Below, in pieces: positions 1 to 46,465 of a stretch of 46,465 bases of DNA. Within the stretch, counting starts at the first letter, position 1, and each line of letters opens with the position of its first letter. Made by a program: the position numbers and the translations under genes. Source of the stretch: Bacteroidota bacterium. Lineage in GTDB: Bacteria > Bacteroidota > Bacteroidia > Bacteroidales > JABHKC01. The stretch spans positions 1 to 46,465 of the forward strand of contig JABHKC010000044.1 of NCBI GenBank assembly GCA_018692315.1, written 5' to 3'. Below the pieces are notes generated by a model, which worked only from the letters and a program-made list of their open reading frames with translations, was not told the DNA's origin and did no database searches.

Positions 1-92
1 CACACAACTTCCAATTTGTCGCGAGTTTCCTTGAAGTATGCAATGCAAGCAGATTCATCAGGAAATCTGTTAGTAAATTCAAATAGGTTCAT
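1..92 (-). CDS. IS1595-family transposase, N-terminal fragment (cut by window edge)
   Basis: The minus strand opens with an ATG at 90-92 and reads MNLFEFTNRFPDESACIAYF followed by KETRDKLEVV before the window ends. This resembles the start of IS1595-type transposases, whose first ~30 residues precede a zinc ribbon that would lie outside the window. Only about 30 residues are visible, so no catalytic residues can be checked and the gene may be intact or broken. The left end of the insertion sequence should lie within roughly 93-250, but I could not define its terminal repeat. The assignment rests on recalled family similarity. Confidence 0.6.
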   Translation of the reverse strand, partial: MNLFEFTNRFPDESACIAYFKETRDKLEVV

Positions 93-408
93 TTTTTCAC
101 ACAAAGATAATAATTTTGGGCGAAATTCCTGATAGTCATTTTTATTTTTTATTAAGATTATGAATTCCAATAATTTGTGATTTTTTGTTTTCTAAAACCT
201 AATTCTTAAATGCCTAAAAACAAGATCTTTCAAATTTATGATATTTAGCATTGAACAGCCCTGATTTTGAGCTATGGAAATTTTGATAATTTGCATAAAG
301 AAGAGTAATATTTTGTAGAAGAAATAAATGGTTTGTTTTTTTTTCATATATTTGGAAATGAAGTATTGTAGAATAGCAGTTTAGTTACAAAATGAATATT
401 GGTAGATT
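93..408. other. AT-rich gap beside an insertion sequence
   Basis: No coding frame of useful length is visible here. The stretch should contain one end of the IS1595-type element that starts at 92, plus the upstream region of the gene at 409. No convincing TANNTTTG promoter box or terminator was found. Confidence 0.4.
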
Positions 409-963
409 ATGAATATGGTTTTAATGAATGCTTTGAATATGGAAGTATTAAACACTGTATTAAATACGACACATGTTTTAATAACATTTTTTTTATTCTA
501 TTTCGCATATTACCAAATAAAGAAACTGAACTCTGTTAACAATGCAACATTCATACAATCAATTACCTCAAATTTCAACAAAGCGGAAGTTATGACAATA
601 TTTACACTTCTATATTCGAATAGTGTAAAGTTTGAAACAAATGATGACATTCCAATATTTAAAATTGACATTAATAAAACAGAAAAGATATATCCTAAAC
701 TAATATACCCAGAAAAAGGATACTACACAGCAGAGGAAATGGATTTTTATGTGTTAAACAACTTGGATGATGTTGGCTTATATGTTGATCGTAGGTTAAT
801 AAAACTTCAAGATGCTCATACTACATTCGGATGGTATGTGAATTTGGTTATGAATAATAAAGCAATTAAATCATATTTTGATTGGCAATTGAAATTTCCA
901 GAAGAATCATTTACATTTATTAAACTCAAACAACTAAATAAAAGATTTGAAACAATTCTTTAA
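409..963 (+). CDS. Hypothetical protein with one N-terminal membrane helix
   Basis: This is a 184-residue protein of unknown function. Residues 20-40 form a hydrophobic helix (ITFFLFYFAYY) followed by KK, so the remainder is probably cytoplasmic. The rest is a charged mixed alpha/beta region with no motif I recognise. The overall plan, one helix then a compact soluble part with a late FGWYV/FDWQL region, recalls small anchored proteins such as DUF4760, but I cannot confirm that. Three in-frame ATGs lie within the first 11 codons, so the exact start is uncertain. It stands alone between an insertion sequence and a lipoprotein gene, which fits an accessory gene. Confidence 0.6.
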   Translation: MNMVLMNALNMEVLNTVLNTTHVLITFFLFYFAYYQIKKLNSVNNATFIQSITSNFNKAEVMTIFTLLYSNSVKFETNDDIPIFKIDINKTEKIYPKLIYPEKGYYTAEEMDFYVLNNLDDVGLYVDRRLIKLQDAHTTFGWYVNLVMNNKAIKSYFDWQLKFPEESFTFIKLKQLNKRFETIL

Positions 964-1106
964 AAACATTAAGAAATCAGTTTTATATTGCAAAAAAAGT
1001 AACAAATGCACCTAACCGATGGCAGATAATGCTTTTATCTACTATGACCAATTGCAAGTAAAATATATTTTTATAAATATTTTATTTTTTTTATAAAAAT
1101 TTATGT

Positions 1107-1114
1107 TATTTTTG
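1107..1114 (+). promoter_or_regulatory. Bacteroidetes -7 box upstream of the Asp-box lipoprotein
   Basis: TATTTTTG matches the phylum consensus TANNTTTG and lies 57 bases before the ATG at 1172. No clear -33 TTTG is visible, so this is a moderate prediction. Confidence 0.4.
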
Positions 1115-1171
1115 TATATCGAATAATAACAACCATGATTGTTATTAAAATTAATTAAAAAGAATTAAGTT

Positions 1172-2149
1172 ATGAAAAAAAATGCAAGTATTTACATGTT
1201 TATTCTTATTATGATTCTATTAATTGCACAAAGCTGTAAAAAAGATGAAAATGGATTTAACATAAATCAACAATGGGAAATCCTTAATATTCCAGACAAT
1301 AGAGGTTATGATGATTTTGTATGCTCTTTAAATAAGCTTATGTATGGCTTTGAAGATGATCTATACTTTTCAAATGACAATGGAAATACCTGGAATAACA
1401 TTTCTAATGAAGTTTCCAATGGTACCAGTATTACCAGTTTTTATATTACAAACAATAATTTATATGTAAGTACTTCTTCATCATCACCATTTTATGAAGA
1501 TGGTATTTATGTATCCGCAAATGAAGGTAAGACTTGGACTAATATTGGAGAAGGTTTGCATAATTACTTGACCTATTTAAATGTTTATACATTATATGTA
1601 AATGAGCCAAATATAATCGTTTACAATGGAGGTTATCTAATATTTACCTCAGAAGATAGTGGTAATACTTGGTCTGTGTCTAATTTATCAGGTGTTCGAG
1701 TAACAACTTTTGTTTCTTATGGTACAACTGTTTATGCAGGAACTGATGAAGGTTTGTATTCTTCTAATGATAATGGAATGAATTGGACTTTAGTAAGTGT
1801 TTTAGATTCAGAATATGTAATATCAATAGCCATAAAAGGCACAAACATCTTTGTTGGAACAACAGATAATGTGTTTTTTTCTAATAATGGAAGTTCATGG
1901 AGCACAATAAATAATGGTTTGCCTTCAAATATATATTCTTCCTCTGTCTCCATTAGCGGTAATTATGTTTTTGCTGGGATTTCATCAGAAGAAAGTGGTG
2001 GAGTCTATTTTTCTGATGACAATGGAGATAATTGGGTTAAAATAAACAACGGATTAACCTCTAATGTTAATATTGAGAATATTGAAATTAACGATCATTA
2101 CATTTTTGCAAGTGCTGATGATGATGGACTGTGGAGACGTCCTTTATAA
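1172..2149 (+). CDS. Asp-box (BNR/sortilin-like) repeat lipoprotein
   Basis: A 325-residue exported lipoprotein. The N-terminus MKKNASIYMFILIMILLIAQ is a signal peptide ending in the lipobox AQSC (Cys22), so it should be anchored in a membrane after lipidation. The mature part is a run of about six Asp-box repeats of the form S-x-D-x-G-x-T-W (for example SNDNGNTWN, SANEGKTWT, SEDSGNTWS, FSDDNGDNW). These typically form the blades of a beta-propeller in sialidases and sortilin-like proteins. No sialidase catalytic residues were recognised, so a binding or structural role is likelier. It has no T9SS tail. A TATTTTTG box lies upstream. Confidence 0.8.
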   Translation: MKKNASIYMFILIMILLIAQSCKKDENGFNINQQWEILNIPDNRGYDDFVCSLNKLMYGFEDDLYFSNDNGNTWNNISNEVSNGTSITSFYITNNNLYVSTSSSSPFYEDGIYVSANEGKTWTNIGEGLHNYLTYLNVYTLYVNEPNIIVYNGGYLIFTSEDSGNTWSVSNLSGVRVTTFVSYGTTVYAGTDEGLYSSNDNGMNWTLVSVLDSEYVISIAIKGTNIFVGTTDNVFFSNNGSSWSTINNGLPSNIYSSSVSISGNYVFAGISSEESGGVYFSDDNGDNWVKINNGLTSNVNIENIEINDHYIFASADDDGLWRRPL

Positions 2150-2569
2150 AAATCATAATAAAAAAATCTAAACCTTGCATAACCCGTCAACACAGATTTG
2201 CAATCCGTGCATACAAAAACACGAAAAGCATTTTCACATCGCCGCAATATTTCCCAGCTCACGACAACATGTTGTCGGTATGATTTGATAAAGCTACTCG
2301 CCCGATTGCATAGTATGTACTACAAATAAATAAAAATTTCTTCAATAGAAATAAAAAAGTAAGCACTCAATACTTTTTATTGTGCTGATAACAAGTCCAA
2401 TAGGAATTGAATGCAAATGATCTCATTTGAAATACGTGGTATTTTGCAATTCAGAATTCTTTATGACTTACATCATTATTTCTTGCACCTATATCTATTG
2501 ATATTCTATCCAATGAAGGATTGTCAAATGGATTGAGTTGAGTAGATACAAAACGCAAAATAGCAGGAC
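2150..2569. other. Gene-free stretch before the repeat array
   Basis: No gene is supported here. It contains a perfect 16-base palindrome at 2262-2277 and a short segment near 2195 (gatttgcaatccgtgc) that looks like degenerate mobile-element debris. On the minus strand a frame of about 40 codons is open from roughly 2574 to 2451 but has no start codon and runs into the repeat array. It may be part of a dispersed repeat rather than a gene. Confidence 0.35.
2262..2277. repeat. Perfect 16-bp palindrome
   Basis: CGACAACATGTTGTCG is its own reverse complement, with no spacer. It could be a dimeric protein-binding site or a scar of a mobile element. No gene starts nearby, so a regulatory role is not supported. 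Confidence 0.5.
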
Positions 2570-2880
2570 GCTCCTACGGAACTATAAAAAAATATGAGCC
2601 ATATTTTACAAACAGTATGATGCTCCTATGGAGCAAAAAACAACAAAAAGCCACAACAAGACATCTTGTTTGGAAAAAACAGCAAAATGATAAAAAGATA
2701 GCTCCAGCAGAGTAAGCTGGTTGTAAAATGTAATAATAAAAAATAAGCTCCAAAGGAGCCACCTGTTTGTAGAAAGATATAATCGCAAAAACAAAACCAG
2801 CTCCAGCGGAGCGACCTTTTTGTGAAAAATAATAGAATGAAAAAAAGATAGCTCTAACAGAGCAAGCCGTTCGTAGAAAT
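2570..2880. repeat. Palindromic tandem repeat array upstream of gyrB
   Basis: Six clear units begin with a short palindrome of the form GCTCCnnnGGAGC, at 2570, 2622, 2701, 2747, 2800 and 2851. A seventh, diverged unit lies near 2657 (aagacatctt). The palindrome is often followed by a GACCTGTTTGTAGAAA-like segment and an A-rich spacer. Spacing is mostly 46-53 bases. Each palindrome could form a 5-bp hairpin with a 3-base loop. The array ends about 90 bases before gyrB, outside its predicted promoter. Short out-of-frame open frames through the array are artefacts of the repeat. Confidence 0.8.
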
Positions 2881-2903
2881 TCCTAAACAAAACAAAATAT
2901 TTC

Positions 2904-2935
2904 TTTTGTAAAATCGTAATAATTTATTAATTTCG
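2904..2935 (+). promoter_or_regulatory. Probable gyrB promoter
   Basis: TTTTG at 2904-2908 and TAATTTCG at 2928-2935 match the -33 TTTG / -7 TANNTTTG pattern with one mismatch in the -7 box and a spacer of about 19 bases. The start codon lies 33 bases downstream. Confidence 0.45.
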
Positions 2936-2968
2936 GCATTGCTTTTTTAGAAAAAAAATAAAATGTAA

Positions 2969-4942
<1,974 letters not shown>

Positions 4943-4990
4943 GGCAAAATATTTTAGAATAAAATATGTAATTCTCTGAATTGATTTGTG

Positions 4991-5329
4991 ATGGGAAAAC
5001 AAAAGATAGCTGTAGTTTTATCATCAGTGCGATTACAAATTTATATTTCCTCGTTTTTTATTCTAATCACAATTCTCGCAGCAATATTCAACTTCATTGA
5101 ATTACAAAAAATCTGTGTTTGTATTTCTAATTATTTAGCATACTCATGGATACTTTTCGGAATTTCAATTATTTTTGGATTAATTCTTTTTCTTCAACTC
5201 ACTGCTATTCAAGATATTAATATTCAAAACAAACGCATAATAGTTTTGACAATTTTGCAAACAATTAGTTTCATCGGAGGCATAGTAATATTTGTTTTAT
5301 TTGGTGCCTTACTGTTAGATTTGTTATAG
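4991..5329 (+). CDS. Small hypothetical integral membrane protein
   Basis: A protein of about 112 residues with three predicted membrane helices (YISSFFILITILAAIF, YSWILFGISIIFGLILFL and ISFIGGIVIFVLFGALLL). I recognise no family. A GTG at 4988 could add one residue, but the adjacent ATG at 4991 is the more natural start. It lies 48 bases after gyrB on the same strand and could be co-transcribed, although nothing links its function to gyrase. Confidence 0.6.
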   Translation: MGKQKIAVVLSSVRLQIYISSFFILITILAAIFNFIELQKICVCISNYLAYSWILFGISIIFGLILFLQLTAIQDINIQNKRIIVLTILQTISFIGGIVIFVLFGALLLDLL

Positions 5330-5377
5330 TTCATTCACAGCGCAACTGTAATTTCCTAAACTTTTGAATAATTTAAT

Positions 5378-5385
5378 TAGCTTTG
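5378..5385 (+). promoter_or_regulatory. -7 box upstream of the subtilase gene
   Basis: TAGCTTTG matches TANNTTTG and lies 22 bases before the start codon. A TTTTG lies only about 11 bases upstream, which is too close to act as the -33 element, so the call is tentative. Confidence 0.35.
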
Positions 5386-5407
5386 TTATTTAATATGAAT
5401 TTATAGA

Positions 5408-7072
5408 ATGATGAAATATAAGATAATTTTAGTCTTTTTTAGCTTAAGTTTTGTAGTAAATGCTCAAGTAGCTCCAAACAAATATAGAATATATTTTACA
5501 GATAAAACAAATACCCCCTATTCTATTCAGAATCCTGAAAATTTTTTATCGGAACGAGCCATTCAGAGAAGAATTAACCAGAATATTCCCATAATTGAAA
5601 ATGATTTACCCGTAGATCCTGTTTATGTTGACAGTTTGATATCTTTAGGATTGGAAATCCTTAACACATCGAAATGGATGAACACTGCCGTTGTTTTCTC
5701 AACAGATACTGCACTTTTAGACACTATTCAAAATTTAGGTTTCGTTTCAGATTTATACAAATCTGCTTTACTATATGAAAACAAAACAACTAAAAATAAA
5801 TTTGGTTATCAAATTAAAAATGAAAGCTTTGCAACAGATAGTTTCATTTTGTTTGACTACGGAGCAGCTTCCAACCAAATAAAAATGCTAAACGGACATA
5901 TACTGCACAATCAGGGTTTTCAAGGACAGGGAAAAATTATTGCAGTAATCGATGCCGGATTTTATCATACAGATATTTTACCAGCTTTTGATAGTTTGTG
6001 GGCTAATAATCAAATAATTGGCACAAGAGATTTTGTCGATGGAGGTACAGTTTCATTTTCTGGACATACTCATGGAATGATGGTACTTTCTACAATAGGT
6101 GCAAACATACCGGGCGAATTTATAGGTACAGCTCCAAAAGCAAAATTTTGGCTATTGCGTTCGGAAGATGGTGCTACAGAATATGTAATTGAGGAAGATA
6201 ATTGGGTTTCTGCAGCAGAATTTGCTGATAGTGCCGGTGTAGATATAATCAATACATCTTTAGGATATAACACTTTCAACGATCCAAGTCAAAATCATAC
6301 TTATTCTGATTTAGATGGAAATACAACTGTAATTTCTGTTGGAGCTGATATTGCTGCAAGTAAAGGAATGTTAGTAGTTGTTAGTGCCGGAAATAGTGGA
6401 GGTGGCTCTTGGCAATATGTTACTGCACCTGCCGATGCCGATAGTGTTTTAAGTGTTGGGGCTGTAGATGAGAATGAAGTTTATGTTGGTTTTAGCTCTA
6501 CTGGCCCAACTCCTGACGGTAGAATAAAACCAAATGTTGCAGCAAAAGGTTATGGTGCTACGATTCAATCAACGGGAGGTCAAGTTAGTTCAGGAAGTGG
6601 AACTTCTTTTGCTAGCCCAATAATTGCTGGTATGGCGGCTTGTTTATGGCAAGCAAACACGGATTTAACAAATATGGAAATACTTCATGCAATTGAAGAA
6701 AGTTCCGACCAATTTTTTTCGCCTGATTCATTAAAAGGATATGGTGTACCAGATTTTGCTGCATCGAATTTAGTTTTACAGAATATTGAATATGATGACT
6801 TTTACAATGAAAATCATACAAAAACATTTCCTAATCCGTTTACAAATCAAATTAATATAGAATTTTATAGTGTTGATAGTCAGTATATCAATATTGTTGT
6901 TGTTGATTTATTAGGAAAAATTGTAAAAGAATATTCTGTCTCTCTTAAATTGACTTCATATAATAAGGTATGCCTTAACAATTTGCAAGACTTACAAAAC
7001 GGAATATATTTTGTAAAAATTAGTACAAATTTAAGGTCCTATCAATCTAAACTTATAAAAGTAAGTAAGTAA
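5408..7072 (+). CDS. Secreted S8 subtilisin-like serine protease with T9SS sorting tail
   Basis: A 554-residue exported protease. A signal peptide (to about residue 20, ending VNAQ) precedes a pro-region. The S8 catalytic triad is present: Asp182 in AVIDAGF, His222 in HTHGMM and Ser400 in GTSFASP, with the oxyanion-hole Asn329 in SAGNSGG. The C-terminal ~85 residues, from NPFTNQINIEF through LLGKIVKEY to GIYFVKI and KLIKV, form a type A T9SS sorting domain. The protein should therefore cross the outer membrane by type IX secretion and be released or surface-attached. ATGs at 5408 and 5411 are equivalent starts. The substrate is unknown. Confidence 0.92.
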   Translation: MMKYKIILVFFSLSFVVNAQVAPNKYRIYFTDKTNTPYSIQNPENFLSERAIQRRINQNIPIIENDLPVDPVYVDSLISLGLEILNTSKWMNTAVVFSTDTALLDTIQNLGFVSDLYKSALLYENKTTKNKFGYQIKNESFATDSFILFDYGAASNQIKMLNGHILHNQGFQGQGKIIAVIDAGFYHTDILPAFDSLWANNQIIGTRDFVDGGTVSFSGHTHGMMVLSTIGANIPGEFIGTAPKAKFWLLRSEDGATEYVIEEDNWVSAAEFADSAGVDIINTSLGYNTFNDPSQNHTYSDLDGNTTVISVGADIAASKGMLVVVSAGNSGGGSWQYVTAPADADSVLSVGAVDENEVYVGFSSTGPTPDGRIKPNVAAKGYGATIQSTGGQVSSGSGTSFASPIIAGMAACLWQANTDLTNMEILHAIEESSDQFFSPDSLKGYGVPDFAASNLVLQNIEYDDFYNENHTKTFPNPFTNQINIEFYSVDSQYINIVVVDLLGKIVKEYSVSLKLTSYNKVCLNNLQDLQNGIYFVKISTNLRSYQSKLIKVSK

Positions 7073-7211
7073 TGTCTTTAAGTAGTTTTAATAATTTATT
7101 AATGTACTAAAACCAATTATCTCAATACAAAATTTCACACAAATGCAAATCTGAAAACGATTATTAGATAAATCACAATTTCAGATTCATTCTCAAAAAA
7201 CGTTTAAATAC

Positions 7212-8099
7212 ATGAATCTCGAAAGAAAACTATGGCAATGGGCAATACTGATTTTTTTGGCAATTATTTGGGGTTCATCGTTCATTTTAATGAAAAAAGG
7301 ACTTGATTCTTATACAGATTACCAAGTTGCAGCTTTTCGAATTTTCATTTCTTTTGTAGCTTTTATACCATTGATAATTAAGAATTTAAAAAAGTTATCG
7401 AAAGAGAATGTAAAGTCTTTGTTAATTGTTGGTTTCATTGGAAACGCTTTTCCTGCAATACTTTTTGCCAAAGGTCAGACAGAAATAAGTAGTTCGCTTG
7501 CAGCAATGTTAAATACCTTAGTTCCTGTATTTACCCTCGTTATTGGTGTTATTTTTTATAAAATTAAAACTAATATAGTAAATATTTTTGGAGTATTGAT
7601 TGGATTAATTGGAGCTGCTGTTTTAATTTTTTATAGCTCAAATGGATCATTCGAAGGAAATTACTGGTATTCAGTTCTAATAGTTGTTGCAACAATGTTT
7701 TATGCAATAAATACAAATGAAGTGAAAAGTAAATTGCAGAATTTAAGCGGAGTTTCAGTAGCTGCATTATCCTTTCTGATGATAGGTCCATTTGCCGGAA
7801 TTTATCTTATATTTTCAGATTTCACAAAAGCAAGCGAAAGCCCCGATCGTTTATTAAATTTCGGATATATTTGTGCTCTTGCATTATTAAGTTCATTCAC
7901 AGCTATTATTATTTTTAATGTATTAATAAAACATACAACGGCTTTGTTTTCTGCTTCTGTTACTTATATTATCCCTGTATTTGCGATATTCTGGGGAATA
8001 TTAGATAATGAAACTGTCAGCTTGATTCAAATATCCTCTGTTGTTATTATTTTTCTCGGAATTTATTTGGTAAACAAAAAAAAAGGAACTCAATCGTAA
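7212..8099 (+). CDS. EamA/DMT-superfamily transporter
   Basis: A 295-residue inner-membrane permease of the drug/metabolite transporter superfamily. It shows the family's ten-helix plan as two EamA repeats. The first begins FLAIIWGSSFILMKKGL, and later segments include TEISSSLAAMLNTLVPVF and a final SSVVIIFLGIYLV. The substrate cannot be deduced. A terminator hairpin overlaps the stop codon, so transcription probably ends here, facing the convergent rpoD gene. Confidence 0.88.
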   Translation: MNLERKLWQWAILIFLAIIWGSSFILMKKGLDSYTDYQVAAFRIFISFVAFIPLIIKNLKKLSKENVKSLLIVGFIGNAFPAILFAKGQTEISSSLAAMLNTLVPVFTLVIGVIFYKIKTNIVNIFGVLIGLIGAAVLIFYSSNGSFEGNYWYSVLIVVATMFYAINTNEVKSKLQNLSGVSVAALSFLMIGPFAGIYLIFSDFTKASESPDRLLNFGYICALALLSSFTAIIIFNVLIKHTTALFSASVTYIIPVFAIFWGILDNETVSLIQISSVVIIFLGIYLVNKKKGTQS

Positions 8100-8116
8100 T
8101 TTTGAATTCCTTTTTT
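8079..8116 (+). terminator. Rho-independent terminator of the EamA gene
   Basis: An A-rich arm with GGAACTCAA pairs, with one mismatch, to TTGAATTCC followed by six T. The hairpin spans the stop codon of the EamA gene. The A-tract and T-tract may let it act in both directions between this gene and convergent rpoD. Confidence 0.7.
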
Positions 8117-8170
8117 AAAGGTAATTGATTTTAATAATCTAAAAGACTCATTTTCATGAACCACTACATT

Positions 8171-9031
8171 TTATCCAAGATAAGACTTCAATAGCTTACT
8201 TCTTGATGTGTGTCTTAATCTCCTAATTGCTTTTTCTTTAATTTGACGGACTCTTTCGCGGGTCAAACCAAACCTCTCTCCTATTTCTTCTAATGTCATT
8301 TCTGTCATTGAAATACCAAAAAATAGTTTGATAATATCTCTTTCTCTTTCGGTGAGAGTAGCAAGTGCTCTATCAATTTCTCTGCTTAGAGATTCGTTAA
8401 GCAAACTTTTATCGGCAATTGGCGAATCGCTGTTAATTAAAACATCTAACAAGCTGTTTTCTTCGCCATCGACAAAAGGTGCATCCACAGAAACATGACG
8501 GCCTGAAACTCGCATAGTATCAACTACTTTTTCTTTAGGAATTTCTAAAGCATCGGCCAATTCTTCAGGTGATGGTTTTCTTTCAAATTCTTGTTCGAAT
8601 TTAGAAAATGCCTTATTTATTTTGTTTAGCGATCCTACCTGATTTAAAGGAAGTCTGACAATTCTGGATTGTTCGGCTAAAGCCTGCAATATTGATTGTC
8701 TAATCCACCAAACAGCATACGAAATAAATTTAAAACCTCTTGTTTCATCGAATTTCTGGGCTGCTTTTATTAATCCTAAATTACCTTCATTAATTAAATC
8801 CGGCAAATTCAAACCTTGATTTTGGTACTGTTTTGCTACAGAAACAACAAAGCGTAAGTTTGCTCTTGCTAATTTTTCTAAAGCAATTTGGTCTCCCTTC
8901 TTAATTCTCTGAGCCAATTCAACTTCCTCTTCAACAGTGATAAGTTCCTCCCTGCCAATTTCTTGTAAGTATTTGTCTAGAGAAGCACTTTCTCTATTTG
9001 TAATAGACTTTGTTATCTTTAATTGTCTCAT
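8171..9031 (-). CDS. rpoD: Primary RNA polymerase sigma factor (RpoD/SigA)
   Basis: The housekeeping sigma factor. At 286 residues it is the short form typical of Bacteroidetes, which lacks the long region 1.1 and the non-conserved insert of proteobacterial sigma-70. Region 1.2 ([12 protein letters not shown]), region 2 ([34 protein letters not shown] and the -10-reading [16 protein letters not shown]), region 3 and the region 4.2 helix-turn-helix ([20 protein letters not shown]) are all present. This factor reads the TTTG/TANNTTTG promoters seen in the window, including one in front of its own gene. Confidence 0.96.
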
Positions 9032-9052
9032 TTACTATATTTAAAAATTTTG

Positions 9053-9083
9053 CAAAAATAATACTTTAACCTCACAAAACAAA
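9053..9083 (-). promoter_or_regulatory. rpoD promoter, full Bacteroidetes consensus
   Basis: Read on the minus strand, TTTG (9080-9083), a 19-base spacer and TATTTTTG (9053-9060) match both consensus elements exactly. The rpoD start codon lies about 20 bases downstream, giving a very short leader. Confidence 0.75.
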
Positions 9084-9271
9084 TTTTTTGTTCAATTATT
9101 TAACTGTTAAAAACAATCGTTTATTATCTCATATTCAGCACATTATATTTTTGTAATCGTTGTTATACGAACAGCTTAGCTTTTAGTTACATTTTTTTGA
9201 AATTAAATAAATTTTATTTTATAATGTTTTTATGCATGACTAAAAGATATACTGAAAAAAATACTATAAAT

Positions 9272-9307
9272 AAAAAACCCTCTTTATTAAACTAAAGAGG
9301 GTTTTTT
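9272..9307 (-). terminator. Bidirectional Rho-independent terminator after the thiolase gene
   Basis: AAAAAACCCTCTTTA (9272-9286) pairs perfectly with TAAAGAGGGTTTTTT (9293-9307) around a 6-base loop. It lies 17 bases past the thiolase stop on the minus strand. The mirrored A and T tracts would also stop transcription on the plus strand. Confidence 0.88.
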
Positions 9308-9324
9308 ATGAAATAATTAAAACT

Positions 9325-10500
9325 TTAGACCATTTCAACAACAATAGCAGAAGCTCCTCCCCCGCCATTGCATAATCCGGCAACACCGGTTTTTGCATTT
9401 TGCTGTTTCAAAACATTCAGAAGTGTTACAATAATTCTGGCACCAGATGCTCCTAATGGATGACCAAGAGAAACTCCTCCTCCGTTTACATTTACAATTT
9501 TTGAATCAAGTTCCATTTTCTTTAAGTTAGCAAGCGCAACCACAGAAAATGCTTCATTAATTTCATAAAAGTCAATATCTTCTTTTGTCAAACCAGCTTT
9601 TTCTATTGCTTTTGGAATAGCTAATGCCGGTGCGGTAGTGAACCATTCAGGGGACTGAGCAGCATCTGCATAGCCTCGAATTTTGGCAATTGGTTTAACT
9701 CCAAGTTCTTCTGCTTTTTCTTTGCTCATAAGTACCAAAGCTGCAGCACCATCATTTATAGTTGAAGCATTTGCGGCAGTTACTGTTCCATTTTTAATAA
9801 AAACAGGACGTAAAGCTGGAATTTTCTCAAATTTTACATTTTTATATTCTTCGTCTGTATCAACAATAATATCTCCTTTTCTTGAAGGAATAACTACTGG
9901 GACAATCTCTTCTTTAAAAAGACCATTTTCCACTGCATTTGCTGAGCGTTTATAAGATTCTATTGCAAATTCGTCTTGCTCTTCGCGAGAAATATTCATT
10001 TCTGTAGCACAAAGCTCGGCTGCATTTCCCATATGGTAATCATTGTAAACATCCCATAATCCATCTTTAATCATTCCGTCAAGTATTTTTCCGTGCCCTA
10101 GTTTCAAACCCGATCTTACACTGTCTATGTAATGAGGAACTGCTGACATATTTTCCATACCGCCGGCTACTACAATGTCGTTGTCGCCTAACATTATTGA
10201 TTGTGCTGCAAACATAACTGATTTCATTCCTGAAGAACAAACTTTATTAACAGTGGTACATGGAACGTGATTTGGAACACCTCCAAAAATTGCGGCTTGA
10301 CGTGCCGGAGCTTGTCCAAGGTTTGCTTGTAGAACACTTCCCATAAAAACCTCATCGATACTGTTTGCATCAATACCTGCTTTTTCTATAGCACCTTTTA
10401 TTGCAGTTGCTCCCAATTTTGTTGTTGGAACTTTTGATAATGAACCACCAAAACTTCCAATTGGAGTTCTTACTGCCGAAACAATATATACATCTTTCAT
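9325..10500 (-). CDS. Acetyl-CoA C-acetyltransferase (thiolase)
   Basis: A 391-residue thiolase of the biosynthetic type, which condenses two acetyl-CoA to acetoacetyl-CoA or runs the reverse reaction. The nucleophilic cysteine is Cys88 in [10 protein letters not shown]. The catalytic His347 lies in [10 protein letters not shown], and the second active-site cysteine Cys377 lies in [10 protein letters not shown]. Length and all three motifs are standard. No other fatty-acid or butanoate genes are adjacent, so its pathway (ketone-body, butyrate or amino-acid breakdown) cannot be read from context. It is monocistronic, with a strong terminator behind it. Confidence 0.93.
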
Positions 10501-10713
10501 ACTATAAACATTTAATTAATTTTCGATAAAAATAGTAACAAATTGTAAAAACCAACATGAAATTTCGCATGATTTTATCATTATTTTCACAAAAGCTATT
10601 AATATGCTAAATATTAAGCGATTATAATTATATTGAAGGAATTAAGTTTGTTGATAAGCGAACTTACTGAGATTCATTATTGCTTCTAATCTATCATTAG
10701 AATGAACAAAAAA
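10501..10713. other. AT-rich intergenic region
   Basis: Part of a 278-base gap between the thiolase start and the SUMF1 gene end, both on the minus strand. It should hold the thiolase promoter. A TATTTTTA sequence upstream is one mismatch from the -7 consensus. No gene or strong hairpin was found. Confidence 0.3.
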
Positions 10714-10778
10714 ATGATTTTCGAAAATATTTTACACCCAATATGTTATGTCTTTTTTAAAATAGAAAACCTAAAATA

Positions 10779-12680
10779 CTATGGTAAAACAATTCGGAAG
10801 CCTATAAAGTTGTAGCTGTAGTACGGGTAGGTGTTGAAACGACGGGAAAGCTCACAGCTGATGAAACTGCCGTACCAGCTACCACCACGATAAATGCGGA
10901 CAGAGCCCGATGTAGCTCCTGTTGGGTTGTTTGTTCCCGATGGATAGTTAGTTTGATGTCGGTCTGCTGTCCACTCCCAAACATTACCGCTCATATCGTA
11001 TAAACCAATTTCGTTTGGCAGTTTTGTACCTACAGGATAGCTTTGGTTGCTACTATTTGAGCTGTACCAGGCATAATTTCCAAGTGAGCTGCTGCTGTTT
11101 GTGCCTGCATAAGTGTCATTATATGTTCCGGCGGCTTGTGCTATGGCTGCTCCTCGTGCTGCTGATTCCCACTCGGCTTCAGTGGGTAATCTGCCTCCTG
11201 CCCACAAGGCATATGCATTTGCTCCATACCATGTTACTTCAATTACCGGGCAATCGGCTGTTGGGGCATGATTACTACCACCAAAATAAAAGCTGCTGCC
11301 GTTATGGTCTATGGCACAATATGAGCCATTCATATCAATATACTCAATATTCCCATAAGCAGCATCGAAGTAACTGCCAGTGGCATTGCAGTTTATACTG
11401 TTCAGGAAAGCAATAAACTCGGTGTGTGTCACTTCGTATTTGCTTATGTTGTAGGAGCTTAGTGTTACATTGGTGCCATTTATATCGTAAACTCCGGCGG
11501 GGATTTGTACAAAACCTTCCGGTATCGGTGGTTCGTTTGCAAGATAAATTATAGTATCAGCTAAATTCATTTTTATTTGATAGCCTTGCCCGGGTTCTAT
11601 ATCGCCAATAAGATTAAATCCATATTGTGGCCAATAAACATTTCCAATCTGGTCTTTTACTAAATCAATATTTAGACCGATAGTATAAAGCATTGAATCG
11701 ATTGGTGCTACAGCTTTTCTCAGATATCCAATCATGCTCCATCCGGCAGGAACTGCAATTGGGGTTTGTTCTGGACCAAGTTCAATACCAGAAATAATAA
11801 GTGTATCAGCAGTGTTTGTTTTTATTTGATAGCCATGTCCAATTGTAATATTTCCAATATTATTTATTCCATATTGCGGCCAAAACACAAGTCCCAAGAA
11901 GTTTTTTGTTATATATACATTGTTTACAATTTCTGAAAAAACTGAATCAAGCAATGGATACACAGGGTTTATATATGTTGAAAAAATATTCCAACCGGAA
12001 CTTAAAAAGATTTCTTGTTCGTCATAAATGATTTCTATCTCATAAGAACTAGTAAAAACCTGATTCACTGTATCTGATATAGTTAAATAATATATACCAT
12101 TTGCCAATTGATCAATATCTTCGGAGGTTTCACCGTTCGACCATAAATATGAATATGGCGGAAGTCCACCCGCAACACTAATATCAATTGAACCTGAAGT
12201 TTCACCTATTGGGCAGCCCTCAATAGTAACACCTGTAATCATTATCGGTGTAAATGCAATTAGAGAATTTAATACGCTATATCCTCCAGCAGAAAAATTT
12301 CCTTGTTGTGGTAATCCTGACAAATAAGTTGCTTCTGCATCAAACTCACTTTGGTCTGAAGCTCTCCATATTTTCCATTTGAATTCTTCATTTGTTGCAA
12401 AGCCATTGTTAATTCCACTTTGTGTTTCGTAAGCGATAATGGAAATTTGGCTGCCTGTCAATTGCGTATATCCACCACAAGCAAGCCCACCTGAGTTTAA
12501 ATTATAAAAAACTCCAACATAATTGCCCACAGAAATCTGAACTCCATTGATAGATACAGGAATTGTTCCTTGAGCAAGAATGGTGTGCGAAATGCCTGTG
12601 TTGGTATAAGTCCAAGCTGGCTGCGAATAGCTATAAGTAATAGCAAAAAGAACAATTAATATACTTGTAATTTTTTTCAC
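10779..12680 (-). CDS. Secreted multidomain protein with C-terminal SUMF1 (FGE-sulfatase) domain
   Basis: A 633-residue exported protein with a signal peptide (residues 1-19, ending TYSYS). In order: an N-terminal module of about 120 residues (VGNYVGVFYNLNSGGLACGG to the KWKIW region); one SprB-like repeat (GGLPPYSYLWSNGETSEDID, about 170-210); two copies of a roughly 75-residue module built on GW[NS]-x-[IF]-S/G and YWPQYG[IF]N-x-IG; and a SUMF1/formylglycine-generating-enzyme fold (about 395-633) with ISKYEVTHTEFIAFLN, GGRLPTEAEWESAARG, DMSGNVWEWTAD and YRGGSWYG. Surface proteins often carry catalytically inactive SUMF1 domains. No T9SS tail follows, so its location is uncertain. It shares modules with the protein at 44336. 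Confidence 0.85.
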   Translation of the reverse strand: MKKITSILIVLFAITYSYSQPAWTYTNTGISHTILAQGTIPVSINGVQISVGNYVGVFYNLNSGGLACGGYTQLTGSQISIIAYETQSGINNGFATNEEFKWKIWRASDQSEFDAEATYLSGLPQQGNFSAGGYSVLNSLIAFTPIMITGVTIEGCPIGETSGSIDISVAGGLPPYSYLWSNGETSEDIDQLANGIYYLTISDTVNQVFTSSYEIEIIYDEQEIFLSSGWNIFSTYINPVYPLLDSVFSEIVNNVYITKNFLGLVFWPQYGINNIGNITIGHGYQIKTNTADTLIISGIELGPEQTPIAVPAGWSMIGYLRKAVAPIDSMLYTIGLNIDLVKDQIGNVYWPQYGFNLIGDIEPGQGYQIKMNLADTIIYLANEPPIPEGFVQIPAGVYDINGTNVTLSSYNISKYEVTHTEFIAFLNSINCNATGSYFDAAYGNIEYIDMNGSYCAIDHNGSSFYFGGSNHAPTADCPVIEVTWYGANAYALWAGGRLPTEAEWESAARGAAIAQAAGTYNDTYAGTNSSSSLGNYAWYSSNSSNQSYPVGTKLPNEIGLYDMSGNVWEWTADRHQTNYPSGTNNPTGATSGSVRIYRGGSWYGSFISCELSRRFNTYPYYSYNFIGFRIVLP

Positions 12681-12713
12681 AATATTAGTTATTTAAGGAA
12701 TGAATATTTATCG

Positions 12714-12721
12714 CAAAGTTA
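12714..12721 (-). promoter_or_regulatory. -7 box upstream of the SUMF1-domain gene
   Basis: On the minus strand, TAACTTTG matches TANNTTTG and lies about 33 bases before the start codon. The best -33 candidate, TTTA at 18 bases, is imperfect. Confidence 0.45.
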
Positions 12722-12876
12722 AAAATTCATTTTAATTGCTAAACATTATTTTTATCACTAATTTCATTCTTTTATAGGCAAATTATAATTTGTCTATTGA
12801 AGTTAAATGTTGAAGTTTTAAGGCTTTGTAGAACTTTAAAAGACGATTTGAGATTCATAGTGTGTTCGATTTAAAA

Positions 12877-12907
12877 GTGATTTGGTGATCCGAAGTCACC
12901 AAATCAC
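12877..12907. other. Long perfect hairpin in a divergent gap
   Basis: GTGATTTGGTGA and TCACCAAATCAC form a perfect 12-bp stem with a 7-base loop. As minus-strand RNA the loop becomes C-TTCG-G with one bulged A, a very stable tetraloop, followed by TTTTAAA. It lies in the 392-base gap between two divergent genes, so it is not at the 3' end of any gene I can see. It could end a short unannotated transcript, act as a protein site, or be a small repeat. Confidence 0.5.
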
Positions 12908-13036
12908 AAAATTAACTTTCCTGTGTTTCGTTCGAGGCATTTCAGACATAGCAATACGCACATAATCCTTTTAGTTTTTTTTTAAAATTAATTAATCAAT
13001 AAGTTCTTTCAATCGAAATACTTTTACATATTTGAT

Positions 13037-13044
13037 TATTTTTG
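13037..13044 (+). promoter_or_regulatory. -7 box upstream of the transaldolase operon
   Basis: TATTTTTG matches TANNTTTG and lies 28 bases before the ATG at 13073. The -33 region is weak. Confidence 0.45.
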
Positions 13045-13072
13045 TGCGATTTTTTAATGAAAAAATAAGAAA

Positions 13073-13720
13073 ATGAAGTTTTTTATAGATACAGCAAACC
13101 TCTCTGAAATAAAAGAAGCTCAGGATTTAGGAATACTTGATGGAGTAACAACCAATCCTTCACTTATGGCAAAAGAAGGAATCAAAGGAGATTCTAAGAT
13201 TTTGAACCATTACAAGCAAATTTGCGAAATTGTTGATGGCGATGTAAGTGCCGAGGTAATTTCTACAGATTTTGAAGGAATGATAAAAGAGGGTGTTGTA
13301 CTTTCCAAATTGCACCCGCAGATTGTTGTAAAAGTTCCGGCTACCAAAGATGGAATTAAAGCCATCAAATATCTTTCAGGAAAGGGAATAAAAACAAATT
13401 GCACATTGGTTTTTTCTCAAGGCCAGGCTCTGTTGGCTGCAAAAGCCGGGGCAACCTATGTTTCGCCATTTATTGGTAGATTGGACGATAATTCTACCGA
13501 TGGAGTTGAACTTATTTCTCAATTAGTAGAAATGTTTAACTACTACGAATTTGAAACTCAGGTACTTGCTGCATCTATTCGACATACAATGCACATTATC
13601 AAGTGTGTAGAAGCCGGCGCAGATGTTGCAACCTGTCCTCTTAAAGCAATTCTCGGACTATTGAACCATCCACTCACTGATATTGGGATTGCAAAATTTT
13701 TAGCAGATTATAATAAGTAA
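13073..13720 (+). CDS. fsa: Transaldolase / fructose-6-phosphate aldolase family (TalC/FSA type)
   Basis: A 215-residue short-form transaldolase. It interconverts sugar phosphates through a Schiff base on Lys87 in [21 protein letters not shown] and [13 protein letters not shown] at the N-terminus and the late [12 protein letters not shown] region are family hallmarks. Enzymes of this length include true transaldolases of the pentose phosphate pathway as well as fructose-6-phosphate aldolases, so the exact reaction is not certain from sequence. It is followed 21 bases later by a Sua5/YciO gene on the same strand. Confidence 0.9.
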
Positions 13721-13741
13721 TTTCAAATAGCTTTAAACATT

Positions 13742-14356
13742 ATGTTAATAAAAATATATCCACAAAACCCCAGCGAAAAGCAAATAAATCGAATTGTTGA
13801 GATTCTTCAAAAAGGAGGAATAGTTATTTGTCCTACCGATACGGTTTATGGAATGTGTTGCGACATAAATAATCATAAAGCAGTGGAGAGAATAGCCGCT
13901 ATTAAAGGCATTAAAAGGGAAAAAGCAAATTTTTCTTTCATTTGCCACAGCCTCTCGCATCTTGCCGATTATGCAAAACATGTTGACAATAATGTATATA
14001 AGCTAATGAACAGGAACTTACCCGGACCTTTTACATTTATTCTAAATGCAAGCAATAAAGTTCCCAAATTGTTTAAAAGTAATAAGAAAACTGTAGGAAT
14101 AAGAGTGCCAGAGAATAATATTGTTAGAGAAATTGTCAGGATTTTAGGGAATCCAATAATGTCAACTTCTGTTTACGACGACGATGAAGTTCTGGAATAT
14201 ACAACCGATCCGGAATTAATTCATGAAAAATACAAAGATATTGTAAACGTAGTGATAGATGGAGGTTATGGCAACAACGAAGCATCAACCATTGTGGATT
14301 GCACAGATTCAGATTATGAAATCCAGCGTCAGGGAATTGGTATTTTAGAAACATAA
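13742..14356 (+). CDS. Sua5/YciO/YrdC-family protein (threonylcarbamoyl-AMP synthase type)
   Basis: A 204-residue protein of the YrdC-like fold. In TsaC/Sua5 this fold makes threonylcarbamoyl-AMP for the t6A37 modification of tRNAs reading ANN codons. The substrate-binding start GGIVICPTDTVYGMCCDI, the KGIKREK segment and the late NPIMSTSV are present. The length and sequence are closest to the YciO branch, whose role in t6A synthesis is less certain than that of TsaC. It sits 21 bases after the transaldolase gene and 65 bases before a symporter gene, so the three may form an operon without sharing an obvious pathway. Confidence 0.85.
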   Translation: MLIKIYPQNPSEKQINRIVEILQKGGIVICPTDTVYGMCCDINNHKAVERIAAIKGIKREKANFSFICHSLSHLADYAKHVDNNVYKLMNRNLPGPFTFILNASNKVPKLFKSNKKTVGIRVPENNIVREIVRILGNPIMSTSVYDDDEVLEYTTDPELIHEKYKDIVNVVIDGGYGNNEASTIVDCTDSDYEIQRQGIGILET

Positions 14357-14421
14357 GCCATATTTACGCATTATTATCTTATGAAAATCTAAATATATTC
14401 AGGCTACCTAAAAACTATCAT

Positions 14422-15639
14422 ATGTTAAAACTAAAATTACATTGGCAAATATTGATTTCATTCTGTTTTGCAATTGTTTATGGAATATTTTTTAGCGAAT
14501 ATGTTGGTTATGTAAGTTGGATGGGAGTATTATTTCTGCGTGCCCTAAAAATGGTTATTATTCCGCTTATTTTAACATCAATCATTTCAGGAATTGCCAA
14601 TATTGGAAATGCCGAAAATCTTGGCCGCTTAGGAATAAAAACCATGCTATATTACATGGCGACCAGTATTCTCGCAATTCTCACAGGCTTGTTTTTTGTA
14701 AATCTCCTAAAACCTGGAGTAGGCGCAGAATTGGGTCTAAAAGAAGAAGTTGTTGGACTAAATGAAGCCAGCGAATCGTTTGGGGATACATTAATCAACA
14801 TAATTCCTACAAATATTATTTCAGCTATGGCTGAAAATCAGATGCTTTCGATAATATTTTTTGCACTAATATTCGGATATTTCATAAGTAAAGTTCCTCA
14901 TAAGAATAGTGTTTTTCTTACTAATTTCTTTAATTCGGCTTTCGAGGTAATGATGAAAATTACAATGTTTGTAATAAAATTTACAGCTTTTGGAATTTTT
15001 GGTATTGTAGCAAAAGTTGTTTCCGAGCAATCTGATTTACCTGAACTTTTTGGCCGTCTCGGTATTTATATGCTTGCTGTAATATTAGGTTTGCTTGTAC
15101 ATGCTTTTATTTCCTTGCCCCTTTTGCTGAGGTTTGTTGGAAAAGTTAATCCACTCAAACATTTTTCTGCTGTTACTACTCCGCTATTAACTGCTTTCTC
15201 TACTTCATCATCGAGCGCTACACTTCCATTAACAATGGATGCAGTTAAGCATAAGTCAGGAGTTTCAGATAAAATCACAAGTTTTACTTTGCCTTTAGGT
15301 GCAACAATTAATATGGACGGAACTGCACTATATGAACTTGTAGCCGCCATGTTCATTGCTCAGGCATATGGAGTTGAACTTGGATTTTTCGAACAAGTGA
15401 TTGTTGTTCTAACAGCCTTGCTTGCCTCGATTGGTGCCGCAGGAATTCCAATGGCAGGATTGGTTATGATCACAGTAATTCTTTCTGCAATTGATCTCCC
15501 GCTCGAAGGAGTAGGTTTAATTCTTGCAGTTGATAGAGTTTTAGATATGTTTCGTACTTCTGTAAATTGCTGGAGCGATACTTGTGGAGCCGTAATAATA
15601 GCAAAATCGGAAGGCGAAAAACTGAAGGTTCAAACTTAA
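14422..15639 (+). CDS. Dicarboxylate/amino acid:cation symporter (SDF/DAACS family)
   Basis: A 405-residue inner-membrane transporter related to GltP, GltT and DctA, which import glutamate, aspartate or C4-dicarboxylates with Na+ or H+. The family signatures are all present: the serine-rich hairpin STSSSSATLPLTMDA (about 258-272), the cation-binding GATINMDGTALYE, the second hairpin AAGIPMAGLVM and the substrate-binding helix DRVLDMFRTSVNCWSDTCGA. The conserved Asp and Asn of the last helix are replaced or shifted relative to GltPh, so substrate choice cannot be stated. Length is typical. Confidence 0.93.
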   Translation: MLKLKLHWQILISFCFAIVYGIFFSEYVGYVSWMGVLFLRALKMVIIPLILTSIISGIANIGNAENLGRLGIKTMLYYMATSILAILTGLFFVNLLKPGVGAELGLKEEVVGLNEASESFGDTLINIIPTNIISAMAENQMLSIIFFALIFGYFISKVPHKNSVFLTNFFNSAFEVMMKITMFVIKFTAFGIFGIVAKVVSEQSDLPELFGRLGIYMLAVILGLLVHAFISLPLLLRFVGKVNPLKHFSAVTTPLLTAFSTSSSSATLPLTMDAVKHKSGVSDKITSFTLPLGATINMDGTALYELVAAMFIAQAYGVELGFFEQVIVVLTALLASIGAAGIPMAGLVMITVILSAIDLPLEGVGLILAVDRVLDMFRTSVNCWSDTCGAVIIAKSEGEKLKVQT

Positions 15640-15690
15640 AAACTTTTTCGTTTTTGTGATTATTTTTAGTTTAATATTGCTATAAATCAC

Positions 15691-15722
15691 TTTGTTTTCA
15701 TATATAATATTAAGTAAATTTG
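15691..15722 (+). promoter_or_regulatory. Full-consensus promoter upstream of the 15753 gene
   Basis: TTTG (15691-15694), a 20-base spacer and TAAATTTG (15715-15722) match both Bacteroidetes promoter elements exactly. The start codon lies 30 bases downstream. Confidence 0.75.
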
Positions 15723-15752
15723 CTATCTGTTTACTATTAAAATATTTTCATT

Positions 15753-16661
15753 ATGAAAAATTCAAGAAAACTTTCGCAAATATTTTATACAACTTTGGGA
15801 TTATTGATTTTACTTCAATTAAGTGCAATTTCCCAAAATACGAAAACTGAATCATCAGATATCAAGCATAATATTATTGAAAAAGAAATTGTTACAGAAA
15901 GTGATTCGATTGCTAATATTGAAACTAAACAAGGATCAACTATTATAGGTAGAATTATTAAAAAAGGAAATGTTAAAATAGTTATAGAATCTTATGAGTT
16001 TGGAGAAATAACAATTTTACTGGAGAATATTAAAAATTTAGAAATTGTTTCATCTGATAGGATAATAAATGGTAAATATTGGTTTGAAAATCCGCATGAT
16101 TCGAGATACTTTTTCGGACCTACAGCACGAAGTTTGAAAAAAGGTGGAGGATATTTTCAAAATATGGAATTGATTTTAATGTCGGCAAATTATGGAATAA
16201 CTGACAATATATCTATCGGTGGAGGTTTTTCAATAATGCCTGATGTGGAAATATCAAAACAATTGTTTTTTTTCCAACCAAAGATTGGATTTCAAATTAG
16301 TGAAAAAATTAGTGCTGGTGGCGGTTTATTTCTTTTTGGAGCTTCTGAATTTCTTGGTAGTATTGTATATGGAAATTTGACTTATGGAAACTCTGATATC
16401 AATGAAACCATCGGTTTAGGTATTGTTTCATTGGATGACGAATTCTTGAAGTACCCAATCTTGATGATCAGTGGAATGCAAAGATTGTCTCCAAGAATTG
16501 CTTTAGTTACAGAAAATTGGATTTTTAGTGAATTGCAAATAGTTTCTGCTGGAATCAGATTTTTTGGTCAAAAAATCAGTGTAGATTTAGCTTTAATAAA
16601 TTTATTGCAAGATCCTATTTTTCCAGGAATTCCTTATGTCGATTTTGTTTTTAAGTTTTAA
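15753..16661 (+). CDS. Hypothetical exported protein, probably envelope-associated
   Basis: A 302-residue protein. The N-terminus (TLGLLILLQLSAISQN) is a signal peptide. Residues 50-100 (TKQGSTIIGRIIKKGNVKIV, then TILLENIKNLEIV) look like a small beta-rich domain also seen at the start of other bacteroidetal envelope proteins. The rest alternates glycine and aromatic residues (YGITDNISIGGGFSIMP, GFQISEKISAGGGLFLFGAS) and ends PYVDFVFKF, suggesting outer-membrane beta strands with a terminal aromatic. No function can be given. The next gene starts 4 bases after the stop and is probably translated from the same message. Confidence 0.65.
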   Translation: MKNSRKLSQIFYTTLGLLILLQLSAISQNTKTESSDIKHNIIEKEIVTESDSIANIETKQGSTIIGRIIKKGNVKIVIESYEFGEITILLENIKNLEIVSSDRIINGKYWFENPHDSRYFFGPTARSLKKGGGYFQNMELILMSANYGITDNISIGGGFSIMPDVEISKQLFFFQPKIGFQISEKISAGGGLFLFGASEFLGSIVYGNLTYGNSDINETIGLGIVSLDDEFLKYPILMISGMQRLSPRIALVTENWIFSELQIVSAGIRFFGQKISVDLALINLLQDPIFPGIPYVDFVFKF

Positions 16662-16665
16662 ACTA

Positions 16666-17421
16666 ATGCTTAAAATAAGATACATTAATCCGTTATATAC
16701 AAGACAAATATATTTGCTTGCATTAGTTTTTTTATATTCCTGCAATTTAGAAAATTGTTATCAGGCTACAGGAGGAGAAACAATAGAAATTAGGCAATTG
16801 TCAGATTTTAACGAAATAGAGATTAACGATGTTTTCGATATTTATCTGCAACAAGATACTGTGAATGAAATAAAAATAATCTGTGGTGAGAATTTAATTC
16901 CACAAATTTCTACTAAAGTTTCAGATAAAAAGTTGGTTTTATCGAACAATAATATTTGCAATTGGACCCGCTCATTCAAAAACAAAATTGAAGTTACAAT
17001 TAGCTTTATTTCAATAAAATACTTACTATTAAATGGGGAATGTAATATTTTTTCGAATGATACTTTATTTGGAAACAAAATTCTGATTGATAATTATTCC
17101 GGAGTTTCAAGCATGCAACTATCTTTAAATTACGATACTATTCATTTCAGTTTACATAGCGGAACCGGCGATTTTATTTTGAATGGCAGTACAAATATTG
17201 CATATTATTATAATCATGGCACAGGATATTTGTTTTCTCAAGAATTAGTTTGCAGTAAAATATTCATCACAAACAGCTCTACCGGAGATTGTTATGTTAA
17301 TGCTACAAATTCTCTATTTGTTTCGATTATTGGAAATGGAGATATTTATTATAAAGGAAATCCTGAAATTAACTTTGGAGAAATGACTTCAGGTGGAAAA
17401 TTAATTGAAATTTTGGAATAA
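16666..17421 (+). CDS. DUF2807 (head GIN domain) lipoprotein
   Basis: A protein of about 251 residues. The ATG at 16666 follows the previous stop by 4 bases and gives a compact lipoprotein signal ending FLYSC, so I prefer it to the ATG at 16636, which lies inside the upstream gene. The mature part is a right-handed parallel beta fold of the DUF2807 family: it opens QLSDFNEIEINDVFDIYLQQ, and later repeated beta strands include LHSGTGDFILNG and TNSSTGDCYVNA. Family members are common in Bacteroidetes envelopes and have been called putative adhesins; the actual role is unknown. Confidence 0.8.
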   Translation: MLKIRYINPLYTRQIYLLALVFLYSCNLENCYQATGGETIEIRQLSDFNEIEINDVFDIYLQQDTVNEIKIICGENLIPQISTKVSDKKLVLSNNNICNWTRSFKNKIEVTISFISIKYLLLNGECNIFSNDTLFGNKILIDNYSGVSSMQLSLNYDTIHFSLHSGTGDFILNGSTNIAYYYNHGTGYLFSQELVCSKIFITNSSTGDCYVNATNSLFVSIIGNGDIYYKGNPEINFGEMTSGGKLIEILE

Positions 17422-17448
17422 AATTGACGAAAATCAATTCTGAATATT

Positions 17449-17492
17449 GATCAGCAGTCTTTTATATAAAAAGAAATTGAAGACTGCTGACC
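17449..17492. terminator. Hairpin between convergent genes
   Basis: GATCAGCAGTCTT and AAGACTGCTGACC form a 12-13 bp stem around an 18-base AT-rich loop. It lies between the DUF2807 gene (+) and proS (-), 13 bases past the proS stop. T tracts are weak, so it may be a terminator or an mRNA 3'-end stabiliser. Confidence 0.55.
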
Positions 17493-17504
17493 AAAAATAT
17501 TGTA

Positions 17505-18980
17505 CTAATAAGCCTTCGCAAACAAAACTCGCATATTTGAAGGTTTACCTGATATTATGCATTTGCCTTCCTCTTCAGTAGAATCGAAAGGAATACACCT
17601 AATTGTAGCTTTTGTTTCATCCTTAATTTTTTGCTCACTTTCGGCTGTACCGTCCCAATGAGCTAAAACAAAACCACCTTTTTCCTCAATTATTTCTTTA
17701 AATTCATTGTAGGAATCAACTTTATTAGTGTTATTGCTCCTAAAATCGAATGATTTTTTATAGATATTTTTCTGAATTTCGGTCAATAAATTTTCAACAA
17801 TTTCTTCGATGTTTTCTTGTGGTATAAACTCTTTGGTAAGAGTATCTCTCCTTGCGATTTCAAGCGATTTGTTTTTAACGTCCCTCGGACCTATCGCAAT
17901 ACGAATAGGAACTCCTTTCAATTCATATTCGGAAAATTTGAAGCCCGGTTTATGAGTATCTCTATTGTCATATTTTACGATGATTCCTTTAGATTTAAGC
18001 TTCTGTTCTATTTGTTTTGCAACAATATCAACTTCTTCAAATTCTTTGTTTCCTTTATAAATTGGAACAATAACTACTTGAATTGGTGCAAGCTTTGGAG
18101 GAAGAACTAATCCCTTATCGTCGCTATGAGCCATTATTAAAGCTCCCATCAATCGAGTAGAAACTCCCCATGATGTTGCCCATACAAATTCTTGTTTACC
18201 TTCTTTTGTGGCGAACTTCACATCGAATGCTTTTGCAAAATTTTGCCCTAAAAAATGCGATGTTCCCGATTGCAAAGCTTTACCATCTTGCATTAAAGCT
18301 TCTATAGCAAAAGTCTCAAGTGCCCCGGCGAATCGTTCGCTTTCTGTTTTTGCACCTTTAATAACTGGTAGTGCCATCCATTGCTCGGCAAAATCTGCAT
18401 AAACATTTATCATTTTCATTGTTTCTTCTTCAGCCTCAAGTTTCGTTGCATGTGCTGTATGCCCTTCTTGCCAAAGAAATTCTGCTGTTCTTAAAAAAAG
18501 ACGAGTTCGCATTTCCCATCTAACAACGTTTGCCCATTGGTTTACCAAAATCGGTAAATCTCTATATGATTGTATCCAGTTTCTATAGGTGTTCCAGATT
18601 ATTGTTTCTGAGGTGGGTCTGATTATGAGTTCCTCTTCCAATTTTGCATCATCATCAACGACTACACCTTTACCATCAGGATCATTTTTTAATCGGTAGT
18701 GAGTAACAATTGCACACTCTTTTGCAAATCCTTCGACATGACTTGCTTCTTTGCTAAAAAAGGATTTTGGAATAAACAAAGGAAAATACGCATTAGAATG
18801 TCCTGTATCTTTGAACATTTTATCTAATTGTGCTTGCATTTTTTCCCAAATTGCATATCCATAAGGTTTAATCACCATACATCCTCTCACGGCTGAGTTT
18901 TCCGCTAAGTCTGCTTTTATAACCAACTCGTTGTACCATTGCGAATAATTCTCGCTTCTACTTGTTAAAAATTTTGCCAT
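17505..18980 (-). CDS. proS: Prolyl-tRNA synthetase (archaeal/eukaryotic-like type)
   Basis: The class II aminoacyl-tRNA synthetase that charges tRNA-Pro. At 491 residues it has the short architecture without the bacterial editing insertion. Motif 1 lies near [17 protein letters not shown], motif 2 near [20 protein letters not shown] with [20 protein letters not shown], and motif 3 near [20 protein letters not shown]. An anticodon-binding domain ([10 protein letters not shown] onward) and the C-terminal extension of the type 3 enzyme, ending RVLFAKAY, follow. It is divergent from the lipoprotein gene at 19080. This type is normal for Bacteroidetes. Confidence 0.95.
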
Positions 18981-19068
18981 CTTCTAATTTTTGGTATAAT
19001 AATTGTAAATTGCACGTTTGAATTTATTGCAAAGAAAAAGAAAATATTTATAAAAATGATATTTAAAG

Positions 19069-19076
19069 GAGGAAAG
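19069..19076 (+). promoter_or_regulatory. Shine-Dalgarno site that decides the start at 19080
   Basis: AAAGGAGG lies a few bases before the ATG at 19080. Shine-Dalgarno sites are otherwise almost absent from this window, as is usual in the phylum. Its presence argues for this ATG rather than the one at 19056, which would place the site inside the coding region. Confidence 0.6.
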
Positions 19077-19079
19077 AAA

Positions 19080-20867
19080 ATGAAAACAATGTTCAAAATT
19101 TTTGTAGTTATACCTTTATTGTTTGTTGGATGCTCAACAACGGATTACATTAATTCAGGATATACAGATGACATATATTATTCGCCTGACGACCAGGAAG
19201 TTGAAATTGAAAAAGAATATGTATATGTTGATACAAATCAAACTAATCAAGAAAACTCAAATAATGAATATGTCTATAAAAGTGGCGGAATAGCCGAGGA
19301 AAACCAAGATTTTGAAAATAGAGATTATTCAAATTATGGTAATGATGAAAATTTAGAAAATCAGAATCAGGAATATTATGATGATGAGGAATATGAATAC
19401 TATCCTGAAGAGGAATATTATGATGATGATTTTGAATATGACGATTATTACGATTATCAGTATGCTTCACGAATAAGAAGATTTCATAATCCTTATGTCG
19501 GTTGTGGTTATTACGACAATTATTATACAAATTATTATATGTATAACCACGATCCATACTACTGGGGTTCAAGCATTTATTTGGGCTACAATTGGTGGTA
19601 TCCTTCATATGGATTTTATGGATCTTATTATAGTCCATACGGTTTTGGATTTGGTTTTGGCTACAATCCATTTTATTATTCCTATTATTCACCATATTAT
19701 GGATATTCTGCAGGATATTATCATGGTTATTGGGACGGTTACTATTCAGGAAATTACGGAGGAAATTACCATGGCGACAATTACTACAATAGCTATGACG
19801 GAACAAATTACTACTATGGACAAAGAGAAAATAGTAGTACAGATGGGATTGTTGATAGAGGAAACACTTCGCTTGGAAGAAAGTTTGAAAATTCAATAAA
19901 AGAAAATGGTGGCAATATTCATTACGTTTCTACCAATGGAAGTTTTTCGAATTCTGCTGCAATTTCTAGCACAAAATTACCTGTCGATCATAAAATAACA
20001 AATTCAAAAGCTCCTCAAAATTTGCCTACTGCAAGCAACTCTCAATCGAATAGTTCTGTACAGAGCGATGCTAAAAACATTAAAAACCCAAATAATAATT
20101 TATCAAATAGTACTACTCAGCCTACAAAAACTAATGTTAGTGAAAATAGTAAAATTCAAACTAATAGGACTATTTCTGAACAATCTTCAAAAAAGAATAT
20201 AGACCCAAGTTCAAAATATTCGAGTAACACTAAAACCTACCAGGATTATAATAAGGAAGTTTCGAAAAATACTCAATCAAGTAAAACAAGTAGTAATACA
20301 AGCTCAAAGCCACCACAATCAAAAAAATATATTTCGAACACATCTAAATATAAAAAGCCAAGTAATACTACTAAACCAAAATATAATAGTGATTCTCGCT
20401 ATAAATATTCTGATTCTAAAACATATTCAAAAAGTAGCACGAACCAAAATTATTCAAAACCAAAAAGTAGCACAACAAGCAATTCGAATTATAGAAAAAG
20501 CACTTCAACAAAGCAAAATTATACTAAACCTACTAAAACTTATTCTAAACCAAATAAGACCTATAATAGCCCAAAAAGAAATTCATCTTATACGAAACCA
20601 CGATCTAATTCAAGTAGTAGCAGCTCAAACCGAAACTCACGATCGAGCTATAGCTCACCGAGCAAAAGTGCAAATAAAAAATCATACAGTTCTCCGCGTA
20701 GTAGTTCAAGTTCAAGCCGTTCCAACTATTCTTCACCTTCAAGAAGTAGCTCAAGTTCAAGCCGCTCTAGCTATTCGCCCTCAAAAAGTAGCTCAAGTAG
20801 TTCATCTTCAAGAAGCAGCAGTTCATCTTCACGTTCTTCATCAAGTTCAAGCAGAGGTCGTAGATAA
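19080..20867 (+). CDS. Low-complexity Tyr/Asp- then Ser/Lys-rich lipoprotein
   Basis: About 595 residues. The signal peptide ends in the lipobox LFVGC. The mature protein has three zones: an acidic Asp/Glu/Tyr zone (for example EYYDDEEYEYYPEEEYYDDD), a Tyr/Gly-rich zone (SPYGFGFGFGYNPFYYSYYS) and a long Ser/Thr/Lys/Asn zone that ends in dozens of serines broken by Arg and Tyr. The tail would be strongly basic and disordered. No enzyme domain is seen. Such a polymer-like lipoprotein could coat the cell surface or bind the acidic zone of a neighbour, but this is inference. Open frames on other strands through this gene are composition artefacts. Confidence 0.75.
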   Translation: MKTMFKIFVVIPLLFVGCSTTDYINSGYTDDIYYSPDDQEVEIEKEYVYVDTNQTNQENSNNEYVYKSGGIAEENQDFENRDYSNYGNDENLENQNQEYYDDEEYEYYPEEEYYDDDFEYDDYYDYQYASRIRRFHNPYVGCGYYDNYYTNYYMYNHDPYYWGSSIYLGYNWWYPSYGFYGSYYSPYGFGFGFGYNPFYYSYYSPYYGYSAGYYHGYWDGYYSGNYGGNYHGDNYYNSYDGTNYYYGQRENSSTDGIVDRGNTSLGRKFENSIKENGGNIHYVSTNGSFSNSAAISSTKLPVDHKITNSKAPQNLPTASNSQSNSSVQSDAKNIKNPNNNLSNSTTQPTKTNVSENSKIQTNRTISEQSSKKNIDPSSKYSSNTKTYQDYNKEVSKNTQSSKTSSNTSSKPPQSKKYISNTSKYKKPSNTTKPKYNSDSRYKYSDSKTYSKSSTNQNYSKPKSSTTSNSNYRKSTSTKQNYTKPTKTYSKPNKTYNSPKRNSSYTKPRSNSSSSSSNRNSRSSYSSPSKSANKKSYSSPRSSSSSSRSNYSSPSRSSSSSSRSSYSPSKSSSSSSSSRSSSSSSRSSSSSSRGRR

Positions 20868-20919
20868 TTTTGTTGTCAACAGAAGTTTAAAAAGCCATTA
20901 ACTCAAAAATCAAATAATC

Positions 20920-22371
20920 ATGAAAAAAGTAATAAGTATAGTATTTTTCACATTGTTAATCACAACAATTTCATTCTCGCAAAATGGAAGCGATGCTTTG
21001 AGATATTCGCAAAGTTTTCCGCAAGGTACCGCCCGATTATCAAGTATGGGTGGAGCTTTTGGAGCACTTGGCGCCGATTTTTCCGCAATTCTTATTAATC
21101 CTGCAGGATTGGGTGTCTATCGTAAATCGGAATTTGTTCTTACACCGTCAATTTCATACAATAAAACATTGTCGAACCTGAATAACCACGCTTACGAAGA
21201 TTTCAAATACGATTTTGGACTAAATAATATTGGTCTGGTTGGTACATTCAAAACCGGAAATAAAAATGGATGGATAAGTACAAGCATTGCTTTCGGATAT
21301 AATCGTATAAGAAATTTCGATTTTAATACTCTCGTAAAAACAGATGAAGCAACAAGCTCTATGCTCGACGAATTTGTCTATAATGCAAATAATGGAGATA
21401 TTCGAAATTTTTACGAAAAGATGGCAATCAATACGGGTGCAATATATTTCGATTCTTTATCGAATATTTACACAAACGATTTCATAAAATATAACAATTC
21501 CGAATATGGACATTTACAGCGACGTTCAATAAATACTAGTGGAAAGATGGGTGAATATGTAGCTGCAATAGCGACAAATTTCGATAATAAAGTTTTTATT
21601 GGAGCAAGCATAGGTTTTCAGAAAGTGAATTACTCAAGCACTTCTATTCACGAAGAAGAAGATACGAGAGATGAAATTGAATATACAAACAGATTCATTT
21701 ACGAAGACAATCTCAAAACTGAAGGAATTGGTATAAATTTCAAATTGGGAGCAATTGTTAAACCTGTACAATGGATAAGAATTGGTGGAGCAATTCATTC
21801 GCCTACATTTTTCGACTTGAAAGAAGATTTTAATTCTACAATGGATTTCTTTATGGATAACGAAATCGACCAATTCAGAGATATTGCAAGTGGCGGATAT
21901 GATTATGAATTGACAACACCTTTGAAAGCTATCGGTAGCCTCGGATTTGTAATATACAAATCTGCGATTGTTAGTTTCGAGTACGAATTTATCGACTATT
22001 CGACCATGCGATTGAGAAACGGTGGCGATGGATACGATTTTTACAATGAAAATGAAGAAATTCAAGGAAAATATGTTTCAACCGGAAATCTGAAAAGCGG
22101 TGCAGAATTGAAATTTGGTCCTTTAAGTTTGAGAGCTGGATATTCCTTATATGGAAGTCCTTACAACTCTGATGCATTAAATAAAGATGCTTTCACAACA
22201 GCCTATTCCGGTGGTTTTGGAATAAACAGTAAAAGCTTCTATTTCGATTTTGCATATGTTTATTCACAACAGTCGATAGAATATGTTTTGTACCAATACT
22301 CGGATCCAGTAGTTTCTACGATAGAAAAAAATCCAAATCAACTAATGGCAACATTAGGATTTAGATTCTAA
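20920..22371 (+). CDS. OmpP1/FadL-like outer-membrane protein
   Basis: A 483-residue outer-membrane beta-barrel of the FadL/TodX superfamily, in the group often annotated as hemin receptor in Bacteroidetes. A signal peptide (to about residue 20, ending SFSQ) is followed by the characteristic RLSSMGGAFGALGADFSAI and INPAGLGVYRKSEF. The chain ends in an aromatic strand (ATLGFRF), as expected for barrel insertion. FadL relatives move hydrophobic substrates across the outer membrane; the ligand here is unknown. It lies 52 bases after the serine-rich lipoprotein gene and ends at a strong terminator. Confidence 0.85.
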   Translation: MKKVISIVFFTLLITTISFSQNGSDALRYSQSFPQGTARLSSMGGAFGALGADFSAILINPAGLGVYRKSEFVLTPSISYNKTLSNLNNHAYEDFKYDFGLNNIGLVGTFKTGNKNGWISTSIAFGYNRIRNFDFNTLVKTDEATSSMLDEFVYNANNGDIRNFYEKMAINTGAIYFDSLSNIYTNDFIKYNNSEYGHLQRRSINTSGKMGEYVAAIATNFDNKVFIGASIGFQKVNYSSTSIHEEEDTRDEIEYTNRFIYEDNLKTEGIGINFKLGAIVKPVQWIRIGGAIHSPTFFDLKEDFNSTMDFFMDNEIDQFRDIASGGYDYELTTPLKAIGSLGFVIYKSAIVSFEYEFIDYSTMRLRNGGDGYDFYNENEEIQGKYVSTGNLKSGAELKFGPLSLRAGYSLYGSPYNSDALNKDAFTTAYSGGFGINSKSFYFDFAYVYSQQSIEYVLYQYSDPVVSTIEKNPNQLMATLGFRF

Positions 22372-22398
22372 AATACATTTTATAGATAGTTAAATTAG

Positions 22399-22428
22399 AA
22401 GGAAGCTGGAGACGGCTTCCTTTTTTTT
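22399..22428 (+). terminator. Rho-independent terminator after the FadL-like gene
   Basis: GGAAGC and GCTTCC form a GC-rich stem, with A/T pairs at its base and an 8-base loop, followed by eight T. It marks the left boundary of the accessory region. Confidence 0.88.
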
Positions 22429-22484
22429 GTTATAAATAATGAATATCGAATATTGAATAATGAATTTTAGAAAACTTCAAATAG

Positions 22485-22574
22485 TTATTTTGTCATATAT
22501 TCTTTTATATGTTGGGTTGCCCATTGTCTAAATTTTGTAGCTACATGCGATTTTTGTGAATTGTTTTCTTGTAC
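22485..22574 (-). pseudogene. C-terminal fragment of a RhuM-family gene
   Basis: Read on the minus strand from 22574, about 29 codons encode a peptide containing SHVATKFRQWATQHIKEYMT and then stop. FRQWAT-x-x-I-KEY is the hallmark of RhuM-family (virulence RhuM / Fic-associated) proteins found on genomic islands. The rest of the gene is missing: codons upstream of 22574 are closed by stops, and the DUF2326 gene begins to overlap the area. It is a relic, not a gene. Confidence 0.6.
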
Positions 22575-22617
22575 TTTCTTTTAGTTTCAATGTGTATGAA
22601 TGCTAAGCGTTGGCATT

Positions 22618-24414
22618 TTAGAAATTTCCAAATAATTTTTTTGAAGGGGTTAAAGTTAATATTGCCTCATCTTCAATCTTTTCATTACTTACCTTATCTG
22701 CATTTCCAAATTCTTCAGTTAAAGTTCCTTCTTGATTGTATGTTAAGATATATTGAAACCGCTGTCCTTTTAGTTCAAACTGTTGTGTTTTTGTCTCAAA
22801 GTATTCGTACAAATGGACAAATTGTGCTTTATCAACACTATCAAAAATACCATCGTGAACTAGAAATCTTGGAGCATTTAAGTTTTTATACATTGAATTA
22901 AATAACAATGAAATATCGTAAATAAGTGTTCTTACATTATTTTTGCCTTTACCAAACATTGATGAGTTTTCTAGAAAACTGATTGCAATTTTTGATTGTT
23001 TATCTGTTGCCCCAATATCAAATATTGAATTATCATCCTTATATTCAGGATAAATTGCATTATACGTTTCGTGTATAATTTTTGAAAGTTCATATTTATA
23101 AGAACTAATTTCTTTTTCAAAATCCAAAACTTTAACTTCAAGCTTTTTTATTTCAACTTCAATTTCTGTTTTTTCTATTTTCAAATCTCGATAAATATCA
23201 ACCCTCCCTTTAAGTTCTGAAAGTTCATTTTTCTTTTCTGTTAATCTATAATGAGCTTCCGACAGATCTTTAATAGCTTCTTCATTTGAAAGAAAATCAA
23301 AAATATTTTTCCGTTTATTTTCTAATTCATTAATTTCCTTTTTTCTTTTATCAATTTTTTTCTTTAATTCTTTTACTTCTTCATTAATAAACTCTTTTCT
23401 TGATTTTATTAAATCTTTTTTAAATTTTATTGTTTCATCTAACGTTTTCTTGATATTCTCTGCAAGAAGTACATTAAATTCTTTATAAAGTTGCTCCACT
23501 CTTTTTGTTTGTATTTTAGTATCATCAAACTTTAAACTATTACTAAAAGCTTCTATTTGTTTTTTATCACTATAATTTTCAAACCATAATTGTTTGATTT
23601 TTGCAGTATATTCGTCTGCTTTTTTTTCATCAACTATATAATTTTCTTGAAGTTTAAAGCTTTTAATTGTCTTATCTAACTCTTCATATTCTCTTTGTAA
23701 TTTATTTAAATTACTTGATATTTTTGCTTGTTGATTGTCAGAAAGACTTAAATCATACTTTTCTTCAAAAAATGATTTTATACCATCTAATGCTGGTTTA
23801 ATTTTTTTTAATTCTGATTGATATTTGAAATTATTAAATGACAAAGCATTATCAATATCCATTAAAAACAAATGATATTGATTTAACTCTGTTTCATTTG
23901 TTTCTTTTATATATCTAATAGGGTCAGTAAAACCCTCTTTTTTATATTTATGTATTTTTAAATAAAATGGAATTAATTTTCTTAACCAAATATTTGTATA
24001 ATGCCCCTCATAATCTTCTTTTTTGAAAATTAAATCGCACAGTTTAGTTTTTATTTCATCTTTTGTATATGGTGCAAATTTTGAATTGCTAATTGAAAAT
24101 AAAATTTCTTTATTAGGATTGTCAAAAGAACGCTTTATAATATAATTAGTTTCATTAATCCCAAACTCTAAAACAACCGTTTTTTCTTTTAAATAACCTT
24201 TGTTATACGCTGCAAAAAGCCGTTTATTTCTACTGTTATAATCAGAAAGCAAAGCAAAATCAAGTATGTCTAAGAATGTAGATTTGCCAATATTATTTAA
24301 TGATTTTTTTGATTGTGTAGATTTCTCTTTTTTACCAAAGATAAAATTTATACCAGATTTAAATTCCACTGGTTCAAAAGTAATAGGTTCTGTATATAGT
24401 TTATTTAAATACAT
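22618..24414 (-). CDS. DUF2326 ABC-type ATPase of an ABC-three-component (ABC-3C) system
   Basis: A 598-residue SMC/RecN-like ATPase. The N-terminal half-site has GINFIFGKKE leading to an atypical Walker A, SLNNIGKST (residues 38-46), in which Ser replaces the first Gly. A long coiled coil rich in Lys and Glu fills about 200-440. The C-terminal half has the DUF2326-type Walker B RFLVHDGIFDSVD (Asp521 in DGIFD) and a late YILTYN strand. Such ATPases couple nucleic-acid or invader sensing to an effector in conflict systems. It starts directly at the end of the MC6 gene, with which it shares base 24414, and is the last gene of the operon. AT content is higher than in housekeeping neighbours. Confidence 0.85.
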   Translation of the reverse strand: MYLNKLYTEPITFEPVEFKSGINFIFGKKEKSTQSKKSLNNIGKSTFLDILDFALLSDYNSRNKRLFAAYNKGYLKEKTVVLEFGINETNYIIKRSFDNPNKEILFSISNSKFAPYTKDEIKTKLCDLIFKKEDYEGHYTNIWLRKLIPFYLKIHKYKKEGFTDPIRYIKETNETELNQYHLFLMDIDNALSFNNFKYQSELKKIKPALDGIKSFFEEKYDLSLSDNQQAKISSNLNKLQREYEELDKTIKSFKLQENYIVDEKKADEYTAKIKQLWFENYSDKKQIEAFSNSLKFDDTKIQTKRVEQLYKEFNVLLAENIKKTLDETIKFKKDLIKSRKEFINEEVKELKKKIDKRKKEINELENKRKNIFDFLSNEEAIKDLSEAHYRLTEKKNELSELKGRVDIYRDLKIEKTEIEVEIKKLEVKVLDFEKEISSYKYELSKIIHETYNAIYPEYKDDNSIFDIGATDKQSKIAISFLENSSMFGKGKNNVRTLIYDISLLFNSMYKNLNAPRFLVHDGIFDSVDKAQFVHLYEYFETKTQQFELKGQRFQYILTYNQEGTLTEEFGNADKVSNEKIEDEAILTLTPSKKLFGNF

Positions 24415-24638
24415 TATTTTTTCAAGTAAATCTGAAATTCGTTTTTATCTACAATTTCTGAAAGCCATAAAAATGTTAAAGCATCATAATACGTATCAAA
24501 GCTTATATCTATTTTCTTTTTAATTTTTTGATATAGTTTTTCAATATTGTAAGATTGTGTTTTCAGCAATTTAATTATCTCAGAACCAATTACAAAAACA
24601 TTCTTGTTTAAGTTTTCATATTTAGATGGAATAATCAT
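24414..24638 (-). CDS. ABC-3C middle component, MC6-like
   Basis: A 74-residue protein starting MIIPSKYENLNKNVFVIGSE. The short length, the M-[IL]-[IL]-P-[SD]-K start, the [VI]G-x-E-[IV] segment and the closing pattern (SFDTYYDALTFLWLSEIVD) match what I know of the middle component 6 group, which bridges the ATPase and the effector. It has a winged-helix-like layout of three helices. The gene starts 2 bases after the shifted-frame stop of the effector and touches the DUF2326 gene, as expected for a tightly coupled operon. Family assignment is from memory; no search was run. Confidence 0.7.
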   Translation of the reverse strand: MIIPSKYENLNKNVFVIGSEIIKLLKTQSYNIEKLYQKIKKKIDISFDTYYDALTFLWLSEIVDKNEFQIYLKK

Positions 24639-24640
24639 AA

Positions 24641-25212
24641 TTAAAATAATTTCTGTTGCTTATTTTTATTTTCATCCATTGTTTTTTTGCCAAAGTCACA
24701 AAATTCAAAGAAATATAAAATTAAAGCGATAGAATTTGCCAGATAATCAGGATTGTTAATATTTTGCTTTGGAATATATTTTTCAGACATTTTTTCAATA
24801 ATTGTATAATCATCTATAATTGTCTGATTATCTTTTGTGTTTCTTATTTCTCTGTAATTTTTTTTTGAATTTCAATTTTTAGTGCAATTACTTTTTCTTG
24901 ATTTTCGTTTGAAATAAACTGTTGAATTAAATCTTTACGTCTCCATAAATTACTAAAATAGTTTTCTATATTTTTACGATCAACACCTTTAAAATTTAGA
25001 GGAATTTTTATTTTTAAATCTGTTAGTTTATCTTTATTTACTTCATATACTTCCCCTATTTCTAACACATTATCATATATATATTTAAAGATATCTTCAA
25101 TAATACCAAAATCTTTTACTTCATCAAAAGCAAAATAATTATTGACAGTACTACTATCACCAAGTTGATAACCTGTTCCTCCTTTTTCAATATTTTGTTT
25201 TTGACTTTTCAT
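24641..25212 (-). CDS. ABC-3C effector-like protein, needs a -1 shift at an A9 run
   Basis: The first frame gives 122 residues and stops at 24844. At nine consecutive A (T9 on the plus strand, 24858-24866), reading one base back avoids the stop and adds a further ~65 residues, to a total of about 190. The added part contains KYIPKQNINNPDYLANSIAL and LYFFEFCDFGKK, and its stop ends 2 bases before the MC6 start. That tail resembles the C-terminal domain by which ABC-3C effectors join the complex. The N-terminus carries GGTGYQLGDSSTVNNY, a motif shared with the upstream gene. No toxin domain is recognisable. Programmed frameshifting, phase variation and an assembly error are all possible. Confidence 0.65.
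24858..24866 (-). promoter_or_regulatory. Candidate slippery site / phase-variable A9 tract
   Basis: Nine A on the coding strand, read C-AA AAA AAA A. The zero frame stops 7 codons later, while the -1 frame continues for about 70 codons to the next gene. A-AAA-AAA is a known slippery context for -1 frameshifting, and homopolymers of this length also vary by replication slippage. Confidence 0.5.
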
Positions 25213-25403
25213 TTATTAATATTAATTGTACTATTATTTCCAGTTTGATAACCTGTACTTTTTTTTCCAATTTTCTGCTCTTGCTTGTTAATAAAATTTA
25301 GCTGTTTTTTATATTTATTCTTCTGTATCAACTGAATAATGCCAAAAATAAATGATATTAAGCCAAACAACCAACCTGATATTGAAATAAAATCCATAAA
25401 CAT
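25209..25403 (-). CDS. Small single-helix membrane protein, first gene of the ABC-3C operon
   Basis: A 64-residue protein. Residues 8-27 form a membrane helix (SGWLFGLISFIFGIIQLIQ), then a basic stretch (KNKYKKQ), then a tail KSTGYQTGNNSTININK. The tail repeats the TGYQ-x-G-x-x-ST-[IV]-N motif of the next protein. The stop overlaps the next start as ATGA, so the two are translationally coupled. I know of no named family; the plan looks like a membrane anchor or pore-like accessory subunit for the effector. An ATG at 25397 is an alternative start. Confidence 0.65.
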   Translation of the reverse strand: MFMDFISISGWLFGLISFIFGIIQLIQKNKYKKQLNFINKQEQKIGKKSTGYQTGNNSTININK

Positions 25404-25417
25404 TATTTTTTAACCAA

Positions 25418-25425
25418 CAAAAGTA
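25418..25425 (-). promoter_or_regulatory. Candidate promoter of the ABC-3C operon
   Basis: On the minus strand, TACTTTTG matches TANNTTTG, with a TTG about 17 bases upstream. The first ATG lies 15 bases downstream. The upstream part of the site overlaps the end of the methylase relic, so the operon was probably inserted next to that remnant. Confidence 0.5.
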
Positions 25426-25437
25426 CATATTTTATCT

Positions 25438-25620
25438 TTACTCAATCTCAATTTTATCAATTTCTCTTATTATTCTATAAATTTCAGAAAGAGCTACTAT
25501 TATTTTTTGATAATATAAAATATCGTCAAACTCCAATTTTCGGTATTTCAGCCATTTTTGGGCAGCTTGATAACTACAATATAAAATTCCCAAGCTACGA
25601 GTAGCATATTTTCAAAATAT
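25438..25620 (-). pseudogene. C-terminal remnant of a type ISP / Eco57I-like restriction-modification gene
   Basis: The minus strand encodes SYFENMLLVAWEFYI, then after loss of one base YQAAQKWLKYRKLEFDDILY followed by YQKIIVALSEIYRIIREIDK and IEIE before a stop at 25438-25440. The pattern WxFYIGxYQxAQKWLKxRK...FDDIxxYQKIIxALSExxRIxxEID is the conserved C-terminal end of large type ISP / Eco57I-like methylase-endonucleases. The remainder of the gene, normally over 800 residues, is absent; rsmI lies immediately beyond. A one-base deletion breaks the frame at about 25575. It is a decayed defence gene. Confidence 0.7.
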
Positions 25621-25646
25621 GAATCAAAATTCACAATTGAAAAATA

Positions 25647-26318
25647 TTATTTTTCCCCTTCAACAACAATAACAATTTCGCCTTTTATTTTTTTTTCTGA
25701 AAAATAATCTATCACTTCTATAATTGTTCCACGCTTGTTTTCTTCATAAATTTTTGTCAATTCGCGAGAAACCGAAACTCTTCTATCCTCACCAAAAAAC
25801 TGAGCAAACTGATTTAAAGTTTTCAACAATCTGTATGGCGATTCGTAAAAAATCATTGTTCTGCTTTCTTCAACAAGTTGTTCTATTCTCTTTGTCCTAC
25901 CTTTTTTTTGTGGCAAAAATCCTTCAAAACAAAACCTATCGCTGGCAAATCCAGAATTTACCAATGCAGGAACTAAGGCAGTTGCTCCTGGCAGGCACTC
26001 AATTTCAATGTTGTTTTTAAGACATTCGCGAACCAATAAAAAACCCGGATCTGAAATAGATGGTGTGCCTGCATCAGAAATAAGAGCTATGTTTTTATTA
26101 ATTTTAAATTGATCTACTATTCTCGAAATTGCCTTGTGTTCATTAAATTTATGGTAAGATTGTAGCTTTTTTTCAATGCCATAATGTTTCAGTAGTTTTT
26201 GTGAAGTTCTGGTGTCTTCAGCCAAAATTAAATCTACTTCTTTTAGAATTCTAACTGCTCTAAAAGTAATATCTTCAAGATTCCCAATAGGTGTCGGAAT
26301 TATATAAAGTTTGCACAT
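25647..26318 (-). CDS. rsmI: 16S rRNA (cytidine1402-2'-O)-methyltransferase
   Basis: A SAM-dependent tetrapyrrole-methylase-fold enzyme that methylates the 2'-OH of C1402 in the ribosomal P site. At 223 residues it is the compact form. The family motifs are LYIIPTPIGNLEDITFRAVR at the start, EDTRTSQKLLKHY, LISDAGTPSISDPGFLLVRE, PGATALVPALVNSGF, FEGFLPQKKGR and FYESPYRLLKTL. It ends close to the stop of the upstream M28 gene and is probably co-transcribed with it. Its 3' side borders the accessory region. Confidence 0.95.
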   Translation of the reverse strand: MCKLYIIPTPIGNLEDITFRAVRILKEVDLILAEDTRTSQKLLKHYGIEKKLQSYHKFNEHKAISRIVDQFKINKNIALISDAGTPSISDPGFLLVRECLKNNIEIECLPGATALVPALVNSGFASDRFCFEGFLPQKKGRTKRIEQLVEESRTMIFYESPYRLLKTLNQFAQFFGEDRRVSVSRELTKIYEENKRGTIIEVIDYFSEKKIKGEIVIVVEGEK

Positions 26319-26319
26319 T

Positions 26320-27594
26320 TTAGTTTACCTTAAAATCTAATGTATAGTCTCTCAAAAGACGAAATAAATCTTCATATCCTGATAAAGGAAGATCTTCCGA
26401 TTTGTCATTAATATTATGATATTCTTTATATTCACCAATTGAGTAAATAAAAAAACTTTTTACACCCGCATCATAGAAATAATAATGGTCGCTATTTGCC
26501 GCAGCACCTCTTGAAGAAACTTTTTTCAAATAATTGTTTTGCTCATTTATTTCAACAAACTTCTGATATTCGTTTTCGAAAACTTTACCATTCACAATTT
26601 TAATTCCTTTTGAGGCATCGCCCACCATATCTAAATTAATTAGTATTTTTATTTGCGATAAATCGAAAAATGGTGAATTTACATAATATTTCGAGCCTAA
26701 TATCCCTTCCTCTTCTCCCGAAAAAAACATAAATGCATATGAATAATGTGGATTTTCCGGCAAGCCTGAATAGTATTTAGCGAGATCCAAATTCATAGCA
26801 ACACCGCTTGCATTGTCATTTGCTCCTGGAAAATATGCACTTTTCCCCATCATCCCAAGATGATCGTAATGAGAAGAAAAAACTATAAAACTATCGGTTT
26901 TGCCTTTTACATAAGCAATTACATTTCTGGAAGTGTAATTTTCTATATACTTGTTTTTGATATTAACAGAAATGAATTTATTTTCGTGTCCTATTTTTCC
27001 TCGTTTTATTTGAATAAGTGGGAATTTTTTTTCTGTTTGAGATTTTCTATATACTAACTTTTTATCTGCAATTTCAATTATTCCCTTTGCATTCACTACA
27101 TTTGAATCCAATATTATTTCAATAAGTTCCAAAACATCTTTTCTATGAATTCCAACTGTATCTATCGCCAAAAAATAGTTCGACAAGTCGTTTGAAAGCA
27201 TATTAAATAAGGCATCTCTGTGATTTACTACTTTTTTATTAATCCATGCAATTGGGAATTTCCCTTTGCAAGAATTTGATTGTGAGCCTACTAAATAATC
27301 AACTCCCGGAACAAGCTCATTTTTATCAATTTTTACTGATATGGCAGACGGAAAAGTATTGATTGAAAAACTAAATTCCTGAAAATAATCATCGTCAAAT
27401 TTCTGCAATTTATTAGAAATAAGTTCATTTCTAATAAATTTTGCTGCTTTTTTATCTCCATTTTTTTCATATCCTCTTCCTCTGAAATTCTCAGAACAAA
27501 GCTCCGAAATTATTTGTCGAGCATATTCAATGTCTTGATTAAAAGCGGATAATGAAAATAAAATTAGAATTATTGGAAAAATATGTTTTTTCAT
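26320..27594 (-). CDS. Secreted M28-family zinc peptidase
   Basis: A 424-residue exported aminopeptidase-like enzyme. The signal peptide (HIFPIILILFSLSAFNQ) precedes a PA-like insertion domain and the M28 catalytic domain. Co-catalytic zinc ligands and neighbours are visible: His242 and Asp244 in SHYDHLG, bridging Asp260 in GANDNASG, Glu294/Glu295 in SGEEEG, Asp322 in NLDMVGD and His370 in SDHYYF. Family members remove N-terminal residues or cut peptides in the periplasm. rsmI begins 1 base after its stop. The specific substrate is unknown. Confidence 0.9.
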   Translation of the reverse strand: MKKHIFPIILILFSLSAFNQDIEYARQIISELCSENFRGRGYEKNGDKKAAKFIRNELISNKLQKFDDDYFQEFSFSINTFPSAISVKIDKNELVPGVDYLVGSQSNSCKGKFPIAWINKKVVNHRDALFNMLSNDLSNYFLAIDTVGIHRKDVLELIEIILDSNVVNAKGIIEIADKKLVYRKSQTEKKFPLIQIKRGKIGHENKFISVNIKNKYIENYTSRNVIAYVKGKTDSFIVFSSHYDHLGMMGKSAYFPGANDNASGVAMNLDLAKYYSGLPENPHYSYAFMFFSGEEEGILGSKYYVNSPFFDLSQIKILINLDMVGDASKGIKIVNGKVFENEYQKFVEINEQNNYLKKVSSRGAAANSDHYYFYDAGVKSFFIYSIGEYKEYHNINDKSEDLPLSGYEDLFRLLRDYTLDFKVN

Positions 27595-27658
27595 ATACTT
27601 GAGTTATATTTTAGGAAACCTCAGCTGATTGATCATTCGAATTTCAATAAGAAGACAT

Positions 27659-28762
27659 TTATAAAAATCGCCTATTTATAAATTCCGAGAGCTTCTTCAT
27701 AGCTTTTTCGTTTTCTGTATTGGCCTTACTTGTATTCAATATATCGAGTGCTTTTTCTTGATTTTCAGCCGTATTTATTAGGTTAATAGTATTATTATAT
27801 TCATCTACATCGCCATTAAACAGTCCATTAATCAACCAGATTTTATCGTTTAATCCAATTGCATTTTTTATATTGTCGATAGGTTTCGACTTCAATAAAG
27901 TTGAAACATCTTTGTTTGTTTGCTTTTGCGAAAGCCTTTCGTTCACAGAAATAATATCTTTGTTTAGCTGCTCACCAATAATTTGTTTTTCACTTTTTTC
28001 AATATTCTTTTCAGATTTCAGTAACTCTTGCTCATCTGTTTTTTGGCTCTCAAACAAAGAAGGTTGATTTTTCTCATATTTATAGGTTTTTTTTGATTTT
28101 TCAGAGATCCGTTTCGGAGTTTTTGCTTCCTTTTTTTGAATGTTTTTTTGATCAGAGCTTGGTTTTTCTTTCGCTACTGAATCTTCTATTTTGGTATCTT
28201 TTGCTTTTTCGATAATAGATTCTTTATTATCAGAAATCTTTTGCATTTCATCTGTTTTGTCTGGTTCCACAGTTTTCTCTGTTGCATATTTTTGGTCAGA
28301 ATCTGTTTCTTTAAATTCAATTAGCTTTGGTTCTATTGCAATTATATTTTCTGTCGGTTTTTCTACTTTTTCAACAGATTTAGTGATTTGTTTCTCTATC
28401 TTAGAATCTTCAATTGCGGTTTCATGCTTTTTTTGATCATCTATTTCGATTTTTGGTTTTGTTTTTTCCACTACTACAGTTTCAGAAACAATCTCCTTTT
28501 TGATGTTCAAATCGTCATGTTTTTCTGTTTTTTTATCAGTATCAATACTTCTGTTTGCCTCCTCCGGAAATGTTGGTACAGAAGATTTATTATTATTCAA
28601 TAACTTAAACATCAAAAGTTCTTCATACAATTCCCTGATTTTTTCGAGCGAAAGCTCAATATCAAGAATTGGAATTTCGGAATAATTAGTAAAATTTTGA
28701 ATTAACAGATTGATATTGTGGCTTTTTTCGATAATTTTTTTTACCTCTGAATTGTTACTCAT
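27659..28762 (-). CDS. Hypothetical charged protein with conserved C-terminal domain
   Basis: A 367-residue cytoplasmic protein of unknown function. Residues 10-70 form a helical region (LSLEKIRELYEELLMFKLL). Residues 75-285 are a highly charged, probably disordered Lys/Glu/Asp linker. The last ~70 residues (IGLNDKIWLINGLFNGDVDE, then YNNTINLINTAENQEKAL) form a helical domain that I recall as recurrent in bacteroidetal hypothetical proteins. The low-complexity middle should evolve fast while both ends are conserved. It is divergent from tdk. No partner is evident. Confidence 0.65.
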   Translation of the reverse strand: MSNNSEVKKIIEKSHNINLLIQNFTNYSEIPILDIELSLEKIRELYEELLMFKLLNNNKSSVPTFPEEANRSIDTDKKTEKHDDLNIKKEIVSETVVVEKTKPKIEIDDQKKHETAIEDSKIEKQITKSVEKVEKPTENIIAIEPKLIEFKETDSDQKYATEKTVEPDKTDEMQKISDNKESIIEKAKDTKIEDSVAKEKPSSDQKNIQKKEAKTPKRISEKSKKTYKYEKNQPSLFESQKTDEQELLKSEKNIEKSEKQIIGEQLNKDIISVNERLSQKQTNKDVSTLLKSKPIDNIKNAIGLNDKIWLINGLFNGDVDEYNNTINLINTAENQEKALDILNTSKANTENEKAMKKLSEFINRRFL

Positions 28763-28815
28763 TGCGTTTTATTTTTTTAAATAAATCATTTATATGCAAA
28801 TCAAATCATAATTTT

Positions 28816-28823
28816 TAATTTTG
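28816..28823 (+). promoter_or_regulatory. -7 box upstream of tdk
   Basis: TAATTTTG matches TANNTTTG and lies 52 bases before the tdk start. A -33 TTTG is not obvious. Confidence 0.45.
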
Positions 28824-28875
28824 TAAAAATAATTTAATGATTTTGAAAAATAAACGAAATTGAGAATAAATAATA

Positions 28876-29454
28876 ATGTTTCTTGAAAGCAATAATAAAA
28901 ACATACAACATAAAGGCTGGATTGAAGTAATTGCAGGTTCAATGTTTTCCGGTAAAACAGAGGAATTAATCCGTAGATTGAAGCGAGCAAAATTTGCAAA
29001 ACAACGTGTTGAAATATTTAAACCTGAAATAGATACAAGATATTCTAATGATGAAGTTGTATCGCATGACTCGAATGCAATTTTATCAACACCGGTAAAC
29101 TCATCTGGTAATATTCTGATGCTTGCCAACAATATAGACGTGGTTGGAATAGACGAAGCCCAATTTTTCGATAAAGCTCTTGTGGACGTTTGTAATAATA
29201 TAGCAAATCGAGGAATACGTGTAATTGTTGCAGGCTTAGATATGGATTTTCAGGGAAAACCTTTTGGCCCGATTCCAGAACTTTTTGCTGTTGCCGAATA
29301 TATTACAAAAGTTCATGCAATTTGCATGAGGTGCGGCGACCTCGCTCAATATTCGCATCGACTCAGCGATTCGGAAAAGTTGATTGTTCTGGGCGAAAAA
29401 AGTGAATATGAACCTTTGTGCAGAACGTGTTTTGGAAAATCTATTAAGAAATAA
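28876..29454 (+). CDS. tdk: Thymidine kinase (type II)
   Basis: The salvage enzyme that phosphorylates thymidine to dTMP with ATP. At 192 residues it has the usual length. Walker A is GSMFSGKT (21-28); the DEAQF segment (93-97) carries the catalytic Glu94; the zinc-binding lobe has Cys150, Cys153, Cys182 and Cys185. The lasso loop that holds thymidine lies between the two Cys pairs. A GT39-like membrane protein follows 29 bases later on the same strand and is probably co-transcribed. Confidence 0.95.
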
Positions 29455-29483
29455 AATCAAATCTAATTCCAAAAGATTCATTA

Positions 29484-30926
29484 ATGACACATACAAAACA
29501 AAAATTAGCATTTCCGTTTTGGCTAATTACTCTTTCAGCTGTATTTGGACTTACTCTTACAGTTTTAATTCAAGATGTTATGTTTCAAGATGCAATGGCG
29601 TTTAGCTGTGTTTCTCATAATATGGGTATTGGTATTGGAACTTTTTGGTTTCCACAGTACAGTACATTAAATATTGATAATATCCCTTCTTTTCACGAAC
29701 AACTACCATTAGTTTTTGGGATACAATCAGTTTTTTACAGATTGTTAGGCGATAGTATGTATATCGAACGATTTTATACTTTTTTGATTATTCTTCTTCA
29801 CATAGTTTTTATTAGCAAACTTTGGAGAATAATATTTAAAAACAAGCCCGAATACAATGCACTTGCCTGGCTTCCTGTATTATTTTGGATTATTATTCCA
29901 GTATGTTTCTGGTCTTACCGGAATAATATGCTGGAAAATACTGTCAGTATTTTTGCATTAATTTCTATTCTGATAAGTTACAAACAAATACACATTCAAA
30001 AAAATAGAATAATACCTTGGTTGTTATCCGGTTTCTTCATTTTTTTAGCTTCCTTTAGTAAAGGTATCGCAGGCTTTTTCCCTATTGTTTTTCCATTTTT
30101 GTATTGGCTAATAACACGAAAAATTAGTTTCAAAAAAAGTATTTATCTAAGTCTGATTTTAATCTCAGTGCCACTTGTTATTTACCTCATATTTTTGATA
30201 AATCCTGATAGTAGGCAAAGTTTGACAATTTATTTTGTCGATAGGTTTTTGAAAAGGGTAAATACTATGCCCACAGCTGATTATAGGTTAGAAACTGCAT
30301 GGAGATTATTCACTGAAATGATACCTATATTAGTCTTTTGTGCTATTAGTTTATTTTTTGCAAAAAGGACAAAACTAAAATCGTATGTTTCAGAAAACTA
30401 TAAGAATTTTCTTTTATTTGTAGCTATTGGGCTTTCAGGCACATTGCCATTAATGCTAACTATGATACAAAAAGGCTGGTATATGGTTCCTGCATTCCCG
30501 TTTTTTGCAATCGGATTCGCCATCTTAATTACACCTGCTATCAATGCATATCTTCAAAATATTGATATTCTGAATATTAGATTTAAAGTGTTTAAAGCAT
30601 TCAGCATTTTACTTTTTATATCAGTAGTAATATTTATTACTTTGCAGATAGGAAAAATTAGTAGAAGCAACGAAGTTGTAACAGATGTGTATAAAATTGG
30701 TACAATTGTTCCAAAATTTTCAACAATTACTGTACCACCAGAAATGTACGATCAATACGATTTTAAACTTCAGGGTTATTTAGTCAGATATTTCAATATT
30801 AGCATTAGTCCTTACAAAGAATATGATTATTTCTTGAAAGAAAAAAAATCGAACTCATTAATCCCCGATAAATATGATGAAGAAATTAATTTGGATTTGA
30901 ATGTCTATGAACTATATAAAAAATAA
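29484..30926 (+). CDS. GT39-like membrane glycosyltransferase
   Basis: A 480-residue protein with about ten membrane helices in the layout of the dolichyl-phosphate-mannose / ArnT superfamily (GT-C fold). The first periplasmic loop carries an acidic pair context (QDVMFQDAMAFSCVS) where the catalytic Asp of GT-C enzymes usually sits, and a QLPLVFGIQSVFYRLLGDS segment typical of the family follows. A small periplasmic tail is at the C-terminus. Such enzymes move a sugar from a lipid carrier to protein or lipid on the outer face of the inner membrane. Donor and acceptor are unknown. Confidence 0.75.
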   Translation: MTHTKQKLAFPFWLITLSAVFGLTLTVLIQDVMFQDAMAFSCVSHNMGIGIGTFWFPQYSTLNIDNIPSFHEQLPLVFGIQSVFYRLLGDSMYIERFYTFLIILLHIVFISKLWRIIFKNKPEYNALAWLPVLFWIIIPVCFWSYRNNMLENTVSIFALISILISYKQIHIQKNRIIPWLLSGFFIFLASFSKGIAGFFPIVFPFLYWLITRKISFKKSIYLSLILISVPLVIYLIFLINPDSRQSLTIYFVDRFLKRVNTMPTADYRLETAWRLFTEMIPILVFCAISLFFAKRTKLKSYVSENYKNFLLFVAIGLSGTLPLMLTMIQKGWYMVPAFPFFAIGFAILITPAINAYLQNIDILNIRFKVFKAFSILLFISVVIFITLQIGKISRSNEVVTDVYKIGTIVPKFSTITVPPEMYDQYDFKLQGYLVRYFNISISPYKEYDYFLKEKKSNSLIPDKYDEEINLDLNVYELYKK

Positions 30927-30953
30927 GTCAATCAAAATGAGATAAATGGTTTA

Positions 30954-31110
30954 TGGAACTTCCAAAATTAGTAAAGGGAACTTCTAAAAATGCAAATTTC
31001 TTCGTTTTTTCAAAATTTCAAAATCCTCATTTACAATAGTAAACTGCGGTTTTGAAATTTCTTACGCCTTGAAATTTGCTATTTTAAGAAGTCCCCTAAA
31101 GTTGGAGGTC
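30954..31110. repeat. Hairpin (MITE-like) element, copy 1
   Basis: The core, 30976-31096, has terminal inverted repeats GGGAACTTCTAAAAATGC and, on the opposite strand, GGGGACTTCTTAAAATAG. The pairing continues inward through AAATTTCAAAA and ends at a short loop in catttacAATAGTAAAC near 31037. Almost the whole 121 bases can thus fold into one hairpin. Weaker pairing extends to 30954 and 31110. It codes for nothing and lies in the gap between convergent genes. A second copy is at 39017. Confidence 0.75.
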
Positions 31111-31170
31111 TAAGAAATTTACATTATTATATGTTACCATAAATATTTCAGACTTAATGCCATAAAAATT

Positions 31171-31995
31171 TTATTCAACAATATTTTTAATGACTCGTAA
31201 TTGATGGGTATATCGTTTTGTATCAACATTGTAAATCCCATGATGGTCGATATTATCAATTCTTACCTTGCCTGAAGCATGAATAATTTGCTTTGAATTG
31301 AGCAAAATCCCAACATGAATAATTTCTCCGGCTTCGTTGTCGAAAAAAACCAAATCGCCGGTATTAGCTTCGTTAATGAAGTCTATAACTGAGCCATGTA
31401 CAATTTGCTGGCTGGCATCTCTCGGCAGAAAAATATTGTTGATTTTTGCAACAAGCTGTACAAATCCTGAACAATCAATCCCAAATGGAGTTCTCCCACC
31501 CCACAAATAAGGTGCATTTAGGTAAAGTTTCGATGTTTCAATAAGAGAACTACGAATATTTTTGCCGTTTTGAAACAAAGGACTTTTTCGAAACTTAAAT
31601 TTTCTGCCATCAAACCGAAAAGACCTTTTCCCATTGAAATTTGGAATGCTGCTACCTGCAACGATTGTGTGCTCAATTTTTTCTTTATTATCAATAATAG
31701 GAATCATTGAGTTTGATATTATGCTCAAATTCTTATTTTGCATATAATTGAACGAATATGTAGATATATCTGAGTGCATTTTTGCATCTATCCAGCCAAT
31801 ATAATCATCGAAATATGTTTTTATCTGTAACCAATTATCTCTGGTTCCCAATACATGATAAGTTTCTCCAAAAAGCAACTGACTAATCATTTCACTTTTT
31901 TCAGATGGTTCCTTCCTGATTGGAATAATGCTAAGCTTTGAAATTCCAATTTTCATCTGCTTTTTCTTTATAGACTTTTTTTTTCGACTTTTCAT
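31171..31995 (-). CDS. SH3-NlpC/P60 peptidoglycan hydrolase
   Basis: A 274-residue protein related to gamma-D-glutamyl-L-diamino acid endopeptidases such as YkfC. Bacterial SH3-like domains occupy roughly 15-130 (TYHVLGTRDNWLQIKTYFDD and the YIGWIDAKM end). The NlpC/P60 domain has catalytic Cys175 in GIDCSGF, His227 in IIHVGI and a polar His239 in IIHASG, with the YLWGG segment before the Cys. The basic N-terminus has no signal peptide, so it may act on imported muropeptides in the cytoplasm. It lies 54 bases after hutU on the same strand. Confidence 0.9.
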   Translation of the reverse strand: MKSRKKKSIKKKQMKIGISKLSIIPIRKEPSEKSEMISQLLFGETYHVLGTRDNWLQIKTYFDDYIGWIDAKMHSDISTYSFNYMQNKNLSIISNSMIPIIDNKEKIEHTIVAGSSIPNFNGKRSFRFDGRKFKFRKSPLFQNGKNIRSSLIETSKLYLNAPYLWGGRTPFGIDCSGFVQLVAKINNIFLPRDASQQIVHGSVIDFINEANTGDLVFFDNEAGEIIHVGILLNSKQIIHASGKVRIDNIDHHGIYNVDTKRYTHQLRVIKNIVE

Positions 31996-32049
31996 GTATC
32001 TTAATATATGGAAAATAAACTAAAAAATTATTTCAACACGAGAAAATAG

Positions 32050-34050
32050 TTATTGCAAAATACTGTCATCAACAATATTAGGTAAAGTTACTTTAAGTAA
32101 TGGATTAAATTCCATTGCGCGTTTTATCGCAAAAATGGCTTCTTTATTTCTTGCCCAGCTTCTTCGGGCAATTCCATTGTTTACATCCCAATGAAGCATT
32201 GATTCAATGTTTGTTTGTGCATTTTCTGAACCATCAAGAAAAAATCCAAATCCTCCATTTATCACTTCGCCCCAACCTACTCCACCTCCATTGTGGATAG
32301 AAACCCATGTGGCACCTCTAAACGAATCGCCAATAACATTTTGAATTGCCATATCTGCTGTAAACTGCGAACCATCGTAAATGTTTGAAGTTTCACGATA
32401 AGGCGAATCAGTCCCTGAAACATCGTGATGATCGCGTCCAAGAACTATTGGTGCAGATATTGTCCCATTTTTAATGGCTTCATTAAAGGCTAAAGCAATT
32501 TTTGTTCTGCCTTCGCAATCGGCATATAAAATACGAGCTTGCGAACCCACAACCAACTGATTTTTTCCGGCTTCTTTTATCCAAAGAATATTATCTTTAA
32601 GCTGCCCAACAATTTCTTTCGGAGCTGTCTCAGCTATTTCTTCAAGAATCTTAGAAGCAATCTCATCCGTTTTTTTCAAATCTTCCGGATCCGACGAAGT
32701 ACAAACCCACCTAAAAGGTCCAAATCCATAATCGAAAAATAATGGTCCCATAATATCCTGAACATATGAGGGATATTTAAACTCCTCAGATTCGCCAAAT
32801 ACATCAGCACCAGCCCTTCCAGCTTCCAGCAAAAAAGCATTTCCATAATCCCAAAAATACATTCCTTTGCCAGTCAGTTTATTTATTGCTTCAACATGAC
32901 TACGCAGAGACTCTTGAACCTTTACTTTAAATAATTCAGGATTATTTGCCATCATTTCATTTGATTCTTCAAAAGATAGTCCTGCAGGATAGTACCCTCC
33001 AGCCCATGGATTATGGAGCGAAGTCTGATCAGAACCAAGCTCAATACTTATATTCGCCTCTGATAATTTGTCCCATAAATCGACTATATTTCCTTGATAG
33101 GCAAGGGAAACAGCTTCTTTATTTTGTTTTGCAATTTTTGTTCTTGATATAAGTTGGTCAAGGTCTTGATAAACTTCATCTACCCACTTTTGTGAATGTC
33201 TAAGATGGACTACTTTTGGATTAATTTCTGCAACTAAGCATATTGCTCCGGAAATTACAGTAGCTTTTGGCTGGGCTCCGGACATTCCGCCAAGGCCCGA
33301 TGTTACAAAAATCTTACCTCCCAAATCTGTTTCTCCTTCACGCAAAATCTTCCTTCCGGCATTTAATACTGTAATTGTAGTTCCATGAACAATTCCCTGT
33401 GGACCAATATACATAAATGAACCTGCTGTCATTTGCCCGTATTGCGAAACTCCAAGTGCATTAAATCGCTCCCAATCGTCTTGTTTCGAATAATTTGGAA
33501 TTACCATTCCGTTTGTAACAACAACTCTTGGGGCATTTTTATGCGATGGAAACAATCCTTGAGGATGACCAGAGAATAGTACGAGAGTTTGCTCTTCTGT
33601 CATTTCTGCTAAATATTTCATCGTGAGCAAGTATTGAGCCCAATTCTGAAAAACAGCACCATTTCCACCGTAGGTAATCAATTCGTGAGGATGTTGAGCA
33701 ACAGCGTAATCTAAATTATTGCTAATCATCAGCATAATGGCTGCTGCTTGCTTAGATTTGTGCGGAAAATCATTTATTGATCTGGCAGTGATTTTATAAT
33801 CGGGACGAAATCTATACATATAAATTCTGCCATATTTTTTCAATTCATCAGCAAATTCAACCGCTAATTCAGAATGAAATTTTTTATCGAAATATCTTAA
33901 AGCATTTTTTATTGCCAGCTTTTTTTCTTTATGCAATAAAATATCCTTACGTTTTGGAGCATGATTTATGTTCGTTTCATAGGATTTTTGATTAGGTAAT
34001 TCATCTGGAATTCCCTGTAATATAGCCTTTTGGAAATCTTCAATTTTCAT
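32050..34050 (-). CDS. hutU: Urocanate hydratase
   Basis: The second enzyme of histidine degradation, converting urocanate to 4-imidazolone-5-propionate with a tightly bound NAD+. At 666 residues it is the longer form usual in Bacteroidetes, with extra N-terminal sequence. Conserved blocks include TYGGNGAVFQNWAQYLLTM, FSGHPQGLFPSHKNAPR, GQMTAGSFMYIGPQGIVHGT, the NAD-binding TSGLGGMSGAQPKA, GRDHHDVSGTDSPYRETSN and SIHNGGGVGWGEVINGGFGF. No other hut genes (hutH, hutI, ftcD) are nearby in this window. Confidence 0.95.
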   Translation of the reverse strand: MKIEDFQKAILQGIPDELPNQKSYETNINHAPKRKDILLHKEKKLAIKNALRYFDKKFHSELAVEFADELKKYGRIYMYRFRPDYKITARSINDFPHKSKQAAAIMLMISNNLDYAVAQHPHELITYGGNGAVFQNWAQYLLTMKYLAEMTEEQTLVLFSGHPQGLFPSHKNAPRVVVTNGMVIPNYSKQDDWERFNALGVSQYGQMTAGSFMYIGPQGIVHGTTITVLNAGRKILREGETDLGGKIFVTSGLGGMSGAQPKATVISGAICLVAEINPKVVHLRHSQKWVDEVYQDLDQLISRTKIAKQNKEAVSLAYQGNIVDLWDKLSEANISIELGSDQTSLHNPWAGGYYPAGLSFEESNEMMANNPELFKVKVQESLRSHVEAINKLTGKGMYFWDYGNAFLLEAGRAGADVFGESEEFKYPSYVQDIMGPLFFDYGFGPFRWVCTSSDPEDLKKTDEIASKILEEIAETAPKEIVGQLKDNILWIKEAGKNQLVVGSQARILYADCEGRTKIALAFNEAIKNGTISAPIVLGRDHHDVSGTDSPYRETSNIYDGSQFTADMAIQNVIGDSFRGATWVSIHNGGGVGWGEVINGGFGFFLDGSENAQTNIESMLHWDVNNGIARRSWARNKEAIFAIKRAMEFNPLLKVTLPNIVDDSILQ

Positions 34051-34146
34051 TTTACTACATTAATAATTGTTAAAATTTTGTGTGTAAATGTAGATAAAAT
34101 TTATAAAGTATAAAGTTAATTGATAAATTTTGAAAAAGTTAATGTA

Positions 34147-34168
34147 AAGTGCTCAATTGCAAGCACTT
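34147..34168 (-). terminator. Small hairpin between the MBL gene and hutU
   Basis: AAGTGCT and AGCACTT pair around an 8-base loop, 21 bases past the MBL gene stop on the minus strand. The T-run after it is short, so it is a weak terminator or processing signal. Confidence 0.45.
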
Positions 34169-34188
34169 CCCATTTAAATACAGATGAA

Positions 34189-34950
34189 TTACAGTTCTAC
34201 AATTAAACCATCGTAGGCGGGAAAAATATTTGTAGGGAGCTCATTTTCAATATTTTTGTGCAAACCCATCTGATGACTTAAATGGGTAATGTAAGCTTTT
34301 TCAGGTTTTAAGATGTTGAAAAGTTCAAGAGCTTCATCTAAAGTAAAATGTGAAATGTGCTTTTTTCTACGCAAAGCATTAAGAACAACTACTTTTGAGC
34401 CTTTTATTTTTTCAATTTCTGTATTGGAGATATAATTTGCATCGGTAATATATGTAAAATCCTTAATTCTATAGCCAAAAATAGGCAGAAAATAATGCTG
34501 TAACCTGATAGGAAGAAACTCCAAACTGCCAACTTTAAACTTTTGGTTCGAGATTTCGTGAACACAAATCTCAGGAACTCCTGGATATTTATCTTCTTCA
34601 AAAACGTATGAAAATTCTTTTTTTAGTGCATTATGAACCCTTTCTTCAGCATAAATGTCAATGATTTTATTGTTGAAAAAATTGAACGCACGAATATCGT
34701 CTAAACCAGCAATATGATCTTTGTGTTCGTGGGTAAAAATTATTGCATCGATATCCTGAACATTTTCTCTTAGCATTTGCTGTCTGAAATCCGGTCCGGA
34801 ATCAATTACAATCGTCTGACCATCCTCTTCTATCATAATTGAAGTACGCAAACGTTTGTCATTCATAGAGTTCGACTGACAAACTTTACATTTACACGCA
34901 ATTACGGGTACGCCTTGTGATGTTCCTGTTCCTAAAAAAGTAATTTTCAA
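34189..34950 (-). CDS. PhnP-like metallo-beta-lactamase-fold hydrolase
   Basis: A 253-residue phosphodiesterase-like member of the metallo-beta-lactamase superfamily. It starts MKITFLGTGTSQGVPVIACK and contains the CxCxxC structural zinc motif (Cys19, Cys21, Cys24) typical of PhnP relatives. The metal site THEHKDHIAG gives His74, His76, Asp78 and His79, with later ligands near YITDANY and ITHLSHQMGLH. PhnP cleaves cyclic ribose phosphates in phosphonate breakdown, but no phn genes are present, so a general cyclic-phosphodiesterase role is more likely. It is divergent from dapF. Confidence 0.88.
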   Translation of the reverse strand: MKITFLGTGTSQGVPVIACKCKVCQSNSMNDKRLRTSIMIEEDGQTIVIDSGPDFRQQMLRENVQDIDAIIFTHEHKDHIAGLDDIRAFNFFNNKIIDIYAEERVHNALKKEFSYVFEEDKYPGVPEICVHEISNQKFKVGSLEFLPIRLQHYFLPIFGYRIKDFTYITDANYISNTEIEKIKGSKVVVLNALRRKKHISHFTLDEALELFNILKPEKAYITHLSHQMGLHKNIENELPTNIFPAYDGLIVEL

Positions 34951-35046
34951 ATGTTTATATTTTTCATGAAAATCTTTAAAATAAAGAATTTGATATTGAT
35001 TTTCAAAATCATTTATTAAAAAATATATTGCATCAAGTATTATTAA

Positions 35047-35054
35047 TATTTTTG
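35047..35054 (+). promoter_or_regulatory. -7 box of dapF
   Basis: TATTTTTG matches TANNTTTG. It would place the transcript start near 35061, downstream of an ATG at 35028 and upstream of the one at 35073, which supports the latter as the dapF start. Confidence 0.5.
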
Positions 35055-35072
35055 TATATTAATTTTAAAATT

Positions 35073-35852
35073 ATGGATATAAAATTTTATAAATATCATG
35101 GTACCGGCAACGATTTTATACTCGTTGATAATAGAAAGAATTCTTATTCACTGAATTCGAACCAAATAAAAAGACTTTGTGATAGAAATTTTGGAATTGG
35201 CGCAGATGGTCTGATACTGTTAAGAAATGATAAAGATTACGATTTTTTTATGGAATATTACAATTCTGATGGTCATGAATCGTCGATGTGTGGAAATGGC
35301 GGGAGATGTATTGTGCAATTTGCAAAAGATTTGAAAATAATTTCAAAAGAAGCAGAATTTGGGGCAATTGATGGAATTCATACAGCATTTATTATGGACA
35401 ATGGTTTTGTGAATTTGAAAATGATAGATGTAAAGAACATTGAAATTGGGGATAATTTTTATTATTTAGATACTGGTTCTCCGCATTATGTAGCATTCAG
35501 AGACAATATAAAATCTATAAATGTTTTGAATGTGGCAAGAGAGATTAGATATAATAGTAGATTTAATGATGAAGGAACAAATGTAAATTTTGTTGAGATA
35601 ATAAAGGATACAATTTTTGTAAGAACCTATGAAAGAGGAGTAGAAAACGAAACCTTATCGTGTGGTACAGGAGCAGTTGCTTCAGCAATTTGTGTTCAGA
35701 TAAAAATGAATGTTGATTCTAATAAATTGGAAATTAATACATTAGGCGGTCTTTTAAAAGTTGAGTTTAAGAAAAATCCCAACAATGAATTTAATAATAT
35801 TTGGCTTTCAGGTGAAGCCAAATTTGTATTTAAAGGAAATATTAGAGTTTGA
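35073..35852 (+). CDS. dapF: Diaminopimelate epimerase
   Basis: Converts LL- to meso-diaminopimelate for lysine and peptidoglycan synthesis. With the start at 35073 it has 259 residues and opens MDIKFYKYHGTGNDFILVDN, the family start. The catalytic cysteines are Cys73 in SSMCGNGGRC and Cys197 in ETLSCGTGA. An in-frame ATG 15 codons upstream adds a hydrophobic stretch not seen in the family and lies before the predicted promoter. It is a single gene. Confidence 0.95.
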   Translation: MDIKFYKYHGTGNDFILVDNRKNSYSLNSNQIKRLCDRNFGIGADGLILLRNDKDYDFFMEYYNSDGHESSMCGNGGRCIVQFAKDLKIISKEAEFGAIDGIHTAFIMDNGFVNLKMIDVKNIEIGDNFYYLDTGSPHYVAFRDNIKSINVLNVAREIRYNSRFNDEGTNVNFVEIIKDTIFVRTYERGVENETLSCGTGAVASAICVQIKMNVDSNKLEINTLGGLLKVEFKKNPNNEFNNIWLSGEAKFVFKGNIRV

Positions 35853-36068
35853 AATATCAATTATTATATTCTGAATAAAAGATACTGCTCAAAAGCTTTA
35901 ACTTTTAATTAATTATACAATTTACGAGGAATAGCAATTGTTTTGGACAATTTTTGATACTCAAATTTAAAAGCTAAAAATAGTTAAAACTACTAAGAGC
36001 CTGATTTACAGAACAATATAAAATTGATGATATTTATAAATATTTTTTATAGAAAATAATTATTTTAA
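35853..36068. other. Intergenic region after dapF
   Basis: About 250 AT-rich bases lie between dapF and the PUR protein gene. No coding frame or strong hairpin is visible apart from the promoter box at its right end. Confidence 0.3.
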
Positions 36069-36076
36069 TATTTTTG
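36069..36076 (+). promoter_or_regulatory. -7 box upstream of the PUR-protein gene
   Basis: TATTTTTG matches TANNTTTG, 27 bases before the start codon at 36104. The -33 region has no clear TTTG. Confidence 0.4.
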
Positions 36077-36103
36077 ACAAGTGAATAATAAATAAAAATT
36101 GAT

Positions 36104-36391
36104 ATGGACGAAGTATTTGATAAAAGAGAAGGAAAAGAAAGAAATGATCGTACCGAGATTTATTCAAAAGTAGTAAGAGCCGGAAAACGCACATATTTTT
36201 TTGATGTGAAAGCAACTCGTTCAGGCGAATATTATTTAACTCTGACTGAAAGCAAGAAAAAGTTTGACCACGAAGGAAATTTCCATTTCGAAAAACACAA
36301 AATATTTCTGTATAAAGAAGATTTTGAGAACTTTGAAGAGGGACTTATTGATACAATTAGCTTTGTGAAAAAATCTCAAAGTGAAGAATAA
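36104..36391 (+). CDS. PUR-family (DUF3276) DNA/RNA-binding protein
   Basis: A 95-residue single PUR domain protein related to the bacterial Pur-alpha-like nucleic-acid-binding family (BpuR in Borrelia). Characteristic segments are EIYSKVVRAGKRTYFFDVKA, GEYYLTLTESKKKF and HKIFLYKEDFENFEEGL. These proteins bind single-stranded nucleic acid and can control translation or transcription. A bidirectional terminator lies downstream, facing a convergent lipoprotein gene. Confidence 0.88.
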   Translation: MDEVFDKREGKERNDRTEIYSKVVRAGKRTYFFDVKATRSGEYYLTLTESKKKFDHEGNFHFEKHKIFLYKEDFENFEEGLIDTISFVKKSQSEE

Positions 36392-36493
36392 AATCTATAA
36401 ACAGGATGGATTGCAAATAATACTTGTTTATCCATTTTAATATTTCAAGAATTATTGAATTTAATAATTTCATATGAAATGAATTCTATTTTC

Positions 36494-36533
36494 AACAAAA
36501 AATCCTGATATTTTTCTATCAGGATTTTTTGTT
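36494..36533. terminator. Bidirectional Rho-independent terminator
   Basis: AACAAAAAATCCTGATA pairs with TATCAGGATTTTTTGTT around a 6-base loop. It lies between the PUR-protein gene (+) and the lipoprotein gene (-), and the A and T tracts serve both strands. Confidence 0.9.
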
Positions 36534-36559
36534 TTGGGTTAACTAATTGATTATTGCTT

Positions 36560-37126
36560 TTATTCTTTTTCTCGTGGTTCAACTTTTTTGTATGTAATTT
36601 TCATAGAAAATGACTCTTCGTTTTGCTGAACAACTATTTCTGATTCAGTTGCTTCTATCAATTTATATTTGCTTGTAGCATCTGAGCTTTTATTAAATCT
36701 GTCAAAATAAGGACCGTAAGGACTGCAATATATAGATAAGTAGCTATCAGGACCATCCTTTCCATCTATATATCCTGGGGCTCCTTCTTGTCCGGGATTT
36801 CTCCAAATTTCGTAACCAACTTCCCAGGCATAAAGATTTAAAGCAAAACCATCCCAAAATGAACCTTCGTAATATAAATCATAGTATCCAGATTGAGCAT
36901 GGTAGTTTCTTCCCCAAACAAAAACCTCGGGGATTGCATAAGTTCCTGCATCAATGTATGATGGCTGATCGTATTCCCAGTCTAAAGAAATATAAGCTTC
37001 TCCTGGGCGGCCATCTCTGCCTCTTTCGCACGAGCTTAAACTCATTGACGTGAAAATTAGTAATAGAAATCCAAATAGTAAATATTTTTTGAATTTCGTG
37101 CTGGGTTGATAATTTGACTTTTTCAT
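36560..37126 (-). CDS. Hypothetical lipoprotein with collagen-like Gly-x-y segments
   Basis: A 188-residue protein. The signal peptide ends in the lipobox SLSSC (Cys near residue 33), followed at once by ERGRDGRPGEAY, a short collagen-like G-x-y run. A second such run (NPGQEGAPGYIDGKDGPD) lies near 110-130. The region between is rich in aromatic residues (YAWEVGYEIW, YYDLYYEGSFWDGF). Short G-x-y runs directly after a lipobox are common in bacteroidetal lipoproteins and probably act as spacers. No function is known. Confidence 0.7.
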   Translation of the reverse strand: MKKSNYQPSTKFKKYLLFGFLLLIFTSMSLSSCERGRDGRPGEAYISLDWEYDQPSYIDAGTYAIPEVFVWGRNYHAQSGYYDLYYEGSFWDGFALNLYAWEVGYEIWRNPGQEGAPGYIDGKDGPDSYLSIYCSPYGPYFDRFNKSSDATSKYKLIEATESEIVVQQNEESFSMKITYKKVEPREKE

Positions 37127-37248
37127 GGTTTTTAAAATTTAAAATAAAAAATATGAAAGCCTTGATTTCAATTTGTGTGCCAAAAAGAATGATTTGAAAA
37201 ATTTTGAGATGAAAAGTTGTGAAGATGCGAGGATCTTGAATTGTGAAA

Positions 37249-37282
37249 TTTGCAGATAATATTTTAATTTCTTTTACTTTTG
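37249..37282 (+). promoter_or_regulatory. Full-consensus promoter of the GreA-C-like gene and queA
   Basis: TTTG (37249-37252), a 22-base spacer and TACTTTTG (37275-37282) match both Bacteroidetes elements. The start codon is 29 bases downstream. Confidence 0.7.
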
Positions 37283-37310
37283 CAGTTTTTTTACTGAATA
37301 GTAAAATTTT

Positions 37311-37763
37311 ATGAACAATCAAGAAATCAGAGAATTACTAATAAAAGAGTGTCTAAAAATTGTGGATACTACTGTAGAAAATGCAAAACTTGCTGTAGAA
37401 GATACACAAAAGATGGCAAATGAATATGGACAACCAAAAGACAGGTACGATTCGTACAGGATGCAATTGTTGCGAAAACGGGATTTGCATGCCCAACAGC
37501 TTCAGAAAGCAATTTTTGAAAAAAGTGTTATTCAGAAAATTGAAAAGTCTCAAAAAAGCACTAAAATTGCCTTTGGATCGGTAATTATTACTTCAATGCA
37601 AAAACTGTTTGTATCCATTGGATTGGGAAAAATTGGTATAGATAATGATCAATATTTCGCTATTTCTGTAAATAGTCCCATTTTCAAGCAATTGAAAAAT
37701 AAAACTAAAGGCGATAGTTTTCATATTAATAATAAGGAAGTTAAAATACTTGAAGTTTTTTAA
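37311..37763 (+). CDS. GreA/GreB C-terminal-domain-like protein
   Basis: A 150-residue protein. The N-terminal ~75 residues form a helical hairpin (LKIVDTTVENAKLAVEDTQK, HAQQLQKAIFEKSVI). The remainder (IAFGSVIITSMQKLFVSIGL to SPIFKQLKNKTKGDSF) resembles the FKBP-like C-terminal domain of transcript-cleavage factors. The acidic tip residues of GreA were not recognised, so it may bind RNA polymerase without cleavage activity. Relatives in Bacteroidetes are often mislabelled 3-oxoacyl-ACP synthase; nothing here supports that enzyme. queA starts 26 bases later. Confidence 0.7.
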   Translation: MNNQEIRELLIKECLKIVDTTVENAKLAVEDTQKMANEYGQPKDRYDSYRMQLLRKRDLHAQQLQKAIFEKSVIQKIEKSQKSTKIAFGSVIITSMQKLFVSIGLGKIGIDNDQYFAISVNSPIFKQLKNKTKGDSFHINNKEVKILEVF

Positions 37764-37789
37764 TCAATTCTAATAAGTTTTTTGCAAAC

Positions 37790-39028
37790 ATGAAAACAGA
37801 TATCTACAATTATAAAAATATTTCAACAGAGGATTACTACTATTCGCTTCCATCAGAACGAATTGCAAAATTTCCATTAGCCAAAAGAGACCAGTCGAAA
37901 TTGTTAGTTTATAAAAATGAAAATATCTATCACGACCGATTTTTCAACATTACAAAATTTATAGAAAAAGATAGTTTAATTGTTCTTAATAATACAAAAG
38001 TTATTCAGGCTCGATTGAATTTTCGGAAGGAAACCGGAGCAAAAATTGAGATATTTTGTTTAGAGCCTTATAAACCAAGTGATTATGAATTTTGTTTGAA
38101 TCAAACCAAAAAATGCGAATGGAAATGTACGGTTGGAAATTTGCGAAAATGGAAAAATGAAATTCTTTTGAAGACTTTTTCAATTGAAAATGAAGATATT
38201 AAACTTTCAGCAAAATTATTGAAAAGGCAAACTGAATATCAAATTGTCGAATTTAGCTGGAAGAATGAGAAAATTTCGTTTGCAGAAATTCTTGAAACTT
38301 TGGGTGAGACTCCTATCCCACCCTATCTGAACAGGAATGCTGTGGAGAATGATAAAAAAAACTATCAAACTATATATTCAAAACCGGAAGGCTCTGTTGC
38401 GGCTCCAACTGCCGGTTTGCATTTTACTGAACCAGTATTTCTGGGAATTAGCAAGAAACAGATAAAAATTGAAGAGTTGACTTTACATGTTGGCGCCGGG
38501 ACTTTTCGTCCTGTGAAAGCCAAAACAATTGGTGAACATGAAATGCATACCGAAACTATTTTTGTTTCAAAGAAATTAATAAACTCCTTGATTTCGAAAC
38601 TTGGGAAAATTGTGGCTGTTGGCACTACATCGCTACGTACGCTTGAAACTATCTATTGGCTTGGTGTGAAAATTATGGATACAAATGTCTTCAAAGAGTG
38701 TAGTTTTGAGATTTCCCAATGGGAGTCGTATAATTTGCCTCAAAATATAGAAACAAATGAATCGCTGCAAACCGTAGTTAAATATATGGAAACCAATGGT
38801 GTTGAAACTATTGAATGCAAAACTCAAATAATAATTGTGCCCGGCTACAAATTTCGAATTGTCAATAGCTTAATCACAAATTTCCATATGCCAAAAAGCA
38901 CTTTGTTGCTGTTGATTGCAGCTTTTATTGGAAATGACTGGAAAAAAGTTTATTCAAATGCATTAGAAAATGATTATAGATTTTTGAGCTATGGAGATAG
39001 TTCGATTCTGATTCGAGGGAACTTCTAA
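37790..39028 (+). CDS. queA: S-adenosylmethionine:tRNA ribosyltransferase-isomerase
   Basis: Transfers and rearranges the ribose of SAM onto 7-aminomethyl-7-deazaguanine in tRNA, giving epoxyqueuosine. At 412 residues it has the longer bacteroidetal form. Diagnostic segments are YYYSLPSERIAKFPLAKRDQ at the start, VLNNTKVIQARL, GSVAAPTAGLHFTEPVF, LTLHVGAGTFRPV and LITNFHMPKSTLLLLIAAFI. The usual end is SYGDA-hydrophobic; here the last codons, GGG AAC TTC and the TAA stop, come from a repeat element that begins at 39017, so the RGNF tail is probably acquired. Confidence 0.95.
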   Translation: MKTDIYNYKNISTEDYYYSLPSERIAKFPLAKRDQSKLLVYKNENIYHDRFFNITKFIEKDSLIVLNNTKVIQARLNFRKETGAKIEIFCLEPYKPSDYEFCLNQTKKCEWKCTVGNLRKWKNEILLKTFSIENEDIKLSAKLLKRQTEYQIVEFSWKNEKISFAEILETLGETPIPPYLNRNAVENDKKNYQTIYSKPEGSVAAPTAGLHFTEPVFLGISKKQIKIEELTLHVGAGTFRPVKAKTIGEHEMHTETIFVSKKLINSLISKLGKIVAVGTTSLRTLETIYWLGVKIMDTNVFKECSFEISQWESYNLPQNIETNESLQTVVKYMETNGVETIECKTQIIIVPGYKFRIVNSLITNFHMPKSTLLLLIAAFIGNDWKKVYSNALENDYRFLSYGDSSILIRGNF

Positions 39029-39300
39029 AAATGCAAACTCCTAGTGTCATGTCAAGCATAATCTTTCAGCCCAAGTTTTGTTCTTCTCCAGTTTTGCTTT
39101 ATAAAAAAATGACTCACTTAGCTTCGGCTATGCTTACTTTTTTTTATTTCGTAAAACAGAAAAATAATTGCAACTTAACCGAAACTTTATGCTTGACATG
39201 ACACTAGGTTATTTCAAAATTTTAAGATGCTCATTTACAAAAGTAAACTCCGCTATTAAAATTTTTTACGCCTTGAATTTTACTATTTTTAGAACTCCTC
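39017..39300. repeat. Hairpin (MITE-like) element, copy 2, interrupted
   Basis: The ends, GAGGGAACTTCTAAAAATGC and on the opposite strand GAGGAGTTCTAAAAATAG, match copy 1 at 30976. Internal landmarks are also shared: catttacaAAAGTAAAC, and TTACGCCTTGAA before the right end. Removing a 169-base insertion (39040-39208) leaves about 115 bases, close to the 121 of copy 1. Its left end forms the 3' end of queA. It lies between convergent genes, as copy 1 does. Confidence 0.75.
39040..39208. mobile_element. Small non-coding element with perfect 22-bp inverted ends, nested in a repeat
   Basis: CCTAGTGTCATGTCAAGCAT plus AA at 39040-39061 is the exact reverse complement of 39187-39208. The inside is also largely self-complementary, around an AGC-TTCG-GCT hairpin near 39129, so the whole 169 bases could fold as one long stem. 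It has no coding frame. Its ends interrupt the hairpin element of 39017-39300. No target-site duplication was evident. Confidence 0.75.
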
Positions 39301-39339
39301 TTGAGATTAATTGTAAGAATAAATGAAACAATTTATAGC

Positions 39340-39942
39340 TTAATTCATTTCCATTTCAATAACTTCATATTCTACCAGTAATTCAACGATATCAAGAATT
39401 TCAGAAGCGTGTTCTTTATCTATTTCGGCTTTTTTAATTATGTCATAAATACTTTGGGTTTCTGCACTGGGAAAAGGTAAATTATAAAGAAAATTTCCCT
39501 GAGCAATTGTCAAACTGATTTTTCGCTCTTTAGGTTGTCGTCCGGTTCCAATCCAAATTGCTACGCTGCTAAAATATTGACTATTGCGGGCTAATGAAAA
39601 TCTGGCACCGGCATTTTTCTTTTCTCGAATTTTTTTCTCAAAGCCATTTAATAATTGATTTTTTTCGAATAGTGTATCAAGATCGATTTCCATTGTTATT
39701 TTTCGTCTCTTTAGAGAATATCTAAAATATGGACGCTTTTTTTCGTAAACTTCCTCTTTCTCTAAAATCCCAACAATTGTCATGGCTTCCATAAAATCCT
39801 GAACAGTACGAATATGGAGATTTAATCGTGAGGCTGCTTCAGAAGATGAGATATTGCGATAATTAACCAATAATTTAAATAGTGGTTCCGCATGTTCCTT
39901 CGATATGAATGATCCTAATATTGCTGCTTCTTTAAAATTCAT
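39340..39942 (-). CDS. Winged-helix (HTH) protein, hypothetical
   Basis: A 200-residue protein. Residues 12-60 form a winged helix (FKLLVNYRNISSSEAASRL then NLHIRTVQDFMEAMTIVGIL) with a basic wing (KKRPYFRYSLKRRK). The rest is mixed alpha/beta with an RNSQYFSSVAIWIGTGRQPK segment and an acidic helical end. It could be a transcription regulator of the ABC-exporter cluster upstream on the same strand, 74 bases before it. No known family could be named. Confidence 0.6.
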   Translation of the reverse strand: MNFKEAAILGSFISKEHAEPLFKLLVNYRNISSSEAASRLNLHIRTVQDFMEAMTIVGILEKEEVYEKKRPYFRYSLKRRKITMEIDLDTLFEKNQLLNGFEKKIREKKNAGARFSLARNSQYFSSVAIWIGTGRQPKERKISLTIAQGNFLYNLPFPSAETQSIYDIIKKAEIDKEHASEILDIVELLVEYEVIEMEMN

Positions 39943-40016
39943 TCTGTTCTTATTTTCTCTACTTTTATTTTTCTATTTCTATTTGTTTTATGCCTAAGTA
40001 TATTTGTTTTGAGTTT

Positions 40017-40823
40017 TTATTCAATGAAAGGATTTAACTTAAGTGAATTAAATTTATCAATTATTCTAACAGCATTTCCGTTTTTGTGCAATTCGAAAAA
40101 TTCTATAAACAATTGGCCTAATGATGCGCACAATTGATCGAAGGAGAAAACATCCTTGTATTTCAAATAATCGTTTTTGGTAATTAAAACTGCAACATTT
40201 CCTGATTTGTCAAATGAAACCCATGATTCGTCATCAAAACCTCTTTCAAGCCCAATTTGTTTAACATATGAACTACATAAAGAAAAAACAACTTTTTCTT
40301 CTTCAAAATAAGGCAAAGCGATTAGGTTTTTCTGCATAAATTCTGCAAAAGTTTTGATATGAAAGTCATTAGGTTCAATTTTCCCTAAAGATAAAGGACG
40401 TTCAGAAAATCCATTTTGCGTATCGTTTACAGGCATAGCTGCCAACTCAAGAATTTCTCTTGTTCTCCACTTAGTTATTTTACTGAAAACAACATAAATT
40501 ATTATTACACAAGCTATAATAACAGCAATAATGAATGGCAAATAGTCTTCTTTTGGACTATTAATTCCTATGATTGAAATTTCTCCGGCAAAAATTGTTA
40601 TTAATAAAAATGCCAATGCCATCCATAAAAAACCGGTATTTTTTGTCCTGAAATACATATTTATTTGAATTAGCAAAACAAGAAATTCCAATAAGGCAAT
40701 AAATCCAAACATTAATTTTACACCACCAATTAAAAATGTAATAAGTAATATTGGGAAACAAAGTATTCCAAGTTTATGCTCAATATTCCATTCCGGTGGT
40801 TTCAATTTTCTTATAAAGTTCAT
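40017..40823 (-). CDS. Hypothetical membrane protein, paralogue of the 40835 product
   Basis: A 268-residue protein with four or five N-terminal membrane helices (about 18-130) and a soluble C-terminal domain of about 140 residues. The soluble part shares the order REILELAAMPV, NGFSERP, LIALPYFEE, SWVSFDKSGNVAVLITKNDY and FSFDQLCASLGQLFIEFFEL with the neighbouring protein. Its start is 11 bases past that gene's stop. The pair looks like a tandem duplication. No function is recognised. Confidence 0.65.
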   Translation of the reverse strand: MNFIRKLKPPEWNIEHKLGILCFPILLITFLIGGVKLMFGFIALLEFLVLLIQINMYFRTKNTGFLWMALAFLLITIFAGEISIIGINSPKEDYLPFIIAVIIACVIIIYVVFSKITKWRTREILELAAMPVNDTQNGFSERPLSLGKIEPNDFHIKTFAEFMQKNLIALPYFEEEKVVFSLCSSYVKQIGLERGFDDESWVSFDKSGNVAVLITKNDYLKYKDVFSFDQLCASLGQLFIEFFELHKNGNAVRIIDKFNSLKLNPFIE

Positions 40824-40834
40824 AGTATTTGTTT

Positions 40835-41659
40835 TTAGCTAAAAATGTTGATTTTTAATGAATCAAGTCTATCAATTATCCTAAGCTCCTCGCCTTTCAA
40901 GAATAATTCAAAAAAATCTTTGAATAGATTCCCCATTGATTCACAAAGTTGATCGAAAGATAGATTTTCTTTATATTCTAAATAATCTTTCTTTGAAATA
41001 TGGACTGTAACATTGCCCATGTAATCAAACAATATCCATGATTTATCTTTATAGTTATAATCGTTTGTATATAAAAATCTGAATTCCTGTCCCATTTTAA
41101 TAGGTACAAATGCAATTTCATTTTCTTCATAGAATGGCAAAGCAATTTGATTGCTACGTAAAAATGAAGCAAATTCTAACAAATCGTGTTTAGAATAATT
41201 TAACTTTCCGGTCGGGTATGGTCGTTCTGTAAACCCATTGGAAGTTTCTTTTACTGCCATAGCAGCCAGCTCATAAACTTCCCTGCCTTTCCATTTTACT
41301 TTTCGAGTTATAGACAAATAAACGAGCCATATTAATAAAGCAAACATGCAAAATGCAAGAAATTTATTAAATGGTGTGAAATTTATTTTGTCAAGCCCTA
41401 CATCAGAAATTGGAGCAAAGAAAAGAAATAGAGCAAATGTCAAAAGGTATATTGAGCTAATCAAATACGTTAGACTTCTTACTCTGTGATATGCTCGGAA
41501 TTGAAACAGTGCATAAATTAAAATTATAAGCGCAAGTACCTTAAACCCAACATGAAACCCCCAAAAAATATTTGCTATTATAAAAAGTCCTAATGACACT
41601 ATAGCCGGCATTAAACCAGCTATTGAATTGTTTGCTTTTAAATTTCTTCTATAATACAT
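40835..41659 (-). CDS. Hypothetical membrane protein, paralogue of the 40017 product
   Basis: A 274-residue protein with four N-terminal membrane helices and the same soluble domain as the next gene: REVYELAAMAV, NGFTERPYPTGKL, QIALPFYEENEIAF, SWILFDYMGNVTVHISKKDY and LSFDQLCESMGNLFKDFFEL. The aligned blocks are regularly spaced but the membrane segments have diverged. It lies 71 bases after the ABC permease gene. A role in assembling or sensing for the exporter is possible but unproven. Confidence 0.65.
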   Translation of the reverse strand: MYYRRNLKANNSIAGLMPAIVSLGLFIIANIFWGFHVGFKVLALIILIYALFQFRAYHRVRSLTYLISSIYLLTFALFLFFAPISDVGLDKINFTPFNKFLAFCMFALLIWLVYLSITRKVKWKGREVYELAAMAVKETSNGFTERPYPTGKLNYSKHDLLEFASFLRSNQIALPFYEENEIAFVPIKMGQEFRFLYTNDYNYKDKSWILFDYMGNVTVHISKKDYLEYKENLSFDQLCESMGNLFKDFFELFLKGEELRIIDRLDSLKINIFS

Positions 41660-41730
41660 TATAATATGTTTAATTAATTATTAAAAATATCTTCTTTAGG
41701 TTTGTAAATGATATCTTATTATACATTCTT

Positions 41731-43044
41731 TTATCCTTTAACAGCCCATTTTACAAGATTCATAAATTTTGGCGGAGTTCCTTGCATCAGAATGCAGGTT
41801 CTAAAAATCCTTCCGCTTATCCATACAATTAGTGCGGTAAATAGAATTACCCCAAAAAGTCCGACTATTGGTTGCCAAACAGGAATATTCACGGGTGTTG
41901 CCATTCTAACAGTCATCAACATTGGTGTAAATGGAGGAATCAATGACATAGCTGTTGAAAATGCGCCTAAGGGAGCTTTCAACATTGGAAACATAACAAA
42001 CATGGGAAGCAAAACCGGTAACATTGCTGGAAACTGCAACGACTGTGCATCTTTCGAATTGTCGCAAGCAGAACCAAGCGCAGCCATTAACGAGCCCACC
42101 ATAATAATATTTAGTAGAAGGAAAGTGAAAAACCAGGGTAGTAAATCATATGGAATTGATTCTGAAAATCCCATTTGTGTGGCTGCAATTGCTCCACCAA
42201 TTATATAAACACTTGAGCCAATTATCGATACTAAAATGCTTCCAAGAATTTTGCTCATCATAAACTGAAATGGAGTTACCGACCCAAGAATTACTTCTGC
42301 AATCCTTTCGGTTTTTTCTTCCATAACTGCACTCAGCAATGGTATGGTAAACATCATTACCATCATAAACATAATCATCATTAAAATATATGGTACAGCA
42401 ACAGCTTCACCGATATTGCTTTTTTTGGCATCTTTCACGCTGCCGGTTTCTTCATTTATACTAAAAAGTCCCATACCTTCCATTTCTATCCAGTAAAAAA
42501 GGTCTTTCGATTGTTCAGCAGGAATATTTAAATCGACAACCCTAAGTTGTCTTAGCTGATTGTTTATGATTCTTGAAATCCAACTGCGAATATCGTCCAT
42601 CATGGAATTTTCCGAATAATAATACATTCGGTATTTCTCTCTGTCGTCTCCCGGATGTAAAATTTCAGGGCCGATTTCAACAAAAGCATGTAATTTCTTT
42701 TTACTAACCCGTTCTGAGAGATCAAGTTTTTGTTGTTCAAGATTGTCTTTTTCAGGTTCAACAATCTCAATATTGTATGCAGGCCGTATTTTTTCTTTTG
42801 TGGTCTCATCGTAAATATTCTTATTTCTTTCTTCAGAAATTTGTTCGAGTGATTCGGCCATTATGCCTGAATGATCGATGACCACAATATTTTTATCTAC
42901 AATATCAACTTTGTCTTCAAACAATTTGATAACAGCAAAACTACCACCCATAAAAATCGGTGCTATTATTAATCCTATCAAGAAGCTTTTTGTTCGTACT
43001 GCTGTTAAAAACTCACGTTTTGTTAGTATAAATATTTTACGCAT
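41731..43044 (-). CDS. ABC-2-type transporter permease (NatB-like)
   Basis: A 437-residue integral membrane protein. It opens with a cytoplasmic segment and one helix (TKSFLIGLIIAPIFMGGSFA), followed by a large exoplasmic domain (about 40-215) and then five or six helices from YILMMIMFMMVMMFTIPLLS onward. The post-helix segment MEEKTERIAEVILGSVTPFQ is the hallmark of NatB/ABC2 permeases, which extrude sodium or other substrates with a NatA-type ATPase. The start overlaps the ATPase gene by 8 bases, so the two form one operon. Confidence 0.88.
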   Translation of the reverse strand: MRKIFILTKREFLTAVRTKSFLIGLIIAPIFMGGSFAVIKLFEDKVDIVDKNIVVIDHSGIMAESLEQISEERNKNIYDETTKEKIRPAYNIEIVEPEKDNLEQQKLDLSERVSKKKLHAFVEIGPEILHPGDDREKYRMYYYSENSMMDDIRSWISRIINNQLRQLRVVDLNIPAEQSKDLFYWIEMEGMGLFSINEETGSVKDAKKSNIGEAVAVPYILMMIMFMMVMMFTIPLLSAVMEEKTERIAEVILGSVTPFQFMMSKILGSILVSIIGSSVYIIGGAIAATQMGFSESIPYDLLPWFFTFLLLNIIMVGSLMAALGSACDNSKDAQSLQFPAMLPVLLPMFVMFPMLKAPLGAFSTAMSLIPPFTPMLMTVRMATPVNIPVWQPIVGLFGVILFTALIVWISGRIFRTCILMQGTPPKFMNLVKWAVKG

Positions 43045-43948
43045 TTTTTACCTCCTTTTCGTCCGGACTTGCAATCCTTATAAATATATCGTTTAATGAT
43101 GGTTTTGTTGTTTCGAACTTTGATACTTTAGTTTTCGACAGAATTGTTCTAATCATCTCCTGAGTATCAGTTTCTTTTGAAACACGGATTTCTTGCATTT
43201 GTCCAAAATCCGTAATCTTTTCAATTCCGGGAATTTCTTTCAAAATTGATGATCCATTATCTGTGTGAATTCGTATGGTATCGGTTCCAAATTGGTCTTG
43301 AATTGAAGTTAAAGTACCATCTAATACTTTTTTTCCTTTATAAATCATAAAAATATAATCGCACATTTTTTCTGCAACATTCATGTCGTGAGTACTAAAA
43401 ATAACTGTTGCACCTCTTGATTGAATATCCAAAATTGTGGTTCTTAAAATTTCAGAATTTACCGGATCCAGGCCACTAAAAGGTTCGTCAAGGATAATTA
43501 TTTCAGGTTTGTCAATTATAGTAGCAATAAACTGAATTTTTTGACTCATCCCTTTACTCAGAGTTTCAACCTTTTTGTTTGCCCATTGCGAAAGGTCAAA
43601 CTTTTCCAACCAATAATCAATCTCTTTTTTAATATTATCGGTATTTTTCAAATCTGCATGAAATTGCAGAACATCTTTGACTTTCATTTTTTTATATAGT
43701 CCACGTTCTTCGGGCAAATAGCCTATATTATCAAGTTTGCTACCCAAATATTCGTTTCCAAAAAGTTTGATGCTTCCACTATCAGGATATAAAATATTCA
43801 TTATCATACGAATAGTGGTAGTTTTACCTGAACCATTTGGGCCAATAAAACCATAAATGCTCCCTTTTGGAACTTTCAAAGACAGATTGTCAACTGCCTT
43901 GTGCTTACCAAAAGTTTTGGTGATTTTTTCAAGTTCAATTGTGTACAT
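43037..43948 (-). CDS. ABC transporter ATP-binding protein (NatA-like)
   Basis: A 303-residue ATPase that powers the adjacent permease. Walker A is GPNGSGKTT (from residue 36), the signature is LSKGMSQKIQF, Walker B is IIILDEPFSGLDP and the switch histidine is in FSTHDM. A C-terminal regulatory extension of about 90 residues follows, as in NatA and related exporters. It is the first gene of a run that continues through the permease to two membrane paralogues and possibly the winged-helix gene. A full-consensus promoter lies upstream. Confidence 0.92.
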   Translation of the reverse strand: MYTIELEKITKTFGKHKAVDNLSLKVPKGSIYGFIGPNGSGKTTTIRMIMNILYPDSGSIKLFGNEYLGSKLDNIGYLPEERGLYKKMKVKDVLQFHADLKNTDNIKKEIDYWLEKFDLSQWANKKVETLSKGMSQKIQFIATIIDKPEIIILDEPFSGLDPVNSEILRTTILDIQSRGATVIFSTHDMNVAEKMCDYIFMIYKGKKVLDGTLTSIQDQFGTDTIRIHTDNGSSILKEIPGIEKITDFGQMQEIRVSKETDTQEMIRTILSKTKVSKFETTKPSLNDIFIRIASPDEKEVKNA

Positions 43949-44049
43949 TTTTATATAAATTAATTAGTTATTAAAATATCTATTTCAAACAAAACTCATT
44001 TACACTCTTTCAATCAACATTTTATATACTTCACAAATCATATACTATG

Positions 44050-44082
44050 CAAATATAGAAATAAACATATTTATATTCCAAA
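44050..44082 (-). promoter_or_regulatory. Full-consensus promoter of the ABC exporter operon
   Basis: On the minus strand, TTTG (44079-44082), a 21-base spacer and TATATTTG (44050-44057) match both elements. The leader to the start at 43948 would be about 95 bases. Confidence 0.65.
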
Positions 44083-44233
44083 TTTTTATGTTGCTTTTTT
44101 TTATTTTTTTTACTATAATTTTATTATCTCCTGTTTATCAGTATTTTAACAGTGAAAATAATTTTGATATATTTTCTAATGGAACTTCAAGAAAAAAATA
44201 GAAATGTTTGATACGCTCTGTAACAAAACAAAA

Positions 44234-44273
44234 AAGCCTGACAATCCGAATAGCTATCAGGATTGTCAGGCTT
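44234..44273 (-). terminator. Rho-independent terminator after the T9SS surface protein gene
   Basis: AAGCCTGACAATCC pairs perfectly with GGATTGTCAGGCTT around a 12-base loop that itself can pair in part (GATAGCTATT). On the minus strand a T6 tract follows. It lies about 62 bases past the stop codon. Confidence 0.9.
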
Positions 44274-44335
44274 GAAAATAAAATAATCAAGTTCATCAAA
44301 GTTTAAAACTTTGATGAATTTTAGTTGCTATAGAA

Positions 44336-46465
44336 TCATTCTACACTCATCATTTTTGTATCAGAAAAACCTTCAGAATTTAATCTATAAAAATAAACTC
44401 CCGATGGTAAATGTTTCCTTTCAAAAACAATCGTATGGTTTCCTGAACTAAGGTTTTGCGAATGAATAGTTTTGATTTTTTCACCAATCAGATTAAATAA
44501 CTCTATTTCTACAAAAGCCTTTTCGGGAATGTAAAAACCTATTTCAGTTGTTTGAGAAAATGGATTTGGATTGTTTTGAAAAAGTTCAAAATTTGATATT
44601 CCTTGTTCGATATTCAATATTTTTTCAGCAACAGCTATTTTATTTGTTTCATAAAATTCATCACCTTCAAGCCAGGACTCAACTTTTACCACATCCACAG
44701 AATTTCCATTCCAAATTTGGATTATATAACTCTCCTCGCCTATCATTCCATCAATTTCCTGCGAATATTCATCATCACCCCAAATTGAAATTGCAAGGTT
44801 TTTAGCTGTGAAAACTGATGAACCAACAAGTTTTCCACTTTCACTAAAAATACCTATTTCTGAACCAATTGGAGGTTCTGTTTCCCATGCTGTTGCAGGA
44901 ATTCCAAGAGTCATATTTGAGCCTGTGTTTAGAATTCTATTGAAATGCTGTGTTTGAGGAATTAATGCTTTAGATTTTGCGAGATTTATTGTATTTGCAG
45001 GATAAACTAAGGTATCGGCGTTTGACATCTTAATATTATAACCACTACCCGGTTGCATATCTCCAATAGCATTTATTCCAAATATTGGCCAATATACATC
45101 ACCTAAACCATTTTTTACAATTATTATATTATTTTCAATCTCAAGCAGTAGATTTTCAATTGAGGCAGAAGACTGCCGTAAATAGCCCACAAGATTCCAT
45201 GCAGCATGCAAATATATTGGGTGATTTTGAGGATTAACTATTGTACCATAAATTGTTAAAACAATTTGATTTTCAACCTTTACCATATATGCTTCACCAA
45301 TTATCATATCTCCTATCGCATTTATGCTAAACAAGGGCCAATATACTGCCCCGGCTTCGTCTTTTACAATTATTAATTCAGATAATATTACTGAAAATAC
45401 ATCGGATACATTCGGGCTTGTTGGAACAATAAAAGTTGATATTAAGCTCCAACTATTCATTAGGTTAATGTCCTGCGAAGAAAATGAATCTATTACAGTT
45501 ATATTAATTGTATCCGAATTAAAACATTGATTTTGATTTTCAACCAGAACTGAAATTGTATGAGTACCTACTCCATAAATTGATGCGTCAAACACTAAAG
45601 ATTGTGTTGTTGTTCCATTATTCCACAAATAGCTTACAAAACCTGAATCAGCTTCCAAGATTAATGTCTCCGTGATGTATAAAGTTGTATCCATACCTAA
45701 ATATATAACCGGCAAAGGAAAGACAGTAACAGATTGTGTTTCGGAATTTGTACAGCTATTTGTATCTGTAAATGTATATGTTATATCAAAAAATCCATCT
45801 AAGCCAGATGGTTCAAAGTCGTTTCCATTGATTCCACTTCCGCTAAAAGTTCCACCAACGGGCAAACCGGTCAATTGAACTGTAGGTTCATCAATGCAAT
45901 ATTCCGCAGCAAGTCCGGTAAAACTTACAAGCGGCAATGGAAATACCGTTACTGATTGTGTTTCGGAATTTATGCAGCCATTGGTATCTGTGTATGTATA
46001 GGTAATATCAAAGAATCCATCTCCGGCAGAAGGTTCAAAAGTATTTCCCGAAATTCCGCTTCCACTGAATATTCCACCAAGAGGTGAACCGGTCAATTGT
46101 ACTGTAGGTTCATTGATGCAATATTCTAAAGCAAGACCGGTAAAACCTACCACCGGTAATGGAAAGACTGTAACAGATTGTGTTTCAAAACTTGTACATC
46201 CGTTTGTATCTGTAAATGTATATGTTATATCAAAAAATCCTTCTCCGGCAGACGGATCAAAATAGTTTCCATTGATTCCACTTCCGCTAAATGTTCCACC
46301 AATGGGCGAACCGGTCAATTGAACTGTAGGTTCATCGATGCAATATTCTAAAGCAAGACCGGTAAAACCTACCACCGGTAATGGAAAGACTGTAACAGAT
46401 TGTGTTTCAAAACTTGTACATCCGTTTGTATCTGTAAATGTATATGTTATATCAAAAAATCCTTC
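44336..46465 (-). CDS. T9SS-sorted repeat surface protein, 5' end outside the window
   Basis: At least 709 residues are visible; the frame is open to the window edge. In order from the N-side: more than three copies of a 74-residue repeat (GFTGLALEYCIDEPTVQLTG to QSVTVFPLP); an Ig/PKD-like segment (about 80 residues); two copies of the YWP-x-[FY]-[GS]-IN-x-IGDM module; a module with PPIGSEIGIFSESGKLVGSS, IWGDDEYSQEIDG and YIIQIWNG; and a type A T9SS sorting tail (NNPNPFSQTTEIGFYIPEKA to GVYFYRLNSEGFSD and KMMSV). It is a probable large adhesin or matrix protein. Shared modules link it to the SUMF1-domain protein at 10779. Confidence 0.88.
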   Translation of the reverse strand, partial: EGFFDITYTFTDTNGCTSFETQSVTVFPLPVVGFTGLALEYCIDEPTVQLTGSPIGGTFSGSGINGNYFDPSAGEGFFDITYTFTDTNGCTSFETQSVTVFPLPVVGFTGLALEYCINEPTVQLTGSPLGGIFSGSGISGNTFEPSAGDGFFDITYTYTDTNGCINSETQSVTVFPLPLVSFTGLAAEYCIDEPTVQLTGLPVGGTFSGSGINGNDFEPSGLDGFFDITYTFTDTNSCTNSETQSVTVFPLPVIYLGMDTTLYITETLILEADSGFVSYLWNNGTTTQSLVFDASIYGVGTHTISVLVENQNQCFNSDTINITVIDSFSSQDINLMNSWSLISTFIVPTSPNVSDVFSVILSELIIVKDEAGAVYWPLFSINAIGDMIIGEAYMVKVENQIVLTIYGTIVNPQNHPIYLHAAWNLVGYLRQSSASIENLLLEIENNIIIVKNGLGDVYWPIFGINAIGDMQPGSGYNIKMSNADTLVYPANTINLAKSKALIPQTQHFNRILNTGSNMTLGIPATAWETEPPIGSEIGIFSESGKLVGSSVFTAKNLAISIWGDDEYSQEIDGMIGEESYIIQIWNGNSVDVVKVESWLEGDEFYETNKIAVAEKILNIEQGISNFELFQNNPNPFSQTTEIGFYIPEKAFVEIELFNLIGEKIKTIHSQNLSSGNHTIVFERKHLPSGVYFYRLNSEGFSDTKMMSVE
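45712..46465 (-). repeat. 222-bp tandem coding repeats
   Basis: Three full units plus a partial fourth of 222 bases (74 codons) lie within the surface-protein gene and continue past the window. The two rightmost units differ at very few positions: the visible end of the last unit is identical to the matching part of its neighbour, while the inner units have drifted. This gradient points to recent duplication or homogenisation. Confidence 0.85.

Follow-up and report, generated by a model that had tools for sequence, protein, structure and literature searches.

A MITE of IS630 type nested within an older element in a Bacteroidota genome, and a structured core that appears to be shared among elements with different ends

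The stretch of DNA analysed, referred to here as the window, comprises 46,465 nucleotides from a Bacteroidota bacterium (GenBank assembly GCA_018692315.1, contig JABHKC010000044.1). A queA-like gene (Queuosine_synth) lies on the plus strand at 37790-39028 and runs into an inverted-repeat element, the outer MITE (copy 2), which extends from 39017 to 39300 and has terminal inverted repeats of about GGGRACTTCTAAAAAT. The stop codon of the gene (39026-39028) is supplied by the end of this MITE, and it therefore appears that the element has replaced the natural C-terminus of the protein. Copy 1 of the same element is found uninterrupted in the window at 30976-31097 (repeat families D3 and D15). Several other copies show a 4-bp AT-rich target duplication outside GGGRACTTC...GAACTCCCC, for example TTAT/TTAT and ATAA/ATAA, and copy 2 is preceded by TCGA and followed by TTGA, which agree at three of the four bases of such a duplication. 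When the entire stretch was searched against its own genome, 47 matches were returned, made up of many copies of the outer element together with copies of a second unit that lies inside it.

This inner unit of 161 bp (39044-39204) splits the outer MITE and carries a duplicated TA on either side, the left copy (39042-39043) inside CTAG 39041-39044 and the right copy (39205-39206) inside CTAG 39204-39207. The perfect 22-base inverted ends noted in the preliminary description are present at 39040-39061 and 39187-39208 and match at all 22 positions. The target CTAG is itself palindromic, however, and consequently four of the 22 arm bases on each side (the outermost CCTA/TAGG) are flank and duplicated target. 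Once these are excluded the element proper has perfect ends of 18 bp, with the left terminal inverted repeat at 39044-39061 (plus strand) and the right at 39187-39204 (minus strand). An inverted-repeat unit therefore does exist as described, but of its proposed 169 bases only 161 belong to the element, the remainder being flank and duplication. Excising the inner element with one TA leaves CAAACTCCTAGGTTATTTC, which on comparison by eye is equal in length to CAAACTCCTGCGTTGTTTC of the closest outer copies. All 32 outer copies printed from the own genome are uninterrupted where the window copy is split; removal of the unit does restore the layout of copy 1, and the empty site that was to be sought in related strains exists as paralogous outer copies within the same genome. 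Three of the nine bases of the empty site differ (CCTAGGTTA in the window copy, CCTGCGTTG in the closest outer copies), implying either that the outer copy had mutated before the insertion or that repair altered the site. As the inner unit interrupts an otherwise continuous element, the order first read from the layout, with the hairpin element arriving before the inner unit, is upheld. The nest of the inner unit within an older outer element is real. Another nest is probably present in the same genome, where an IS1634-family transposase gene (NF033559, 1.8e-79) at 83-2057 of locus L036 (G000 C146) is directly followed by the end of an IS630 copy.

The inner unit is almost certainly an IS630-type MITE. 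It has terminal inverted repeats, a length of 161 bp, no ORF of 80 aa inside, TA on both sides and six copies of the window end class in its own genome. Three copies at unrelated sites are near full length and 97-98 % identical (C44, C153 and C179), and three are diverged (C145, C48 and C198), a recurrence beyond chance. The end is also found near contig edges; at one such edge (C182; also C185) the final 63 residues of an IS630-like transposase are encoded, and at another (C135) the opening residues of one. The genome search suggested at the outset, for the end and for an insertion sequence sharing it, thus recovers other copies of the end and pieces of a transposase. No DDE_3 match was obtained in the own genome, probably because the IS body is missing from the assembly, as is expected for a collapsed repeat. 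The 63-residue piece is present in 37 of 393 genomes of the order. In relatives, the IS630 ends consist of CTAGTGTCATGTCAA, then 8 bases, then TGACG or a variant (30 loci scanned). Both ends are visible in L082, L085, L087, L092 and L096 and in degenerate form in L093, and L082 is identified as IS630 by NCBIfam (NF033545 transpos_IS630, 8e-48). This bipartite end is common to the inner MITE and the IS630 loci of relatives, the same layout being seen for example in CTAGTGTCAAGTCAAGCATAAACTGACG of L164. The TA duplication likewise agrees with IS630, a family with a preference for the target CTAG. A non-coding unit bearing the ends of a transposon encoded elsewhere, as first proposed, accords with these ends, and movement in trans is probable on this sequence evidence. 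The proposal that perfect ends imply recent activity is weak as argued, since the ends of most family members differ slightly from each other (TGTA versus CATA) and the perfect match in the window copy is therefore partly accidental. The identity of the three near-full-length copies is better evidence for what may have been a fairly recent spread.

The interior of the element was studied across 84,980 species genomes with a pattern that specified nothing but the two ends and the distance between them (120-150 bases). This gave 62 stretches, mostly from Bacteroidota, plus one MAG contig each under the titles Chlorobiota, Desulfobulbaceae and Nitrospirota. The length with CTAG flanks is 165-172 bp in 57 of the 62, although 152-182 was permitted. 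Most of the stretches have a common interior, which is only partly present in L111 and is absent from L125, L138, L158 and L159; these four have IS630 ends and a similar length, yet unrelated interiors. An alignment of 28 diverse copies (A1; MAFFT), 25 from the pattern or the window and three others, with the same five loci excluded, folds into one interrupted rod of 56 pairs, at 34 of which both sides have changed. The observed alignment outscored all 500 shuffles on each of five measures, and when the partner is shifted by 1-3 columns the paired cells fall from 93.6 % to 38-48 %. The cells that are not Watson-Crick pairs are strongly asymmetric on the window-minus strand, with 197 G.U against 16 A.C. 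Because a structure predicted on the minus strand favours G.U, a strand-neutral structure was also built, giving 234 G.U against 83 A.C. For the core alone (see below) the strand-neutral counts are 121 G.U and 89 A.C, with one frequent A.C pair kept in the apical stem. When copies were folded singly, the minus-type strand was more stable in 20 out of 20, a set that includes L158, which lacks the core. For the inner MITE of the window the RNA-like strand is the minus strand.

A covariance model (R1) of the 28 A1 copies, all of the CTAG class, was run on whole genomes. Matches were obtained in 35 of 295 genomes of the order and 15 of 395 in the phylum; as at most nine candidates (order) or seven (phylum) were scored per genome, the copy numbers from R1 are lower bounds. 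Many of the matches carry ends unrelated to those of the CTAG class. The part held in common is the middle ~98 nt, which consists in order of GAAGTTATTTT, AACAAGGC preceding an A-rich strand, an apical GCATAGCC-N-TAGCTAYGG, TTTTTAACGNAG and AAAAAGAACAAG. GC-rich genomes of other families in the phylum (L202 and L205) have GC-rich stems and keep AAGGC, AACGC and the apical hairpin. In the window the core lies at 39075-39174 on the minus strand, and its apical hairpin (39119-39130, minus strand; TAGC-TTCG-GCTA when read on the plus strand) is the most conserved part of the family.

When 82 elements were grouped by their ends, 18 clusters were formed. The identity of the cores is no lower between these clusters (0.580) than within them (0.576). 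For the ends it is 0.385 between clusters and 0.603 within them; the former exceeds the shuffled value of 0.28, so that some end classes may be diverged relatives. By sequence alone, without the structure model, 25 of 30 other-class cores, when compared with CTAG-class cores, scored above the highest of 600 dinucleotide shuffles. The target duplications are TA in the CTAG class and a 3-bp TNA in seven sets of other-class elements. Among 34 elements checked, one of which (L240) is without an end pair, the TNA duplication is exact in 28 of 33 paired ends, and in 27 of the 28 where TNA is read on both sides. The ends of 60 elements were read out, two being without ends as they are cut by contig edges. 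The other-class elements, with one representative for each of 17 clusters, have 76 G.U and 12 A.C cells; since the model used to find and align them scores the core and G.U pairs favourably, their resemblance and asymmetry are partly selected for. A search for an IS partner of the TNA classes, using the end pattern in nine genomes and six fetched stretches, returned MITE copies and solitary ends and no IS, and IS630 is the only partner identified among transposases for the core-bearing elements. It is very likely that the core is shared across elements with different ends, and the comparison suggests that evolution has preserved the interior and not the ends.

A second model (R2) was built from alignment A3, which holds 45 of 52 cores reduced from the 82; L188, L197, L273, L251, L279, L144, L283, L212 and L221 were excluded before this reduction. 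R2 gives the core of the window 72.5 bits (E 1.5e-11), the inner element of the window being itself one of the 45 rows; the matching of R1 to other classes is independent of this. In the own genome there are 22 matches at E 0.1, all but one at E 5.1e-5 or better, and the 20 that were read out show three end classes, CTAGTGTCATGTCAAG (that of the window), GGCTTTGCTACGAAATAAG and GGGTTTGTAAATAAATAAAG. R2 matched 15 of 16 named genomes and gave 491 matches in all, with 86 in Flavobacteriales SZUA-72 (the maximum), 74 in the isolate Marinilabilia rubra, 20 in the Chlorobiota MAG, three in the Desulfobulbaceae MAG and none in the Nitrospirota MAG. Twenty copies sampled from SZUA-72 form six end groups, one of which may represent a boundary shift. 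In the phylum sample 13 of 395 genomes were matched at E 1e-4; the core family is thus patchy and not universal. The outer element was also considered as a member of this family, as both contain similar-looking motifs (CTKCGTT and GCCTTG), but the models give no support: R2 matched no outer copy (33 loci) and the best match of R1 has an E of only 0.025. Against Rfam 15 the window gave only MIR4208, at 30.1 bits compared with a gathering score of 140, which was set aside as a chance match for a long hairpin, and 11 loci gave none at E 0.1.

The best explanation overall, to which we assign a probability of about 0.75, is a trans-mobilized IS630-type MITE with a conserved structured core that is shared among end classes and is probably RNA. 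A non-autonomous IS630-type element entered a TA inside an older, unrelated MITE and duplicated the TA, and an IS630-family transposase, with which the ends and target agree, probably moved it in trans. Rather than being leftover DNA, the interior holds a ~98-nt structured core that is carried by many MITE families with differing terminal repeats and target duplications, as indicated by sequence, structure model and duplications. Such differences imply different transposases, those beyond IS630 being putative. The core would most likely be selected as a folded single strand, here probably an RNA from the minus strand, that is handled by a host factor, and new ends would have been acquired repeatedly around it. 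The covariation, the near-constant length, the conservation of internal loops and of the apical hairpin, and the predominance of G.U over A.C point to a folded single strand, most simply RNA. Orientation relative to neighbouring genes is unbiased, with 51 versus 51 at 3' ends and 42 versus 41 at 5' ends (102 elements; L111, L125, L138, L158, L159, matches below 140 bases and loci L228 and later were left out). Nothing therefore connects the core RNA with particular transcripts, and a function within a single type of host transcript is disfavoured.

RNA is somewhat favoured over DNA as the working form of the core. It is less likely that the core instead acts as DNA, with a hairpin or cruciform that joins both ends or binds a DNA-bending protein and so aids any transposase. 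The unbiased orientation, the near-constant length and the several kinds of ends around the same core would all suit such a role, but the great excess of G.U over A.C on one strand is not predicted by a double-stranded or symmetric cruciform function. An exchange of ends, as opposed to slow drift, has roughly an even chance. It is doubtful that a single ancestral element kept its core while its ends drifted with their transposases. Drift would account for the between-cluster end identity lying above the shuffled value and for the -AAATAA- tail common to several TNA classes; the shift from a 2-bp (TA) to a 3-bp (TNA) duplication, the independence of core divergence from end class and the occurrence of several classes within one genome all argue against it. 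If the ends were exchanged, new symmetric ends could arise via hairpin fold-back copying or via nesting as in the window. A more tentative extension is that the structured RNA-like module is the true replicating lineage, that two or more types of transposase (TA and TNA duplications) and many classes of end have captured it, and that the transposon ends serve as exchangeable adaptors.

A MITE is usually classified by its ends and regarded as an arbitrary deletion product of an insertion sequence. On that expectation the inner unit would be a plain deletion derivative of IS630 whose interior is arbitrary, and the resemblance between classes a convergence of AT-rich hairpins. The different interiors in four of the 62 end-pattern matches (L125, L138, L158 and L159) are in keeping with this; nevertheless it is improbable and largely refuted by the sequence-only comparison (25 of 30 above shuffles), by the retention of the core in GC-rich genomes (L202 and L205), and by R2 scores that do not exceed 20.4 bits elsewhere in the window or 18.3 bits over 55,576 bases of outer-element loci. 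An artefact of assembly or binning is scarcely credible: the genome is in 248 contigs with IS bodies missing, but the window contig is 46 kb, the TA duplication is exact at the junctions, near-identical copies lie on two other contigs, and related copies occur in many named genomes. With a conserved interior that shows compensatory changes and recurs under different ends, something selects for the interior. The core would, if this holds, define a family of bacterial mobile elements by a conserved non-coding part and not by ends, and it makes a case, open to testing, for a non-coding module that is tied to no single transposase and is either selfish or used by the host.

REPs and REPINs are also many-copy hairpin repeats, REPINs consisting of two short REPs and depending on a tyrosine transposase; neither such a transposase nor paired REPs are seen here. 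The IS630 family (NF033545) shares with the inner MITE the terminal repeat CTAGTGTCATGTCAA-N8-TGACG and the TA/CTAG target, and differs in that the MITE has no transposase gene. RUP of Streptococcus pneumoniae, of 107 bp and with proposed mobilization by IS630-Spn1, is likewise small, non-coding and multicopy, with IS630-like ends and TA insertion, and often lies inside other elements (PMC2229807, in the parts cited). It differs from the inner MITE in length (107 versus 161 bp) and in phylum, and no core common to other end classes is reported in those parts of the source. ERIC/RU-1 and Correia/NEMIS, by the descriptions in the portions used of PMC2229807 and PMC10969869, are similarly small and palindromic with TA at their ends, and their transcripts fold within mRNA and are cut by RNase III or RNase E; the present elements differ in their unbiased gene orientation, in a core that extends across end classes and in a transposase family known for one class. 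No description of these elements, or of a core common to several MITE end classes, was found in the limited literature searched (portions of PMC10969869, PMC2229807 and PMC4853749).

In some elements parts of the stem or the apical region are interrupted or replaced by short palindromes, for instance TCCCGAT-N-ATCGGGA, which form a third level of nesting. They are borne by L304, L310 and L312 in the own genome and by L029, L031, L164 and L286. Elsewhere in the window, three tandem repeats of ~222 bases lie within a long minus-strand ORF at 45699-46442, and short serine-codon-rich repeats (D4 and D9) are found in an ORF at 20687-20852.
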